From NCBI RefSeq assembly GCF_000011105.1, contig NC_000961.1, positions 1,536,662 through 1,600,661 of the forward strand: a DNA stretch of 64,000 nt. Reading direction: 5' to 3'. A program made the translations under genes and the position numbers. Origin of the DNA: Pyrococcus horikoshii OT3. GTDB taxonomy: Archaea; Methanobacteriota_B; Thermococci; Thermococcales; Thermococcaceae. The notes beneath the pieces were generated by a model that saw only the letters and a list, made by a program, of their open reading frames with translations, ran no database searches and was not told where the DNA came from. Shown here piece by piece: positions 1 to 64,000 of this stretch. Position 1 is the first letter of the stretch. Every line of letters begins with the position of its first letter.

Positions 1-43
1 TCCCGACTCCTGGAATGCCCGTAATAATGACTACAAAGGGCAT
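1..43 (-). CDS. adkA: Adenylate kinase, N-terminus only (runs off the window)
   Basis: Only the first 14 codons lie in the window. They read MPFVVIITGIPGVG, the beta-1 strand and the start of the P-loop (GIPGVGKS/T) of archaeal-type adenylate kinase, which interconverts ATP, AMP and ADP. The ATG at 43 follows an AGGGGTGA ribosome binding site. It lies directly downstream of secY, its usual place at the end of the archaeal spc operon. The T/A-rich stretch at about 75-110 could hold a promoter of its own. The identification rests on the short motif plus gene order. Confidence 0.85.
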   Translation of the reverse strand, partial: MPFVVIITGIPGVG

Positions 44-120
44 TCTTCACCCCTAATCTTACAACCCTGAAAGTGTTTAAAATTATTATCCTTCAGAATT
101 TTAATAAAAAGGAAGAAAAT

Positions 121-1527
121 TCATCCTTTGAATAGCCTCCGCAAGGCTGGGAACATTTCCGTTATCTGTTCTCTTGCAATTTCTTCATAGAACCTGTAGA
201 GGATACCTACCGTCAGTAAGATTCCTGTTCCAGTTCCCAAAGCTCCCAGGAAATCAGCCAAGACTGATATCAGGGCAACTGTTAGAGATCCCCAAAACGT
301 TACATAAGGAATGTATTTTTGCAACACCCTCTCCAAAGTTCTTGGATCCCTCCTGAATCCTGGGATTTGCAAACCTGCTCTCTGCAACTGCCTTGCTATC
401 GTTCTTGCATCAAGACCCGTTAATTCTACCCACAGAAATCCAAAGAGCAGGCTGAATATTATAGTTAGTATCAGGTAAATTATTGCCCTTACTGGATTAT
501 CTATAACCGTGAATATGTTCCTCGGTGGAATTACATACAGCACGAATCCTCCTATAGGATTACCCGTTACTGGATCGAATCTACCTAACCAGGGATGTCC
601 AAATCTATCTAACACCCTAGCCCAAAGCTGTATATTTGCATACAAAGCGAAAGTTAATATTATCGGAATGTTACTAACATAGAGGAATTTAATTGGATAT
701 CTGCCCCTTATGGTGACCCCTCTATATCCAAGAGGTATTTCAACACGCATGCTCTCAAAGTACACTACCACGAGGAACACGATTATGGTTGCCGTGACAG
801 CTATCATGTCTGGAGCAGAACCACCTCTGTAAAGTGCTCCCTTGAGATCGCCATCCAAAATGTGCTGGATGAAGTATGGGATAGCTCCAACTATTGCCGG
901 CTTACCTGTTAGAGGATCTATTATATTAGGATCTGTCAGGGGGTTTAAACTTCTTGTCAATATTCTCTGAGAAACTCCAGCGGCTATAAATAAACTTATT
1001 CCACTACCTATTCCCCATTTACTTACGAGCTCATCTAACACTATAAGTATTATACCACCAAGAGCTAATTGTATTATCATCAATGTAGCAATCGTATAGG
1101 TTACATCGACACCTACCCTACCAAATGCTCCACCTAACACCCAGATAGCGGCCTCGAAGAAACACATGAACACAGAAAATACCCTTTGCAACGCTTGATA
1201 AAATCTTCTATCTTCAGGATTCGCCAGATCAAGCCTTATTAACTCAGAACCGACTAAAAGCTGAAGGATTATACCCGCGGTAACTATTGGACCTATTCCC
1301 AGGGTCAAAATTGATCCATTCCTACCTGCAAGAACTACTCTTAAAAATTGGAAGTAATCTTGGATCTTTTTAGGGATGCCATAAACTGGAATTTCGGCGA
1401 GTACATAGTATAACACAAGGGCAAGTCCAGTCCAAACAAACTTCTCCTTTAGGGGAACATGCTTTTTTGGTCTTTCGACTTCTGGAAACCATTTTTCCAT
1501 CGCGTAAATTACATCCCTTGCTCCCAT
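121..1527 (-). CDS. secY: Preprotein translocase subunit SecY
   Basis: Channel-forming subunit of the Sec translocon (archaeal SecYEbeta) in the cytoplasmic membrane. It passes unfolded secretory proteins and inserts membrane proteins. The 468 residues, normal for archaea, carry about ten hydrophobic segments. The plug/first-helix region (about residues 45-95), a large extracellular loop between segments 5 and 6 (about 200-245), and the cytoplasmic loop [16 protein letters not shown] near 395 that contacts the ribosome are typical. It is the penultimate cistron of the ribosomal super-operon, 33 bases after L15, with GGGTG before the ATG. Confidence 0.97.
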
Positions 1528-1560
1528 GACTCAACACCCTAAAAAATAAATTTTAGGAGG

Positions 1561-2004
1561 TTAAGCTAGTATTACTTCCCCTCCAGCTGCTTTAATTTTT
1601 TCTTCTGCTTTAGCCGAGAAAGCCTTAGCCTTAATGGTTAGAGGTCTCGTAAGCCTTCCAGTCCCCAGGACCTTGTCTGCAAATTGCGTTGTATCAACGA
1701 CTATTTTACCTTCCTCCTCGTATGCAATTCCCATCTGCAACAGATCCTCCAAATGCTCATCGATGAACTTCAGGGTAACGATCCTCACATCTCTCTGAAC
1801 TTCTGGAGGTCTTGAAAACCCTCTCTTCCCCAGATGGTCAGGAGCATACTTTATTGTCCACGTCCATTTACTTTTGTTTCTCTTCCCCGTTCCTGCCATC
1901 CCTCTGCCGCCTTTACTACCTCCTCCTCTGTGTTTCTTCTTACATCCCCATCCATGAGTGTGACTTCCACGAAGCTTTCTAACTTTCTTTCTCCTCCTTA
2001 TCAT
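1561..2004 (-). CDS. rpl15p: 50S ribosomal protein L15 (uL15)
   Basis: Large-subunit protein that binds 23S rRNA late in assembly. The 147 residues open with the basic, Gly-rich tail [20 protein letters not shown] and the loop [20 protein letters not shown], then a C-terminal globular part ending GGEVILA. The frame is open nine codons further upstream, but a GAGGTGGCGAGA binding site sits just before the ATG at 2004, so that start is used. It lies between L30 and SecY, as in other euryarchaea. Confidence 0.96.
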
Positions 2005-2014
2005 TCTCGCCACC

Positions 2015-2482
2015 TCAGAGCATTCTCTCAATTAATTCATTTATTTTCTCGCCCCTATAACCGAGGGCCCCTCCTTCCTGGAATGATCTCTTCTTACTTC
2101 CCTTAAATCCTCCCCTTGGTGGATGAAGCCTAAAGACAGGTTTTAGATTCGGTAGGTCTTTAAGGCTCATCTCCCCATTTATTACCTTCTGAGCAAACTC
2201 CTCTATGGTCATACCAAGCTTCTCCTTAACGTATTCATCGGTCACTGGCTTGTTCCCTATTAATTTACCCCTCTTTCTGATTAACTTTGCGAGAGTTTCA
2301 GCGTTTATTTCACCCCATGTAATGTAGTCCTTAGCCTTTTGAAGCATACCAAGGTAACTAGGCGTGTCATCGACTATAACACAATGATTAACCCTGTGAA
2401 GTCTCAGCATTGCCAAGGTATCTCTGACTGGCCTCTTAACATTGACTCTACCCCTTATTCTTATCACTGCGAGTTTTGCCAT
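2015..2482 (-). CDS. rpl30p: 50S ribosomal protein L30 (uL30)
   Basis: Large-subunit protein of the L30/L7 family. At 155 residues it is the long archaeal/eukaryotic version: the conserved ferredoxin-like core ([20 protein letters not shown], then [13 protein letters not shown] near residue 30) is followed by a C-terminal extension with the [13 protein letters not shown] stretch near 118. Bacterial L30 is only about 60 residues. It lies between S5 and L15. Confidence 0.97.
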
Positions 2483-2493
2483 TATTTATCACC

Positions 2494-3204
2494 TCACTCT
2501 AAGGTGAAGCTGGTGGGCATTGCCCTACCAACGACTATTCCGTATCTCTCGATCATCTCAGGTGTAACAACTACTCTATTGGTATTATAAAGTGCATTGA
2601 ATACCGCCTTTGCAAAGTTTACTGTAGTTCTTGTTTCACCAAATGTTTGAGACCAGACATCTTGAATTCCAGCCAATCTTAAGATCTTCTTCCCGACGTC
2701 ACCTATAACGAGACCGAGACCTCTAGGCCCAGGAATTAGCCTAACTCTTACACTTCCCTCCTTACCCTCCACTGCAAATGGTACCGAGTGAGGCCTTCTA
2801 CATCTGCACTCCCAGGAACCACAACCTCTCTTTATCTCGATTATGTTCAGTTTAGCGTAATTTATGGCCTTCCTTATTGCAATTCCGACTTCCCTTCCGT
2901 GTCCTATTCCTAAGCCAACGTAACCATCCCTGTTCCCAACGGCCGCGAGAACCCTAAATCTTACCCTTCTACCACTGTCAGTCATTCTAACCGTTAATGC
3001 AATATCTATGATCTCCTGGTTCTCCCTAGCGTTTACTTCAGGTAACAAGACGTCAATTATTTCAGGTTCCTTGATCTGGTAACCCCTTCTGAATATCTCA
3101 TGAATGTCAGTTATCTGGCCCTCCTTAACGAGCATGCCAAGCTTTGTTCTCGGTTGCCACTCATCTAAAACCCTCTTTGCATATTCTTTCCAATCTTGGC
3201 TCAT
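2494..3204 (-). CDS. rps5p: 30S ribosomal protein S5 (uS5)
   Basis: Small-subunit protein near the mRNA entry site, involved in decoding accuracy and unwinding. It has 236 residues. The N-terminal double-stranded-RNA-binding-like domain (about 60-130, with [18 protein letters not shown]) precedes the C-terminal S5 domain (about 145-215, [16 protein letters not shown]). The L18 stop codon overlaps this ATG by four bases, which implies translational coupling. Confidence 0.97.
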
Positions 3205-3812
3205 TCTCTCGCCCCCTCACTTTCAAACTTCTCAATTATTCTCGCCTTAACCTCTTCAAAATGTTCAGGAAGCTTTTCAGGATCGAGACCCTTCTCAAGG
3301 TAACCACCAAACTGCCTTCTAAATCTATCTTCATCCTGTTCCTTAAGCATCCTAGCGTATTCAGCTATATGCTCTCCTCTTATTCTGTAATCCTCTGGAA
3401 ATATCTCTGGACTGTGAGGAACGTTAAGACCGGCATCTATGGCACCTTTAAGTACAGCGAATATTGAGCTCCCCCTAACTGGAGGGTGCAACCCTATATC
3501 AAGGATTGCTTCTTCGATACCTGCCTTCTTCGCTTTATAACCGATCAGTAAACCCAGGAGGTAAGCCGATGGAGTATTTCCGCAATGCCCCTTCCATCCA
3601 AAATCTCTTATTAGCTCCCTAGTATGGGCTGAAACTAAGGTTCTATCTCCCTTTGGGTCGTAAACTATTATTTGAGCAATATGATGATTGAGGCTTTTTC
3701 TGACAACTAACCTAGGCTTACCTGATTTAAGTAGCTTCAGCCTCTTTCTATAGTTAGTTTTCCCTTCTCTCCTTCTCCTGAAGGGAACCCTATACCTAGG
3801 ACCGTGAGCCAT
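3201..3812 (-). CDS. rpl18p: 50S ribosomal protein L18 (uL18, L5e type)
   Basis: Binds 5S rRNA and, with L5, anchors it in the central protuberance. The 203 residues match the archaeal L18/eukaryotic L5 family: [20 protein letters not shown] at the start, [19 protein letters not shown] near 75-95. A GTG three codons upstream is in frame but is part of the GAGGTGA binding site, so the ATG at 3812 is taken. The stop overlaps S5. Confidence 0.96.
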
Positions 3813-3822
3813 TTTTCTCACC

Positions 3823-4275
3823 TCACTTCTTCAATAAACCATGCTCCTCAAGGAATAGATAGAGCTGGTGTTTGTTCTTAAATTGACCTCCCTTAGCCCT
3901 TATGTAGAGCATTCTATACGTCTTCCTATCGATTTTCTTTTGCTCCTTGAGCTTCCTAAGTTCTCTTCTAAGGGCCCTTATCGTCTTAATCCAAAGCTCC
4001 TTCTTACCCATTCTTGCCGTCTTCTTACCTTTCCTACTTCCAGGACCTCTGTGTCTCCCTTTCTTCTTCTGTTCATGCCTTATCCTAGCCCTATATCTGC
4101 TCTGCCCCTCTATGGGTTTTTTCCTTATGACCCCTTCCTTAATAAGCCTCCTAATATCTTCCCTCGTTATCGCGGAAGCAACTTCATCAACCTTCTCAGG
4201 ATCGATCCACACCCTATTCTCGCCACACTTCAGGAGCTCAGCAGCTATCCTCCTCTGCATTTTCAAGGTATTCAT
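3823..4275 (-). CDS. rpl19e: 50S ribosomal protein L19e
   Basis: Large-subunit protein found only in archaea and eukaryotes. It spans several rRNA domains with long basic helices. The 150 residues show the conserved opening ([26 protein letters not shown]), a very basic linker ([19 protein letters not shown] near 71-90) and a helical tail. The ATG follows GAGGTGGGAGT. It sits between L32e and L18. Confidence 0.96.
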
Positions 4276-4284
4276 ACTCCCACC

Positions 4285-4677
4285 TCACAACCTAGGATTA
4301 AGGACTTTGATTCCCAATTCTTCAGCTCTCTTCAATATCTCAATTCTCTTCTTCTTGCCAACTGTGTGAGCTATCCTTGCCGCTTGCCTTCTGGGATCTA
4401 GTCTTTCAAGCTCCTTGACATTGTGAATGAGAACTTCTTCATAACCACTTGGATGCAATCCCCTGACTAACCTCGGAGAGCTCCAACCTATGCTAGGGGA
4501 TCTTGGCTTACCCTTAAGCTTAAGCCTCATCTTACTGTCAATACCCTTGGGCCTCCTCCATTTAGGATCGTTCTTAAACTTGGGATACCTCCACCACTCT
4601 TGCCTCAGGAATCTAGGCTTCTTTCTCTTGAGCCTCGCCCTCACCTTTAAGAGCCTCTTAAACTCCCTCTCATTCAT
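4285..4677 (-). CDS. rpl32e: 50S ribosomal protein L32e
   Basis: Archaeal/eukaryotic-specific large-subunit protein of 130 residues. The central signature is clear: [20 protein letters not shown] (about 24-43) followed by [13 protein letters not shown] and then [18 protein letters not shown]. The protein is strongly basic. It lies ten bases from its neighbours L6 and L19e in the spc part of the operon. Confidence 0.96.
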
Positions 4678-4687
4678 TTATCTCACC

Positions 4688-5242
4688 TCAGAAAGTTATT
4701 GGCTTTCCGGCTTTCTCAACTATGTAAATTCCATCCTGGAATACTCTTCTATCCCATTTTGTGATCCTAGTGGCCTGCTCTATATTTGCAGCGGTTTGAC
4801 CGGTAGCTTCTTTATCAATCCCCTCAACTATTATTTCCTGACCCTTGACCTTCACGGTGACCCCAGGTAGTATCTTAGCCCTTCTTGGAGCTTTCTCGCC
4901 CAGGAAGTTCTCTATTATAACTTCATCACCCTGAACTTTCACCGTTATTGGGAAGTGGCTGTAGACAACCTTAAGCTTGTACGTAAAGCCTTCTGTGACT
5001 CCCTTTATCATGTTGTTTATATGGGCCTTGAACGTCCTAACTATAGCTACGTCTTTTCTCCTGGGGAAATCCTTGTATATTACCACTTTCCCATCTTCCA
5101 CGAATATCTTTACTCCAGGCCAAAATAGCTTCTTTTCAACTTCTCCCTTTGGTCCTTTAACTTTAACATTATAATCCTGAACACTAACCTCGACGCCCTC
5201 TGGAATTTCAATTTCCTCCCTAATCCATGCATCAACTGGCAT
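4688..5242 (-). CDS. rpl6p: 50S ribosomal protein L6 (uL6)
   Basis: Large-subunit protein near the factor-binding/sarcin-ricin region. Its 184 residues form two related beta-rich domains (about 10-85 and 90-180), archaeal type, starting [19 protein letters not shown]. The in-frame GTG nine bases upstream belongs to the GAGGTGA binding site, so the start is the ATG at 5242. It lies between S8 and L32e. Confidence 0.96.
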
Positions 5243-5252
5243 TTCTCTCACC

Positions 5253-5645
5253 TCAGTAGACGTATGCTATTAACCTTCCACCAATTCCCCTATCTCTAGC
5301 CTCTTTGTGGCTCATAACTCCCTGGGAAGTTGAAACTATTAGGATTCCAAACTCGAATGCTGGGAGGAATCTCTTTTCCCACTTCTCGTATTCAGTGGCT
5401 TTAACTGGGAATCTTGGTTTTATAGCCCCCGCCTTGTTTATCCTACCTAATAGCTGAACCCTATAAACGCCAGCCCTTCCGTCGTCTATGAACTCGAATT
5501 CCCCGATATATCCGTACTTTTGCATCACTCTTAGCACTTCTCCGATGAGCTTTGAAGCTGGCTTTATGTATATCTCTCTCTTTCCAACCCTCTCACTATT
5601 TGTTATGTGGGAAAGGGCATTCGCAAGTGGATCTAGTAGCGTCAT
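5253..5645 (-). CDS. rps8p: 30S ribosomal protein S8 (uS8)
   Basis: Primary 16S rRNA-binding protein of the central domain. The 130 residues include the N-terminal [18 protein letters not shown] and the C-terminal family signature [19 protein letters not shown] (about 105-123). It lies 10 bases before L6 and 9 bases after S14. Confidence 0.97.
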
Positions 5646-5654
5646 CTTATCACC

Positions 5655-5825
5655 TCACTCATACTTTCTGAAGCCAAGCTTGGGTGCTACCTCTCTGAAG
5701 CAGTGCCTGCACAACATTAAACCATGAATCCTAATAATAGGACCATATTGACCGCACCTAATACATCTTCTCGCACCCTTACCAAACTTTCTAGGTTTTC
5801 TCTTATTATAATCAGCTTTCGCCAT
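5655..5825 (-). CDS. rps14p: 30S ribosomal protein S14, zinc-ribbon type (uS14)
   Basis: A short gene in the gap between L5 and S8, read directly from the sequence. The 56 residues start [20 protein letters not shown] and contain two CxxC pairs (Cys21/Cys24 in CIRCG and Cys39/Cys42 in CRHC) that bind zinc, ending FRKYE. S14 binds the 16S 3' major domain in the 30S head. Length, zinc ligands and gene order all fit archaeal S14. Confidence 0.96.
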
Positions 5826-5830
5826 CTACC

Positions 5831-6397
5831 TCACCCCTCCTCCTCAACTATCTCAACTCCAAATTCCTCCATCATATAAAGCATTCCCTCTTCCTTCGTT
5901 AACTTGTGTCTAGTTGGTATTCTAGCCCTCTTTCTTTTCCTTCTTGCAACCCTGAATCCAGGTCTTTCTAGAGTTACGCACACATCCATCCCAAAGATGC
6001 CAATCTCAGGATCGTATTCAACTCCAGGTATGTTTATATGCTCCTCAATTCCGAAACAAACATTGCCATGTTCATCAAAGCTTGAAGCCTTAAGTTTGTA
6101 ATCTACAGCTGCCAGTAACCTTTTTAGCATCTCATAAGCCTTTGGCCCTCTCAATGTAACTTTAACTGCTATTGGCTCGCCTCTTCTAATTCCGAAGTCC
6201 CTATTGGTCTTCTTTGCCTTTCTCCTGATTGGTTTTTGCCCAGTTAATCTCTGCAACATTATTTCAGCCTTTGTAAGTCTCTCACCACTCTCCCCAACAC
6301 CTATATTGATCGTCACCTTCTGGATTCTTGGCCTTCTCATTGGATGAGCTTCCCAGTCGGCTAAAATTTCTTCCCTATTCGGTATTGATACTGGCAT
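5831..6397 (-). CDS. rpl5p: 50S ribosomal protein L5 (uL5)
   Basis: Binds 5S rRNA and contacts the P-site tRNA in the central protuberance, together with L18. Of 188 residues, the core motif [20 protein letters not shown] (about 21-40) and the [20 protein letters not shown] segment (about 118-137) are typical. It lies between S4e and S14, five bases from the latter. Confidence 0.97.
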
Positions 6398-6407
6398 TTA
6401 GATCACC

Positions 6408-7139
6408 TCATGGAAGCGATATCTTTGGCTTATCCTTGCCAACGACGAAAGCGTACTCTTTTAGCGTATCGAACAGCTCACCCTCTTCGTCTTCAATGGT
6501 CACAACATCTGGCCATCCCATTGGGAACTTCTTGATCTCGACTATCCTTCCCTTCCTGGCAACGTTCTTACCCTGGGTTACGAAAACGTAAGCACCCTTT
6601 TCAAATGGTAGAACCTCCATTATCTCCCTCTCTGGAACTTTCATGAGAACAGTATAGGATGTGAAGTAGTTATCTTTCTCAGTAAGTGGTATCAAGTGAT
6701 TAGTTCCATCATGAAAGTTTAACTGCACCTTGGCCCCTTTCACCATTCTCTTATTCCTAATCCTTAGAGGTTTGATGTTCGCTTCTTCTTCACTTATTGG
6801 GTGAAGGACTAGCTTTCCAATCCTGTTTGGTAGAACTCTATAATGCTCTCCCGTTTCGGGAATTGAAACTACATCCATAATTCCAACTGGGAACTTGTAA
6901 TCCTTTCTTACCTTACCATCCACAAGGAACTTACCCTCATTAAGGATCTTTCTAGCTTCTCTAGCGGTCTTAGCATAGCCAAGGTAATCCCTAACTATAT
7001 ATAGCAGGGGAATTGACGTTCTCATGTTGTGTGGTCCTGGTCTCGGCCTTACGGCCCACTTGTAAGCTTTCCTCTCAATATACCAAGATGAAGGAGCGGC
7101 AAGCCTCTTAAGATGCCTCTTGGGACCTTTTCTCGCCAT
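6408..7139 (-). CDS. rps4e: 30S ribosomal protein S4e
   Basis: Archaeal/eukaryotic small-subunit protein of 243 residues. Domains in order: a basic N-terminus ([16 protein letters not shown]), an S4-type RNA-binding domain (about 40-105, with [20 protein letters not shown]), a central S4e domain, and a C-terminal KOW-like segment (about 175-215). Its ATG overlaps the L24 stop by one base. Confidence 0.97.
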
Positions 7140-7504
7140 TATCCAGCCCTCCTTTCAATTATTTTCTTTCTCTTCTCATCATCAAGGTTCAACTCAATTA
7201 TCATGACATTTGAGGGGTGAATTGGATAGAATACCTCAGTTCCATTAACCTTCCTCAATGTTACTCCTTCCACGTAGATCCTATACCTCTTCAAGTCAAC
7301 TTCGACAACCTTTCCCTCATAGCCCTTAAAGTCGCCCCTCATTATCCTCACTTTGTCCCCAACCCTTACCGGAAGGTTCCTCACCTTATATTTCTCCCTA
7401 AGTTCCTTACTTAGTGGAGCGGACATCATCTTCTGTCTAACATGGAGAGGAGCATTGTACAGGAATTTCCTCTGCTTTCTTGGTTGCTTTGAATTCATTT
7501 TCAT
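7139..7504 (-). CDS. rpl24p: 50S ribosomal protein L24 (uL24)
   Basis: Early assembly protein near the polypeptide exit. The 121 residues contain a KOW domain (about 45-80: [19 protein letters not shown]). The frame extends three codons upstream to a GTG inside the GAGGTGA binding site, so the ATG at 7504 is used. A second ATG lies two codons later and cannot be excluded. The stop overlaps the S4e start. Confidence 0.95.
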
Positions 7505-7514
7505 AATCCTCACC

Positions 7515-7940
7515 TCAAACTATTATGCTCGCAATGCTACCAATCCTAACCCATTTCTCAGCGGCTTCTCTAGCTACGGGACCCCTTATTTCAGTTCCCC
7601 TGGGAACACCCTCAGGGGTTACAATTACCGCTGCATTATCCTCAAACTTAACCCTCATGCCGTCAAGCCTTCTATATTCCTTTCTTTGTCTGATTATCAC
7701 GGCCCTAACCACTTGGTGTCTCATGTCTGGCCTACCTTTTTTAACCGTCGCAACCACCATGTCTCCAACTCCAGCTGAAGCTAACCTCCTTCTAGTTCCA
7801 TGGTACTCAACAACACCAATGACCTGAATTACCTTGGCCCCACTATTGTCTGCAACCGTTAAATAAGCTCCAATTGGTATTGCTCTAGTTGGCCTTACAG
7901 GTGATATTCCCCTTGTAGCACCCGCACCCTTCTTGGCCAT
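7515..7940 (-). CDS. rpl14p: 50S ribosomal protein L14 (uL14)
   Basis: Interface protein of the large subunit. The 141 residues include [20 protein letters not shown] (about 27-46) and the signature [20 protein letters not shown]. The in-frame GTG nine bases upstream is part of the GAGGTGA site, so the start is taken at [11 protein letters not shown]. It lies between S17 and L24. Confidence 0.96.
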
Positions 7941-7945
7941 TGAAA

Positions 7946-8287
7946 TCACCTCCTCTCCTCAGCTCTCTCTAGAACGGCAACTACGACAAAGTGCTTGGTC
8001 TTGCTCAAAGGCCTTGTCTCCGCTATCAAAACTCTATCTCCAACCTTAGCATTGATGCACGGTGGGTTGTGAGCATGGATCCTGCTCCTTCTAAGCTCAT
8101 ACCTTTCATATTTTTTCAAGTAGTGGTAGTATTGTCTTTCAACGGTTACTGTTTTCCTCGGCTTGTCACTAATAACTATTCCCTCGAATACTCTACCATG
8201 TATCTTAAGGTGCCCATGCCAGGGACACTTTGGATCATCACACTTTTCAGCAGGAGGTTGGATTCTTAAACCGATATCTCTCACCAT
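7946..8287 (-). CDS. rps17p: 30S ribosomal protein S17 (uS17)
   Basis: Primary 16S rRNA-binding OB-fold protein. The 113 residues of the archaeal form start [20 protein letters not shown] and include the S17 signature near the C-terminus ([19 protein letters not shown]). The upstream in-frame GTG is in the GAGGTGG binding site. The first bases overlap the end of the Rpp29 gene by seven. Confidence 0.95.
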
Positions 8288-8664
8288 TTTTTCCACCTCT
8301 TTTTCAGTCTCATCTCAGGTCTGCCAACCAATCTTTCCCCGGGTATTTTAATCTTTGTCCCATCATCAGCCTCGAACTCAAATATACATACATCCTTAGG
8401 GACTTTCCAAATTCTGTCTCCAGCTATCACTAACATGTTTCTGGTCTCATCAATTACGTAACCTTCAATCCCTACGAATGCTGGATGCGTAGAGCCAACT
8501 ATCCTGACCCTCAATCCTATGAGCTCATGCCAAATTATATTTCTTCTCGTTACTCTACCTCTATGAGCTCCTCTGAAAATCCAAGTTCTGCCAATAATTT
8601 CTTGATACGATCCCTGTGATCTCCTTGTAGCTCTATTCTTCCGTTCTTTGCTGTTCCGCCGCAT
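8281..8664 (-). CDS. rnp1: Ribonuclease P protein component 1 (Rpp29/POP4)
   Basis: Protein subunit of the RNA-based RNase P that matures tRNA 5' ends. The 127-residue reading includes an Sm-like barrel (about 46-115: [20 protein letters not shown], then [15 protein letters not shown]). The sequence agrees with my recollection of P. horikoshii Ph1771p. The first 38 codons overlap the end of the aIF1 gene by 115 bases, and no ATG downstream of the overlap would give a shorter product. The exact start is therefore the uncertain point. The N-terminal 35 residues are basic and look disordered. Confidence 0.92.
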
Positions 8665-8849
8665 GCCAACTTCGCCTTGAGCTTCTTTGCTATTTCCTCC
8701 AGATCAAACTCTTTCTCATCGATCCCCTCGATTATTGTCTTGACTTTTCCGTACCTTGCCCTTTCTATGTATACCTTAATTCTCTGTTGCTCCTTTAGGA
8801 CTTCTTTAAAGAGCATTTCATCCAACGGATTTACTATCCTAGGCACCAA
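8550..8849 (-). CDS. Translation initiation factor aIF1 (SUI1 family)
   Basis: SUI1/eIF1 homologue of 99 residues that checks start-codon selection on the 30S subunit. The family core is present: [20 protein letters not shown] (about 24-43) and [20 protein letters not shown] (about 57-76), ending LIEVE. It is embedded in the ribosomal operon between L29 and Rpp29 and overlaps the latter by 115 bases. The ATG follows L29 by nine bases. Confidence 0.94.
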
Positions 8850-8858
8850 ACACCACCT

Positions 8859-9065
8859 TCACTTTTTCCCCATTTCCCTCAATTTTTCCTTCTTTATTGT
8901 CAGGAGGCGGGCTATATCCCTTCTCAAGTTCCTAATAACCATCGGATTTTCAAGGGAGGTACCCATAGTAAGCATTCCCCTTTCCTTAGCAAGTTGAAGC
9001 CTCAACTCCCTAATTTTAGCATCTATCTCCTCAATACTCATCTCCCTAATCTCACTCGGCTTCAT
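8859..9065 (-). CDS. rpl29p: 50S ribosomal protein L29 (uL29)
   Basis: Small helical hairpin protein at the tunnel exit, a docking site for chaperones and SRP. The 68 residues begin [20 protein letters not shown] and include the signature [20 protein letters not shown] (about 42-61). It overlaps the end of S3 by 14 bases. Confidence 0.96.
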
Positions 9066-9684
9066 TGGTGCTCACCTCTTCCTCTGCTGGCTTCTCTACG
9101 ATTTCGATCTCATCCGGTAGCCTTGCATCTGGAGGCATTATGGCAACCTTAACTCCGATAACTCCCAGTTTCAGCAGGGCTTGGGCATATCCCTTGCTCA
9201 CTAGAGTTTCAGCAGGGTTACCGACCTTTGCTAAGTATCCCTGGTAAAACCTTACGCTCTTAGCCCTCTCTCCAGTTAGCTTTCCGCTGAGTCTTATCTC
9301 TACGCCTCTCGCTCCATTGTTCATTATAGCCCTCATTGCAGAATAGGCGGCCCTTCTAAAATGTATTCCCCTCTCAAGGGCCTGGGCTATTCTAACTGCC
9401 TGAACCTTTGCATTAAGGTAGGGGTTCTTTATCTCCTGAACATCGATCTGTGGATTTTCTAAGCCAAACTGTCTCTCTAAGATTCTAGTAAGTTCTCTTA
9501 TTCTCCTTCCACCCCTACCTATGACGTAACCGGGATTAGCAGCAAATATTATTACCTTAGTTCCAAGGGGAGTCTTCTTTATGTCCAATCCACCATAACC
9601 TGCTCTTCTAAGCTCTTTTTCTAAAAATTCGTCGATGAGCATCTCTTTAACAGCTTCGCGAATGAAGTACCTCTCAATTGCCAT
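9052..9684 (-). CDS. rps3p: 30S ribosomal protein S3 (uS3)
   Basis: Head protein at the mRNA entry channel. The 210 residues have a type-2 KH domain (about 17-90, with the GxxG-bearing [17 protein letters not shown]) and the S3 C-terminal domain (about 90-190: [20 protein letters not shown]). The start is [12 protein letters not shown] after GGAGGTGAACTC, eight codons into the longer open frame. Confidence 0.96.
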
Positions 9685-9688
9685 GAGT

Positions 9689-10156
9689 TCACCTCCTAAT
9701 TTCCTCAACTACTACCTCTATGTGAGTCGTCTGCTCGTTGAATGGAGTTGCCCTTCCAAATGCCCTCGGATACCATCCCCTAAGTACGGGTCCTCTGTGA
9801 GCAGCGATATGAATTATCTTCAACTTATCAGGATCAAGACCCTTTTGCTCAGCGTTATTCTTCGCATTCAATAGAACTTTCTTTATGGCCTTTGCAACTT
9901 TAACAGGATATCTTCCCGGACCAAACCCTTTTCCTGGCTTGTGTCCTTGGCTATCGTTGTAACGCCTAAGCGGAACGGGCCTCTTTAGGGCTATGACTTC
10001 ATCCAGATATCTTAGTGCATCATTTAGCATCATTCCCCTCAGCTCTCTGCATACTTCAACTGCAAGTTTTGGTGAAATTCTAAGATCTCTACCACTCGCC
10101 CTCGCCATCCTTTCAGGATCAAAATTTTGGAAAGAGTAGCCAAAGCGCTTGCCCAT
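9689..10156 (-). CDS. rpl22p: 50S ribosomal protein L22 (uL22)
   Basis: Lines the peptide exit tunnel. The 155 residues start [20 protein letters not shown] and carry the C-terminal hairpin signature with [20 protein letters not shown] (about 111-130). It lies four bases before the S3 start and ten bases after S19. Confidence 0.96.
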
Positions 10157-10166
10157 CTAAACCACC

Positions 10167-10565
10167 TCACTTGACTGCAACGAACATTGAAGATCTTGTA
10201 GCTCCAATACCAGGAGCTCCATGCTGTACCCTCTTTCTAGTTGGAGCGAACTCTCCAAGGTAATGGCCGATCATCTCAGGCTTTATTTCTACAGGAACGA
10301 ACTCTTTTCCATTGTGCACGTATATCGTCAATCCCACCATCTCTGGAAGGATTATCATATCTCTACAGTGGGTTCTTATTGGCTTGTTATACTTCCCTTT
10401 CTTTGCGAGTCTTATCTTCCTCAAAAGCTTCTTCTGCTCCGGAGTAAGCCCTCTTCTAAGGCTTCTCCTCTGTCTAGCTGGCAATAGCCTAGCTAATTCT
10501 TCAAGGGACATGTTCATCAACTGCTCAAGGGTATAACCGCGATATCTAAACTCCTTCCTCGCCAT
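10167..10565 (-). CDS. rps19p: 30S ribosomal protein S19 (uS19)
   Basis: Head protein that contacts S13 and tRNA. The 132 residues are the archaeal/S15e form. The C-terminal signature [20 protein letters not shown] (about 88-107) is followed by [19 protein letters not shown]. It lies between L2 and L22. Confidence 0.97.
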
Positions 10566-10575
10566 CTACACCACC

Positions 10576-11295
10576 TCACTTCCTTCTACCAGTCCTCCTC
10601 GCAGCGATATGACCAACCTTTCTTCCTGGTGGGGCCCTTCTTGAAGTTGTCGTTGGTTTACCTGGGTGGTGCTCCTTACCACCGAATGGATGGTTAACGG
10701 CGTTCATCTTAACACCTCTTGGAGTTGGCCAGAACTTATTCCTGGCTTTGTACTTGTAGTAAGCCTTACCAGCCTTAACTAATGGCTTCTCCAATCTTCC
10801 ACCGCCAGCAACTACACCAATCGTAGCCCTGCAATTAGGGTCAAACGCCTTGAGCTCACCGCTTGGAAGTTGAACTATAACCTTATCCTTCTCTCTAGAA
10901 ACTACGAGAGCGTAAGTCCCCCCGGCCCTCACGTACTTACCTCCGTCTCCAGGAACTCCCTCAATGTTATAGATATAAGTTCCCTCAGGGATCTTTGCAA
11001 GGGGAAGGGTATTTCCTATTTCAACTGGAGCATCTGGCCCTATATATATTTCTTGGCCGACTAGCAACCCCTCCGGAGCTATTATCAGCTTCTCCATACC
11101 ATTCTCAAATTTAACCCTTGCAACCGGGGCCGTCCTTCCTGGATCGTGCATTATCTCCTCAACAACTCCCCTTATCGTTTTGTCTTGGGTATAGTTAAGA
11201 GGAATATACTTAACAGCTCCCCTGAATCTGTGAGAGGGGGATCTAAATGTGGGACTCCCCTTACCTCTCCTTTGTTGGATTAGACTCTTACCCAT
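10576..11295 (-). CDS. rpl2p: 50S ribosomal protein L2 (uL2)
   Basis: Needed for subunit association and peptidyl-transferase centre structure. The 239 residues start [20 protein letters not shown]. The family signature is near the C-terminus ([20 protein letters not shown], about 197-216), including the conserved histidine region, with an OB/SH3-like core before it. It lies between L23 and S19. Confidence 0.97.
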
Positions 11296-11306
11296 CTCAC
11301 ATCACC

Positions 11307-11567
11307 TCAGAATAATCCCAATCTGGCGGCTATTTCACTCGCGCTATATTCAGGCTTCAACTTAACGTAAGCCTTCTTTTCTCCCTTTGGCGTGATTAGC
11401 GTGTTAACTTTCTCAACCTTAACGTTGAATATCTCTTCAATGGCCTTTTTGATGTCTGTTTTGGTTGCTCTCCTATCAACGATAAAGGTTAGTTTGTTCT
11501 CCTTTTCTATCAAGGAGATTGCTTTTTCTGTTACCACAGGTCTAATTATAACTTTATAAGGATCCAT
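11307..11567 (-). CDS. rpl23p: 50S ribosomal protein L23 (uL23)
   Basis: Exit-tunnel protein that docks SRP and other nascent-chain factors. The 86 residues start [20 protein letters not shown], with the signature [20 protein letters not shown] (about 51-70). It lies between L4 and L2. Confidence 0.97.
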
Positions 11568-11573
11568 ACTTCA

Positions 11574-12341
11574 TCACCCGTATATTTCCCTAAGCCTCTC
11601 TATAGCACTAACAGTCCAAACCGTTAACCTTCCTGGGTGCGTTCCAGGAGCGAGATGCTCAACTCCAAGGTTATCAACTACCACTACATCAACTCCCGGA
11701 TGATTCCTGGCACCAAATACTATCCCCTCATTCTTACCGACCACGATCAATGGGCCTTTCGCCTTCTTGTACCTTCTACCCCTCATCTTACCCTTACCTG
11801 CTCTTACTCCACTTTTCTCCTTGGCCCTCTCTATGTCCTCCCATATTCCAAGCTTCTTGAATATCTCCCTAGTTTCCCTAGTTTTGCTAACCTTCTGAAG
11901 GTCATCAACGACTATCAAAGGTAACTGAGGAACATTATCAACTATATGGCCTCTGGATTTAACTATGTCATAATTAGCCGTTGCCGCTATTGCGCTCATT
12001 ATAGCTAATCTCCTTTCCTTCTTATTTATGCCCTCCCAAATTATCTTCTCAACCTTTGGTGGATGTGCCCTTCTTCCACCCCTAGCGAATGGGACGAAAG
12101 CTGCATACCTTGGTGGGGTCTTCAGCCTCTCAACCCTTGCCATTCCATGACCCTTTCCTATGTTCTCGGTAACCCTCCTCTTACCGGCCATTGGATCCCT
12201 ACCTTGAGGTTGTATTCTATGCGTCCAGGAAGCAATAACGGCCCTCCTAATTAGATCTGGCCTAAATGGAGTAAGGAATACCCTAGGAAGTTCTATCTCA
12301 TCAACTGGTTGACCGTTAAGGTCAAAGACCTTTACCTTCAT
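11574..12341 (-). CDS. rpl4p: 50S ribosomal protein L4 (uL4)
   Basis: Its long loop reaches the exit tunnel. The 255 residues are the archaeal form, starting [20 protein letters not shown], with the [20 protein letters not shown] loop (about 90-110) and [20 protein letters not shown] (about 185-205). It lies between L3 and L23. Confidence 0.97.
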
Positions 12342-12351
12342 TTATCTCACC

Positions 12352-13440
12352 TCACTGCTTTGACTCAACACTAACATAGGTTATCTGAGGCCTCTGAACA
12401 GGAGGCTTCTTCTTTGGAGGTCTTATCGCGGGCCTAACCCTAATTATCCTCTTTATCGCCCCAGGAACTGAACCTGCTATCATCATGAAATCGCCCCTGA
12501 CGATTCCATAGTGTGGAAAGCCACCCTTTGGCGTTATTTCAATTTCATTACCATCAATAACAAGCTTTCCGTTCTCTCCTATGGCTATTAACCTCTTATT
12601 AAGTTCAGTTCTGTGGTGGAAGCCCATTTGTCCAGCCATTGGAACCGTCCACATTACTCTAGCTGGATGCCATGGGCCTATGGAACCTACCTTCCTTCTT
12701 CCCTTACTATCCTTATGAGCCCTAAGCTTAATTCCCCATCTCTTCACCGGCCCCTGAGTACCCTTACCCTTCGTTACCGCTATAACATCAAGAAGTTCCC
12801 CTTCCTTGAGGACTTCTCCAACCCTAATTTCCTTTCCAAGCTTCTCCTTTATGTAGTTAAATTTCTCTTCAACGCTCGTTCCACCAATTGCGTATTCCAT
12901 TACTTCAGGCTTCTTCTTTAGCTTTATAACCCAGGGTTGAGTCGATACTAGCGCTCTTACCTCGACTATTTCTCCCTCTTTTATCATATCCTCAAGTGCT
13001 CCTAACTTCTGCTCGAACTCTTCCTGAGTGTAATCTTTAGGTAGGGTTGCTATCCTCCTTCCCAGGAATTGATAGAATGTGAACTTCCTCCCCTTACCCT
13101 TCTTACTTGGAGTGTAATTATCAAGCTCAAAGTCTGGAACTATGACTTCACCCGCCGTCTCTAGCCCTAAATAACCTTGCCTGTATGCCCTTATTCCGAA
13201 GACTCTCAACGGAGGAGTTTCAATTATAGTGACTGGCATGAATATCTCCTTTCCGTTGGTAAGCCCTGGTTCGTCATCGATCATTAATATATGAGTCATC
13301 CCCGCTTTATATCCTGCAAAGCCTAGCATTCTAACTTCGGTCTCCTTTGGCCAGCTCCTGATCCTTGGAACTATACTCTTTGCCCTTTTCCTTGGACTGA
13401 AAGCAAGTGATCCTTTCCTTGGCCTATGAATCTTTCCCAT
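12352..13440 (-). CDS. rpl3p: 50S ribosomal protein L3 (uL3)
   Basis: Early-assembly protein close to the peptidyl-transferase centre. It has 362 residues of the archaeal/eukaryotic type. Seen in the sequence: the start [20 protein letters not shown], the central [20 protein letters not shown] stretch (about 222-241), and [20 protein letters not shown] (about 268-287). It is the first ribosomal protein of the operon, one base after the SPOUT methyltransferase gene. Confidence 0.97.
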
Positions 13441-13441
13441 T

Positions 13442-14218
13442 TCAATCCCTCCTCATGATATTAAATATCGCAAGAGTCGCCAACACGGCTTCCTCAGTCC
13501 TTACAGTCCTTGTTTTTTGATTAGGGATTGTATTGAGCACGAGATCAAATTCATATTTTTCCTTAAACTCTTCCAATATCTCAAACACACCTTTTCGAGG
13601 TGATCCAAACACTATACCTACCTCGCCCTCGAGGGGCACTTCGGCATCTCTCACATCAACTCCCCTACGGGAAGTTGCGATGACTACGTCAAGGTCAGCA
13701 TTTTTAAGTGTTTTTGCCAAACTTTTTTTACTCCAATGAACCTTATACCCCCAATACCCAGGAGGCTCGGCCGGAACGACCCTTAAAGGCTTTACTGAGA
13801 TTATCTTAAATGTTCCCCGGCCCTCCTCAGCAATCCCCTTTACTAAAGCAGGCCTATCCAAGCCAATATCTGCAAAGATTTTCTTGCCCCTTCTGAATGC
13901 AAACCCTTCCCTTATCTCTCCAATCCTGGGACTTGTTTTTTCCTTATGGCTTGGTATCTGGAGAGGAGGCATTACACCAGCATACCTGAGTTCGGGCATT
14001 ATAGGGAATATTCTCTTCCTAAGGTACTGGGGAGTCTCAACGTACTCGAGCAATGTTTTAATGAGTCTTCCATCCCTGCCCCCTGCTTTATATATCCATA
14101 TGTGCTCGACTCCGAATATTGCACATGCCCTTGCAATTTGTCCTACTTTATACGCCTTGAGTTTTAGGTCGCTAGTTTCTTCAAGCAGGGAATCTGGAAT
14201 GAAGACATGCCAGCTCAT
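13442..14218 (-). CDS. Putative SPOUT-class RNA methyltransferase (MTH1/C9orf114 family)
   Basis: First cistron of the ribosomal operon, 258 residues. It matches the archaeal family typified by the M. thermautotrophicus MT0001 structure and human SPOUT1: a trefoil-knot (SPOUT) methyltransferase with an OB-like insertion (about 75-155). The knot region is the C-terminal part with [15 protein letters not shown] (about 197-211) and [19 protein letters not shown] (about 225-243). Predicted role: SAM-dependent methylation of rRNA or another RNA; the target is unknown. Its place directly before L3 suggests a ribosome-assembly job. The ATG follows GGAGGGCAACA. Confidence 0.8.
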
Positions 14219-14262
14219 TGTTGCCCTCCGAGAGATTTTCTTAGACCAAAGACTGTTGTGGT

Positions 14263-14274
14263 GTTTTTATAAAA
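14263..14274 (-). promoter_or_regulatory. Predicted TATA box of the ribosomal super-operon
   Basis: On the minus strand the bases read CTTTTATAAAAA, centred 50 bases before the ATG of the first cistron. This predicts a transcription start near 14243 and a leader of about 25 bases containing GGAGGG. A second A/T element, CTTTTAAAT, lies just upstream. The imperfect inverted repeat at about 14284-14312 may instead end the upstream CBS gene. Confidence 0.5.
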
Positions 14275-14357
14275 GATTTAAAAGGCTTTCGAAGGTTTCC
14301 ACCCTCGAAGATTGATAATTCTTAAAAAATTTTTGCAAAAGCCATAAGAGAACAGAT

Positions 14358-15206
14358 TCATGCTTTAGACTTAACGAGAACCTTTAATAAGTCGAAATCT
14401 CTTATTAAACCAATTAAATCTCCCTCTCCCCTTATTACGGGTAGTTGTTCTATACTATACTTGGCCATTTTTAGGGCCACTTCATGCACCGTCATGTGGG
14501 GAGTAGCGACTATTACATCTCTAGTCATTATCTCGGCCACTGGCTTGTTCGGAAGTTGAAGTTCAAACTTCTCAAATAACAACGTTGGATGACTTTCGAG
14601 AATCCATTCTTCCTCACTAGAGGCCGCTAGTTCCGTACTCTTCATTATTCTTACTATCTCACTATCCCTCAGTAGATCCGTCTCATCAACTATCCCAACC
14701 AAGTTACCTTCACTATCAACAACTGGGAGGGCCATTGAGTTAGAGAGTAGCAACGCCTTTAAAGCTGCCTTGAGTGGAGTTCCTTCCCATACTATGCTCA
14801 CATACCTCTGATAATAGGGCTCTATCTCGACTCCCTTGTACTTTTCACTCTTTGCAAAATATCTCCTTATAATATCGCCAACTGTAAGTATTCCAACGGG
14901 TTTCCCTTTACTATCAACAACCACAACACGCCTATAGTCATATTCAAGCATTAGTTTAGCCGCTTTCTTTAGAGTATCATTCTCTTTTACAACTGGAACA
15001 TCTCTCTTAACAAGCATTGCTAGTTGCTCTTCATCTGGATTAACTAGAATTCTCTTCACACTTATTATTCCCACAAGCTTACCTTCCTTATTAACTACGG
15101 GAAAGCTTCTAACCTTATACTTTTTAAATAGCTCAAGGGCATAATTCCTTGTTGCAGGCAATGTTATCGTAACAGGGTTTTGGGTCATTATGGTCTTTAC
15201 TCTCAC
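14358..15206 (-). CDS. Protein with four CBS domains
   Basis: The 282 residues consist of two tandem CBS pairs (Bateman modules), roughly residues 3-60, 65-120, 133-190 and 220-280. Each has the repeated pattern TVxEAxxxMxxxxxxxLPVVDxxGxLVGIVxxxD, for example ALPVVDSEGNLVGIVDETDL. Such modules bind adenosine nucleotides or SAM and act as energy or ligand sensors. No catalytic domain is attached, so the partner is unknown. A GTG start at 15206 is chosen because AGGTGA lies five bases before it; the longer frame begins at the GTG inside that site. Confidence 0.85.
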   Translation of the reverse strand: MRVKTIMTQNPVTITLPATRNYALELFKKYKVRSFPVVNKEGKLVGIISVKRILVNPDEEQLAMLVKRDVPVVKENDTLKKAAKLMLEYDYRRVVVVDSKGKPVGILTVGDIIRRYFAKSEKYKGVEIEPYYQRYVSIVWEGTPLKAALKALLLSNSMALPVVDSEGNLVGIVDETDLLRDSEIVRIMKSTELAASSEEEWILESHPTLLFEKFELQLPNKPVAEIMTRDVIVATPHMTVHEVALKMAKYSIEQLPVIRGEGDLIGLIRDFDLLKVLVKSKA

Positions 15207-15330
15207 CCATATCACCTAATAGCATTTAGGCACAGAGAACCATATTTAAATCTTATTGAAAAATGTTGGGTAAGATGCCCACTTTGTAATTAATCCTCAT
15301 GTAATGAAGATAGAAAAGGTAGTAAAATTG

Positions 15331-15726
15331 TCACTCCCTGAAAATCCTTATGTTAGGGGGAGTAATTATTACTTTTGATTCATTTTTACATAGCTTTGCA
15401 ATGTCCCAACCAAATGTTTCAGCCGTCATTCTTAGCTGTTCGGCCACCTTCGTCAATAGTTCAGGCTTAGATTCCAAGGGAGTTAAATCTGCTATAACAA
15501 TATTACCTGCACTAATTTCTTCTGAGACATTCTTCAGATCAGCATAAGTTGAAATTGAAACCTTCTTTATATAAGTGACTTTTGGCTTTATTATTTCTTT
15601 AACAAGCTTATCTTCTTCAACAGGCACTAGCTCTACTTCAGAAGGCTCCTCTTTTACTTTCTCCTTTAGTGATGGAAGAGCTTTTCTTTGAGTGTCGCTC
15701 TTTTTAAGCTTGTCAAAGAGACCCAC
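15331..15726 (-). CDS. sepF: Cell division protein SepF (archaeal, DUF552)
   Basis: SepF anchors FtsZ to the membrane. The 131 residues begin MGLFDKLKKSD, a short amphipathic membrane-targeting segment; a linker rich in Glu/Lys/Pro follows. The SepF core is at about 50-131 (VSISTYADLKNVSEEISAGN, IVIADLTPLESKPELLTKVA), ending TPPNIRIFRE. The GTG start is supported by GAGGTG just upstream and by the fit of MGLF to the family. Three more upstream codons are in frame. Confidence 0.88.
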   Translation of the reverse strand: MGLFDKLKKSDTQRKALPSLKEKVKEEPSEVELVPVEEDKLVKEIIKPKVTYIKKVSISTYADLKNVSEEISAGNIVIADLTPLESKPELLTKVAEQLRMTAETFGWDIAKLCKNESKVIITPPNIRIFRE

Positions 15727-15789
15727 CTTCACCACCTCTGTCCTCGTAATAGACTATCGAATTCATTTCCAGCCAAATGCTTATAACCT

Positions 15790-17031
15790 TTATTCCAATA
15801 TCACTTCCCTCCAGACTCTCTTAACCCCTTCCATATATTCGGGTAACGTCGCCACTAATAAAATCCACCTAGGTGTCTGACGTCTTTTTATAGCAGAGGC
15901 CAACGGAGTTACCTTTCCTATTGGTTCAACCTTACCTCCAGATAATAAAACATTGACCTCAACCTGCTTAAGCCTCGGTTCGCTCAATATCAACTCTGGA
16001 ATGGAGAGCTCAACCATGACTTCCCCCTCTCTTGCTCCCACAATTTCAGCTAACTCACTTTCAATTTTCTTCCTCTTTTTTTGACTTCTATATAAAGTAG
16101 TTAACGATTTCTTTTCTTCAGCCGTCAAATCTTCCGGCCCTATTATCACAGCAGCCTTGAATAATTTTCTCCTTCTAATTCTCCTAATTATATCTCCAGG
16201 AAAATCTCCCAGATCCTCTAACTCTATCACGAGCCTGTCATCGGTCATTTTCCAAAAATCTTCAAGCTCACCTTCATCTAACGCGAATTCAACGGCCCTT
16301 ATCAGCATCCCCTCCGCTATTTTCACCGTTCTATGGAAATACACCCGGGAGTACATCAAGGATCTAGCAACTAACATTCCCTCAACGGCTTCGATACCCT
16401 TCTCATCAATGACTAGTTCTCCATTAAAAACCCTCATCACGGTAAGTAACCTCTCTAGGTCTATTATACCGTGGGCAACTCCAGTATAATGGGCATCTCT
16501 AGTTAGATAATCGAGCTGATCGACGTCAATATCTCCATGAATTATCATCCTCAAATACCTTTTCTTATGTTTCCCAACTATTAACTCCCCCACTTCCCTA
16601 GGTTCGTAACCTAATGAGGAGATAATATCCGGTAATTCTCCCCCATCCTCACATATCTGAATCTTCCCCTCGACTATTCTCCTGCTGACCTCCATATGAT
16701 CGTGAAAGTCCAATCTATCCCTGTATATCCTCTCGAAAGTATGACTAAAGGGGCCATGACCTATATCATGAAGGAGGGCCGCCAGCTGAATTAGTAGACT
16801 ATCTTCCCTAGGAAGTTGAAGCTCTAGGGATAATTTCCTTGCCAAATACCATGTTCCTAGAGAATGTTCGAATCTCGTATGATTTGCTCCTGGATATACA
16901 AGATTTGCCAATCCAAGCTGTTTTACACCACGAAGTCTCTGAAATTCGGGGGTATCTACAAGTTTTATTATTTCTTCAGGGATCCTCATACTTCCATGAA
17001 CAGCATCATGTATTATTTTCCCATCACTCAA
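15790..17031 (-). CDS. HD-superfamily phosphohydrolase (dGTPase-like)
   Basis: 413 residues. The HD metal-binding motif is clear: NHTRFEHSLGTWYLARKL (about 49-66) and LAALLHDIGHGPFSHTFERI (about 83-102), with a later Asp in GDIDVDQLDYLTRD (about 165-178). The family includes deoxynucleoside triphosphate triphosphohydrolases and other metal-dependent phosphatases; the substrate here is not predictable. It lies downstream of a histone-divergent intergenic region and upstream of sepF in the same direction. Confidence 0.85.
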   Translation of the reverse strand: MSDGKIIHDAVHGSMRIPEEIIKLVDTPEFQRLRGVKQLGLANLVYPGANHTRFEHSLGTWYLARKLSLELQLPREDSLLIQLAALLHDIGHGPFSHTFERIYRDRLDFHDHMEVSRRIVEGKIQICEDGGELPDIISSLGYEPREVGELIVGKHKKRYLRMIIHGDIDVDQLDYLTRDAHYTGVAHGIIDLERLLTVMRVFNGELVIDEKGIEAVEGMLVARSLMYSRVYFHRTVKIAEGMLIRAVEFALDEGELEDFWKMTDDRLVIELEDLGDFPGDIIRRIRRRKLFKAAVIIGPEDLTAEEKKSLTTLYRSQKKRKKIESELAEIVGAREGEVMVELSIPELILSEPRLKQVEVNVLLSGGKVEPIGKVTPLASAIKRRQTPRWILLVATLPEYMEGVKRVWREVILE

Positions 17032-17266
17032 ATTCTCTCCCCCAAATAAAATTTTTGAAGGTCTTTAATTCCTTTTCTCTATGAATGAACTTCTCGCGAT
17101 CTTAAACCTATCTAGTATAGTTTTACTTATACTTAATTTGTGAGTAATTATTTCAAGTTGCCTCAATTCAGCTAAGCCCCAGAAATTTCACGCTGTTAAG
17201 ACAATTAGTTAACCATGTTGAATTATCAATGTGAATAAATTACCAGAAGGCTCAAATTCCGAAAAG
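17032..17266. other. Intergenic region between the HD gene and the histone gene
   Basis: AT-rich spacer between two divergent genes. Apart from the histone promoter at its right end I see no gene, tRNA or snoRNA-like motif. The HD gene probably starts transcription within the first 60 bases (minus-strand AATTTTATTT near 17046-17056), but that element is weak. Confidence 0.5.
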
Positions 17267-17275
17267 TTTATATAT
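17259..17275 (+). promoter_or_regulatory. Histone promoter (BRE plus TATA)
   Basis: The bases CCGAAAAG (a purine-rich BRE-like element) run straight into TTTATATAT. This is a strong archaeal promoter, predicting transcription from about 17297 and a 40-base leader with GGAGGTG. The same CCGAAAAG octamer precedes the TATA element of the alba gene at 61942-61958. Confidence 0.75.
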
Positions 17276-17337
17276 CTCTATTTTCAAAAAACAGATTGCA
17301 AATACCCCACAAATAACAAAATCTGGAGGTGTGGATG

Positions 17338-17541
17338 ATGGGAGAATTACCAATTGCCCCAGTTGACAGACTTATTAGAAAGGCAGGTGCCGAGAGGGTC
17401 AGCGAGCAAGCTGCAAAGGTTCTCGCCGAGTACCTTGAAGAGTACGCAATCGAGATTGCAAAGAAGGCCGTTGAGTTTGCAAGGCACGCTGGAAGAAAGA
17501 CCGTCAAGGTTGAGGACATTAAGCTCGCTATTAAGAGCTGA
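17338..17541 (+). CDS. Archaeal histone (HPyA type)
   Basis: Chromatin protein of 67 residues with a single histone fold, which dimerises and wraps DNA. It starts [20 protein letters not shown] and ends [14 protein letters not shown]; the residues RKAGAERVS and GRKTVKVED are the DNA-contacting loops of the HMf/HPyA family. Two adjacent ATGs follow GGAGGTG; the second (17338) is used because it gives better spacing and the known family N-terminus. Confidence 0.96.
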
Positions 17542-17543
17542 AC

Positions 17544-17569
17544 TCTTCTCTTTGGTCTTTTTTAATTTT
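17544..17569 (+). terminator. T-rich terminator of the histone gene
   Basis: Directly after the stop codon the non-template strand has three pyrimidine runs, ending TCTTTTTTAATTTT. Oligo-T tracts without a hairpin are the usual intrinsic termination signal in Thermococcales. Confidence 0.6.
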
Positions 17570-17579
17570 GAGCATTATC

Positions 17580-17589
17580 TTTTAAAATA
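17580..17589 (+). promoter_or_regulatory. TATA box of mptA (leaderless)
   Basis: TTTTAAAATA is centred 26 bases before the GTG at 17611, the standard archaeal TATA-to-start distance. The mRNA therefore probably begins at the start codon, and no ribosome binding site is present. Confidence 0.6.
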
Positions 17590-17610
17590 GCACATTTCTT
17601 TAGAGTCTTG

Positions 17611-18420
17611 GTGAGAGAATTGTTTATCGAAACACAAGAGAAAGAGCCCGAAATAAAGATTCCTCTTCCAAGAGTTGGGATAACGAACCTCAGAACAATA
17701 GCAAAAATAAACTGGAAGGGTAGAGTTTATACTTTTATACCAACCTTTGAGATTACAATAGACCTCCCTAGAGAGAAAAAAGGAATCCACATGAGCAGAT
17801 TGGTTGAGAGCATTACGGATGCCATGAGTGAAGCAATAGAAGAAGAAGTGAAAAAAATACATACATCCCTGGAAGAGCTAGCATTAGCAGTAATTCAGAG
17901 ATTAGAAGAAAAACACAGACATAAAAGAGCAGAAGTATGGATAAGAACAACCTTAATACTTGAAAAGATGACACCGGCCAGCAATAAACTTAGTTACGAG
18001 CCATATGATGTTGAAGTAGGAGTGATAAAAGAGGGTGACAAAATTAAGAAGACATTAAAGGTTAAAGTCATTGGAAACACTGCTTGTCCACATGCAATGG
18101 CCAACAATGAAGGAAAAACGCACATTCAAAGAGCAATAGGAGAGCTTGAAGTAACTACAGACTTTAATGAATATGTCACCCTAGAAGATATGATAGAAGT
18201 CGTTGAGAGCTCCTTCAGCTCACCGACTTATACACTCTTAAAAACACCAGACGAAAATTCCGTTGTGAGGAGAATGTACGAAAATCCAAAATTCGTAGAA
18301 GATGTAGCAAGAGAAATTCTAATTAAGGCAAAGAAAAAATTCCCAGGAAAAATTCATGTGAAAGTGGTCAGCAATGAAAGCATTCATAAGCACGATGTAA
18401 TAGCAGAGGCATGGGCTTAA
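17611..18420 (+). CDS. mptA: GTP cyclohydrolase MptA (GTP cyclohydrolase IV)
   Basis: First enzyme of archaeal pterin biosynthesis: converts GTP to 7,8-dihydroneopterin 2',3'-cyclic phosphate in an Fe(II)-dependent reaction. The 269 residues belong to the FolE2/COG1469 tunnel-fold family. Seen: [17 protein letters not shown] near the N-terminus, the metal-site CPHAM (about 154-158) and the following THIQRA. A TTG one codon upstream is also in frame; GTG at 17611 is preferred because it coincides with the predicted transcription start. Its 3' end overlaps the convergent archaemetzincin gene by 53 bases. Confidence 0.9.
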
Positions 18421-19006
18421 CTTTCCTTTTTAACTCCCTCAGACATGAATTACAATAGGAGGGAGCCCTTCTATCCCAATCTTTTAGGTCATTGGGGGGA
18501 TTCATAACACAGTCGTTTTTACAATGCGATAACCCGTAAAGATGCCCAATTTCGTGTAAAACCCCTTTAAAAACTCTTTCAACAAATAATTCTCTATTTT
18601 CTGTATAGAAAGGTTTTATAGATAAAGCTAGGACATTATAATTTCCTATTGAAACCTGAATTCCAAGATATTTTTTATATATGTCAAAATATTGCTTTCT
18701 TGAACCTATTGGAAACGTGGTTATCCCAAAGATTTTTGTGAGCGTGTCATCCTTCACATCATCCCTCATCTCCACAAGCTTCCCATACAGAGCTTCAACA
18801 ACGGCCTCGAAGGGATACATCTTTATGTATCCGTTCCCCGCATTAACCCTAACAAGCATTCCTGGGGGAAGTTTTATTTTTCCAGCATAAATGGGAATTA
18901 TCCCAAGGTTAACATCCTTCATAAACCTTCTTACCCTATCGTAAACTTCAAAGAACAACCATTTAAATTCATCCCCACCCATGTAAACGAAGGCTATCCT
19001 CTCCAT
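18368..19006 (-). CDS. amzA: Archaemetzincin (zinc metallopeptidase)
   Basis: Metzincin-family protease of 212 residues. The zinc site is [12 protein letters not shown] (about 151-162), matching HExxHxxGxxH, followed by the family's cysteine pattern ([10 protein letters not shown] and later [11 protein letters not shown]), which binds a second, structural zinc. Compared with other archaemetzincins the N-terminal half is divergent, and there is an extra C-terminal tail that ends in CFHC and is encoded over the end of mptA. Start: ATG at 19006, 26 bases after a TATA element (leaderless). A second, separate archaemetzincin gene lies at 45920-46476. Substrate unknown. Confidence 0.88.
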
Positions 19007-19025
19007 CGAAGAACTAAAAACTCAA

Positions 19026-19038
19026 TTTAAATATATAA
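19026..19038. promoter_or_regulatory. Shared TATA region of divergent amzA and DUF998 genes
   Basis: TTTAAATATATAA lies between two divergent genes 58 bases apart. Read on the minus strand its centre is about 26 bases from the amzA ATG (leaderless). Read on the plus strand it predicts a start near 19056, a few bases from the GGAGG that precedes the ATG at 19064. One A/T element may serve both directions. Confidence 0.5.
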
Positions 19039-19063
19039 AAATTACCTTTGGAGGATTCTTACG

Positions 19064-19534
19064 ATGAAAAGAGAGGTCACAATAGTCATGGTAATTTACT
19101 TTATAATTGGACTAGCCTTAGTTATAAGTCAAAACCCATGGTTTTCATTTACTAAAAACGCTCTCAGTGACATGGGTTCCGCTAAAAATCCAAAAGGTTG
19201 GATGTTCAATCTTTACATAATAGGGCTCGGAATTATTGGAATCATAGTTGCAAACTTATTGAACAGGAACCTGCTAAAAATCTCAATGATACTACTAATT
19301 CTTGTTGGAATATTCCCAGAAGAAGAGCCACCTCACACACCGTCAGCGATCCTTATGTATTTACTGTCCTTTATAGATATGGGATTATACAGCAGAACTT
19401 GGAGGATAATAGCAACTATAACATTCACGATAATGGTGATACTAGTAAGCTTTAAAATTGGGCTTGCAATTCCCGAATTGATCGGGGCAGCGGCAATCTT
19501 ATCTTACATTTTATACCTAGGGTGGAAGAGATGA
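19064..19534 (+). CDS. DUF998 family membrane protein
   Basis: 156 residues with about five hydrophobic segments (roughly 7-24, 47-63, 69-84, 92-106, 113-150). The segment NPWFSFTKNALSDMGSAKNP after the first helix, with NALSDMG, is the recognisable part of the DUF998 family, whose function is unknown. ATG is preceded by GGAGG at nine bases. Its stop codon overlaps the next ATG (ATGA), so it is translationally coupled to the PP-loop gene. Confidence 0.75.
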   Translation: MKREVTIVMVIYFIIGLALVISQNPWFSFTKNALSDMGSAKNPKGWMFNLYIIGLGIIGIIVANLLNRNLLKISMILLILVGIFPEEEPPHTPSAILMYLLSFIDMGLYSRTWRIIATITFTIMVILVSFKIGLAIPELIGAAAILSYILYLGWKR

Positions 19535-20127
19535 GGGTGATAGGTCTATTAAGCTCTGGAATAGATTCCCCAGTTGCAATTCACTTAATGGCAAGTAGGG
19601 GAGCAGAGGTCTATCCCTTACACTTTAGACAGGATGAAATAAAAGAGAAAAAAGCTAGGAAGCTTGTTAGTAGACTTAAAGAGATTCACGGTGAAAAAGT
19701 TAAGGACCTTAAAGTAGTGGATGCACTTAAAGTTCAAGGGCCGGTTTTTGAAAAGCTTAGAGAGTTAAAGAGGGAGAAATGGATCTGCATATTTTGCAAG
19801 TACACGATGTATATGGTTGCGGAGAAGTATGCAAGAGAAGTAGGAGCGGAGGCTATAGTTACTGGAGACTCCCTAGGGCAGGTTGCTTCTCAGACATTAG
19901 ACAACCTCATGGTAATAAGCACTGCAACAAATTTGCCAATAATAAGACCACTTATAGCTCTAGACAAGGAAGAAATAGTAAGAATAGCCAAAGAAATAGG
20001 GACCTTCGAGATAAGCATAGAGAATGAGCCTCCCTGTCCATTCCTTCCAAAGTTCCCAGTGGTAAGGGCTGGATTTAGCCAATTTAGGAAAATTCTTGAG
20101 GAGATAAGAGAAGTACTCCCAAAGTGA
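19531..20127 (+). CDS. ThiI-like PP-loop ATPase without a THUMP domain
   Basis: 198 residues. The PP-loop LLSSGIDSPVAIHLMASRG (about 5-23) corresponds to the SGGxDSPVA motif of ThiI, the 4-thiouridine tRNA sulfurtransferase. Other landmarks are CIFCKYTMY (about 87-95), the GDSLGQVASQTLDNL loop (about 111-125) typical of ThiI, and CPFLPKFP. The N-terminal ferredoxin-like and THUMP domains that bind tRNA are absent, so it either works with a separate RNA-binding partner or has another substrate. Start: ATG at 19531 overlapping the upstream stop; an in-frame GTG nine bases earlier belongs to the binding site. Confidence 0.8.
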   Translation: MRVIGLLSSGIDSPVAIHLMASRGAEVYPLHFRQDEIKEKKARKLVSRLKEIHGEKVKDLKVVDALKVQGPVFEKLRELKREKWICIFCKYTMYMVAEKYAREVGAEAIVTGDSLGQVASQTLDNLMVISTATNLPIIRPLIALDKEEIVRIAKEIGTFEISIENEPPCPFLPKFPVVRAGFSQFRKILEEIREVLPK

Positions 20128-20134
20128 AGTCACA

Positions 20135-20446
20135 ATGCTGAGGATCGCAACTTATTCCTTACTGCTCAATGGAATACTCCTACTGGCTTATTACTACATA
20201 AACAGCTCATACGTATACTTGGCATTTTCAATATTCAGCTTTATGCTAGCCTTAGGGATTAAAAATGAGATTAGACTTGCGATAAAAATAACCCTAGTAT
20301 ATTCTGGCATTGAATTTTTCTTAGCACTTCTCCTATTAATGGCTGGAAATATAACCTCTAGTATAGATGCCATTATATCCTTACTCATACTTCACGATAT
20401 AATTGGGTATGCCCAAAGAAAATATGGAAAGGAAGTCAATCCTTAG
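20135..20446 (+). CDS. Small membrane protein, function unknown
   Basis: 103 residues with four predicted membrane helices (about 5-22, 26-43, 47-69, 75-90) and a short basic tail. It starts eight bases after the PP-loop gene and probably belongs to the same operon (DUF998, PP-loop, this gene). No family recognised. Its 3' end overlaps the convergent acyl-CoA synthetase beta gene by 11 bases. Confidence 0.65.
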   Translation: MLRIATYSLLLNGILLLAYYYINSSYVYLAFSIFSFMLALGIKNEIRLAIKITLVYSGIEFFLALLLLMAGNITSSIDAIISLLILHDIIGYAQRKYGKEVNP

Positions 20447-21152
20447 GCTTCAGAATTATTCTAGAATCAACTATAACTGCACCTTCTCCCTTATTGTAGA
20501 CAAACACTGGATTAAGATCCATCTCCTTAATGTAGTCCTTTAGATCATCCACAAGTTTTGAAACCTTTAGGAGCATATCCACAATTGCATCGATATCCGC
20601 AGGTTCTTCCCCTCTAGCACCGGCTAGAATTGGGTAAGCTTTGATTTCTTGAATCATCTTTCTGGCATCTTTTTCTGTTATCGGAACTAGTCTAAATGTT
20701 ACATCCTTCAATATTTCCACGAATATTCCACCAAGTCCGAACATTATAGCGTGGCCAAACTGGGGATCCTCAGTAACTCCAATAATAACTTCCCTCCCAG
20801 GCTTAAGCATTGGGGCTACTAAAACTCCTAAAATCTCGGCATCTGGCCTATATTTTTTAGCATTTTCATGAATCTCTTCCCATTTCTTCTTCAGCTCTTC
20901 TTCGTTCTTTATATTCAACATAACGACTTTTGCATCGCTCTTGTGAAGTATCTGTGGTGACATAAGTTTTAGAACTACTGGATAACCAATCTCCTTGGCA
21001 TATTCCAGGGCTTCATCTAGAGTCTTAGCCAGCTTCTCTTCAGGAACTGGCAAACCGTAAGCCTTTAAAACTTGCTTTGCTTCATATTCCACCATCGCAG
21101 TCCTACCCTGCTTTAAAACTTCCTCAATAACCCTAACGGCCTCCTCCTTCAT
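20436..21152 (-). CDS. Acyl-CoA synthetase (ADP-forming), beta subunit
   Basis: ATP-grasp subunit (238 residues) of the archaeal ADP-forming acetyl/acyl-CoA synthetase, which makes ATP while turning acyl-CoA into the acid. Seen: EAKQVLKAYGLPVP near the N-terminus, the histidine-bearing SPQILHKSDAKVV (about 64-76) used in phosphoryl transfer, and GLGGIFVEILKDVTFRL (about 138-154). Its ATG overlaps the alpha-subunit stop by four bases. In P. furiosus the isoform with adjacent alpha and beta genes is, as I recall, ACD III, which prefers aryl acids; that assignment here is inference. Confidence 0.92.
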   Translation of the reverse strand: MKEEAVRVIEEVLKQGRTAMVEYEAKQVLKAYGLPVPEEKLAKTLDEALEYAKEIGYPVVLKLMSPQILHKSDAKVVMLNIKNEEELKKKWEEIHENAKKYRPDAEILGVLVAPMLKPGREVIIGVTEDPQFGHAIMFGLGGIFVEILKDVTFRLVPITEKDARKMIQEIKAYPILAGARGEEPADIDAIVDMLLKVSKLVDDLKDYIKEMDLNPVFVYNKGEGAVIVDSRIILKPKD

Positions 21153-22567
21153 TCCCCATTCCCCCTAATATATTTAGCATATCTAACTAAACCTGCAAGG
21201 GCTCTAACTCCCCTTTCGGGAGTTGGATAAACGGGAATACCTCTCTCCTCAAGCATCCTCGCATATTTATCTGTCTTGTAACCTCCCATAGAGACCACAA
21301 CTATTGGCTTATCGCTCTTTTTTGCATAGTCGGTGATTATGTTAATTACTTCCTCTTCATCGAGCAACGGAACCTGGAAGAGAACTATCAGGAGAATTGC
21401 ATCGACATTCGGATCTTTTGTAAAGGCCTCCAAGGCTAATCTATACCTCTCAGCATCTGTATCCCCCACAACATCAGTTGGATTTCCAACAACTGCATGT
21501 GGTGGAAATCTCTCTCTTAAGAATTTTATAGTCTCTTCACTAAGCTCCGCTAGCTTTAATCCAAACTTTGCGACTGCATCACTGGCCATAACTCCAGCGC
21601 CACCGCCGTCTGTAATTATTCCAATTCTATCTCCCTTAGGTAACTTACACTTGGCGAAAGCTTTGGCTAAATCAAACATGTGCTCAAAGTCCTCAGCTCT
21701 TATTATTCCTGTTTGCTTAAAGACGGCATCATAGATAACATCTTGGCCGGCTAATGAGCCTGTGTGAGATGAAGCAGCTTTAGCTCCATACTCCGTCCTT
21801 CCACTCTTAAGGGCTATAATTGGTTTTATCTTAGTAACCCTCTTCGCAGTCTCCATGAACTTTCTTCCATCCTTTACTCCCTCAATGTAGAAGGTCATAA
21901 CCTTTATCTCATCATCATGAGCAAAGTATTCCATTAGGTCAGCATCATCAACGTCAATTTTGTTTCCGTAGCTAACCATCTTTCCTATTCCAATGCCAGC
22001 CATCGCTGCCCAATCAAGCATTGCAGCTGCAAAAGCCCCACTTTGGCTTATGAAAGCTATTGGGCCACTTGGAGGCCTGTCCATCTTCTCATCTGGAAGG
22101 AATACTGTATCAACCCCAGTATCTGGGACATACACTCCAACACAATTGGGTCCTATCACCCTAATCCCATTAGCCCTGGCAATCTCAAGGATTTCTTGTT
22201 CCATTCTTTTACCTTCTTCTCCAAGCTCTCCAAATCCTCCTGTAATTATTATCACGGATTTTATTCCCTTCTCACCTATTTTTCTCATGGTCTCTGGAAC
22301 TGCGGGAGCTGGAATTGCAATTACTGCAAGATCTGTATCATCTGGAAGCTCAGAAACGTCATGATAAACCTTGTAACCTTCAATTTCATCTAGTTTTGGA
22401 TTAACCGGGTATATGTTACCCTTAAATATGCCTTTCTCCTTGTTCTTCTTAAAGTTCTCAAAGATGACATTTCCAACTTTTCCCTTCTTATTAGTCGCCC
22501 CTATAATTGCAACGGCTTTTGGTTCAAAGAATGGTCTTAATTGTTCCCTAATATCAGAATTAACCAT
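21149..22567 (-). CDS. Acyl-CoA synthetase (ADP-forming), alpha subunit
   Basis: 472 residues. An N-terminal CoA-binding Rossmann domain (PKAVAIIGATNKKGKVGNVI, about 16-35) is followed by two succinyl-CoA-ligase-like domains. The catalytic histidine that is transiently phosphorylated sits in AASSHTGSLAGQD (about 264-276). Substrates are acyl-CoA, ADP and phosphate in the energy-yielding direction of peptide fermentation. The ATG follows GAGGTGAATATTT. Forms an alpha2beta2 enzyme with the downstream, overlapping beta gene. Confidence 0.92.
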   Translation of the reverse strand: MVNSDIREQLRPFFEPKAVAIIGATNKKGKVGNVIFENFKKNKEKGIFKGNIYPVNPKLDEIEGYKVYHDVSELPDDTDLAVIAIPAPAVPETMRKIGEKGIKSVIIITGGFGELGEEGKRMEQEILEIARANGIRVIGPNCVGVYVPDTGVDTVFLPDEKMDRPPSGPIAFISQSGAFAAAMLDWAAMAGIGIGKMVSYGNKIDVDDADLMEYFAHDDEIKVMTFYIEGVKDGRKFMETAKRVTKIKPIIALKSGRTEYGAKAASSHTGSLAGQDVIYDAVFKQTGIIRAEDFEHMFDLAKAFAKCKLPKGDRIGIITDGGGAGVMASDAVAKFGLKLAELSEETIKFLRERFPPHAVVGNPTDVVGDTDAERYRLALEAFTKDPNVDAILLIVLFQVPLLDEEEVINIITDYAKKSDKPIVVVSMGGYKTDKYARMLEERGIPVYPTPERGVRALAGLVRYAKYIRGNGE

Positions 22568-22569
22568 AA

Positions 22570-24718
<2,149 letters not shown>

Positions 24719-24736
<18 letters not shown>

Positions 24737-25090
24737 AACACCCTTAGCTTTAATCATACCCCCTATCGCAATAATAGCCGTAACGACGATTCCACCTATC
24801 CCAGCATTAAAGAAGATCTTCCAAAGTGGATAACCCAACATTAGGGTTAAGTAAGAGCAGAAAAACTCCCAGAGAGATGCTAGCAAAAACGCTAAGAAGA
24901 TAGAATGCCTAAATTTCCTTTTTGAAACCCTGAAAATAATGATCCAAGGAACTAAAATAGCTAGCACAGTGCTCACTAAAGCTAAAGCTACTGCTATTGG
25001 CAGAGAATAATTTTCAGCTAATGAAATGCTTATCCCTATCAGAAATATAAAGGAAATAGCCGAAATGTACTTTTTTCCAATTTCCTTCAT
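24719..25090 (-). CDS. Small four-helix membrane protein, partner of the Cys-rich gene
   Basis: 123 residues with four predicted membrane helices (about 8-24, 29-53, 63-85, 93-112). It has a strong GGAGGTG site and begins 18 bases after the cysteine-rich gene at 25109-25714, so the two are one operon. No family recognised. If the upstream gene is a bacteriocin-like precursor, this would be the natural candidate for immunity or export; that is inference from position and topology only. Confidence 0.7.
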
Positions 25091-25108
25091 ATTAACACCT
25101 CCATGTCA

Positions 25109-25714
25109 TTAAGGTTTTGGTTCAGGGAAAATGGACTCGCATTTGCTTCCTTTTTCAGTACAACAGCTCTCACCACAGAATGGACAAGCTACTAAAGCAC
25201 AGAGTATACAAGGGCCAGGACCTAGCATACAAGGAATTGAACATGCACCATTGCCAGGAGTTGCACAGCATCTTATAACACAAGTGGTACTTACAGAACA
25301 ACAATACTCACTACAATAGGTCAACGGTGGACAATCTTCGTTTTTCTGACATTCATGAGTACAAGAGGATAGCGTTTTGAAATTTCCATTAATTCCAAAT
25401 CTTGTTATTTTAACCTTTGAGTTATTCACAGTAAACTCATATGCAACTGTCTTAACTCCTTGAATCGGTTTTGAAAATTCATATAGCACTACAAATCTGC
25501 CATCCCCAAGTGGAACTCCAAATGCTAGTAATGTAACATTTTCATCATACTCTAGTAAATGCTTCATTATAATAGCTCTAGAGTATTCAACATTCCAAGG
25601 CCTAGCCAGCTTCCAGAAATCCCTGCTTGTGGTAAGTTCAAAAAATGTATTGATTTTAGACAAGTTTTCCTGAACTATAGCAATAGATCTCACCTCAATA
25701 AATACTTTCTTCAT
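25109..25714 (-). CDS. Cysteine-rich protein with a halocin C8-like C-terminus
   Basis: 201 residues in two parts. Residues 1-115 have ordinary composition (FGVPLGDGRFVVLYEFSKPI near 65-84). Residues about 117-195 hold 18 cysteines, with CC pairs and repeated CxxxC/CxxC spacings such as CSIPCMLGPGPCILC and CPFCGESCC. This spacing, with Gly-rich hydrophobic stretches, recalls halocin C8-type archaeocin domains, which sit at the C-terminus of a longer precursor. No signal peptide is evident from this start. The ATG at 25714 lies only about 10 bases after a TTTATAAA element, so an in-frame GTG at 25693 could be the true start. Function not proven. Confidence 0.65.
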   Translation of the reverse strand: MKKVFIEVRSIAIVQENLSKINTFFELTTSRDFWKLARPWNVEYSRAIIMKHLLEYDENVTLLAFGVPLGDGRFVVLYEFSKPIQGVKTVAYEFTVNNSKVKITRFGINGNFKTLSSCTHECQKNEDCPPLTYCSEYCCSVSTTCVIRCCATPGNGACSIPCMLGPGPCILCALVACPFCGESCCTEKGSKCESIFPEPKP

Positions 25715-25784
25715 TTAACGTTTATAAATTTTTGTGTTAAAAAAGTTTAGAAAAATTCGTATAAAAAATTACTGCTAGTATGTT

Positions 25785-26420
25785 TTAAACTGGAACTACT
25801 AAGATTTCGCCAAAGGGTTCTTCCTGAATCATCTCAACCCTTCCCATATTCTCAAGGAATAAAAGATAGAGGAAAGTTCTCGCTATTATCTTCGGCTCAA
25901 CGTCAGGAACTAGATCCCAAAACTTTATTGGCGTCTTTGTTTTTTCGTAGATTTTCTTAACAACCTTGTAAAGCTCTTCAACGTATTTTTCTATATCCAC
26001 TCTAAAGTCATCAACAACAAATATCTCCTCATCAATCTCAACCTTCTTCTTTTTCTTTGGCTTTCTCTTTTCTGCTTCCTCCAAAGCATCCATAAGCGCT
26101 TCTATTAGGTCATCCAGGGTATAATAACGTTCAACTCTCCTTAGGGGAGGAACAAGAGGATCCACGTCAACTTTAATTTTTTCCTCTTCTCCTCTTTTAT
26201 TCTCTTCTTCCTCTCCTCTGAGAAGGGCTTCACTCTTCATTCTAACTAGAATTGATGCTGCTAGAATTGCTCTTGCTGAAATCCTAAGGTCAAGTTCCTG
26301 CATTTCCCTAAGCATCTTTATGTATTTCTCCGTTAGGTCAACTATATCTATATTCCATGGATCGACTTTACCCATCTTAACGAGTTGAAGAAGTATATCA
26401 ACTGGGGTAATTTCCTCCAT
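25785..26420 (-). CDS. scpA: Segregation and condensation protein A (kleisin ScpA)
   Basis: Kleisin partner that bridges the SMC heads. The 211 residues show the ScpA N-terminal signature (EEITPVDILLQLVKMGKVDP, then WNIDIVDLTEKYIKMLREM, about 2-42), a charged central linker (about 75-145) and a C-terminal winged helix (about 160-211). ATG at 26420 follows GGGGTGAAT. It overlaps the end of smc by 23 bases: co-transcribed and probably coupled. Confidence 0.92.
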   Translation of the reverse strand: MEEITPVDILLQLVKMGKVDPWNIDIVDLTEKYIKMLREMQELDLRISARAILAASILVRMKSEALLRGEEEENKRGEEEKIKVDVDPLVPPLRRVERYYTLDDLIEALMDALEEAEKRKPKKKKKVEIDEEIFVVDDFRVDIEKYVEELYKVVKKIYEKTKTPIKFWDLVPDVEPKIIARTFLYLLFLENMGRVEMIQEEPFGEILVVPV

Positions 26421-29400
26421 ATTCACCCCTTCTCCTAATGTCTTCTAGTATTCTCATGGCCTTCTCTAAGCTCAGAGAGACAACCTTACTTACACCATCT
26501 CTCATGCTTACACCTATTATCTTCTCAGCATTGGCCATCATAACGTCTCTGAGGGTTATCACTATAAATTGGCTCTCCTTGGAAGATTCCTTTATCAAGT
26601 CTGCAACCCTCTTGACGTTAGCATCGTCAAGGTGTGCATCTATCTCATCGAAGAGATAGAAGGGAGCCGGCTTGAATTTTTGAATAGCAAAGATAAATGC
26701 CAAAGCCGTTAAAGCTTTTTCTCCACCACTCATAGCTTCTATTCTCTTTACATCCTTTCCAGCTGGCTTAGCTTCAATTTCAAGCCCTCCAGAGAATGGA
26801 TCATCTGGGTTCTCAAGGATTAACCTAGCACTTCCCCCAGGAGATAGTCTAGCAAAGAGCTCTGAGAAATTCTTTGCAATAGCATCAAATGTTTTCATGA
26901 ACACATTCTTCTTCTCCTTCTCTATTTCATTTATGAATTCTATTATGCTATCCTTCTCGGCCTCTAGTCTTTCCCTCTTACTCTTAAGCTCTAGGTACCT
27001 CCTCTCGACAACTTCAAAATCCTCTATGGCCTTCATGTTCACTGGCTCTAACGCTTTTATTTCTTCCTCCATCTTCTCAATTTCCTTCTTTAATCCCTCA
27101 AGATCCGAAGGGATATCCCTTATTGATTTGATAACTTCCTTAGAGAAGTGTTTCAGCTGAGAGTTCTTTTCCATGAGGAGAGATTTTAGTTGAGAATTCC
27201 TTACCTTGAGGGTGTTAACCTCTATTCTAAGCTCCTGTATCCTTCTAGAGATCTTCTCTTTTTCCTCTCTTAACTCCGCAACCTTTCTTTCAAGTTCCTC
27301 TTTTTTCTTTTTCTGCTCCTCTATCCTAGAGTAAATTTCGCCCTCCTCTTTTTTTAGTTTTTCAAGTTTTTCCGTTAGGGACTTAAGGGCCTCTTCATTT
27401 TCGTTTATATTAGCTTTCAACGCGTTTATCTTATTTACAAGACCCTCTATCTCCTCCTCAAGAGAAGCTTTCCTGGGAATTAACTCATCATTTAGCCTTG
27501 AATTTAAGGATTCCAATTTACCCTCAACTCTACTGAGCTCTTCTCTTAGTTTGGCTATTTCCCTCTCAACCTCCCTGATCTTCTCGGTTACTTCCCTCGC
27601 TTCAGGATTTTCTAGGGCCTTCTTCAGCTTGTCCCTCCTCTTTTCAAGCCTCTCTATTCTTCCTTTGAGCTTCGCTACTTCATCCTTCTTTTTACTGATT
27701 GTCTCATCAATTTCAGCTATCTTCCTCTCGGAATCTTCAATTTCTGATCTCAACGACTCCTCTTCCTTGATAAGCTTCTCTAAATCCTTGCTGATCAAGC
27801 TTATCTCCTTCTCGACATCACTCATCCTTATCCTGAGCTCAAAGCTTTGATTTTCTAATGCCTTTAGCTTGACCCTCAGCGAGTTAACTTCCCCTTCTAA
27901 AGATTCCTTCATTATTCTAAGGTTCTCAACTTTTTCCTTAAGTTCCTTGGTATCCAAAAGTAAACCCCTCGGCCTGTAATGCCCACCGGTTATCGCACCA
28001 CTCCTCTCGTAGAGCTCCCCTTTTAGGGTTACCATTCTAACCTTACCGATGTAAGATCTGGCCTCCTCCATAGAAGACACTATGACGGTATCCCCAAGGG
28101 CAAAGCTTACGGCATTCTCGATCTTGGGATCGTACTCTATGACACTAACTACTGGAATCCCTACATCCCCATTTACGTGTCGTGCCTTTATTTTGTTAAG
28201 CGGAAGGAAAGTTAACCTTCCGAGCTTATTCCTCTTTAAAAACTCAATCGCTTTCTCGGCAACGATTTCATCTTCAACTACAACGTTATCAGCCCTATTA
28301 CCTAAGGCTACCTCAACAGCTATGGAGTACTTCTCATCTCTAACCCTAATTAATTCAAGTAAAGTCCCATATATGCCGGGTATTCCAGATCTCTTAAGCT
28401 CTTCAACGGCCCTGTTGCTCTTAGTTTCATTTTGAGCTTCAATCCTTATTAGTTCTCTTTCGGCATCCTCAAGCTCCTTGGAAACCTTTTGAAGCTCTAA
28501 TGTTTTCTTCTCAACCTCCTCCTCAACTTTCATTCTTTTATTAGATACCGATGATAGTTTATTTTCAATCTCGCTTAGTTCAGCTTTTTTCTCATCTAAG
28601 GTATCTCTAAGCTTCAAAATTTCATCCCTAATACCAGGAAGTTTGGCCTTAAGAACTGCTATTCTGGAACGTAACTTCTCTTTTTCAGCATCAAGCCTTT
28701 TTATCTCGGCTTCTCCCTCGTACATTAGCCTTCTAGCATTTTCGAGCTCTTTAACAACACTATCAAACTCCTCTCTAGCGACGGCAAATGTCCTATCGAT
28801 CTCTCCCAACCTAACCACTAAATGGTTTCTCTCTTCCTCTTTCTCAGATATCTGCTTAATTAGGGCTTCTCTTCTCCTCCCCCACCTAATTATCGCTCCT
28901 TTAGACTTCTCTATTTCGCTCATAACTTTCTTTAACTCATCCTTCACCTTGGCTAACCTTAATTGGGATTCGTCAAGCTCCCTCCTTGCGATCTCTATGT
29001 TCCTTCTAGCGAGATTTATTTTGGAGTTTACCTCTCCAATTTCACGCGTCAGCCTTAAGGCTTCACTGCTACTTTCCCTCTCTATCATCTCTTCAATTCT
29101 CCTAAGTTCATTCTCTTTCTCAACGATTTCCTTGGCTATTTCCTCTAACCTTTTTTCCATCCTTTCTATTTCTCTCTCGATATTTCCAATTCTCTCATCA
29201 TTATTCCTTATTTCAGACTCGATCTTTCTTATTTCACCAAGCACGAGACCAACTCTAGCCTTTTCAAGCTTCTCCTTAAGGTCTAAATATCTTAGCGCAT
29301 CATTTCTTTCCTTTTCTAGCTTATCTAACTGTTTCTTTACTTCTCCTATAAGTATATCAACCTTAGCTAAGTTTTCCTCAGCTTGCTTCAATTCTTGAAG

Positions 29401-29937
29401 GGCTCTCTCTTTCTTCGCATCGTACTCCGCTATCCCAGAGATATCATCTATTATCAATCTCCTCTCCAGGGGAGACATCTTAATGAACTTAGTTATATCT
29501 CCCTGAAGAATTATATTGTACCCTTCCGGAGATATCATGGCCGCGCTGAGTAGATCTAGTATTTCACTTCTAGTTGCCCTTCTACCGTTTAGCCAGTAAT
29601 GACTCCTTCCGTCTGGATAAACTCGTCTTTTTATGATGACTTCATCTTCATCTATAGGGAATCCCCTATCCTCATTATTGAAGTATATTGTAACTTCGGC
29701 ATATTTAGCGGGAGGTTCCCTCTTGCTACCGGCAAATATTAGGTCACTTATCCTACTAGCCCTCATGGCCTTAGCGGATAATCCACCAAGAACAAAAAGT
29801 ATCGCATCACCGATATTGCTCTTCCCAGAACCGTTAGCCCCGACTATAGCCGTAAAGCCCCTCGAGAACAGAATAACTACCTTCTTGTTACCATAAGATT
29901 TGAACCCTTTGAGTTCAAGCCTTTCAATGTATGGCAT
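26398..29937 (-). CDS. smc: Chromosome segregation ATPase SMC
   Basis: Condensin-like ATPase that organises and segregates the chromosome. The 1179 residues have the full architecture: N-terminal head with Walker A VGANGSGKSNIGDAI (about 32-46), coiled coil (about 165-480), hinge domain (about 515-650, GIPGIYGTLLELIRVRDEKY), returning coiled coil, and C-terminal head with signature MSGGEKALTALAFIF and Walker B/D-loop FYLFDEIDAHLDDAN (about 1090-1135). No intein. Followed by scpA with overlap; no scpB is adjacent. Confidence 0.97.
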   Translation of the reverse strand: MPYIERLELKGFKSYGNKKVVILFSRGFTAIVGANGSGKSNIGDAILFVLGGLSAKAMRASRISDLIFAGSKREPPAKYAEVTIYFNNEDRGFPIDEDEVIIKRRVYPDGRSHYWLNGRRATRSEILDLLSAAMISPEGYNIILQGDITKFIKMSPLERRLIIDDISGIAEYDAKKERALQELKQAEENLAKVDILIGEVKKQLDKLEKERNDALRYLDLKEKLEKARVGLVLGEIRKIESEIRNNDERIGNIEREIERMEKRLEEIAKEIVEKENELRRIEEMIERESSSEALRLTREIGEVNSKINLARRNIEIARRELDESQLRLAKVKDELKKVMSEIEKSKGAIIRWGRRREALIKQISEKEEERNHLVVRLGEIDRTFAVAREEFDSVVKELENARRLMYEGEAEIKRLDAEKEKLRSRIAVLKAKLPGIRDEILKLRDTLDEKKAELSEIENKLSSVSNKRMKVEEEVEKKTLELQKVSKELEDAERELIRIEAQNETKSNRAVEELKRSGIPGIYGTLLELIRVRDEKYSIAVEVALGNRADNVVVEDEIVAEKAIEFLKRNKLGRLTFLPLNKIKARHVNGDVGIPVVSVIEYDPKIENAVSFALGDTVIVSSMEEARSYIGKVRMVTLKGELYERSGAITGGHYRPRGLLLDTKELKEKVENLRIMKESLEGEVNSLRVKLKALENQSFELRIRMSDVEKEISLISKDLEKLIKEEESLRSEIEDSERKIAEIDETISKKKDEVAKLKGRIERLEKRRDKLKKALENPEAREVTEKIREVEREIAKLREELSRVEGKLESLNSRLNDELIPRKASLEEEIEGLVNKINALKANINENEEALKSLTEKLEKLKKEEGEIYSRIEEQKKKKEELERKVAELREEKEKISRRIQELRIEVNTLKVRNSQLKSLLMEKNSQLKHFSKEVIKSIRDIPSDLEGLKKEIEKMEEEIKALEPVNMKAIEDFEVVERRYLELKSKRERLEAEKDSIIEFINEIEKEKKNVFMKTFDAIAKNFSELFARLSPGGSARLILENPDDPFSGGLEIEAKPAGKDVKRIEAMSGGEKALTALAFIFAIQKFKPAPFYLFDEIDAHLDDANVKRVADLIKESSKESQFIVITLRDVMMANAEKIIGVSMRDGVSKVVSLSLEKAMRILEDIRRRGEYGGNYPS

Positions 29938-29969
29938 TTATTACACCACTTTAGTGAACCCAGGAATTC

Positions 29970-29978
29970 TTATATAAA
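29970..29978 (+). promoter_or_regulatory. TATA box of the lrgAB operon (leaderless)
   Basis: TTATATAAA is centred 26 bases before the ATG at 30000, with no ribosome binding site between, so a leaderless first cistron is predicted. Confidence 0.6.
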
Positions 29979-29999
29979 TTATCCTGCTATTAACATAAC

Positions 30000-30329
30000 A
30001 TGTACAGGGGGCTCGCAATAATATTTGGATTCCTATTCCTTGGGGAGATTATAGAGTCCCTTGGAATTCCAGTACCAGGAAGCGTGCTTGGAATGGTTTT
30101 ACTCACACTAGCCCTTATTTTCAAAGTTGTAAAGCTTGAAGATGTGGAAAGGGAGGCCGAATTCTTAGTAAAGAATATGAGCATTATGTTCATCCCTCCT
30201 GGAGTCGGGATAGTGCTGTATACAGGTATTCTCAAAGAGAACGCCTTGGCCATTGCCACAACCCTAGTAATTAGCTTTATCATTACACTATTTGTAACGG
30301 CAAAAACCGTGGAGGTGCTGAGAAAATGA
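30000..30329 (+). CDS. LrgA/CidA family membrane protein
   Basis: 109 residues with four hydrophobic helices. The family signature GEIIESLGIPVPGSVLGMVL (about 15-34) is clear. In bacteria LrgA/CidA were described as holin-like; plant and some bacterial LrgAB proteins carry small organic acids such as glycolate or pyruvate, which may be the more relevant role in an archaeon without murein. The stop overlaps the lrgB ATG by four bases. Confidence 0.85.
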   Translation: MYRGLAIIFGFLFLGEIIESLGIPVPGSVLGMVLLTLALIFKVVKLEDVEREAEFLVKNMSIMFIPPGVGIVLYTGILKENALAIATTLVISFIITLFVTAKTVEVLRK

Positions 30330-31000
30330 AGACTTTTGGAGCATTCATAACCATAGCCCTCTATGCATTTTTTTCATATCTGTATTCTAGAAAGAGAAAT
30401 CCATTTCTTAATCCAGTGCTCCTGTCGATATTAACGATCGGAGTTATTCTAAAGGCTTTTGGAATAAGTTATGAGAGTTACATGGAATCCGCTAGGGTTA
30501 TAAGCTTCTTCCTGGGACCTGCAGTAGTTAGCTTGGCCATTCCACTATATAAGCAAGCTAAAATAGTGAAAGAATATTCAAAGGAAATAACAATTGGTAT
30601 CATCGTAGGAGGGGTAACCGCAATATTTTCAACGATATTGATGCTGAAAGCATTTCATGCACCTGAAATCCTTCAAAGAAGTTTCGCTCCTAAAAGTGTA
30701 ACAACCGCTATAGCGATGGGTATAAGTGAAAAGATAAGGGGGATTCCACAACTCACAGCTGTTTTAGTGATATTGACAGGAATATTGGGAAATGCATTCG
30801 CTCCAGAACTCCTAGACTTATTTAAGGTCAAAGATAGAGTAGCTAGAGGACTCGGAACTGGAGTGTCATCTCACGGCCTTGGGACAGCTAGGATAATACT
30901 TGAAGACGAACTTGCAGGAGCAGTAAGTGGCCTTGGAATGGCCCTAAATGGAATATTCACGGCATTTATACTTCCGGCCTTAATAGAGGTGATAGTTTGA
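30326..31000 (+). CDS. LrgB family membrane protein
   Basis: 224 residues with about seven hydrophobic segments. The characteristic LrgB stretch RSFAPKSVTTAIAMGISEKI (about 115-134) and the C-terminal GVSSHGLGTARIILED (about 179-194) are present. It works with the overlapping LrgA gene, presumably as one membrane complex. Next gene starts at its stop codon (TTGA). Confidence 0.87.
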   Translation: MKTFGAFITIALYAFFSYLYSRKRNPFLNPVLLSILTIGVILKAFGISYESYMESARVISFFLGPAVVSLAIPLYKQAKIVKEYSKEITIGIIVGGVTAIFSTILMLKAFHAPEILQRSFAPKSVTTAIAMGISEKIRGIPQLTAVLVILTGILGNAFAPELLDLFKVKDRVARGLGTGVSSHGLGTARIILEDELAGAVSGLGMALNGIFTAFILPALIEVIV

Positions 31001-31581
31001 GGGAGGTAATAGTGACTATCATATTAGCATTCCTATCCTTTACTCCAGCCCTAGTAAGTCATGATCTTAAAGAATGGGTTTTCCTGCTCCTTGTATTCTA
31101 TGTTTTAACACCAATATTAATCTTAAAAGCACTCAAGATTCCCCTCCAGAGCGTTGGTATTAGAAAACCTAAAAGCTTTAAATCAACACTTATTCTCCTG
31201 GGGGCCGCAGTGGTATTAAGTTTTATCGGCCTGCTCTCTCCAGAAATGAAGAGTTATTATCCGAGGTATCCCTATCATGGGCCCCTCGATTTCATCCTCT
31301 ATGAAGCCCTCTTTGGAATAGTAATGCTTTCACATGAGCTTATGTTTAGGGGATTCATGCTTTTTCCGCTCGCAAAAAGGAGTAATATCATTGCAATTGT
31401 AGCCCAGGATATTCCCTACACAATCCTACACGTTGGAAAGCCTTTTGTAGAGATTCCCTATGCTTTTATAGCTGGAATAGTTTTCGCAATAATAGATTTA
31501 AAGGAGGAAAGTGTGATACCAAGCTTCCTAGTTCACTGGATAGGCTCGGCGTTCTTTGACTTCCTCTGCATAATCACTTAA
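30997..31581 (+). CDS. CPBP (CAAX/Rce1-like) membrane protease with altered motif
   Basis: 194 residues, several membrane helices. CPBP motif 1 (normally EExxxR) reads HELMFRG (about 106-112), so the first Glu is His; motif 2 (FxxxH) reads YTILH (about 140-144); motif 3 has HWIGS (about 181-185). The second Glu and both His residues are kept, so activity is possible but unproven. TTG at 30997 is used (GAGGTGA upstream, overlapping the lrgB stop); a GTG at 31012 behind GGGAGGT is an alternative. Third cistron of lrgAB. Overlaps the convergent TIP49 gene by eight bases. Confidence 0.75.
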   Translation: MREVIVTIILAFLSFTPALVSHDLKEWVFLLLVFYVLTPILILKALKIPLQSVGIRKPKSFKSTLILLGAAVVLSFIGLLSPEMKSYYPRYPYHGPLDFILYEALFGIVMLSHELMFRGFMLFPLAKRSNIIAIVAQDIPYTILHVGKPFVEIPYAFIAGIVFAIIDLKEESVIPSFLVHWIGSAFFDFLCIIT

Positions 31582-32899
31582 GCATTCCCTCCAACTTCTC
31601 CACGAAGGATATACTCCTCTTGATGTCAGCGAAGTACTCCCTAGCTTTTTCAACGTGCTCCTTCTCAACCCTCTTTCCTCCCGCTATTATGCTTGCAGGA
31701 GCAAGAAGCTGAACTGCGTATCTTAGGCTTGTCTTCTCTCCCAAGTCAGCTAAGTACTCTAAAGCTTCCTCGCTGAGTTCAACTTTCTCTTCCTTGGCCC
31801 TGATCTTTATTATCTCTCTAATTTCATCCTTCTTGTACGGTTCAGTGTTAATTATTAGGAGCCTATCCAGCATATCAACTGGAATTCCATGCGGGGCCTC
31901 TATATCCGTTCCCCTTATCTTGGTCATTCCCCTGTTCGTCGCCAGGATTAGTATTGGAGCAAGCTCATTCTCCATTGCCCTAGCCAAGAAGGAGAAAGCC
32001 TCAATGTCAAGCATGTGACACTCATCGATGAATAGAACCCCAGGAACTAGTGTAGCTTTACCTTCCTCTATCCACTGCTTAACCGTCTGATCAACCCTCT
32101 CCCTTATCTCATCATTTATTTCCATGCCTCCTCCAAAGATCAGGCTAAATATTCCTCCGGCTCTGGCATTAACTACATCTAGGTCATGAAGGGTTACAGT
32201 GTAAGTGAATTCCTTAATCTTGAGAACGGGACCTGTTGGAAGCTCAACCTTCTTCTTGAAGAATAATCCCTCCTCTTCTTTCGTTGTCCCAATTTTTGAA
32301 ACCCTACCAGTTTCCGCATCTATCTGAATAACATCCCCCTCTTCTACCCCCATGTCAAGGAGCTGGTAAGCTATCTCCCTACCAGCCCTTATCGTCTTCT
32401 TATCATCCTTTGTTTTTAGGGTGATTCTAATACTCTCCGGAATTTCAATGTAAGGGTTGAATGGGTGTCTAGTCTTTCTGATCTCCATCTTCTCTACCAT
32501 TCCCTCGTAAACCTTCCTCTCCTCGCTTATCCTAACCCCTATTGCCCTCCTTAAGGCCTGCTTAAGAAACTCCGTTTTCTTAACCTCAGCAGAGTAAATC
32601 TCACTTCCGCTTATCTGAACAAATGGGACATCCTCTCCTAATTCCCTGGCAATTCCCATTGCTATTGCTGTTTTACCGCTTCCAGTTGGCCCAACTAGTA
32701 AAATTCCTTTTCCAGCTAGTTTTCCCTGTTTTATCAACTTAACGGCTATTCCAGCGGCCTCTCTAGCCTTAACCTGTCCAACCATTCCATCTCCAATGAA
32801 CTTTGCTTTTCCGTTTTCATCAAGCCCAAGTCCTTTTATGTGGGAGTGAGCACCAACTCTTTCAAATTTAATAGCTGGAAGCTCCTCTATCACGGCCAT
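31574..32899 (-). CDS. TIP49/RuvB-like AAA+ ATPase
   Basis: Archaeal homologue of eukaryotic RUVBL1/2 (TBP-interacting protein 49). The 441 residues contain Walker A LLVGPTGSGKTAIAMGIARE (about 67-86), an inserted OB-like domain II (about 125-255, with IQIDAETGRVSKIGTTKEEE), and Walker B VLFIDECHMLDIEAFSFL (about 292-309). Forms hexameric rings with helicase/remodelling roles in eukaryotes; the archaeal function is not settled. The ATG follows GGGGGTGATTAA. Confidence 0.93.
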   Translation of the reverse strand: MAVIEELPAIKFERVGAHSHIKGLGLDENGKAKFIGDGMVGQVKAREAAGIAVKLIKQGKLAGKGILLVGPTGSGKTAIAMGIARELGEDVPFVQISGSEIYSAEVKKTEFLKQALRRAIGVRISEERKVYEGMVEKMEIRKTRHPFNPYIEIPESIRITLKTKDDKKTIRAGREIAYQLLDMGVEEGDVIQIDAETGRVSKIGTTKEEEGLFFKKKVELPTGPVLKIKEFTYTVTLHDLDVVNARAGGIFSLIFGGGMEINDEIRERVDQTVKQWIEEGKATLVPGVLFIDECHMLDIEAFSFLARAMENELAPILILATNRGMTKIRGTDIEAPHGIPVDMLDRLLIINTEPYKKDEIREIIKIRAKEEKVELSEEALEYLADLGEKTSLRYAVQLLAPASIIAGGKRVEKEHVEKAREYFADIKRSISFVEKLEGMLK

Positions 32900-32982
32900 T
32901 TAATCACCCCCAACTTTATTTCCATTTAGTAATTAAAATTATGATCTTAAAATTTTGACGGTTGAAAAAAGTTGATAAAAGG

Positions 32983-34209
32983 TCATCTTCCAAGCATTTT
33001 ATGAGCCCTTGCAAGATGCTTAGCGGCTATCGCTGCAAGTAGTGAAAGTTCTCCAGCTAAAACGGCCCCAGCAACTATTTCAGCAAACTTCTTAGCGTTA
33101 ATACCTGGAGGATCCCCTCCACCTGCAACGCCCATTATCTCCAGGGCTTCCCTTTGACTTGGAACCCTCGTTCCACCTCCCACAGTTCCTATTTCAAGAC
33201 TTGGCATCGTTATGCTTATGTAAAGATCCCCGTCGGGGGTTACCTCAGCTATCGTTATCCCGTGGGCTCCCTCGGTAATCTGAGCTTCATCCTGACCCGT
33301 AGCCAGGAATATTGCCCCTACAATGTTAGCAAAGTGAGCATTAAATCCGTAACTCCCAGCTTGTGCGGAACCAACGAGGTTCTTAAAGTAGTTAACCTCA
33401 GCTATAAGTTCCGGCGTTGTCTTAAGCTTCTTTTCAACAATTTTTCTGGGAACCACAGCTTCAGCTATAACCGTCTTTCCCCTTCCCAGGATGAAATTTA
33501 CAGCATTTGGCTTTTTATCTACACATAAATTTCCAGAGAGGGCTAGATATCTAACATCTGGGAACTCCTCCTCGATGACCTTCATTATCTCCTCGCTCGC
33601 TATAGTCACCATGTTCATTCCCATGGCATCTCCAGTCTCGAACTCAAAGCGGAGGTAAAGGTTATTACCGACGATGAAAGGCTTAACTCCCCTAAGCTTT
33701 CCGTGTCTAGTGACCTTTGAAACGGCCTTCTCCTGGAGGTAATCTAGATTTTCCTCTACCCACTTAGCAACTTCTCTAGCCCTTCTTGCATTTGGACACC
33801 TTATCAATGGGGCCCTCGTCATTTTGTCATCTATCAATGTTGTAACAACTCCACCAGCTTCCGTTAAGGCCGAGCATCCCCTGTTCACAGAGGCCACTAA
33901 GGCCCCCTCAGTAGTAGCTAATGGGATGTAGAATTCACCCTTAGCGTACTCCCCATTGATTTTTAATGGGCCAGCAACTCCCATTGGTATTTGAACTACA
34001 CCAATCATGTTCTCTATATTCCTTCCAATGAGCTCGTTGGGATCTATTGAATAATACCCTATGTGATGCAACTTTATTCCGAGCCTTTTCTCCAGGGCCT
34101 TCCTCCTTATTTCTGTAGCTAGCCTTTTGTCCCCATTAACGTACTTTTCAACCTGATAAAACTTAATCTCCCCATTAGCTACTTTCTCTATTATTTCTTC
34201 AATATTCAA
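32983..34209 (-). CDS. hmgA: Hydroxymethylglutaryl-CoA reductase (class I, NADPH)
   Basis: Makes mevalonate for archaeal isoprenoid lipids. The 408 residues carry the class I motifs: ENMIGVVQIPMGVAGPL (about 45-61), catalytic Glu in LATTEGALVASVNRG, DAMGMNM for NADPH (about 193-199), catalytic Asp in TGQDEAQ, and GTVGGGTRVPSQ (about 345-356), with a C-terminal catalytic His region HLARAHKMLGR. Start codon is TTG at 34209 behind GGGGGTGG. Followed upstream by a MinD-like gene 11 bases away: one operon. Confidence 0.96.
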   Translation of the reverse strand: MNIEEIIEKVANGEIKFYQVEKYVNGDKRLATEIRRKALEKRLGIKLHHIGYYSIDPNELIGRNIENMIGVVQIPMGVAGPLKINGEYAKGEFYIPLATTEGALVASVNRGCSALTEAGGVVTTLIDDKMTRAPLIRCPNARRAREVAKWVEENLDYLQEKAVSKVTRHGKLRGVKPFIVGNNLYLRFEFETGDAMGMNMVTIASEEIMKVIEEEFPDVRYLALSGNLCVDKKPNAVNFILGRGKTVIAEAVVPRKIVEKKLKTTPELIAEVNYFKNLVGSAQAGSYGFNAHFANIVGAIFLATGQDEAQITEGAHGITIAEVTPDGDLYISITMPSLEIGTVGGGTRVPSQREALEIMGVAGGGDPPGINAKKFAEIVAGAVLAGELSLLAAIAAKHLARAHKMLGR

Positions 34210-34220
34210 ATTACCACCCC

Positions 34221-34979
34221 CTACTTCCTACCAGAAGAGCCAAATATCCATTCCTCGGTTAACTGGCCGGCCTCCTTAAACGCTAAAGCAGCATCGCTTC
34301 TTGGCTTGTAAACTAGAACGGGAATCCCAATATTTATAGATTCTGGAACGGAATCATCGAATGGTATCACTCCCAAAACGGGAACTCCAATGTCCTCTTC
34401 AATAACTTCGACGATCTTATCCATTACATCAGCAGCTTCCCTAACTTTATTTATCACAACCCCAACTTCAAGTTTGAATTTATCGCCGAGGGCTTTGAGC
34501 TTGAGAACCTCGTTCTCCACCATAGTTTCGAAAGAGTAAATGGGAGATCTCTCAACTTCCACAACTATGATTTGATAATTAAAGCTTTCAAAAGCTGGGA
34601 GGGTATCAAATGGGATACCGGTCGGAGAATCAACGAATATAAGGGGATATTTATATTTGAGATGCTCTATTATATCCTTAAGTCTTTGACCGGAGACTCC
34701 CAAGACATCTTCAAGCCTAGGACTTCCCGGCATGACGTAAACTCCAGTCTGTTCATGTCTATAGATAGCCCACTCAGGATCCATGTTCGGATTCTTTACA
34801 ATGGAATGTAGCGTATATTTAACGTTATCCAGAGCAAAGTGAAGACCTAAGTTTGGTAAATACAAATCACCATCTATTGCGAGAACTCTATAGCCGGACT
34901 GAGCAAAATATGTGCTTAAATTTGCCGTAGTTGTTGTTTTTCCGGCCCCTCCTCTCCCTGTGACCACGATAACCGCCAT
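34221..34979 (-). CDS. MinD/ParA-family ATPase with Arg in the signature P-loop
   Basis: 252 residues of the SIMIBI MinD/ParA class. The P-loop reads VVTGRGGAGKTTTTAN (about 4-19): the signature lysine of the deviant Walker A (KGGxGKT) is Arg. Switch/Walker B segments DGDLYLPNLGLHF and PLIFVDSPTGIPF follow. Family members position proteins or load cofactors; the role here is unknown. It precedes hmgA in the same operon. Confidence 0.85.
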   Translation of the reverse strand: MAVIVVTGRGGAGKTTTTANLSTYFAQSGYRVLAIDGDLYLPNLGLHFALDNVKYTLHSIVKNPNMDPEWAIYRHEQTGVYVMPGSPRLEDVLGVSGQRLKDIIEHLKYKYPLIFVDSPTGIPFDTLPAFESFNYQIIVVEVERSPIYSFETMVENEVLKLKALGDKFKLEVGVVINKVREAADVMDKIVEVIEEDIGVPVLGVIPFDDSVPESINIGIPVLVYKPRSDAALAFKEAGQLTEEWIFGSSGRK

Positions 34980-35143
34980 ATTTGTCAGCCCCTAGCCCTG
35001 ATAAGTTCTCCAAACTATTTGATTTTTCATATATAATTTGATTATAAGATTTTTGTTCGTTTGGAATATTGCCTATCTCCTCAAAAACCTTTTAAGTTAT
35101 TATCCTTCTTTACTCGCTTAGACCAAAATTGTAGTGAGTACCT

Positions 35144-36535
35144 ATGAGCGAGCTAAGACGAAGGCTCTGGGAATTAGCATGGCCCGCAATAATGGGAAAC
35201 ATAAGCCAGACCCTCTTAAACTTAGTTGACACTATGATAGTTGGCCACGTTAGTGCAGTAGCATTGGGAGCTGTTGGACTTGGAGGACAAGTTAGCTGGT
35301 TCATGTTTCCAATAATGATGGCAATCTCGACGGGAACATTAGCGTTAGTTGCGAGGAGGGTTGGAGAAGGAAATTATAGAGAGGCTTCAAGAATAACCGA
35401 ACAAAGCATGTATATAGCTTTTCTCATTGGAATACCGGTAATGCTTTTTGGTATCTTCCTGGGAGATGAAGTCCTAAGGATAATGGGAGCTAAAGGGGAG
35501 GTCCTTGACATAGCTTACTCATATCTTAAGATTCTCTTTCTATTTTACCCAATAAGGTTCATGGGCTTTGCGTTCTTCTCAGCTCTAAGAGGGGCCGGAG
35601 ATACAAAAACCCCAATGAAGCTTAATATACTAATGAACGTCATTAATGGAATTCTTGACTATCTTCTCGTCTTTGGAAAGCTTGGATTTCCAAAGCTGGG
35701 GCCAGTTGGGGCCGCATGGGCCTCAGGAATTGGAATATCATCCTCCTTCCTCGTGGGATTGTACCTTTTCTTAGCCCATAAGCTTATTTTGAAGCCAGTA
35801 TTAGAGTTTAAGCTAAGATTCAACATAATAGAGAAAATCTTGAGGATAGGGACGCCTACCATGTTGGAGAGAGGACTTTTCAGCTTCTACAACTTTCTAT
35901 ACGTCAGCATAGTTGCAAGATTCGGAGAGATAGCACTATCAGCCCACTATATCGGATTAAGGGTTGAGAGCATCGCCTACATGCCGGCCTTTGGGTTTAG
36001 CATTGCCACTTCGGCACTAGTAGGTCAAAAACTTGGAGCTAGAAAACCTGATGAAGCCGAACTTACGGTTAAGGAAGCCCTTAAGATGACAACCGCATTT
36101 ATGAGTACGATGGCATTCATCCTTGTGGCCTTCCCAGGATACCTAACGGAACCTTTTCTTTCCCATAACGATCCCAACTATTCCGCAGTTAAGAGCCTTG
36201 CCGTGATATACTTAATAATAGTTGGGATAAGCGAAATACCATTAGGTATGACCTTCGTGCTAAGTGGGGCCTTGAGAGGGGCCGGAGATACTAAAAGTCC
36301 CCTGTATGTAACATCAGTAAGTAAGTTGCTGTTCAGAATCATACCAGCTTACCTTTTAGGATTCGGGTTCACGGTTCCAAGCTTCACCATAGGATCTTTA
36401 ACGTTCCCAGGATTTAAATTCGAGGGCCTAGGAGTAATTGCTGCTTGGATAGGTATGAGTTTAGAAACATTCATAACGGCTGGACTATTTTGGATCGTGT
36501 TTAGAAGAGGTAAATGGAAGACAATTAAGATTTAA
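35144..36535 (+). CDS. MATE family multidrug/cation exporter
   Basis: 463 residues with twelve membrane helices in two homologous halves. The repeated family segments FFSALRGAGDTKTPM (about 145-159) and VLSGALRGAGDTKSPL (about 372-387) are typical of MATE/NorM exporters, which expel organic cations by Na+ or H+ antiport. An A/T-rich TATA candidate (CTTTTAAGT) lies about 55 bases upstream. Convergent overlap of 11 bases with the HTH gene. Confidence 0.93.
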   Translation: MSELRRRLWELAWPAIMGNISQTLLNLVDTMIVGHVSAVALGAVGLGGQVSWFMFPIMMAISTGTLALVARRVGEGNYREASRITEQSMYIAFLIGIPVMLFGIFLGDEVLRIMGAKGEVLDIAYSYLKILFLFYPIRFMGFAFFSALRGAGDTKTPMKLNILMNVINGILDYLLVFGKLGFPKLGPVGAAWASGIGISSSFLVGLYLFLAHKLILKPVLEFKLRFNIIEKILRIGTPTMLERGLFSFYNFLYVSIVARFGEIALSAHYIGLRVESIAYMPAFGFSIATSALVGQKLGARKPDEAELTVKEALKMTTAFMSTMAFILVAFPGYLTEPFLSHNDPNYSAVKSLAVIYLIIVGISEIPLGMTFVLSGALRGAGDTKSPLYVTSVSKLLFRIIPAYLLGFGFTVPSFTIGSLTFPGFKFEGLGVIAAWIGMSLETFITAGLFWIVFRRGKWKTIKI

Positions 36536-37472
36536 ATTTAAGGTCTCTTATTAATTCTAACAGTTCATCGGCATCCTTAATCTCTTCAAGTAACTTCTTT
36601 GGGAGTATTGGAACGTTTCTCACAACTTCCATTCTAGCTTTTTTTACAACGAATACCCCATCACTTCCCACGACTTCGGCCATTTGGCTGACAAGTTCAG
36701 CCCTCTTCAATGTCCTCCCAGTCTTTCTTTCATCTATGCCAGTTAGCAGTTCAATATCATCTTCCTCCTCCTTTGTTATTGCATTGAAGGGGGCCGTTTT
36801 TATTTTCACAACGCTCATGCCCAGCTTCCTTAGCTTTTCAAATACCTCCTTCTCAAGGATGTTATCAGGCTCGGAGGTCAATGTAACGTCTTTCAATCTC
36901 GCTCTCAAAACATCTATAGGTTTAACCAGGGGTTCATCAAAAACTTCCTCAAGCCTCAATGCAACTTCAAGACTAACAACTGATTCTCCCTTTTCATACC
37001 TCTGAAGGCTCTTTCTAGAAATCCCCAAGATGCCAGCTAACTCAGTTATACTGTACCCATGTTCCTCCCTCAACGCTTTCAGCTTTTTTCCATCGATTCT
37101 CACGTAAAACCCGCCTCTCTCAGCAATTATAAGCGGAGGCTCCCCCTCAGCGAACATAGAGTACAAAGTTCCTGGGGTTATGGCGTATATCCCAAACCTC
37201 TCGTAAACAACACCGTCCTCAAGCTCGGCATTCTTGCTTCTTAATCCAACGAGAAGAGGGGAGGCCTTGAATAGTTTAGCTAACTTCTTTAAATCCTCCG
37301 CCTGCTCTTCGCTAAACTTGTCGATATTTGCAAGGGCTTTTATAAATAACAGGAGAAGTTGCCTAGTCGCAACTAAGTCGAAACATCCACCTCTAAACTC
37401 TAACTTCATGGTCCTGAAACCTATCCTCTTCAGTATTCCCTCCACAAAATTCACGAGCTCGTTTCTCTCCAT
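36525..37472 (-). CDS. HTH-type transcriptional regulator (COG1395 family)
   Basis: 315 residues: an N-terminal domain (MERNELVNFVEGILKRIGFR) resembling nuclease-fold/regulatory domains, a central XRE-type helix-turn-helix (LREEHGYSITELAGILGISR then KSLQRYEKGE, about 132-162) and an unassigned C-terminal domain. The frame is open 70 codons upstream, but those residues look like non-coding sequence and a TATA box at 37497-37505 lies inside them, so the ATG at 37472 is used. Regulated genes unknown. Confidence 0.87.
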   Translation of the reverse strand: MERNELVNFVEGILKRIGFRTMKLEFRGGCFDLVATRQLLLLFIKALANIDKFSEEQAEDLKKLAKLFKASPLLVGLRSKNAELEDGVVYERFGIYAITPGTLYSMFAEGEPPLIIAERGGFYVRIDGKKLKALREEHGYSITELAGILGISRKSLQRYEKGESVVSLEVALRLEEVFDEPLVKPIDVLRARLKDVTLTSEPDNILEKEVFEKLRKLGMSVVKIKTAPFNAITKEEEDDIELLTGIDERKTGRTLKRAELVSQMAEVVGSDGVFVVKKARMEVVRNVPILPKKLLEEIKDADELLELIRDLKFKS

Positions 37473-37496
37473 CACTCTAAATTTAGGATAGAAAGG

Positions 37497-37505
37497 TTTA
37501 TAAAT
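37497..37505 (-). promoter_or_regulatory. TATA box of the HTH regulator gene
   Basis: On the minus strand ATTTATAAA is centred 29 bases before the ATG at 37472, predicting a leader of about three bases. Confidence 0.6.
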
Positions 37506-37557
37506 AATTGCTCCAGGGTTAGCAATACTTTTATCCTTACAATGCAAAATTATGAAC

Positions 37558-38337
37558 ATGAAAGTTCTGATCACAGCATCATCCAGGGGGATAGGGTTCA
37601 ACCTTGCAAAAGAGCTACTTAATAAGGGGCATGAGGTAACGATAACTTCCAGCAATATCAGGAACATAGAAAACGCGTACAAGGAATTAAGGGAACTAGG
37701 TACCGTTCACTATTTTCAAGCTGATCTTTCATCTAAAGAGGATATAAAGAGGATGGTAAAAGATGCATGGGATGCAATGGGAAGAATAGAGGCCCTAATA
37801 TGGAATGCTCCAAATGTAAAGTGCGAACCTTGCATGGTTCATGAGGCAAGGTACAGGGATTGGCTCGAAGCGGCCCTCCTGCATCTAGTCTCACCAGGTT
37901 ATATAACAACACTTCTCATCCAAGCGTGGCTTGAAAAGAAGATAAAAGGCGTTCTGATATATTTAAGCTCCGCTTCAGTTTTGGAACCAATGCCTCCACT
38001 TCTCTTAGCTGATACTGCTAGGGCGGGACTCGTTCAATTGACGAAGGGCATAACTAGGGCATATGGAGGAAAGGGAATTAGAGCTTACGTAGTATTATTA
38101 GGGAGCTTTGATACCCCAGGGGCAAGAGAGAACCTCGCAAAGATAGCCGAAGAAAGAGGTATGAGTCTTGAAGAGATCTGGAGGAAAGAGGTTATAGAGA
38201 GAACACCTCTCAAAAGAACTGGGAAATGGAGTGAACTCGGAGCTTTGATAGATTTCCTTCTAAGTGAGAATGCAGAGTATATGATGGGTTCAACGATTCT
38301 CTTCGACGGTGCCATGACGAGAGGGGTCAACTTATGA
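37558..38337 (+). CDS. SDR-family protein lacking the YxxxK pair
   Basis: 259 residues with a short-chain dehydrogenase Rossmann fold: MKVLITASSRGIGFNLAKEL (nucleotide loop) and the catalytic-Ser region VLIYLSSASVLEP (about 135-147). Where a functional SDR has YxxxK, this protein reads LLLADTARAGL, so Tyr is Ala and Lys is Arg; NNAG is changed to WNAPN. Homologues are often labelled glucose 1-dehydrogenase, which this change makes doubtful. Start at the second ATG (37558), 26 bases after an ACTTTTATC TATA element. The stop overlaps the next ATG. Confidence 0.78.
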   Translation: MKVLITASSRGIGFNLAKELLNKGHEVTITSSNIRNIENAYKELRELGTVHYFQADLSSKEDIKRMVKDAWDAMGRIEALIWNAPNVKCEPCMVHEARYRDWLEAALLHLVSPGYITTLLIQAWLEKKIKGVLIYLSSASVLEPMPPLLLADTARAGLVQLTKGITRAYGGKGIRAYVVLLGSFDTPGARENLAKIAEERGMSLEEIWRKEVIERTPLKRTGKWSELGALIDFLLSENAEYMMGSTILFDGAMTRGVNL

Positions 38338-38810
38338 TGGAGGATATTCTAAAACCTGAGTACATAGCTTTCATTATTAAGGAGAGGGAGAAATTAAAGA
38401 AGGAGAAAGCCCAAACGATTGAAATTCCAAGAGGAGAAAGCTATGAAATAGAAGCAACCGTTGAATACTTCGTTGATTCAACGTTTGAAAGGTTCATTTA
38501 TATAGCAAGATCAGAGGACTCAATTCTCGTAGCTAGGAGCAGCGAAAAAATAAATACAAAGGGAGAAAAGAAATTCTTAGTTAAAGACAAAAAGGGGCTA
38601 AAGAGGCTACTGCTCTCCGAGATCAGCAAGTCCAAAAAGGTAGGTACCAAAGGGATAAACTTTATTCTGGCAACAATTATTGGAGTGTTACTGTCATATA
38701 TGGCAAACCTCCAAGAGTACGTGATATTAATAGCGGCTATCTTTGGAATAATGGGTAAATTCCTGGAGGATATAGCCAGCTATTATCTTATTGGCTATTG
38801 TGAGTCTTAA
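38334..38810 (+). CDS. Membrane-anchored protein, function unknown
   Basis: 158 residues. A cytoplasmic part (about 1-105; [20 protein letters not shown] near 40-59) is followed by a basic stretch and two C-terminal membrane helices (about 108-124 and 129-152). No family recognised. It overlaps the SDR-like gene by four bases (ATGA), so the two are coupled. Its 3' end overlaps moaC by 23 bases. Confidence 0.65.
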
Positions 38811-39267
38811 CTTTCTCAACAACGTGAACGTTCTCGATCCTAGTATATGGATACTGACCTTTCTCATCCTTTTCAACGGCTTTTACCATATCCCAAATAG
38901 CCAGGAGAGCTACGGTAACCCCCGTTAATGCCTCCATCTCAACTCCCGTTTTGTAGTAAGCCCTAACCTCGCAGGTAACCTCTATGTAATCCTCACCAAA
39001 GTCAAAGGTTATGTCAACCCCCGTTATTGGTATTGGATGACAGAGGGGAATTAACTCGGGCGTCCTCTTCACGGCAAGAATTCCAGCTATCTGAGCGGTT
39101 GCCAAGACGTTCCCCTTCTCTATCTTGCCCTCCTTTATTAGCTTTACAGTTTCCGGTTTAAGTTTAATTCTTCCCTTTGCAACGGCCTTTCTGAAAACAA
39201 CATCCTTATACCCTATCTCAACCATCTTAACTCCCTTTTCATCTACATGAGTCAAACCTCCAACCAT
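38788..39267 (-). CDS. moaC: Cyclic pyranopterin monophosphate synthase MoaC
   Basis: Second step of molybdopterin (here tungstopterin) biosynthesis: forms cPMP from the MoaA product. The 159 residues start [20 protein letters not shown] and contain the active-site [15 protein letters not shown] (about 72-86) and [19 protein letters not shown] (about 107-125). An upstream TTG is in frame but poorly placed; the ATG lies about 29 bases after a CTTTAAT element, so it may be leaderless. Pyrococcus needs tungstopterin for its aldehyde oxidoreductases. Confidence 0.95.
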
Positions 39268-39321
39268 AAGAATCCCCAAGAGTACAGTAAAGGATTAAAG
39301 ACTTTTAGTATTTACTTGAAA

Positions 39322-39330
39322 GTTTTTAAG
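39322..39330 (+). promoter_or_regulatory. TATA box of tiaS (leaderless)
   Basis: GTTTTTAAG is centred 26 bases before the ATG at 39352 with no ribosome binding site between, predicting a leaderless mRNA. Confidence 0.55.
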
Positions 39331-39351
39331 TTCTAAACTTTTCTTTTAACC

Positions 39352-40626
39352 ATGCTCTTACACATAGGACTCGACGACACGGATTCGCCAAACGGAATGT
39401 GCACAACTTATTTAGGAGCTCTACTGTATAGAGAGCTCTCAAGATTCGGAGAGCCAGTGGACCTTCCCAAGTTAATACGTCTAAACCCAAATATCCCATA
39501 CAAGACGAGAGGGAACGGTGCTGTATCGCTAACTTTTGATATCCTGGAAGATTACCTCAATGAAGCAAAGGAGCTCGTAGTTAAAACCGTTAAGAAGCTT
39601 GCAGAAGTTGAACACGAGAATACTAACCCAGGAATAGCCTTTTTAGAGGGTGAAGTTCCCGAGATCTTAAGGAGATTTGCCATAAAGGCCCTTAGAGAGC
39701 ACGTTACAATTGATGAAGCTGAGAAAATTGCTAAGAAAGCTGGGGCAGAAATTGTTAAATTAAAGCTTGGAAGGGGAATAATCGGAGCTTTAGCCTCGAT
39801 AGGCTATCCGCTGAATAACTACACTTACGAGTTACTCGCATATAGGAAGCTTGAAAATAGGGAGAAGGTAAGAAGGGTCGATAGAGACTCTGTATTTGAA
39901 ATGGACAGAAAATTTTATCCCTTCACGTATGACAACGTTGATCCTTTTAAGAAAACTATCCTAATCACGCCCCACGGAAAGGATCCTGTCTTAGTTGGGA
40001 TTAGGGGAATAGACAAGGGTAAAGTCCTCCTGGCTTATGAGAACGTAATAATTAACGAGAACGTTGAGATGATCCAGCTTTTTAAAACAAATCAAAGCAC
40101 AGATGATCACTTAGTGTGGAAAAAGATTGGAGATATAAAGCTCTATGACAACGTCATAGTTAAGGGGAAGGTAGCTTCGAAGTACTGGGAAAGAGGGAGG
40201 CACGTATTCTTTGAAATTGAAGATGAAACTGGAAAAATAAGGGTAGCGGCCTTTGAACCTACAAAAAAGTTTAGAAATTACGTTAGGAAACTACTCCCAG
40301 GAGATGAGGTGATAGTAGCCGGAGGAGTTAAAGAGCATGAGGGAGTCTTGACGATAAATTTGGAGAAATTCTACCCAATAAAGTTGGTTCCAAAGGTTGA
40401 ATATAGGAAGCCTAAGTGCCCGAAATGTGGAGGAACTATGAAGAGCAAGGGGGATTATTTGAAGTGCAAGAGATGTGGCTATAAAATGCCAAAGGTTCTG
40501 ATACCAGTAAAGTTACCAAGGGATCTCGAGAGGAAGATCTACGAGGTTCCACCAGATGCCAGGAAGCACTTATCGAGGCCACTAGTCCTGCCAAAATCGG
40601 AGGATAAGTTCATTGGCCCTCTATAG
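39352..40626 (+). CDS. tiaS: tRNA(Ile2) 2-agmatinylcytidine synthetase TiaS
   Basis: Modifies C34 of tRNA-Ile2 with agmatine so that it reads AUA. The 424 residues have the N-terminal [20 protein letters not shown] (about 3-22), a central ferredoxin-like/catalytic part, an OB-fold (about 260-345: [20 protein letters not shown]) and a C-terminal zinc ribbon [20 protein letters not shown] (about 359-378). Full length for the family. Confidence 0.95.
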
Positions 40627-40671
40627 AGCAAAAACCTTTTATCGTGATTTTCAAAGAGTGTGGCGAGGGAT

Positions 40672-42150
40672 ATGCCGAAACTTCGGAGATTTATAAACGT
40701 TTCAGAGGATATATTCGTTATAAGGAACTTAATTGGTGCTATACTTCAAGGTATAGGATTGGCATATCTAGTACCAGTTCTCCTCGCCTGGTTTTATCCA
40801 GAAGAGATAAAATTTGTAATTTATTTTGCGATTCCTGGAGCGGCAAGCATACTTCTGGGAGCTTTACTGTCTAGGCATATAGAGCATATTGAAGATGTGA
40901 ATTTAAGGCAGGCTATGATGGCATCGGCTTTTATCTGGCTCTTTGCTTCACTATTAAGCGTTATCCCTTTCATGGCTATAGCGAAGATGAGCTTTATTGA
41001 CTCCCTTTTCGAAACAATGAGTGCCTGGACTGGGACTGGACTCACAATGATGAGCCACCTAGAGAGTTATCCAAAGATATTACTATTCTGGAGAGCTTGG
41101 ATGCAGTGGCTCGGAGGTATAGGAATAGTCTTAGTTGCACTAACTGTCCTCATAAGACCTGGAGTTGCCGCAGCAAGACTCTACAGGGCCGAAGCCAGAA
41201 CCGAGAGGATACTCCCGAACTTCGTGAATACCGCAAAGATAATAGTGCAGATCTACACGGGATTAACGATCCTTGGAGCATACCTTTATTATATAAATGG
41301 GATGAGCCTCTTTGATGCATTTATTCACTCTATGACGGGACTGGGTACCGGTGGTATGAGTAGTCATGACTTAAGCATAGGATACTTCAATTCTCTTGCC
41401 ATAGAAACGATAACCGTCTTCCTAATGATTATGGGTGCTACCAACTTCACCGTGCACTATAAACTTTTCAAGAATCGCTCCATTAGAAGCTTCTTCATGG
41501 ATATCCAAGTTAAGACCATGTTATACCTCCTCGGTATTACAATCCCTTTAATAGCACTCTCCCTCGTATCTTTCGGTCATTTTAATCCAATAAGGGCCCT
41601 TAGAGAATCAATATTCCACGCAGTTTCGGCAATAAGCTGTACCGGATTCAGTATCTCGAACTTAGGTAACTACCCAGAGGCCGATAAAGTACTCTTAACG
41701 TTACTCATGATTGTGGGCGGAGGGGCCGGGAGTACCGCTGGTGGCATAAAGCTCATAAGAATAGCATTGACATTTGAAAGCCTTAAATGGACGATTCAAC
41801 AGGCAATACTACCAAAGGGAGCTGTCATAAGGAGAAAGGTTGGAGAATATGAATTCTCGGAAGATGAAATCCAGGAAGTATTAGGTTTCACAATGACGTA
41901 CTTTGCATTCTTGCTCTTCGGTACCATGTATATGATGCTGAGGATAGGAGCAAGGTTCGCCGATGCCTTGTTTGAGAGCGCATCAGCAATAGGAAACGTA
42001 GGGTTAAGCGTTGGAATAACTTCTCCCCTCCTTCCTCCAGATATAAAGATCCTCCTTATCACCCTCATGTGGGTCGGTAGACTTGAAATATTCCCAACGA
42101 TAGTCTTCATAGTTGGAGTTCTCATGATGCTCCCAAGGAGAGGGGAGTAA
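40672..42150 (+). CDS. Trk/Ktr family potassium transporter, membrane subunit
   Basis: 492 residues with four M1-P-M2 units typical of TrkH/KtrB. The selectivity-filter loops are visible: SAWTGTGLTMM (about 123-133), MTGLGTGGMSS, SAISCTGFSI and SASAIGNVGLSVG. These proteins import K+ (Na+ coupled in some) and usually need a cytoplasmic TrkA/KtrA subunit, which is not adjacent here. The ATG at 40672 follows GCGAGGGAT; four more codons are in frame upstream. The stop overlaps the next ATG (TAATG). Confidence 0.92.
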   Translation: MPKLRRFINVSEDIFVIRNLIGAILQGIGLAYLVPVLLAWFYPEEIKFVIYFAIPGAASILLGALLSRHIEHIEDVNLRQAMMASAFIWLFASLLSVIPFMAIAKMSFIDSLFETMSAWTGTGLTMMSHLESYPKILLFWRAWMQWLGGIGIVLVALTVLIRPGVAAARLYRAEARTERILPNFVNTAKIIVQIYTGLTILGAYLYYINGMSLFDAFIHSMTGLGTGGMSSHDLSIGYFNSLAIETITVFLMIMGATNFTVHYKLFKNRSIRSFFMDIQVKTMLYLLGITIPLIALSLVSFGHFNPIRALRESIFHAVSAISCTGFSISNLGNYPEADKVLLTLLMIVGGGAGSTAGGIKLIRIALTFESLKWTIQQAILPKGAVIRRKVGEYEFSEDEIQEVLGFTMTYFAFLLFGTMYMMLRIGARFADALFESASAIGNVGLSVGITSPLLPPDIKILLITLMWVGRLEIFPTIVFIVGVLMMLPRRGE

Positions 42151-43004
42151 TGAACGTAATAGAGGTTGAAGATGTAAGCTTTAGATATGGAAATTCAAGA
42201 GAATATTCCCTGCGTCATATCAACCTTGAAATTAGAAAGGGTGAATTCTTAGGAATCATAGGGCCAAGTGGGAGTGGAAAGTCCACGTTCTGCTTAACCT
42301 TAAATGGGTTAATACCCCACTCAATAGCTGGAGAATTCCATGGTAACGTTATAGTAGATGGACTAAATACGAGAGAACACTCAGTTTCAGAGCTATCAAC
42401 TAAAGTTGGTCTCGTCTTTCAGAATCCAGATTCCCAGCTTTTCAACATGACGGTTCTTGAAGAGGTTGCATTCGCCCTTGAGAACCTTGGAATCGAAAGA
42501 GATGAAATGTGGAGAAGGATTAGATGGGCCCTAAAGCTGGTAAGGCTGTGGGATAAGAGGGAGGAGTTTCCACCAAACCTCAGCGGAGGAGAAAAACAGA
42601 GATTAGCTATTGCCAGCGTCCTCGTTATGAAGCCCAAGGTTCTCGTTCTTGACGAGCCAACTTCTCAACTTGACCCTTTAGGAAGGGAAGAAGTTCTAGG
42701 GCTAATAAAGCTACTTAACAAGGAAGAGAAAATTACAATAATCCTAGTTGAGCATAATACAGATTTTTTACTCGAGCATGCTGACAGAATAGTTGTCTTT
42801 GACAAGGGTAGGATCGTGCTTGAGGGTAAGCCTGAAGATGTCTTCGAGAACGTAGAATTCCTTAGAACAATTGGGGTTAAACTTCCAACTAGGGTCAAGA
42901 TAGGATACGAGCTCAAAAAAAGAGGCCTCGTTGAAAGAGCGGTTTTAACACGCGATGAAGTTGTGGAGGTTCTAAAATGGGCATACCTACGAGGCAAATC
43001 TTAA
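42150..43004 (+). CDS. ABC transporter ATPase of the ECF (EcfA/CbiO) type
   Basis: 284 residues: Walker A IIGPSGSGKSTFCLTLNGL (about 36-54), Q-loop in VFQNPDSQLFNMTVLEEVAF (about 90-109), signature NLSGGEKQRLAIASVL (about 144-159), Walker B VLVLDEPTSQLDP. The Q-loop wording is specific for ECF-type ATPases that energise vitamin/metal uptake. Yet the next two genes are Dpp-type permeases, not an EcfT. Stop-start overlap with the Trk gene, and 28-base overlap with dppB. Confidence 0.9.
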   Translation: MNVIEVEDVSFRYGNSREYSLRHINLEIRKGEFLGIIGPSGSGKSTFCLTLNGLIPHSIAGEFHGNVIVDGLNTREHSVSELSTKVGLVFQNPDSQLFNMTVLEEVAFALENLGIERDEMWRRIRWALKLVRLWDKREEFPPNLSGGEKQRLAIASVLVMKPKVLVLDEPTSQLDPLGREEVLGLIKLLNKEEKITIILVEHNTDFLLEHADRIVVFDKGRIVLEGKPEDVFENVEFLRTIGVKLPTRVKIGYELKKRGLVERAVLTRDEVVEVLKWAYLRGKS

Positions 43005-43966
43005 GGATAGCACTAATTTATGCTTCCCTGCTAATGCTCACCATAATAATTGCTGGAATGGCTGGAATCAAAATTAGCAAAATATACGCTTACGAGAGCA
43101 TCAGTTACATAAGGATAAACAGCCCGGAACTTTATCAAGAGCTTCAAAAGAACGCAAGCAGAATGGGTATTCCTGTTGAGGAATATTACTACAAATTGCT
43201 ACTATCCAGGATCAGCAAAAGTGACAACGTAGTGCTAGTCGGACTTGGAATGTTAAAAATGTCAAAGCTGTACTTAAAAACTACCCCTAATTTAAACTTG
43301 ATGAGGGCAATAGGGCTAACCCTTGGAATAATGGCATTCTCCTTTGCAATGGCCCTACTCATTGGAACGTTAATAGGACTAAAATTTAGAGGAGACAAAA
43401 AGCTTGATATTCTATCTAGATTCTTTAATGGTGTTCCCTCCTGGTGGCTTGGAGTCCTGCTAATATTGATATTCGTGACAAAGTTAAACATCCTTTCTGT
43501 CTCAGACATTGCAACTGGCTTCTCAATTAAGCGCTACATCCTCCCCATAACGACCCTAACGCTTATTTACATTTGGGAGATTGCAGACTTGATATCTCAC
43601 GAAATCTCAAAAGAGATGAATAAGCCATATATATGGGCAGATAAAGGAAAAGGATTGCCGGATAGGGTTATTTTGTGGAAACACGCTTTAAGAAATATTT
43701 CAATAACGCTCAGCTCCTTCAGTTTCTATAAATTTGGAGAGCTATTCACGGACTTCATGGTGATTGACGTCCTGTTCGGCCTTGGAGGACTAGGATCGCT
43801 ATTAAAGCAGAGCTTTATCAGGAAGATAGTCCCACCGTATGGAGTAATAGTCCAGTTCAACTACCACCTATTTTTTGTCGTTGCAATAACGATCTTAACG
43901 ATTCAGCTGGCGGTTTCTATATTTCTAGAGCTCATCAAAGGAATGCTTGATCCAAGGGTGAGCTAA
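42977..43966 (+). CDS. ABC transporter permease, DppB-like
   Basis: 329 residues, six membrane helices. First helix at about 9-31, then an external segment (about 32-100) and the permease core. The dipeptide/oligopeptide permease pattern is seen in FNGVPSWWLGVLLILIFVTK (about 152-171), the EAA-like loop ADKGKGLPDRVILWKHALRN (about 221-240) and VLFGLGGLGSLLKQS near 258-272. GGAGGTTCTAAA precedes the ATG, which lies inside the ATPase gene. Confidence 0.87.
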   Translation: MGIPTRQILRIALIYASLLMLTIIIAGMAGIKISKIYAYESISYIRINSPELYQELQKNASRMGIPVEEYYYKLLLSRISKSDNVVLVGLGMLKMSKLYLKTTPNLNLMRAIGLTLGIMAFSFAMALLIGTLIGLKFRGDKKLDILSRFFNGVPSWWLGVLLILIFVTKLNILSVSDIATGFSIKRYILPITTLTLIYIWEIADLISHEISKEMNKPYIWADKGKGLPDRVILWKHALRNISITLSSFSFYKFGELFTDFMVIDVLFGLGGLGSLLKQSFIRKIVPPYGVIVQFNYHLFFVVAITILTIQLAVSIFLELIKGMLDPRVS

Positions 43967-43967
43967 A

Positions 43968-45164
43968 ATGAAGGTTAAAAGGAAAGCTGGACTAATAACC
44001 CTAGCATTCCTAATAGCATTCATCACTATCGCAAACATCTCCATCAAGAGCGAAGACATTAAGAATTGGAACAATGCAAATTATTGGAGTGAAAATCCTA
44101 AATCTGCATATCCTATATGGTTTTGTTACATTACCGATAAAACTAGAACGACAGAACTTATCGGAGAGGGAAACATAATATATGTACATAAATTTGAGGA
44201 TAGGCCCAACGATGTCATCTTTTATAATGCTTCAGGTGCAGTTGTTACTATAGTAAGGCCAGATGGTAGGATTATAAAGCTCAGACTTCCAAAAAAAGAG
44301 GAAATCTCCCTAAACATATACGGAAAGTACTCAATAGTTTCTCAACTGAACATCCCTCCACAAAAAGCAGCACTCAAAACGGCAACCTTTCTGTTATTTT
44401 CATCATACAAAGATTTGGAGGTTCTGAAAGGTAAGTACATCTTCAAAATTAATGGTACCAATAAAACTATTAGGATAGTAATCAAGGGAAACTGCTATGG
44501 CATATTCGGAACCGACAAATATGGAAGGGATATGTGGGTAGGGTTTATCGCTGGAACGAATAACACGATACTCCTAACACTTCTAATAGGCGGGTCAATG
44601 CTCATATTTGGAATTATAATTGGGATTGCCTCAGCATATAATAAGCTAATCGACTTTATTTTAGAGGTTATTGCCTCCACACCAATGCTACCATTCTTCA
44701 TGATCCTCGTGTGGCTTGTATCAACTCAGGGAATTGGATATAATGTTAATATTTCAACCATAGACTTCGTTCTTATCTTAACCATACTTAGCGTCGGTAG
44801 GTTTGCAAAATCGATCAAGAGCATAACGCTGAAAGAAAGAGCGATGGAATACACTAAAGCAAGCATATCCCTGGGAGCTGATGAAAACTGGATAATTAGG
44901 AGGCATATTTTGAAACCTGTTCTAGAATTCTCTTTGAGGCATGTCACATTTATTATTGCCAAGACGATAAGTTTAGTATCAATCCTGGGATTTTTCGGAC
45001 TCTCCCCAGGAGTTAACTGGGGGAGCTACATGATAGAACTCATGAGAGAAGGTGTACTCTACGGAAACTATTGGTGGATAGTTCTAACTCTAGTTCTCAT
45101 GATGGGAGTGCTAAGCCTATCTTTAGCCCTCATCTCTGAGAGATTGCCAGAATCGTATGGGTAA
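43968..45164 (+). CDS. ABC transporter permease, DppC-like
   Basis: 398 residues, longer than usual DppC. After a first helix (about 7-23) there is a large external insertion (to about 180), then GIFGTDKYGRDMWVGFIAGT (about 178-197), the hallmark of DppC/OppC, followed by five helices and the EAA loop SLGADENWIIRRHILKPVLE (about 302-321). Pairs with the preceding DppB. No substrate-binding protein and no second ATPase are next to it. Confidence 0.87.
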   Translation: MKVKRKAGLITLAFLIAFITIANISIKSEDIKNWNNANYWSENPKSAYPIWFCYITDKTRTTELIGEGNIIYVHKFEDRPNDVIFYNASGAVVTIVRPDGRIIKLRLPKKEEISLNIYGKYSIVSQLNIPPQKAALKTATFLLFSSYKDLEVLKGKYIFKINGTNKTIRIVIKGNCYGIFGTDKYGRDMWVGFIAGTNNTILLTLLIGGSMLIFGIIIGIASAYNKLIDFILEVIASTPMLPFFMILVWLVSTQGIGYNVNISTIDFVLILTILSVGRFAKSIKSITLKERAMEYTKASISLGADENWIIRRHILKPVLEFSLRHVTFIIAKTISLVSILGFFGLSPGVNWGSYMIELMREGVLYGNYWWIVLTLVLMMGVLSLSLALISERLPESYG

Positions 45165-45170
45165 TAGAAA

Positions 45171-45365
45171 ATGAACGTGTCTCTAAGTACACTTAAAGCT
45201 CTATGGAGGAATTTTAACTACCCTGACACTAAAAGTAGTGGTGACTTTCTGAGAAACGGTAACTTCCTCTTCAAGCATTCGGGCTTAAACTTCGGAAAGC
45301 TCATGCATATTGCTAAGCTTAATCCATTCAGCAATTGGGAAATTAAAAATGGTCAAGGAAAATGA
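45171..45365 (+). CDS. Short open frame after dppC, possible remnant
   Basis: 64 codons starting ATG six bases after dppC, behind GGGTAATAGAAA. The product (NGNFLFKHSGLNFGKLMHIA in the middle) matches nothing I recognise and has no membrane segment. It occupies the place where a second ATPase gene would normally follow, so it may be non-coding or the remains of a lost gene. Confidence 0.25.
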   Translation: MNVSLSTLKALWRNFNYPDTKSSGDFLRNGNFLFKHSGLNFGKLMHIAKLNPFSNWEIKNGQGK

Positions 45366-45375
45366 AACCAGAACA

Positions 45376-45927
45376 CTATATATTTAATTCAGTACGCTTT
45401 TCGAGGAGAAGCTCCAAGTAAGACCTCCTTTCGAACTTTTCAACCCCAAGTTCCCTAAGTATTTTTTCTAGTTTCTCAACGGCCTCAGGTATCTCATCCT
45501 TTTCTTTTACTAGGGTCTCGATCTCAATAAATTTCCCTAGGCCTTCAACCTCATCTAACGTTATTGTAACTCCCTTCTCAACGTAGTACTTCTCCCTCGT
45601 TTTGACTACCTTAAGGACTTCCTTGAATCCTAGACGATCAAGAAGCTCAAAATACTTATCAACATCCTCCTGAATTTCCACCTCAATTTCAAGCCTTGTC
45701 TTTGATTTTTCATCGATCTTAGGCCCTTTGTAAGTTAAGAATACCTCATTATGGCCGTTAAACCTTTTTATCCTAATCCTAAGGGCCTCATCCGTTTTTG
45801 AAAAATCCCTGCAGGGATGCTGATAGTAGATATCTTCATGGATCTCCTTCCTCATGAACTCAAAGGTCTCCCTAACTTTTTCAAATATCTCATCATTTGC
45901 ATATCCCTTTAGCTCAACTTCATACAT
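45376..45927 (-). CDS. cyaB: CYTH-domain protein (class IV adenylate cyclase-like)
   Basis: 183 residues of the CYTH (CyaB/thiamine-triphosphatase) superfamily: N-terminal YEVELKGYA carries the ExExK-type motif (about 3-8), then LRIRIKRFNGHNEVFLTYKG (about 49-68), RLEIEVEI, and TITLDEVEGLGKFIEIET (about 121-138). These proteins bind triphosphates with metal in a beta tunnel; the archaeal substrate (ATP to cAMP, thiamine triphosphate or tripolyphosphate) is unresolved. It overlaps the end of the archaemetzincin gene by eight bases. Confidence 0.88.
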   Translation of the reverse strand: MYEVELKGYANDEIFEKVRETFEFMRKEIHEDIYYQHPCRDFSKTDEALRIRIKRFNGHNEVFLTYKGPKIDEKSKTRLEIEVEIQEDVDKYFELLDRLGFKEVLKVVKTREKYYVEKGVTITLDEVEGLGKFIEIETLVKEKDEIPEAVEKLEKILRELGVEKFERRSYLELLLEKRTELNI

Positions 45928-46476
45928 GGCTCCTCGCTAGATTTTTCTCAAGTTTTCTTAAACAACTTTCGCAGTACATCCAGGACTTTATGTCAGTATC
46001 TATTATAGAGTTAGAGAAGTGCATAACGCATTTTGGATTGGGACAGTGACCTAGGCCAAATACATGACCAAGCTCATGCATGACCTCTTTGAGGGCCCTC
46101 TCTTTTAGTAACTTCCTATCCGGAGGATTACCATAGAATTCGGGATAAAGACGATAGAGGGATACTACCGCTACTTTCAACCCAGGATGAGCTAATCCAA
46201 AGATAAAATTAAAACCAGGCTCATAAATATCGACGTTGACTATTCCTAAGGCTGCTCTAGCGTTAAAATCCTTCTTTATATAAGATAGAACTGGTAGAAA
46301 ATGCCTAGCTAAGAACTGATTCCTCTCGGCATCAAATGCATAATAGAACTTTGAAAGCGATAATCCCCCAACGAGCTTAACCTCTATTCCATATTTGGCG
46401 TAAAATCCACCTAAAAAATTTTGAAGAAAAGATAAAACATCCCGGGAACTTCCCCTATTGGAACTATAACTATCAT
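45920..46476 (-). CDS. Second archaemetzincin, N-terminus interrupted by a frameshift
   Basis: The C-terminal 170 codons encode a normal archaemetzincin: AFDAERNQFLARHFLPVL, zinc site HELGHVFGLGHC, then CVMHF and CESCLRKLEK. The family N-terminus (MIVIVPIGEVP) is encoded from the ATG at 46476, but in another frame; it joins the catalytic frame only if one base is added in the CCCGGG run near 46438-46446. In the open frame the protein would begin with the unrelated MGNDSYSSNRGSSR from 46483. So either the gene is broken or the sequence has a one-base error. Between TET peptidase and cyaB in one operon. Confidence 0.8.
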
Positions 46477-46482
46477 TTCCCA

Positions 46483-47559
<1,077 letters not shown>

Positions 47560-47641
47560 CTACTTATATTTAAATACTTCGGAAAAGGAGGAGGTTAAAA
47601 GTATTAAAACCCTGGGAGCTATAAAATCTGGGGGGTGAATT

Positions 47642-50269
<2,628 letters not shown>

Positions 50270-50406
50270 GATCGTCACCTCGCTAATCCAGCCCTCAGCT
50301 ATGCTTATATAATTTTCGGCATATATTCAATTATGGATATTACCTTCAGTTATTTCCCAGCAACCTTTAATTAGGAAAAATCGAAGCGTAATAGGAGGGA
50401 AAAGAC

Positions 50407-51282
50407 ATGACGATCGTCGACGTTAGGATCCTCGTAGAAGGGGCTAGCGATGTTGAAGTAATTAGTAAAGCCCTTCAAGGATTAGCATTGGGAAGTGAAT
50501 ATAATATAACGATTTCCTCCATAATCCCGACTACAAACATAGAGATAGCAAAAAGTGCAGCAGCTGGGGCTGACTTGCTTATCATAGCAACCGATGCCGA
50601 TAGGGTTGGAAGGGAATTAGCGGAGAAGCTCTTCAATGAATTAAGTGAAATGGTAGGGCACATAGAGAGGATGAAACTTCCCCTTGGTCATGATTTAGAG
50701 CATATAGATGTAGAGCTCGTAAGGAAAGAGTTAAAGAACGCTTTAGTAAGGGCGGGGCTTAAGACGTTACAAAGGCTTCCAGAGTACATGGAACTTAGAA
50801 AGGACTACTTAGATCTAAAGGGTAAATTCGAAGAAGTTGAAAAAGAAAGGAACGAACTTTTGAAAAAACTGGAAGAAGCTGAGAGTAAGTATTTGGAACT
50901 TCAGAATGAGATCAAAAGATTAGAGGCCGAAAATTCAAGACTTACAGACACATTAAAGAAAAGACCAAAAGTCTACAATCTAAAAAAGAAATGGGAAGAG
51001 CTGTTCCCTGGAGTAAAACTACCAGAGGAAGAACTGTTTAGCAAAGCTGTCAAAACGCTAAATTTAGCAGGAAAAGTTATAGTAGGGCAAGGGTACATAT
51101 ATGCAGAGGATGAAAAGCTCATAGAGGAGTTACTTAGAACGGTTTATCTATCACTTAAATTAACGGAGAGCCAAATGAAAGAAGAGGAGATAAAGGAAGA
51201 GAAAGAAGAAGTAATCGAAAGCATAGAGGAGATAATTCCAGAAATAGATAGTGAAGGAGAGGGAGGAGATAGTGAACAGTGA
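50407..51282 (+). CDS. Toprim-domain protein with coiled coil
   Basis: 291 residues: an N-terminal Toprim domain ([20 protein letters not shown] with the catalytic Glu, about 7-26; [19 protein letters not shown] with the DxD, about 58-76), a heptad-rich coiled coil (about 130-185), a globular part (about 190-255) and an acidic tail. Toprim occurs in topoisomerases, primases and OLD nucleases; this stand-alone archaeal protein has no assigned function. GGAGGG precedes the ATG. The end overlaps xerA. Confidence 0.8.
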
Positions 51283-52108
51283 TATACTAGAGGAATTTGC
51301 AACATACCTAGAACTTGAAGGGAAAAGCAAAAACACGATACGCATGTACACCTACTATCTCTCAAAATTTTTTGAAGAGGGTTACTCACCAACGGCAAGA
51401 GATGCGTTAAAATTCCTTGCAAAGCTCAGGAAAAGTGGATACTCAATAAGAAGCTTAAATCTCGTTATTCAGGCTTTAAAGTCTTATTTCAAGTTTGAGG
51501 GACTAGATTCTGAAGCAGAAAAACTCAAAAATCCAAAAATACCAAAGAGCTTGCCAAAAAGTCTAACCGAGGATGAAGTTAAGAAAATTGTAAGTGTAGC
51601 AGATAACCTTAGGGACAAATTAATCCTCCTATTGCTATATGGAGCAGGCTTAAGAGTTTCAGAGCTTTGCAATTTAAAGATCGAAGATGTAAACTTCGAA
51701 AAGAGCTTTTTAATAGTGAGAGGAGGAAAGGGAGGAAAAGATAGGGTGATACCGATTTCAAAGACTCTATTATTTGAGATAGAAAGGTATCTAAAAACGA
51801 GAAAAGATAACAGTCCATACCTTTTCGTTGAAAAAAGAAGAAACAGAAAAGATAAACTATCCCCTAAAACTGTGTGGATGCTAGTAAAGAAGTACGGAAA
51901 GAAGGTCGGACTTAACGTAACACCCCATCAACTAAGGCATAGCTTCGCAACTCACATGCTGGAAAGGGGAGTAGATATAAGGATAATTCAGGAACTCCTG
52001 GGCCATGCAAACCTCTCAACGACTCAAATATATACCAAAGTAACAACTAAACATCTAAGGGAAGCCATTGAAAAGGCAAAGCTCATCGAGACAATACTAG
52101 GGGGGTAA
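51272..52108 (+). CDS. xerA: Tyrosine recombinase XerA
   Basis: Resolves chromosome dimers at dif. The 278 residues have an N-terminal SAM-like core-binding domain (about 1-95) and a C-terminal catalytic domain: Arg in [15 protein letters not shown] (about 122-136), [15 protein letters not shown] (about 219-233), [10 protein letters not shown] with the nucleophilic Tyr (about 245-254). GTG at 51272 is taken because GGGAGGAGATA directly precedes it; seven further codons are open upstream. Overlaps the Toprim gene by 11 bases. Confidence 0.93.
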
Positions 52109-52113
52109 GGAGA

Positions 52114-53019
52114 ATGCTAATTCGAGCGTTCGTACCAGCGCATATAACTGCATTTTTCGTTCCAATAATACGAGAAGATCCCCAGAATTCTGGATCTCTC
52201 GGAGCTGGAATCAACTTAAGTAAGGGAACAAATGTATTTATAAGCTTTGAAGAAAGCCTAGAGAAGCATGTACATGTAGCATTCAACGGAGAGCCCGTTA
52301 AAAAAGAAGATGCTAGAATAACATATCATGTAATTGAAAAAATATTGCCAGAGGATTACATAGGTGAAGTAGAGGTTTGGCAATACTTTGATTATCCAAC
52401 AGGTCATGGCTATGGAAACAGTGCAGGAGGAGCCCTAGGAACGGCCCTTGGGTTATCCTACAAATTTGGAGGTACCCTTCTTTCAGCTTCAAGGATAGCC
52501 CATGAAGCAGAGGTAATCCATAAGGGAGGACTAGGAGATATCGTTGCCCAGTTAGCTGGTGGGATCGAGATAAGGATAAAGGAGGGAGGCCCTGGGGTAG
52601 CCGTTGTTGATAATATACTTGTGGAGGGATTCAAAGTTCTAACGATCTCAATTGGAAAACTGGAAACAAGAAAAGTCTTAGACAGTGAAGTCGTTGAAAA
52701 AATAAAGATCGCTGGAAAGCAGGCACTTGAGAATTTACTCAGAGATCCAAGACCAGAAACATTAATGAAGGAGGCACGAAGTTTTGCAGTTGAAACTGGA
52801 CTCATGAGTGAGGATTTGATCGAGATAGCGAATGAAATAGACAGAGAAATCTCCCTACCATCTTCAATGATAATGCTTGGAAAGGGTATCTTCGCCTTGG
52901 TTAGGGAAGAAGAAGTCGAGAAGGTTAAGGAAATCGTAAAAGACCTAGATCTACAGTATGATATAAGCTATATATATTGGGGTAAACCGGTAGTTGGGAG
53001 GTGGCTAGAGAGTGAATAG
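52114..53019 (+). CDS. Pantoate kinase (GHMP kinase)
   Basis: Archaea-specific step of coenzyme A synthesis: phosphorylates pantoate before joining to beta-alanine. The 301 residues show the family start (AFVPAHITAFFVPI), SGSLGAGINLSKG (about 26-38) and the GHMP ATP loop PTGHGYGNSAGGALGTALGL (about 94-113). The gene follows xerA by five bases behind GGGGGTAAGGAGA. Confidence 0.9.
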   Translation: MLIRAFVPAHITAFFVPIIREDPQNSGSLGAGINLSKGTNVFISFEESLEKHVHVAFNGEPVKKEDARITYHVIEKILPEDYIGEVEVWQYFDYPTGHGYGNSAGGALGTALGLSYKFGGTLLSASRIAHEAEVIHKGGLGDIVAQLAGGIEIRIKEGGPGVAVVDNILVEGFKVLTISIGKLETRKVLDSEVVEKIKIAGKQALENLLRDPRPETLMKEARSFAVETGLMSEDLIEIANEIDREISLPSSMIMLGKGIFALVREEEVEKVKEIVKDLDLQYDISYIYWGKPVVGRWLESE

Positions 53020-53230
53020 CAGAGATATCCTCTTTTTATTAACTATAATTTTCGTTTTTATATCGGGCTACTTTGGATTTAGAAATATGAAAAAAGAAGC
53101 AGCGTTAATAGCAGGACTTGCGGGAGGATTTGCGTTAGCATTTGCCTTATACGATAAGATTCCAATAATATTGAGTTTTCTCATAGGGTTCCTAGCGACG
53201 ACACTATTTGAATGGAGCCGAAATCGTTAG
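53012..53230 (+). CDS. Small membrane protein, function unknown
   Basis: 72 residues with two to three hydrophobic segments (about 6-22, 31-46, 51-66). GTG start, overlapping the pantoate kinase gene by eight bases with GGGAGGTGG upstream. No family recognised. The stop overlaps the trm1 stop on the other strand. Confidence 0.6.
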   Translation: MNSRDILFLLTIIFVFISGYFGFRNMKKEAALIAGLAGGFALAFALYDKIPIILSFLIGFLATTLFEWSRNR

Positions 53231-54363
53231 ATTCTCTTTATGGTCTCGATAAAGACTTCATAGGGGGCACTAGTTTTTATTCCTGTTGGAGAAAAGTGAG
53301 TTCTTGTAGCTTCATATCCCTGCTCTCTTAATGCGCTTATTATCTCCTCAACCTTCTTTGTTTCAATTTTTAGCCTTCTCCCTATTGCATGAGTATCATA
53401 AAATAGGGGAATATCAAGTTCTTGATCTATCATTTTGAGCAATTTTAGGGCCTGTTTCTTCCTGGCTAAGCTTAAACTTTCGGCCTCTTTAACCATTTTA
53501 CTAACTATCTTCTCGTCTTTTAAGGGCCCTAGCCAAACGGGACCATATGCATTCGGCCTTGTAGGTAAAAACCCTTGCTCCAGCTCGAACTTTCCAGTTT
53601 TATCATCGAAGTAAATATAACCTAATTTTTCTAGGGTTTCATCTCCTTTCCTGGCCCCATCTTTTAATTTAACGAAAGCTCTAAAGTAATGATCCTTATA
53701 GTAAGCCAAGATAACGTCTATTCCAAGGTCATATTTAGCGGCGTATCTAGCTATTACCCCTACTAGTATCCTTGTACCAACCTCATGGCATAGTTCCCCA
53801 CGGAGTGGAACGGCTAAGTATTTTCTCAGACAGGCCCTTGGATGGGCTCCACAGAGCGGAGCGCCATCCGTAGCTGTAACTCCAAGGATACCCCTTCTTT
53901 TTGCACTTCTTAAAGCAGTATCCAGGAATTCCATGGGAGAACCGAAAGGATCTAAGTCTATAAAATGGAAATACCTATGTCTTTCGGCCATTAAGCGATT
54001 TGCATCATCATGATTTATTACTATAGTTTTTTCTCCCTTCAGAATTGCCCTTCCTTTACTCTCCCTAAGTTCTCCATCAAAATTTAACATAACATTCCTC
54101 TTCATTAACTCGTAGGCATCCTCACTTATGTCATTTAGCCAAACTTCTTCCGCGGGAGTTTCCAGGGCAAACCTGATTCCTCTAATCCCAGTAGCTGATA
54201 ACGCATCCAGAACTATCTTGGGATTCAAGATATTCAAAAGAACAACGACTATGTCTCTATTTAACGCCATTCTCGGATTGTAAAATACTGGAGAATCATA
54301 TATACTCTCGGCTTTAGGGATCAAAATTTTAGCCTTCCCTTCTTGAACTTCGATCAATTCCAA
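53227..54363 (-). CDS. trm1: tRNA (guanine-26 N2)-dimethyltransferase Trm1
   Basis: Forms m2,2G26 in tRNA. The 378 residues include the SAM site VLDALSATGIRGIRFALETP (about 52-71), the catalytic HFIDLDPFGSPMEFLDTALR (about 132-151) and CGAHPRACLRK. TTG at 54363 is chosen because GGTGG lies five bases before it; the GTG in that site, three codons earlier, is in frame. Confidence 0.93.
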   Translation of the reverse strand: MELIEVQEGKAKILIPKAESIYDSPVFYNPRMALNRDIVVVLLNILNPKIVLDALSATGIRGIRFALETPAEEVWLNDISEDAYELMKRNVMLNFDGELRESKGRAILKGEKTIVINHDDANRLMAERHRYFHFIDLDPFGSPMEFLDTALRSAKRRGILGVTATDGAPLCGAHPRACLRKYLAVPLRGELCHEVGTRILVGVIARYAAKYDLGIDVILAYYKDHYFRAFVKLKDGARKGDETLEKLGYIYFDDKTGKFELEQGFLPTRPNAYGPVWLGPLKDEKIVSKMVKEAESLSLARKKQALKLLKMIDQELDIPLFYDTHAIGRRLKIETKKVEEIISALREQGYEATRTHFSPTGIKTSAPYEVFIETIKRI

Positions 54364-54390
54364 ATTAACCACCGAAAGAAAAGAGAATGA

Positions 54391-54654
54391 TCAGATTATC
54401 TCAACGTAATCTCCCAGGGCCTGTCCAGGAAGCCCCTTTTCAAATCTAGCCCTTACGGCCCCTCTTGTTCCATGAACCCTAACTATTTTACCCTTTAGAA
54501 CTTTTCCGCTAGGACTCTTCCAAACGACTAGCCTTCCAATTAGCTTTGAGGCCTCTTCTCTACTGTTTATGTCGAGAGGCTTAATTATCATGACATTTGT
54601 ATGTTGATTTTCTTTACTTCTCCTATAGCTCAGAACAACCCCCTTTATTCTCAT
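54391..54654 (-). CDS. rpl35ae: 50S ribosomal protein L35Ae
   Basis: Archaeal/eukaryotic large-subunit protein with a beta-barrel fold. The 87 residues show [20 protein letters not shown] and the signature [20 protein letters not shown] (about 55-74). The ATG follows GGTGGGGGGAAG. It stands alone, divergent from gap. Confidence 0.95.
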
Positions 54655-54688
54655 CTTCCCCCCACCGCCCTTACCTATCTTCCTGGGC

Positions 54689-54699
54689 TTTTAAAAATT
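54689..54699 (-). promoter_or_regulatory. TATA box of the L35Ae gene
   Basis: On the minus strand AATTTTTAAAA lies about 40 bases before the ATG, predicting a leader of some 14 bases that holds GGTGGGG. The element is nearly palindromic and could also contribute to the divergent gap promoter. Confidence 0.45.
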
Positions 54700-54754
54700 A
54701 TCCCGACAAAATAGTTAAGAGATACCTCCAAAAAAGATAGAATTCGGTGGGAAC

Positions 54755-55759
54755 ATGAAGGTAAAGGTTGGAGTGAATGGGTATGGAACGATAGGAAAGA
54801 GAGTTGCTTATGCAGTGACAAAGCAAGATGACATGGAGTTAATCGGTATTACAAAAACTAAGCCTGATTTTGAAGCTTACAGGGCTAAAGAACTCGGAAT
54901 TCCCGTATACGCAGCTAGTGAAGAATTCATCCCAAGGTTTGAAAAGGAAGGATTCGAAGTTGCCGGAACGCTTAATGATTTGCTTGAGAAAGTTGATATA
55001 ATAGTGGATGCAACCCCGGGAGGAATAGGAGCTAAAAATAAGCCCCTTTATGAAAAAGCCGGTGTAAAGGCGATATTTCAAGGGGGAGAAAAAGCTGATG
55101 TCGCAGAGGTATCCTTCGTTGCTCAAGCAAATTATGAGGCAGCACTTGGAAAGAACTACGTTAGAGTTGTCTCATGTAACACCACGGGATTAGTTAGAAC
55201 CCTGAGCGCAATCAGAGAGTACGCTGATTACGTCTACGCGGTTATGATAAGGAGAGCTGCTGATCCAAATGATACAAAGAGAGGTCCGATAAATGCTATA
55301 AAACCAACAGTTGAAGTTCCCTCACACCACGGACCTGATGTTCAAACTGTAATTCCAATAAACATAGAAACTATGGCATTTGTAGTTCCAACAACCCTTA
55401 TGCATGTTCACTCAGTTATGGTAGAGCTGAAGAAACCTCTAACTAAGGATGATGTAATTGACATATTTGAGAACACGACAAGGGTCCTGCTCTTTGAGAA
55501 GGAGAAGGGCTTCGATAGCACGGCCCAAATAATAGAGTTCGCAAGAGATCTGCACAGGGAATGGAATAACCTATACGAGATAGCCGTTTGGAAGGAAAGC
55601 ATAAACATAAAAGGGAATAGATTATTCTACATCCAGGCCGTTCACCAGGAGAGCGACGTAATTCCTGAGAACATAGATGCAATAAGGGCCATGTTTGAAC
55701 TAGCAGATAAGTGGGATAGCATAAAGAAGACAAATAAGAGCTTAGGAATTCTCAAGTAG
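54755..55759 (+). CDS. gap: Glyceraldehyde-3-phosphate dehydrogenase, archaeal phosphorylating type
   Basis: Gluconeogenic GAPDH of 334 residues, archaeal class. Rossmann start [18 protein letters not shown] (about 4-21), catalytic Cys in [13 protein letters not shown] (about 138-150), and [14 protein letters not shown] with the conserved His pair (about 189-202). In Pyrococcus glycolysis uses GAPOR instead, so this enzyme serves gluconeogenesis. GGTGGGAAC precedes the ATG. The next gene, a DUF1884 protein, is proposed to be an encapsulin-like shell for GAPDH. Confidence 0.97.
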
Positions 55760-55777
55760 TTTCCTTTTTCTCTTCCC
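55760..55777 (+). terminator. T-rich terminator of gap
   Basis: Immediately after the stop the non-template strand reads TTTCCTTTTTCTCTTCCC, a pyrimidine tract of the kind that ends transcription in Thermococcales. The next gene has its own TATA box. Confidence 0.45.
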
Positions 55778-55779
55778 AA

Positions 55780-55789
55780 ATTTATATAA
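55780..55789 (+). promoter_or_regulatory. TATA box of the DUF1884 gene
   Basis: AATTTATATAAG-type element between gap and the DUF1884 gene, predicting transcription from about 55811 and a 13-base leader with GAGGAAA. Confidence 0.55.
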
Positions 55790-55823
55790 GTTTTAGCGAG
55801 TAATTAAATCATGAGGAAAAAGA

Positions 55824-56150
55824 ATGTCGAACAAAAATAATGTCTCTCTGCACATAATAGATTTGTTAACTTCCACAATAAGTGAGTTGAAGGAAGAAGG
55901 GTTCGAGCCTGATTTAATATTAGTCGGGCCTGAGTTCAAGAAGTATCTGTCAGAAGAAATGATAGGAATGCTTAAGATGAAGGTATACTATATAGAAGAG
56001 TTAGGAAGCGACGCAATAATAGCTGATTCAAAATATTTAGGACAACTAAAGAAAGCATCAAAGAGGATATCAATAGAACCACTTCTAAAGGAGCTGGAGT
56101 GGGAAAAGGTGCTAAAAGAACTACCCGAAATAAAAGAGGAATTAGAATAG
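55824..56150 (+). CDS. DUF1884 protein, candidate family 4 encapsulin (HK97 A-domain)
   Basis: 108 residues. I recognise it as the DUF1884 family of Thermococcales, whose P. furiosus structure was later described as a lone A-domain of the HK97 phage-capsid/encapsulin fold (family 4 encapsulins). Suggestive segments: [17 protein letters not shown] (about 29-45), [20 protein letters not shown] (about 54-73), then [15 protein letters not shown]. It directly follows gap, one of the enzymes proposed as its cargo. Assignment rests on recall of the family plus context; shell formation is not shown. Overlaps the next convergent gene by nine bases. Confidence 0.65.
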
Positions 56151-56741
56151 GGCCAACATATTCCCGAGCCTCTTCTTAAGTATATATCCAAGCCCCCCTC
56201 CGATAACTATACCTGAAACGGCCTGGACTATGTCATTGTATAACTCGCCAATCGCTCCGGCTGGCCCATACAGTACATAAGCTACGCTTACGTACCCTAT
56301 TACCATAACACTACCACCAAGGACTGTTCCCAGGAGAATTTTACCATAATTTGCCTCTCCTTTGGAGAAGTATCCAACTATTATCCCCTCAGTTCCCTTT
56401 ATTACAAGTGTAAATAGGGCCCAAGATGGATAACCTAACAGATCAGCAAATGCCGATCCAACACCTCCAGCAAATCCACCAACAAGCGGCCCGAAGAGAA
56501 CAGATGTAAGCATTATCATTATATCTCCAAAGTTAAGGTAACCCTGAGATGCAGGGATAGGGATCCTTATTACCATTGTCATCGCGGTAACCAACGCGGC
56601 CATAACTGCTGAGATCGCTACTGTCTTAGCAACCTTAAACTTCTCCCTGTTTAATAGTATGTAGACGAAGTAAATTATTGCTATTCCAATAACAATAGCC
56701 TTAAAGTATGGAACGTATGCCTCTAACGTGGCCTCATTCAT
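56142..56741 (-). CDS. ECF transporter S component
   Basis: 199 residues with six hydrophobic segments. A first helix (about 13-29) precedes the typical S-component core: [20 protein letters not shown] (about 45-64), [20 protein letters not shown] (about 68-87), [20 protein letters not shown] (about 88-107) and [11 protein letters not shown]. The substrate is a vitamin or precursor; the divergent neighbour thiL suggests thiamine or its pyrimidine moiety (inference). No EcfT or EcfA is adjacent. The ATG follows GGTGGGGAGG. Confidence 0.85.
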
Positions 56742-56811
56742 CCTCCCCACCAATTAAAACTGACACTTGATTAAGAATATAAAGGTTAAGCTTTAGATAC
56801 AGGTGACAAAG

Positions 56812-57732
56812 ATGAGAGAATCGGAAATAATAAGGATGTTCATTGAGGAGTTTGATAATCATGCTTTAGGAGACGATGCTGGCTTTGTAAGATTCAACGA
56901 TTCTTGGTTGTTAGTCACATCCGACATGCTAGTATGGAGAACCGACGTGCCCGATTTTATGACACCAGAAGAAGCAGGGAAAAAAGTTGTCACGATGAAT
57001 GTTAGTGACATAGCTGCTATGGGAGGATTACCACTAGCGTTCTTCTTTTCTCTTGGCGTTCCTGAAAATACAGATGAGAAGACATTAAGAGGAATAGCTA
57101 AAGGTATCAACAAGGGAGCAAAGGAGTATGGAGTGAAGATAGTAAGTGGAGATACGAATGAAGCTAGAGAAATCATAATCGATGGAGGGGCCATAGGAAG
57201 AGGGAGTAGGTTACTCCTCAGAAGTAATGCCAAGCCAGGAGACTTAGTATGCGTAACGGGAGAATTGGGAAGGCCATTAACGGCCCTTTTACTTTGGTTA
57301 AAGGGAGAAGAAATCCCACCAAAAATTTTAGAGAAAGCTAAAAATCCTAAGGCCAGAGAAAGGGAAGGTATTGAGCTCTCAAACTATGCGAACTCCGCTA
57401 TAGACATAAGCGACGGGCTTTCAAAGGAGCTTTGGGAAATAGCAAGGAGTAGCAACGTCAGAATAGTTATAGATGAGGATAAAATACCAGTAAATGAAGA
57501 AGTAAGGGAAATCGTTAAAGATCCCATTAAAATAGCCCTCGCAAGCGGCGAAGAGTTTGAGCTAGTATTTACAATCCCGAAGGAAAACCTAGGTAATATA
57601 AGCTTCGACTTTACGATCATAGGGAGAGTTGAGGAGGGTGAGGGAGTGTATATTAAAAGGGAAGATAAAATGGAGAGGTTACCAATCCTCGGATGGGAGC
57701 ATTTAAAGGGTGGAGATTATGTTAACTTATAA
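56812..57732 (+). CDS. thiL: Thiamine-monophosphate kinase
   Basis: Phosphorylates thiamine phosphate to thiamine pyrophosphate. The 306 residues are of the AIR-synthase/ThiL fold: GDDAGFVRFNDSWLLVTSDM (about 21-40), NVSDIAAMGGLPLAFFFSLG (about 64-83), KIVSGDTNEA (about 110-119) and SAIDISDGLSKEL (about 195-207). ATG at 56812 after AGGTGACAAAG; the GTG in the site is in frame. Confidence 0.93.
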   Translation: MRESEIIRMFIEEFDNHALGDDAGFVRFNDSWLLVTSDMLVWRTDVPDFMTPEEAGKKVVTMNVSDIAAMGGLPLAFFFSLGVPENTDEKTLRGIAKGINKGAKEYGVKIVSGDTNEAREIIIDGGAIGRGSRLLLRSNAKPGDLVCVTGELGRPLTALLLWLKGEEIPPKILEKAKNPKAREREGIELSNYANSAIDISDGLSKELWEIARSSNVRIVIDEDKIPVNEEVREIVKDPIKIALASGEEFELVFTIPKENLGNISFDFTIIGRVEEGEGVYIKREDKMERLPILGWEHLKGGDYVNL

Positions 57733-58237
57733 AACGTTCAAGATCCTTGGCCGGGAAATACTAATTGGAGTGGTATGGGAAGAAAAAATTCAGGGAATTG
57801 CTTACTCTTTAGATGGTCTCGAGTTTCTTAAGGATCAGCTATCTAGGGTTACATCACATCTCAAATCAAGAGGTGTAAAAGTGAACCTACTTGAAGAGAA
57901 GTCACGATACCCTGACTTAGTTTTTGATGTTTTAAAAGGTAAAATTGGTAACGAAAAGGGATTTGAGGAACTTTCGTTAGAAGGATTAACGAGGTTCGAA
58001 ATTAAGGTGTACTCCTGGCTCGTGAAAAATGTTAAAAGGGGGGAGGTAATAACGTATGGCAAGGTGGCAAAAGCTCTAAAAACGTCCCCAATAGCTGTTG
58101 GAGGAGCGATGAAAAGGAATCCCTACCCAATTATAGTTCCATGCCATAGAGTCGTTGGAAAAAATAATCCCTGGCTTTATACACCAAAGCCTTCCTATAA
58201 AAAGTTCCTGTTGGAGGTGGAAGGATGGATAAGTTGA
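57719..58237 (+). CDS. ogt: Methylated-DNA-protein cysteine methyltransferase
   Basis: Repairs O6-methylguanine by transferring the methyl group to its own Cys. The 172 residues have the variable N-terminal domain (about 1-85) and the conserved C-terminal domain with GEVITYGKVAKALKTSPIAV (about 108-127) and the active site VPCHRVVG (about 139-146). ATG at 57719 behind GGGTGGAGATT; overlaps thiL by 14 bases. Confidence 0.93.
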   Translation: MLTYKTFKILGREILIGVVWEEKIQGIAYSLDGLEFLKDQLSRVTSHLKSRGVKVNLLEEKSRYPDLVFDVLKGKIGNEKGFEELSLEGLTRFEIKVYSWLVKNVKRGEVITYGKVAKALKTSPIAVGGAMKRNPYPIIVPCHRVVGKNNPWLYTPKPSYKKFLLEVEGWIS

Positions 58238-59241
58238 AGCTCTACATAGGCCTTTTCATAGTGATAATACTTGGAATTGCAGGGTTTATAATCTGGAAAT
58301 GGGGACTTACCATGCTTGTAAGAATTGTGCTCAGTCTAGGATTTCTAGGGTTAACTTTAATGTTAGGGTTCTTCCTGGCACTAACTATATACGCGGAAAG
58401 CTGGAAGTACGCTCTTTTGCTCCTTCCCTTCACGGCCATCTCGGCCTACGGAACTTACCTCTCCATTACATGGCAGAAGCTTGGAATTGTCGGTGGAATA
58501 ATAGTATTCTTTATAATAGTTGCTGCTTTTGGAATATGGTATATAAGCGAACCAGACTTAACGATCGCCGATAGGTTCAGGAGTGCTGAAAAGTTAGAAA
58601 TGATGGGTAGGTACAAGCAAGCAGCTAGGAAATACGAGAAAGAAGGAAATTATCGGAAAGCAGCAGAAATGTACTTAAAGCTTGGATGGCTTGAAAGTGC
58701 AGCATGGGCCTATGAAAAAGCTGGAGATTACGCTAAGGCCGCTGAGCTTTATGAAAAGCTCTACGAGAAAGAAAAAGATACTTACTACCTAAAGGAGGCC
58801 CACGAGTATTGGAAGAAAGCCGGAGATATGGAGAGAGCGGCAAAAGCCCTAGAGAGGTACGCCCAGGAAGAACCTTGGTTCTGGGAGGATGTTGCTAAGC
58901 TCTATGAAGAGCTCGGAGATGAGGAGAAAGCCAGAGAAGCTTGGGAAAAGGCCCTTGAGTACTATATGGGCGAAGCCCAGGAAGAAGGCGTCTTCTGGGA
59001 GGATGTAGGAAACATAGCAAAGAAGTTAGGAAAGGAAGATTTGGCCAAAGAAGCTTATCAAAAGTTCCTTGAATATTGCCTAAAGGAGGCCGAAGAAGAC
59101 CCGATGTGGTGGAAGCATGTGGCCGAAGCTTATGAATACCTCGGAGATAAGGAAAAGGCCGAAGAAGCTAGAAAGAAGTACGAGGAGTACAGGAAGAAGA
59201 TAATGAAAAGCAACGAGGAAACATCAAACTTTCCCTCTTAA
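58225..59241 (+). CDS. Membrane protein with C-terminal TPR repeats
   Basis: 338 residues. Four membrane helices fill about residues 5-110; the rest is a chain of at least five TPR units rich in Ala/Glu/Lys/Tyr, for example AEMYLKLGWLESAAWAYEKA (about 150-169) and AKLYEELGDEEKAREAWEKA. TPRs bind protein partners, so this is likely a membrane-anchored scaffold; partner unknown. GGAGGTGGAAGG precedes the ATG; overlaps ogt by 13 bases. TTAA palindrome shared with the convergent gene's stop. Confidence 0.8.
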   Translation: MDKLKLYIGLFIVIILGIAGFIIWKWGLTMLVRIVLSLGFLGLTLMLGFFLALTIYAESWKYALLLLPFTAISAYGTYLSITWQKLGIVGGIIVFFIIVAAFGIWYISEPDLTIADRFRSAEKLEMMGRYKQAARKYEKEGNYRKAAEMYLKLGWLESAAWAYEKAGDYAKAAELYEKLYEKEKDTYYLKEAHEYWKKAGDMERAAKALERYAQEEPWFWEDVAKLYEELGDEEKAREAWEKALEYYMGEAQEEGVFWEDVGNIAKKLGKEDLAKEAYQKFLEYCLKEAEEDPMWWKHVAEAYEYLGDKEKAEEARKKYEEYRKKIMKSNEETSNFPS

Positions 59242-60107
59242 TTCTTCTTCATATTAACCCAACATTCTTTTTTTAGATACGTTAGCTGAAATGGTGGTCC
59301 CGGCATTATATACTTTTCTGAACCGACTAGATATTCGATCTTAGGCCTTAGGAAGAAGTTAACTTCCGGGTCATTTAAGAGGGTAATGACAAAATATCTC
59401 GACTCTCCTGGAGGAATTGAGAAATCATTAACCTTTGTCGTCTCATTTACACCATAAAAAGTTGAAGCATTGTAAACGGTGATGTTGAGAACTTTAATTC
59501 CAGGAAGCTCAAACGATATATTGAGGAACTTAATAGTTACATTATACGGGTTATATAGGCCGAATTTGTAAGTAACTATCCAATTCCTTGTAAACTCGAT
59601 ACTCTCAAGGGTGTACGATGTTATGTTTGGCATCATCTTGGGAAGCTTCCCGGTTTCTAGCGTCCAGTTTCCCATGTACACCTTAACTATGCTCTCATTA
59701 TAGTTCCTCATTAAATGAACAGATACTGTGGCATCTATGTACTTAGCATCCAAAAGTACGGGAAAGCGAGAGACGTTTATCGGGACGGCTAGTCCTAAAT
59801 ACCCCCTGTAAAATACCGGAACGTGCCTTCCATTGTAAGATGCGGAGGAAAATATTTCCATTAGAGAGGATAGTCCTATGGCCAGTGATCCGTTTACGTA
59901 CTTCTTCGGATAGCACCAGTATATCATGACGTAAAGAGTCTCATCTTTTTCCGGCGTCCCGTAAACGTAACCCATCATAGGAGCTACAAATTTTCCCCAA
60001 TCTGTTGGTTCTGAAATTGTTGATCGCTTCTGCGGAACCTCTTGATCACCAATTAATAATAGGAGGATAAAAGGTAGTAAGAACAAAGCCATTAATACCT
60101 TCTTCAT
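59238..60107 (-). CDS. Secreted or membrane-anchored glycoprotein-like protein
   Basis: 289 residues. N-terminal signal/anchor MKKVLMALFLLPFILLLLIG, then an extracellular part with many N-glycosylation sequons (NVS, NES, NWT, NIT, NVT, NIS, NIT, NAS, NET). The region PGESRYFVITLLNDPEVNFF suggests an immunoglobulin-like beta sandwich. No family recognised. ATG at 60107 after GGGTGAAGAGA, six bases after the upstream secreted-protein gene: one operon. Confidence 0.65.
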   Translation of the reverse strand: MKKVLMALFLLPFILLLLIGDQEVPQKRSTISEPTDWGKFVAPMMGYVYGTPEKDETLYVMIYWCYPKKYVNGSLAIGLSSLMEIFSSASYNGRHVPVFYRGYLGLAVPINVSRFPVLLDAKYIDATVSVHLMRNYNESIVKVYMGNWTLETGKLPKMMPNITSYTLESIEFTRNWIVTYKFGLYNPYNVTIKFLNISFELPGIKVLNITVYNASTFYGVNETTKVNDFSIPPGESRYFVITLLNDPEVNFFLRPKIEYLVGSEKYIMPGPPFQLTYLKKECWVNMKKN

Positions 60108-60112
60108 TCTCT

Positions 60113-60649
60113 TCACCCAACCTGTTTACAGTATGATCTACATTCTGGAGCCATAGGTAACACCACATAAGCATAGGTTCTTTCCCCTAACTCCTCATGT
60201 CCATCAGGGTATACAATGTGTTTCCTTTGAATTATCGCTTTTACAGGTTTTACATACCTCCACTCTAGAACTGCATCGGTATTGCCGGGACATGTAACAC
60301 TGCATTCCGTTGATTCGCAATATGTTCTTCTTCCAATTTCAAAGCCTAATTCGGACTCTATTACTTCAATGCCAACTTTTACACTCCCAGATATTGATAC
60401 AGATGTACAATATTGGACTTCCTTTGAGACAGAACAAGTTGCAGATGAACCTTGACAATGATTAATTGCCGCTATTTGCCACGGACCATAGTGAATCGTT
60501 TGCAGCTCTATCTTTTCCAAGGTCCAGTACTCGGTCTTTACTCCGGGAGTTACTCTTTCTATTAATACCTTTTCATTTGCTACTGCAAGGTTAGCTGACA
60601 TTGCTATCCATAATGTAACTAGTACTATTACCATCCGTAGCCTTGTCAC
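60113..60649 (-). CDS. Secreted cysteine-containing protein
   Basis: 178 residues. Signal peptide MTRLRMVIVLVTLWIAMSAN, cleavage likely near AVA-NE (about 25). The mature part has eight cysteines in four close pairs (CQGSSATC, then QYC, RTYCESTECSVTC and ECRSYC), consistent with disulfides outside the cell, and alternating beta-strand patterns. No family recognised. GTG start at 60649 is kept because Arg3/Arg5 give the signal its positive end; an ATG five codons later is possible. Operon with the glycoprotein-like gene downstream. Confidence 0.62.
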   Translation of the reverse strand: MTRLRMVIVLVTLWIAMSANLAVANEKVLIERVTPGVKTEYWTLEKIELQTIHYGPWQIAAINHCQGSSATCSVSKEVQYCTSVSISGSVKVGIEVIESELGFEIGRRTYCESTECSVTCPGNTDAVLEWRYVKPVKAIIQRKHIVYPDGHEELGERTYAYVVLPMAPECRSYCKQVG

Positions 60650-60729
60650 TGAGCAACACCGTACGTAATTTAGTCATTATTTTATATAAAATTTTCTATA
60701 ACTTCAAGTGATAATTACCTGAGGTCAAC

Positions 60730-60738
60730 ATTATAAAT
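60730..60738 (+). promoter_or_regulatory. TATA box of the H/ACA RNA (and HARP)
   Basis: ATTATAAAT is centred 26 bases before position 60760, exactly where the GC-rich RNA begins. No other promoter is seen between here and the HARP gene. Confidence 0.6.
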
Positions 60739-60760
60739 GCTTAAGATGTAATTTTACAAT

Positions 60761-60976
60761 GCCCCCGCAAGCGAGGGCTTGGCCGAGCTTAATGAGGCCA
60801 GGTGCGACGCGGGGGCGACAGCCCGGCCTTAGCGAGGTCCCCTCGGGAGGCGCCTTCCGCGTCACGGAGTGCCGTGACCGGGGGTAACCCTGGCCGGGCA
60901 CAGGCCCGTCTGGGTTAGCCCGCCCAATTTTGCCGAGGGCTTAGATGAGGGCGGGTGTTACGGGCGGGCCACAGAT
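60761..60976 (+). ncRNA. H/ACA guide RNA with three hairpins
   Basis: A GC-rich island in AT-rich DNA. Three consecutive stem-loops each end in ACA: (1) GCCCCCGC 60761-60768 pairs GCGGGGGC 60809-60816, ACA 60818-60820, with upper stem CUUGGCC/GGCCAGG and a GA...UGA k-loop (60785-60795); (2) GCCCGGCC 60821-60828 pairs GGCCGGGC 60892-60899, ACA 60900-60902, top hairpin GUCACGG/CCGUGAC; (3) GGCCCGUC 60903-60910 pairs GGCGGGCC 60963-60970, ACA 60971-60973, upper stem CCCGCCC/GGGCGGG with UGA at its base. This is the layout of archaeal pseudouridine guide RNAs. It probably corresponds to the triple-motif RNA known in P. furiosus/P. abyssi (HgcF/Pf7, Pab35); that name is from memory. Confidence 0.85.
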
Positions 60977-60995
60977 AATAACGAAGGTGATTACT

Positions 60996-61610
60996 ATGAT
61001 TAAATTTGTTCTAGATACCAGCATATTCGTAAATCCAGATGTGAGGAAAAAATTTGGAGAAACACCAACAGAAGCCATGAAGACCTTCCTCCATTACGCT
61101 GAAAACCTGTTTGGAAAAGTTGAATTTTATATGCCTCCTGGGATATATCGCGAGCTTATGCATTTCGTTGAGGAGGAAGAGGTATCACCAGACATAGAGT
61201 TGTACATAATAAAAAAGCCTCCCAACGTTCACGACATAAAAATACCTGCATTTGTAGTTTATGAGCTTATAGAGGATATAAGGAGGAGGGTAGATAAAGG
61301 GCTTAGGGTTGCAGAAAAGGCCGTGAGGGAGAGCGTTATAGACACGAGTAATGTGGACAAGATAATTCAAAAACTTAGAAGAAATTATAGAAAAGCTTTG
61401 AGAGAGGGTATTCTTGACAGTAAAGAAGACTTCGAGCTTATACTACTCGCGAAAGAGATCGATGGGATAATAGTCTCCGCAGATGTTGGGATATTAACAT
61501 GGGCGGAGAAGATGGGGATAAAGTGGGTTGATGCTTTTAAATTTAAAGAAGTTCTTAGCGAGCTAGTTGAGAAGTTTAAGAGAAGTGAAAGTGAAAAGGA
61601 AAGGAAATGA
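60996..61610 (+). CDS. RNA-free RNase P, HARP family (UPF0278, PIN domain)
   Basis: 204 residues of the HARP family (homologue of Aquifex RNase P; COG1458), a PIN-like metallonuclease that cuts tRNA 5' leaders. PIN acidic residues: FVLDTSIFVNPDVR (about 4-17), the central Glu region FYMPPGIYRELMHFVEEEE (about 46-64) and DGIIVSADVGILTWAEKMG (about 158-176); a helical spike region lies between (about 90-145). The true start is ATG at 60996 after AAGGTGATTACT; the open frame reaches back into the H/ACA RNA. Archaea with RNA-based RNase P also carry HARP, where it is not essential in tested species. Confidence 0.87.
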   Translation: MIKFVLDTSIFVNPDVRKKFGETPTEAMKTFLHYAENLFGKVEFYMPPGIYRELMHFVEEEEVSPDIELYIIKKPPNVHDIKIPAFVVYELIEDIRRRVDKGLRVAEKAVRESVIDTSNVDKIIQKLRRNYRKALREGILDSKEDFELILLAKEIDGIIVSADVGILTWAEKMGIKWVDAFKFKEVLSELVEKFKRSESEKERK

Positions 61611-61613
61611 AAT

Positions 61614-61895
61614 TCAAGTTTTCCTAGCTAGAACAATCTCAATGGTTGAGGTGTTTGTTGTCCTCCCATCAGCTGTTGGGAGCTCCTCAGTTCCGATCTT
61701 GATTTCCTTAACGTCAACATCATCCTTGAGGAACCTGTTCCTGACTATTTCTGCTACATCAACGGCCCTGCTGATGGCCCTACCACGTGCCTTGATGCTA
61801 ACCTCTTTGGCTCCCTCATGGAACTGAGTAATTACGGCCAATACATAGTTCATAACCGGCTTCTTTCCAATGTAAACAACGTGCTCCTCAGTCAT
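61614..61895 (-). CDS. albA: DNA/RNA-binding protein Alba
   Basis: Abundant chromatin and RNA-binding protein, 93 residues, forming dimers. [20 protein letters not shown] (about 6-25) holds the conserved Lys of the binding surface; [20 protein letters not shown] (about 35-54) and [20 protein letters not shown] (about 67-86) complete the family pattern. GGAGGTG precedes the ATG. Promoter shares CCGAAAAG with the histone gene. Confidence 0.96.
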
Positions 61896-61941
61896 CTCTT
61901 GACACCTCCTGGAGTTTTGTCATGACTGAATGCTTAGGCTA

Positions 61942-61958
61942 AGTTAAATACTTTTCGG
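61942..61958 (-). promoter_or_regulatory. alba promoter (BRE plus TATA)
   Basis: Minus strand: CCGAAAAG directly followed by TATTTAACT, about 51 bases before the ATG. Predicted start near 61920, leader of about 25 bases with GGAGGTG. Confidence 0.6.
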
Positions 61959-62027
61959 TCTTTTAAACTCAAACTTAAATCCAAAACTTAAAAATTTTAG
62001 AAAAGGGTTGACAAAACTTCTAGTTCT

Positions 62028-64000
62028 TCATCCTCTAGCCTGCTTGAACTGCTCTTGGATCTTTCTGTAATACTCCATGGTCTCCTTGCTTACTGAGGGT
62101 CCTATCTTCTTCAGTGCCTCTTCGAAGTCTTTCATGGTAACTTTAGCCTTCTGCTTTATCTCGTCAGCTTTCATCCCAGGCTTAATTATCCCCTTCTCAA
62201 GGGCCTTCCTCATAGCTATCATAGCTGCTTCTCTGCATACTGCTGCTATGTCTGCTCCTGTGTATCCTTCTGTTCTCCTTGCTAATTCTCTTAAATCAAC
62301 GTCATCGGCTAATGGCATGCTTCTAGTGTGAACCTTGAAAATCTCAAACCTAGCCTCCTCATCAGGAGCAGGAACTAAAATAAGCCTATCAAAACGCCCA
62401 GGCCTCAACAAAGCAGGATCCAAAATATCAGGCCTATTAGTAGCAGCAATAACGACAACTCCCGTATTCTCCTGGATTCCGTCCATCTCTGTGAGTAATT
62501 GATTGATAAGCCTATCAGTAACTCTGTTTACATCTGTTCCCCTCCTCGGGGCTATTGCATCAATTTCGTCTATGAATATCACGGTTGGAGCAGCTTGTCT
62601 TGCTTTCCTAAAGATTTCCCTTATGTTCTTCTCGCTTTCGCCAACCCACTTGCTTAATACTTCTGGGCCTCTAACGGCTATGAAGTTGGCTTCACTCTCA
62701 GTAGCAACGGCCTTAGCTAAGAGAGTCTTACCAGTCCCAGGAGGACCATACAACAAAACACCCTTAGGAGGTGTGATCCCGTAAGCCCTGAAGGCCTCTG
62801 GGTATTTTAGTGGCCATTCTACTGCTTCTCTTAGTTCTTGTTTTACTTCTTCTAATCCGCCTATGTCATCCCAGTGGACGTTTGGGACTTCGATGAGGAC
62901 CTCCCTCAAAGCAGAAGGCTCAACCATCTTCAAAGCCTCATAGAAGTCCTTTCTAGTTACCTTAAGTTCATCTAGGACTTCTCTTGGTATTGTCTCGGCC
63001 TCAAAGTCTATCTTTCCTTCCTTGATTAACCTTCTAAGTGCGGCCATTGCTGCTTCTCTGGCTAGTGCTGCTAGGTCAGCGCCAACGAAACCATGAGTAA
63101 CCTCAGCCAATTCCTCAAGTAATAGATCAACTAATCTGGTTCTAACTTCCTCGTATAGCTCACCATTAAGTTCCTTAAGCACTTTAGGAATATCATCCTC
63201 GCTAACCTTCATAACCCTATCAATGGCCTTATCAATGACATCCCTGAACTTCCCTTCCTTTTTAAGCCCCTCAAGGATCTTAAGTACATCCTCTTTTCTG
63301 AAGTCTGGTTCTATTGGCATTCCTCTTGTGTGGATTTGTAGTATTTCTTTTCTTCCTTGCTTGTCTGGCACTCCAACCTCAATCTCCCTATCAAAACGCC
63401 CAGGCCTCCTCAAAGCAGGATCCAAAGCATCAGGCCTATTAGTAGCCCCAATAACAATAACCTTACCCCTACCCTTCAAACCATCCATCAAGGCAAGTAG
63501 CTGGGCTACGACTCTCTTCTCAACTTCTCCAGTAACCTCACTTCTCTTTGGAGCTATTGCATCAATCTCATCAATAAAGATTATCGATGGTGCGTTCTCT
63601 TCGGCCTCCTTGAACACCTCCCTTAATCTTTCTTCGCTTTCTCCGTAGTATTTGCTCATTATCTCTGGCCCGTTTATTGCGATAAAGTAAGCATTAGCCT
63701 CATTAGCAACGGCCTTAGCTAAGAGAGTCTTACCAGTCCCAGGAGGACCATAAAGAAGAACACCCTTAGGAGGCTCAATACCCAGCTTTTCGAATAATTC
63801 TGGATGCTTTAATGGTAGCTCTATCATTTCTCTGATCTTCTCGATAACATCCTTTAGTCCACCTATATCCTCGTAGGTCACTCCAGTTGTCATTCTCTTT
63901 TCAACTTCTTTCACTGGCTTTTCACTTATATCAAAGTCCGTGTACTCTGTTATTTGAACAACTCCGCTCGGTTGAGTTGTAGTAACTACAAAGGTTAGCT
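62028..64000 (-). CDS. VCP/Cdc48-like AAA+ ATPase (5' end beyond the window)
   Basis: Unfoldase acting with the proteasome and other partners. The open frame continues past the window edge: residues [20 protein letters not shown] before the first visible start belong to the N-domain/linker, so only the N-terminus is missing. Two AAA+ domains are present. D1: Walker [21 protein letters not shown], Walker [19 protein letters not shown]2: [38 protein letters not shown]. Each has its Arg-finger region ([14 protein letters not shown] and [14 protein letters not shown]). No intein in the visible part. D1 and D2 share near-identical DNA patches (62702-62750 and 63704-63752). Confidence 0.95.

Follow-up and report, generated by a model that had tools for sequence, protein, structure and literature searches.

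This locus of Pyrococcus horikoshii OT3 raises the question of what a small, extremely Cys-rich protein and the membrane protein encoded directly behind it could do for the cell. It lies in a stretch of 64,000 nucleotides that was analysed as a whole (the window), and was originally predicted to encode a halocin C8-like precursor with a four-helix immunity or export partner. The description of the two genes holds. In the translation of the first ORF (P0001), all 18 Cys fall within residues 118-192 and are confined to the last 84 of its 201 residues, while the runner-up among the 86 window ORFs of at least 100 aa has 6 Cys per 84-aa stretch. The second ORF (P0002) begins 18 nt past the stop codon of P0001, behind a GGAGGTG motif, and its 123-aa product has four hydrophobic segments (residues 8-26, 34-52, 64-82 and 92-110). 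A CTP synthase gene and a small gene of 144 aa flank the pair at one end and ScpA/SMC at the other, with only 70 nt between the ATG of P0001 and the ScpA stop codon. The features of the locus are as follows.

25109..25714, minus strand: P0001, 5'-truncated precursor ORF, 201 aa; the start, ATG 25714 or GTG 25693, is uncertain
25364..25714, minus strand: N-domain remnant and linker, aligning from about residue 36 of full-length homologues (model positions 36-230)
25112..25363, minus strand: hypervariable Cys-rich C-domain, 84 aa with 18 Cys, the predicted toxin moiety
24719..25090, minus strand: P0002, 123-aa four-TM membrane protein, the predicted cognate immunity protein
25096..25102, minus strand: Shine-Dalgarno sequence GGAGGTG of P0002, within the 18-nt intergenic gap
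25721..25728, minus strand: TATA-like promoter element TTTATAAA, aligned with TTTATATA upstream of the predicted orphan immunity genes of genomes G007 and G004

The earlier doubt over the start codon remains. The TATA-like box at 25728-25721 would place the start of transcription near 25698, past the ATG and just before the GTG.

About 35 near-full-length homologues of P0001, together with fragments, were found by protein search of 94 Thermococcaceae genomes. When 115 genomes of the phylum were searched with a profile, clear precursor matches were confined to the Thermococcaceae; any match at all was seen in 47 of the genomes, one of these being a weak match outside the Thermococcaceae. A profile of the C-domain only recovered the same loci and relics. 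In genome contigs, a single-sequence search returned nothing, and relatives were found with the alignment only. Viral contigs, plasmids and phages contained no relative, and thus nothing connects the family with known mobile elements.

Full-length members are 224-244 residues long and begin MRRRALLAxFVVLLLIGAYGAYVVSYPKYPEVKGCVNPF, with the first part of this sequence (MRRRALLAxFVVLLLIGAYGAY) being carried by most near-full-length homologues. By eye, a short hydrophobic segment follows straight after MRRR or MRKR. The N-terminal segment is followed by a conserved domain of about 85 residues, a linker and the Cys-rich domain, which in most members starts with C-x3-C-x5-C and a CC pair. Upstream of full-length homologues, for example L031-L036, two elements are conserved: a TATA box of the TTATATA type, some 50 nt ahead of the start codon, and a G run serving as ribosome binding site; intact copies are therefore probably expressed.

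P0001 starts at model position 36, just past the signal/anchor and the single conserved Cys of the N-domain. The 35-residue segment of its homologues that ends in VKGC is absent, and the apparent lack of a signal peptide that had been held against the original prediction is therefore genuine. By eye, no relic signal sequence was found upstream of the ORF in the 70 nt to the ScpA stop codon. Judged from the alignment, P0001 is 5'-truncated relative to its family, a point which the original prediction missed. Without its 5' end, the window copy is therefore probably no longer exported, with immunity probably kept. Broken precursor copies are common (L056, L060, L064, L065, L067, L068 and L070), showing frameshifts, in-frame stops, internal deletions that fuse the signal to the C-terminus, or ends only, and at least two near-full-length homologues have an internal stop. 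The window copy fits this decay series as a beheaded predicted toxin gene next to an intact predicted immunity gene; it is probably a producer gene in decay whose immunity has been retained.

The second gene proved to be a regular feature of the family. When homologues were checked in other Thermococcaceae, a small membrane partner was found behind intact members, and no other family matched the C-domain. In 29 of the 31 loci compared, the gene directly downstream encodes a small protein in which 3 or more hydrophobic segments are present; of 252 control genes taken from these loci, only 2 do so. Partners have 75-142 aa and no domain beyond their helices; two of them, the L045/L046 type, are shorter (79 aa) and have a single strong TM on the scale applied. 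The N-domain, the C-domain and the first downstream protein were compared across the 31 loci by Mantel tests. Similarity of the C-domain was strongly correlated with that of the partner (r=0.75, p=1e-4), while the N-domain and the C-domain varied separately (r=0.07, p=0.17). After removal of near-identical C-domains (n=27), the values were 0.70 for C-domain and partner (p=1e-4), 0.04 for N-domain and partner (p=0.18) and -0.02 for N-domain and C-domain. At the cut-offs used, the 31 loci fall into 14 types by C-domain and 18 by partner. The partner type follows that of the C-domain and not the N-domain, and in agreement with this, the nearest relative of both the window C-domain (46% identity) and P0002 (33%) is found at the same locus, L031. 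The adjacent small gene is present, and co-variation indicates that it is specific to the peptide.

Related genomes were also compared at the DNA level. Identity between L032 and L033 is mostly 92-97% over a stretch that starts 375 nt upstream and ends about 375 nt into the gene (84% in the outermost windows), falls to about 32-54% across the C-domain and the partner, and returns to 81-91% from about 500 nt past the stop codon. L046 and L047 show the same swap pattern between flanks that are 72-93% identical, and over both pairs identity is mostly 85-97% to about nt 375, then about 30-54%, and 75-91% downstream. The same intragenic breakpoint was seen in L054 versus L055 and in L037 versus L045, whereas a pair of the same type, L053 and L054, is mostly above 90% identical throughout, with a few windows of 73%-89%. 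As the drop spans the C-domain and the partner between conserved flanks, the predicted toxin domain and the predicted immunity gene are replaced as one unit. A conserved N-terminal part with an exchangeable module of C-domain and partner, the arrangement of polymorphic toxins, is therefore found in this family.

Many cassettes (L032, L033, L036-L038, L043, L044, L046, L047 and L059) adjoin one and the same small gene, which is conserved and by eye looks cupin-like (MKAEIKNLIDRGTYRKLPLFEGELPE...); this is likely to be an exchange hot spot.

Orphan partner genes, another feature of polymorphic toxins, were found both behind foreign cassettes and elsewhere in the genomes, where they recur without their precursor. 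The second-position genes of L041, L042 and L043 resemble the L049 partner (43-44%). In L061 this position is taken by a gene with 95% identity to the cognate partner of L055, in L063 by one with 70% identity to the partner of L058, and L059 has two further partners after its own, first one of the L031 type, then one of the L037 type. The site of the window shows the same in other Pyrococcus. With identities of 70, 61 and 47%, the P0002 gene is found at the same CTP synthase/ScpA site, between the same neighbours but with no precursor there, in three other Pyrococcus genomes; these are G004, G005 and G007. G005 has an extra L037-type partner in front of the P0002 gene, and its own precursor is elsewhere in the genome with a different partner. 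In both G007 and G004, the TATA box of the orphan P0002 gene aligns with that of the truncated P0001. The original prediction had allowed for the membrane protein to serve in export, which is unlikely because the partner is retained without the precursor.

Among Pyrococcus, where dS could be estimated, the dN/dS of P0002 is 0.25-0.30, compared with 0.01-0.08 for its neighbours, and its reading frame is open. Faster evolution of a gene that yet stays open is as expected if P0002 is an immunity gene, constrained but adapting. Between P. horikoshii and G007, dS is 0.57 for P0002 (24719-25090) and 2.4 for the adjacent CTP synthase gene; the low value suggests horizontal exchange of the predicted immunity gene at this site.

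The C-domain has 14, 16, 18 or 20 Cys, an even number in 31/31 loci (the 17 counted for L064 reflect a broken copy whose match stops short of the last Cys), and the N-domain has exactly one in every full-length member. If the 14 C-types are independent, such parity would be expected by chance roughly once in 2^13. The pattern argues for a closed, extracellular disulfide unit rather than a metal site. The C-domains carry an acidic net charge (-3 to -12) and one hydrophobic stretch, which suggests action on a membrane. An AlphaFold model of the precursor, built from a 12-row alignment, has a beta-rich N-domain and a mixed C-domain (pLDDT 70), and that of P0002 has four helices (mean pLDDT 68). 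Foldseek gave no significant match for the precursor model in PDB and BFVD, nor for the P0002 model in PDB. With Pfam, NCBIfam and PADLOC there was no significant family match and no known toxin or delivery domain, and the best PHROG match, to an unnamed entry, reached E=0.0056 in 7 members. A WAP/four-disulfide-core-like fold was considered and rejected, as the PDB sequence search gave just omwaprin, with E=0.27 over 28 residues.

We consider it highly probable that the locus belongs to a polymorphic disulfide-rich bacteriocin (archaeocin) system of the Thermococcaceae with cognate membrane immunity. The precursor and membrane immunity pair that was originally proposed is thereby backed by cassette swaps, coupled variation and orphan genes, all of them sequence evidence. 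An intact first gene would encode a pre-pro-peptide in which the signal/anchor at the N-terminus is followed by the beta-rich, conserved pro-domain and then by a variable C-terminal toxin of 69-89 aa, which would be released by cleavage and is predicted to be acidic, disulfide-closed and partly hydrophobic. The toxin would act outside the cell, most likely on the membrane of related strains, while the product of the second gene, a small protein with several TM segments, would sit in the membrane of the producer and be specific in neutralising its cognate toxin. The toxin domain and the immunity gene would be swapped jointly, with the pro-domain in front of them conserved, and strains would retain orphan immunity genes for protection. 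Such bacteriocins are likely to occur across the Thermococcaceae, unlike known archaeocins in sequence, with toxin and immunity exchanged as a cassette and with orphans collected by resistant strains.

Some observations do not favour a bacteriocin. The compact cassettes showed neither a C39 or other dedicated protease nor an ABC exporter, partners of the L045/L046 type are short, and the window copy is without an export segment. Furthermore, a secreted peptide coupled to a membrane protein would fit a signal and its receptor as well, and coupled variation of this kind is also a property of pheromone and kin-recognition systems. The Cys-rich peptide could then be a polymorphic signal and the 4-TM protein its cognate receptor. 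We regard this as improbable, as the partners are so small and have only helices, producer genes often decay, and orphan partners stacked behind foreign cassettes would be useful as immunity but not as receptors without a signal. It is very unlikely that the truncated P. horikoshii protein was re-purposed as an intracellular protein or as a toxin-antitoxin pair with the membrane protein: its ORF is open, every Cys column agrees with the family and a promoter lies upstream, but other Pyrococcus keep the partner without the precursor at this site, and the relics in many genomes show that decay is common. A metal-binding, Fe-S or redox protein with an accessory membrane protein, to which the dense Cys and the CxxC and CxxxC spacings could point, has hardly any likelihood given the signal/anchor of the homologues, the always even Cys count, the hypervariability coupled to the partner and the lack of a significant Pfam, NCBIfam or PDB sequence match.

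Membership of the halocin C8 family has just as little likelihood, and this part of the original prediction failed in HMM, profile-profile and genome searches. The layouts are alike: halocin C8 (ProC8, TIGR04449) is also made as an exported archaeal precursor with an N-terminal part and a Cys-rich C-terminal peptide of about 76 aa, and halC8-like loci have a small ORF straight downstream, as in the Thermococcaceae cassettes. However, there is no detectable homology. TIGR04449 (halocin_C8_dom) matched none of 25 members even at E=10 and nothing in the genome, and hhalign gave probabilities of 0.2% and 0.1%, with a halocin profile alignment of three rows only. By eye, the long twin-arginine leader of halocin C8-like proteins was not found in the homologues. 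Export of halocin C8 uses the Tat pathway, and its cleavage yields a 76-aa peptide and HalI, the N-terminal part, which provides immunity (PMC11509114). In the Thermococcaceae, the peptide co-varies with a separate gene for a variable membrane protein, and protection appears to come from that gene; variation of the C-domain with the partner and not with the N-domain argues against HalI-like immunity. On haloarchaeal plasmids, halocin C8-like genes (L085-L087) have another ORF close behind, which at L086 encodes a 68-aa protein with a two-helix membrane look, possibly an overlooked second immunity gene.

The predicted bacteriocins share features with other systems. Like class II-type bacteriocins, they have a structural gene with a small adjacent immunity gene, producer/immunity polymorphism and orphan immunity genes, but they are archaeal, have 14-20 Cys and a large conserved pro-domain, and their compact cassettes showed no dedicated transporter. 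Polymorphic toxin systems, as far as they are covered in PMC8416519 (citing Zhang 2012; Makarova 2019), likewise have a conserved N-terminal part, a swapped C-terminal toxin, linked cognate immunity and orphan immunity arrays; here the predicted toxin is a small disulfide-rich peptide instead of a nuclease, and there is no long delivery protein. VARTIG, a hypervariable module specific to Thermococcales, resembles the cassettes in that particular membrane proteins follow particular variable proteins, but it consists of large Ig-domain proteins in multi-gene islands (PMC8416519), whereas no Ig domain was matched by Pfam in 25 precursors.

The only archaeocins described are halocins and sulfolobicins (PMC10105419). 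The precursor/partner family of the Thermococcaceae was previously unnamed. No description of it was found in the literature searched; an earlier mention is possible, for example in the 2019 mBio survey by Makarova et al., the abstract of which reportedly lists candidate analogous systems that may include it. T. kodakarensis and P. furiosus are genetically tractable hyperthermophiles, and a Thermococcales peptide weapon, if true, would extend archaeal antagonism to their group. At least 18 partner types and 14 C-domain types are ready-made test pairs, and the peptides would offer antimicrobial scaffolds that are rich in disulfides and work near 95-100 C. As with the bacteriocins of rival bacteria, strains would exchange the predicted peptide jointly with its immunity gene, and genomes with a producer, a decayed producer or immunity only could serve as a natural experiment on archaeal conflict.

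Short ORFs of 45-79 aa (L114, L115, L070, L112 and L113) in G013, G014, G015 and G022 contain only the precursor signal segment and/or the C-terminal tail, with orphan partner genes nearby. These are either shared internal-deletion relics or very short derived peptides.
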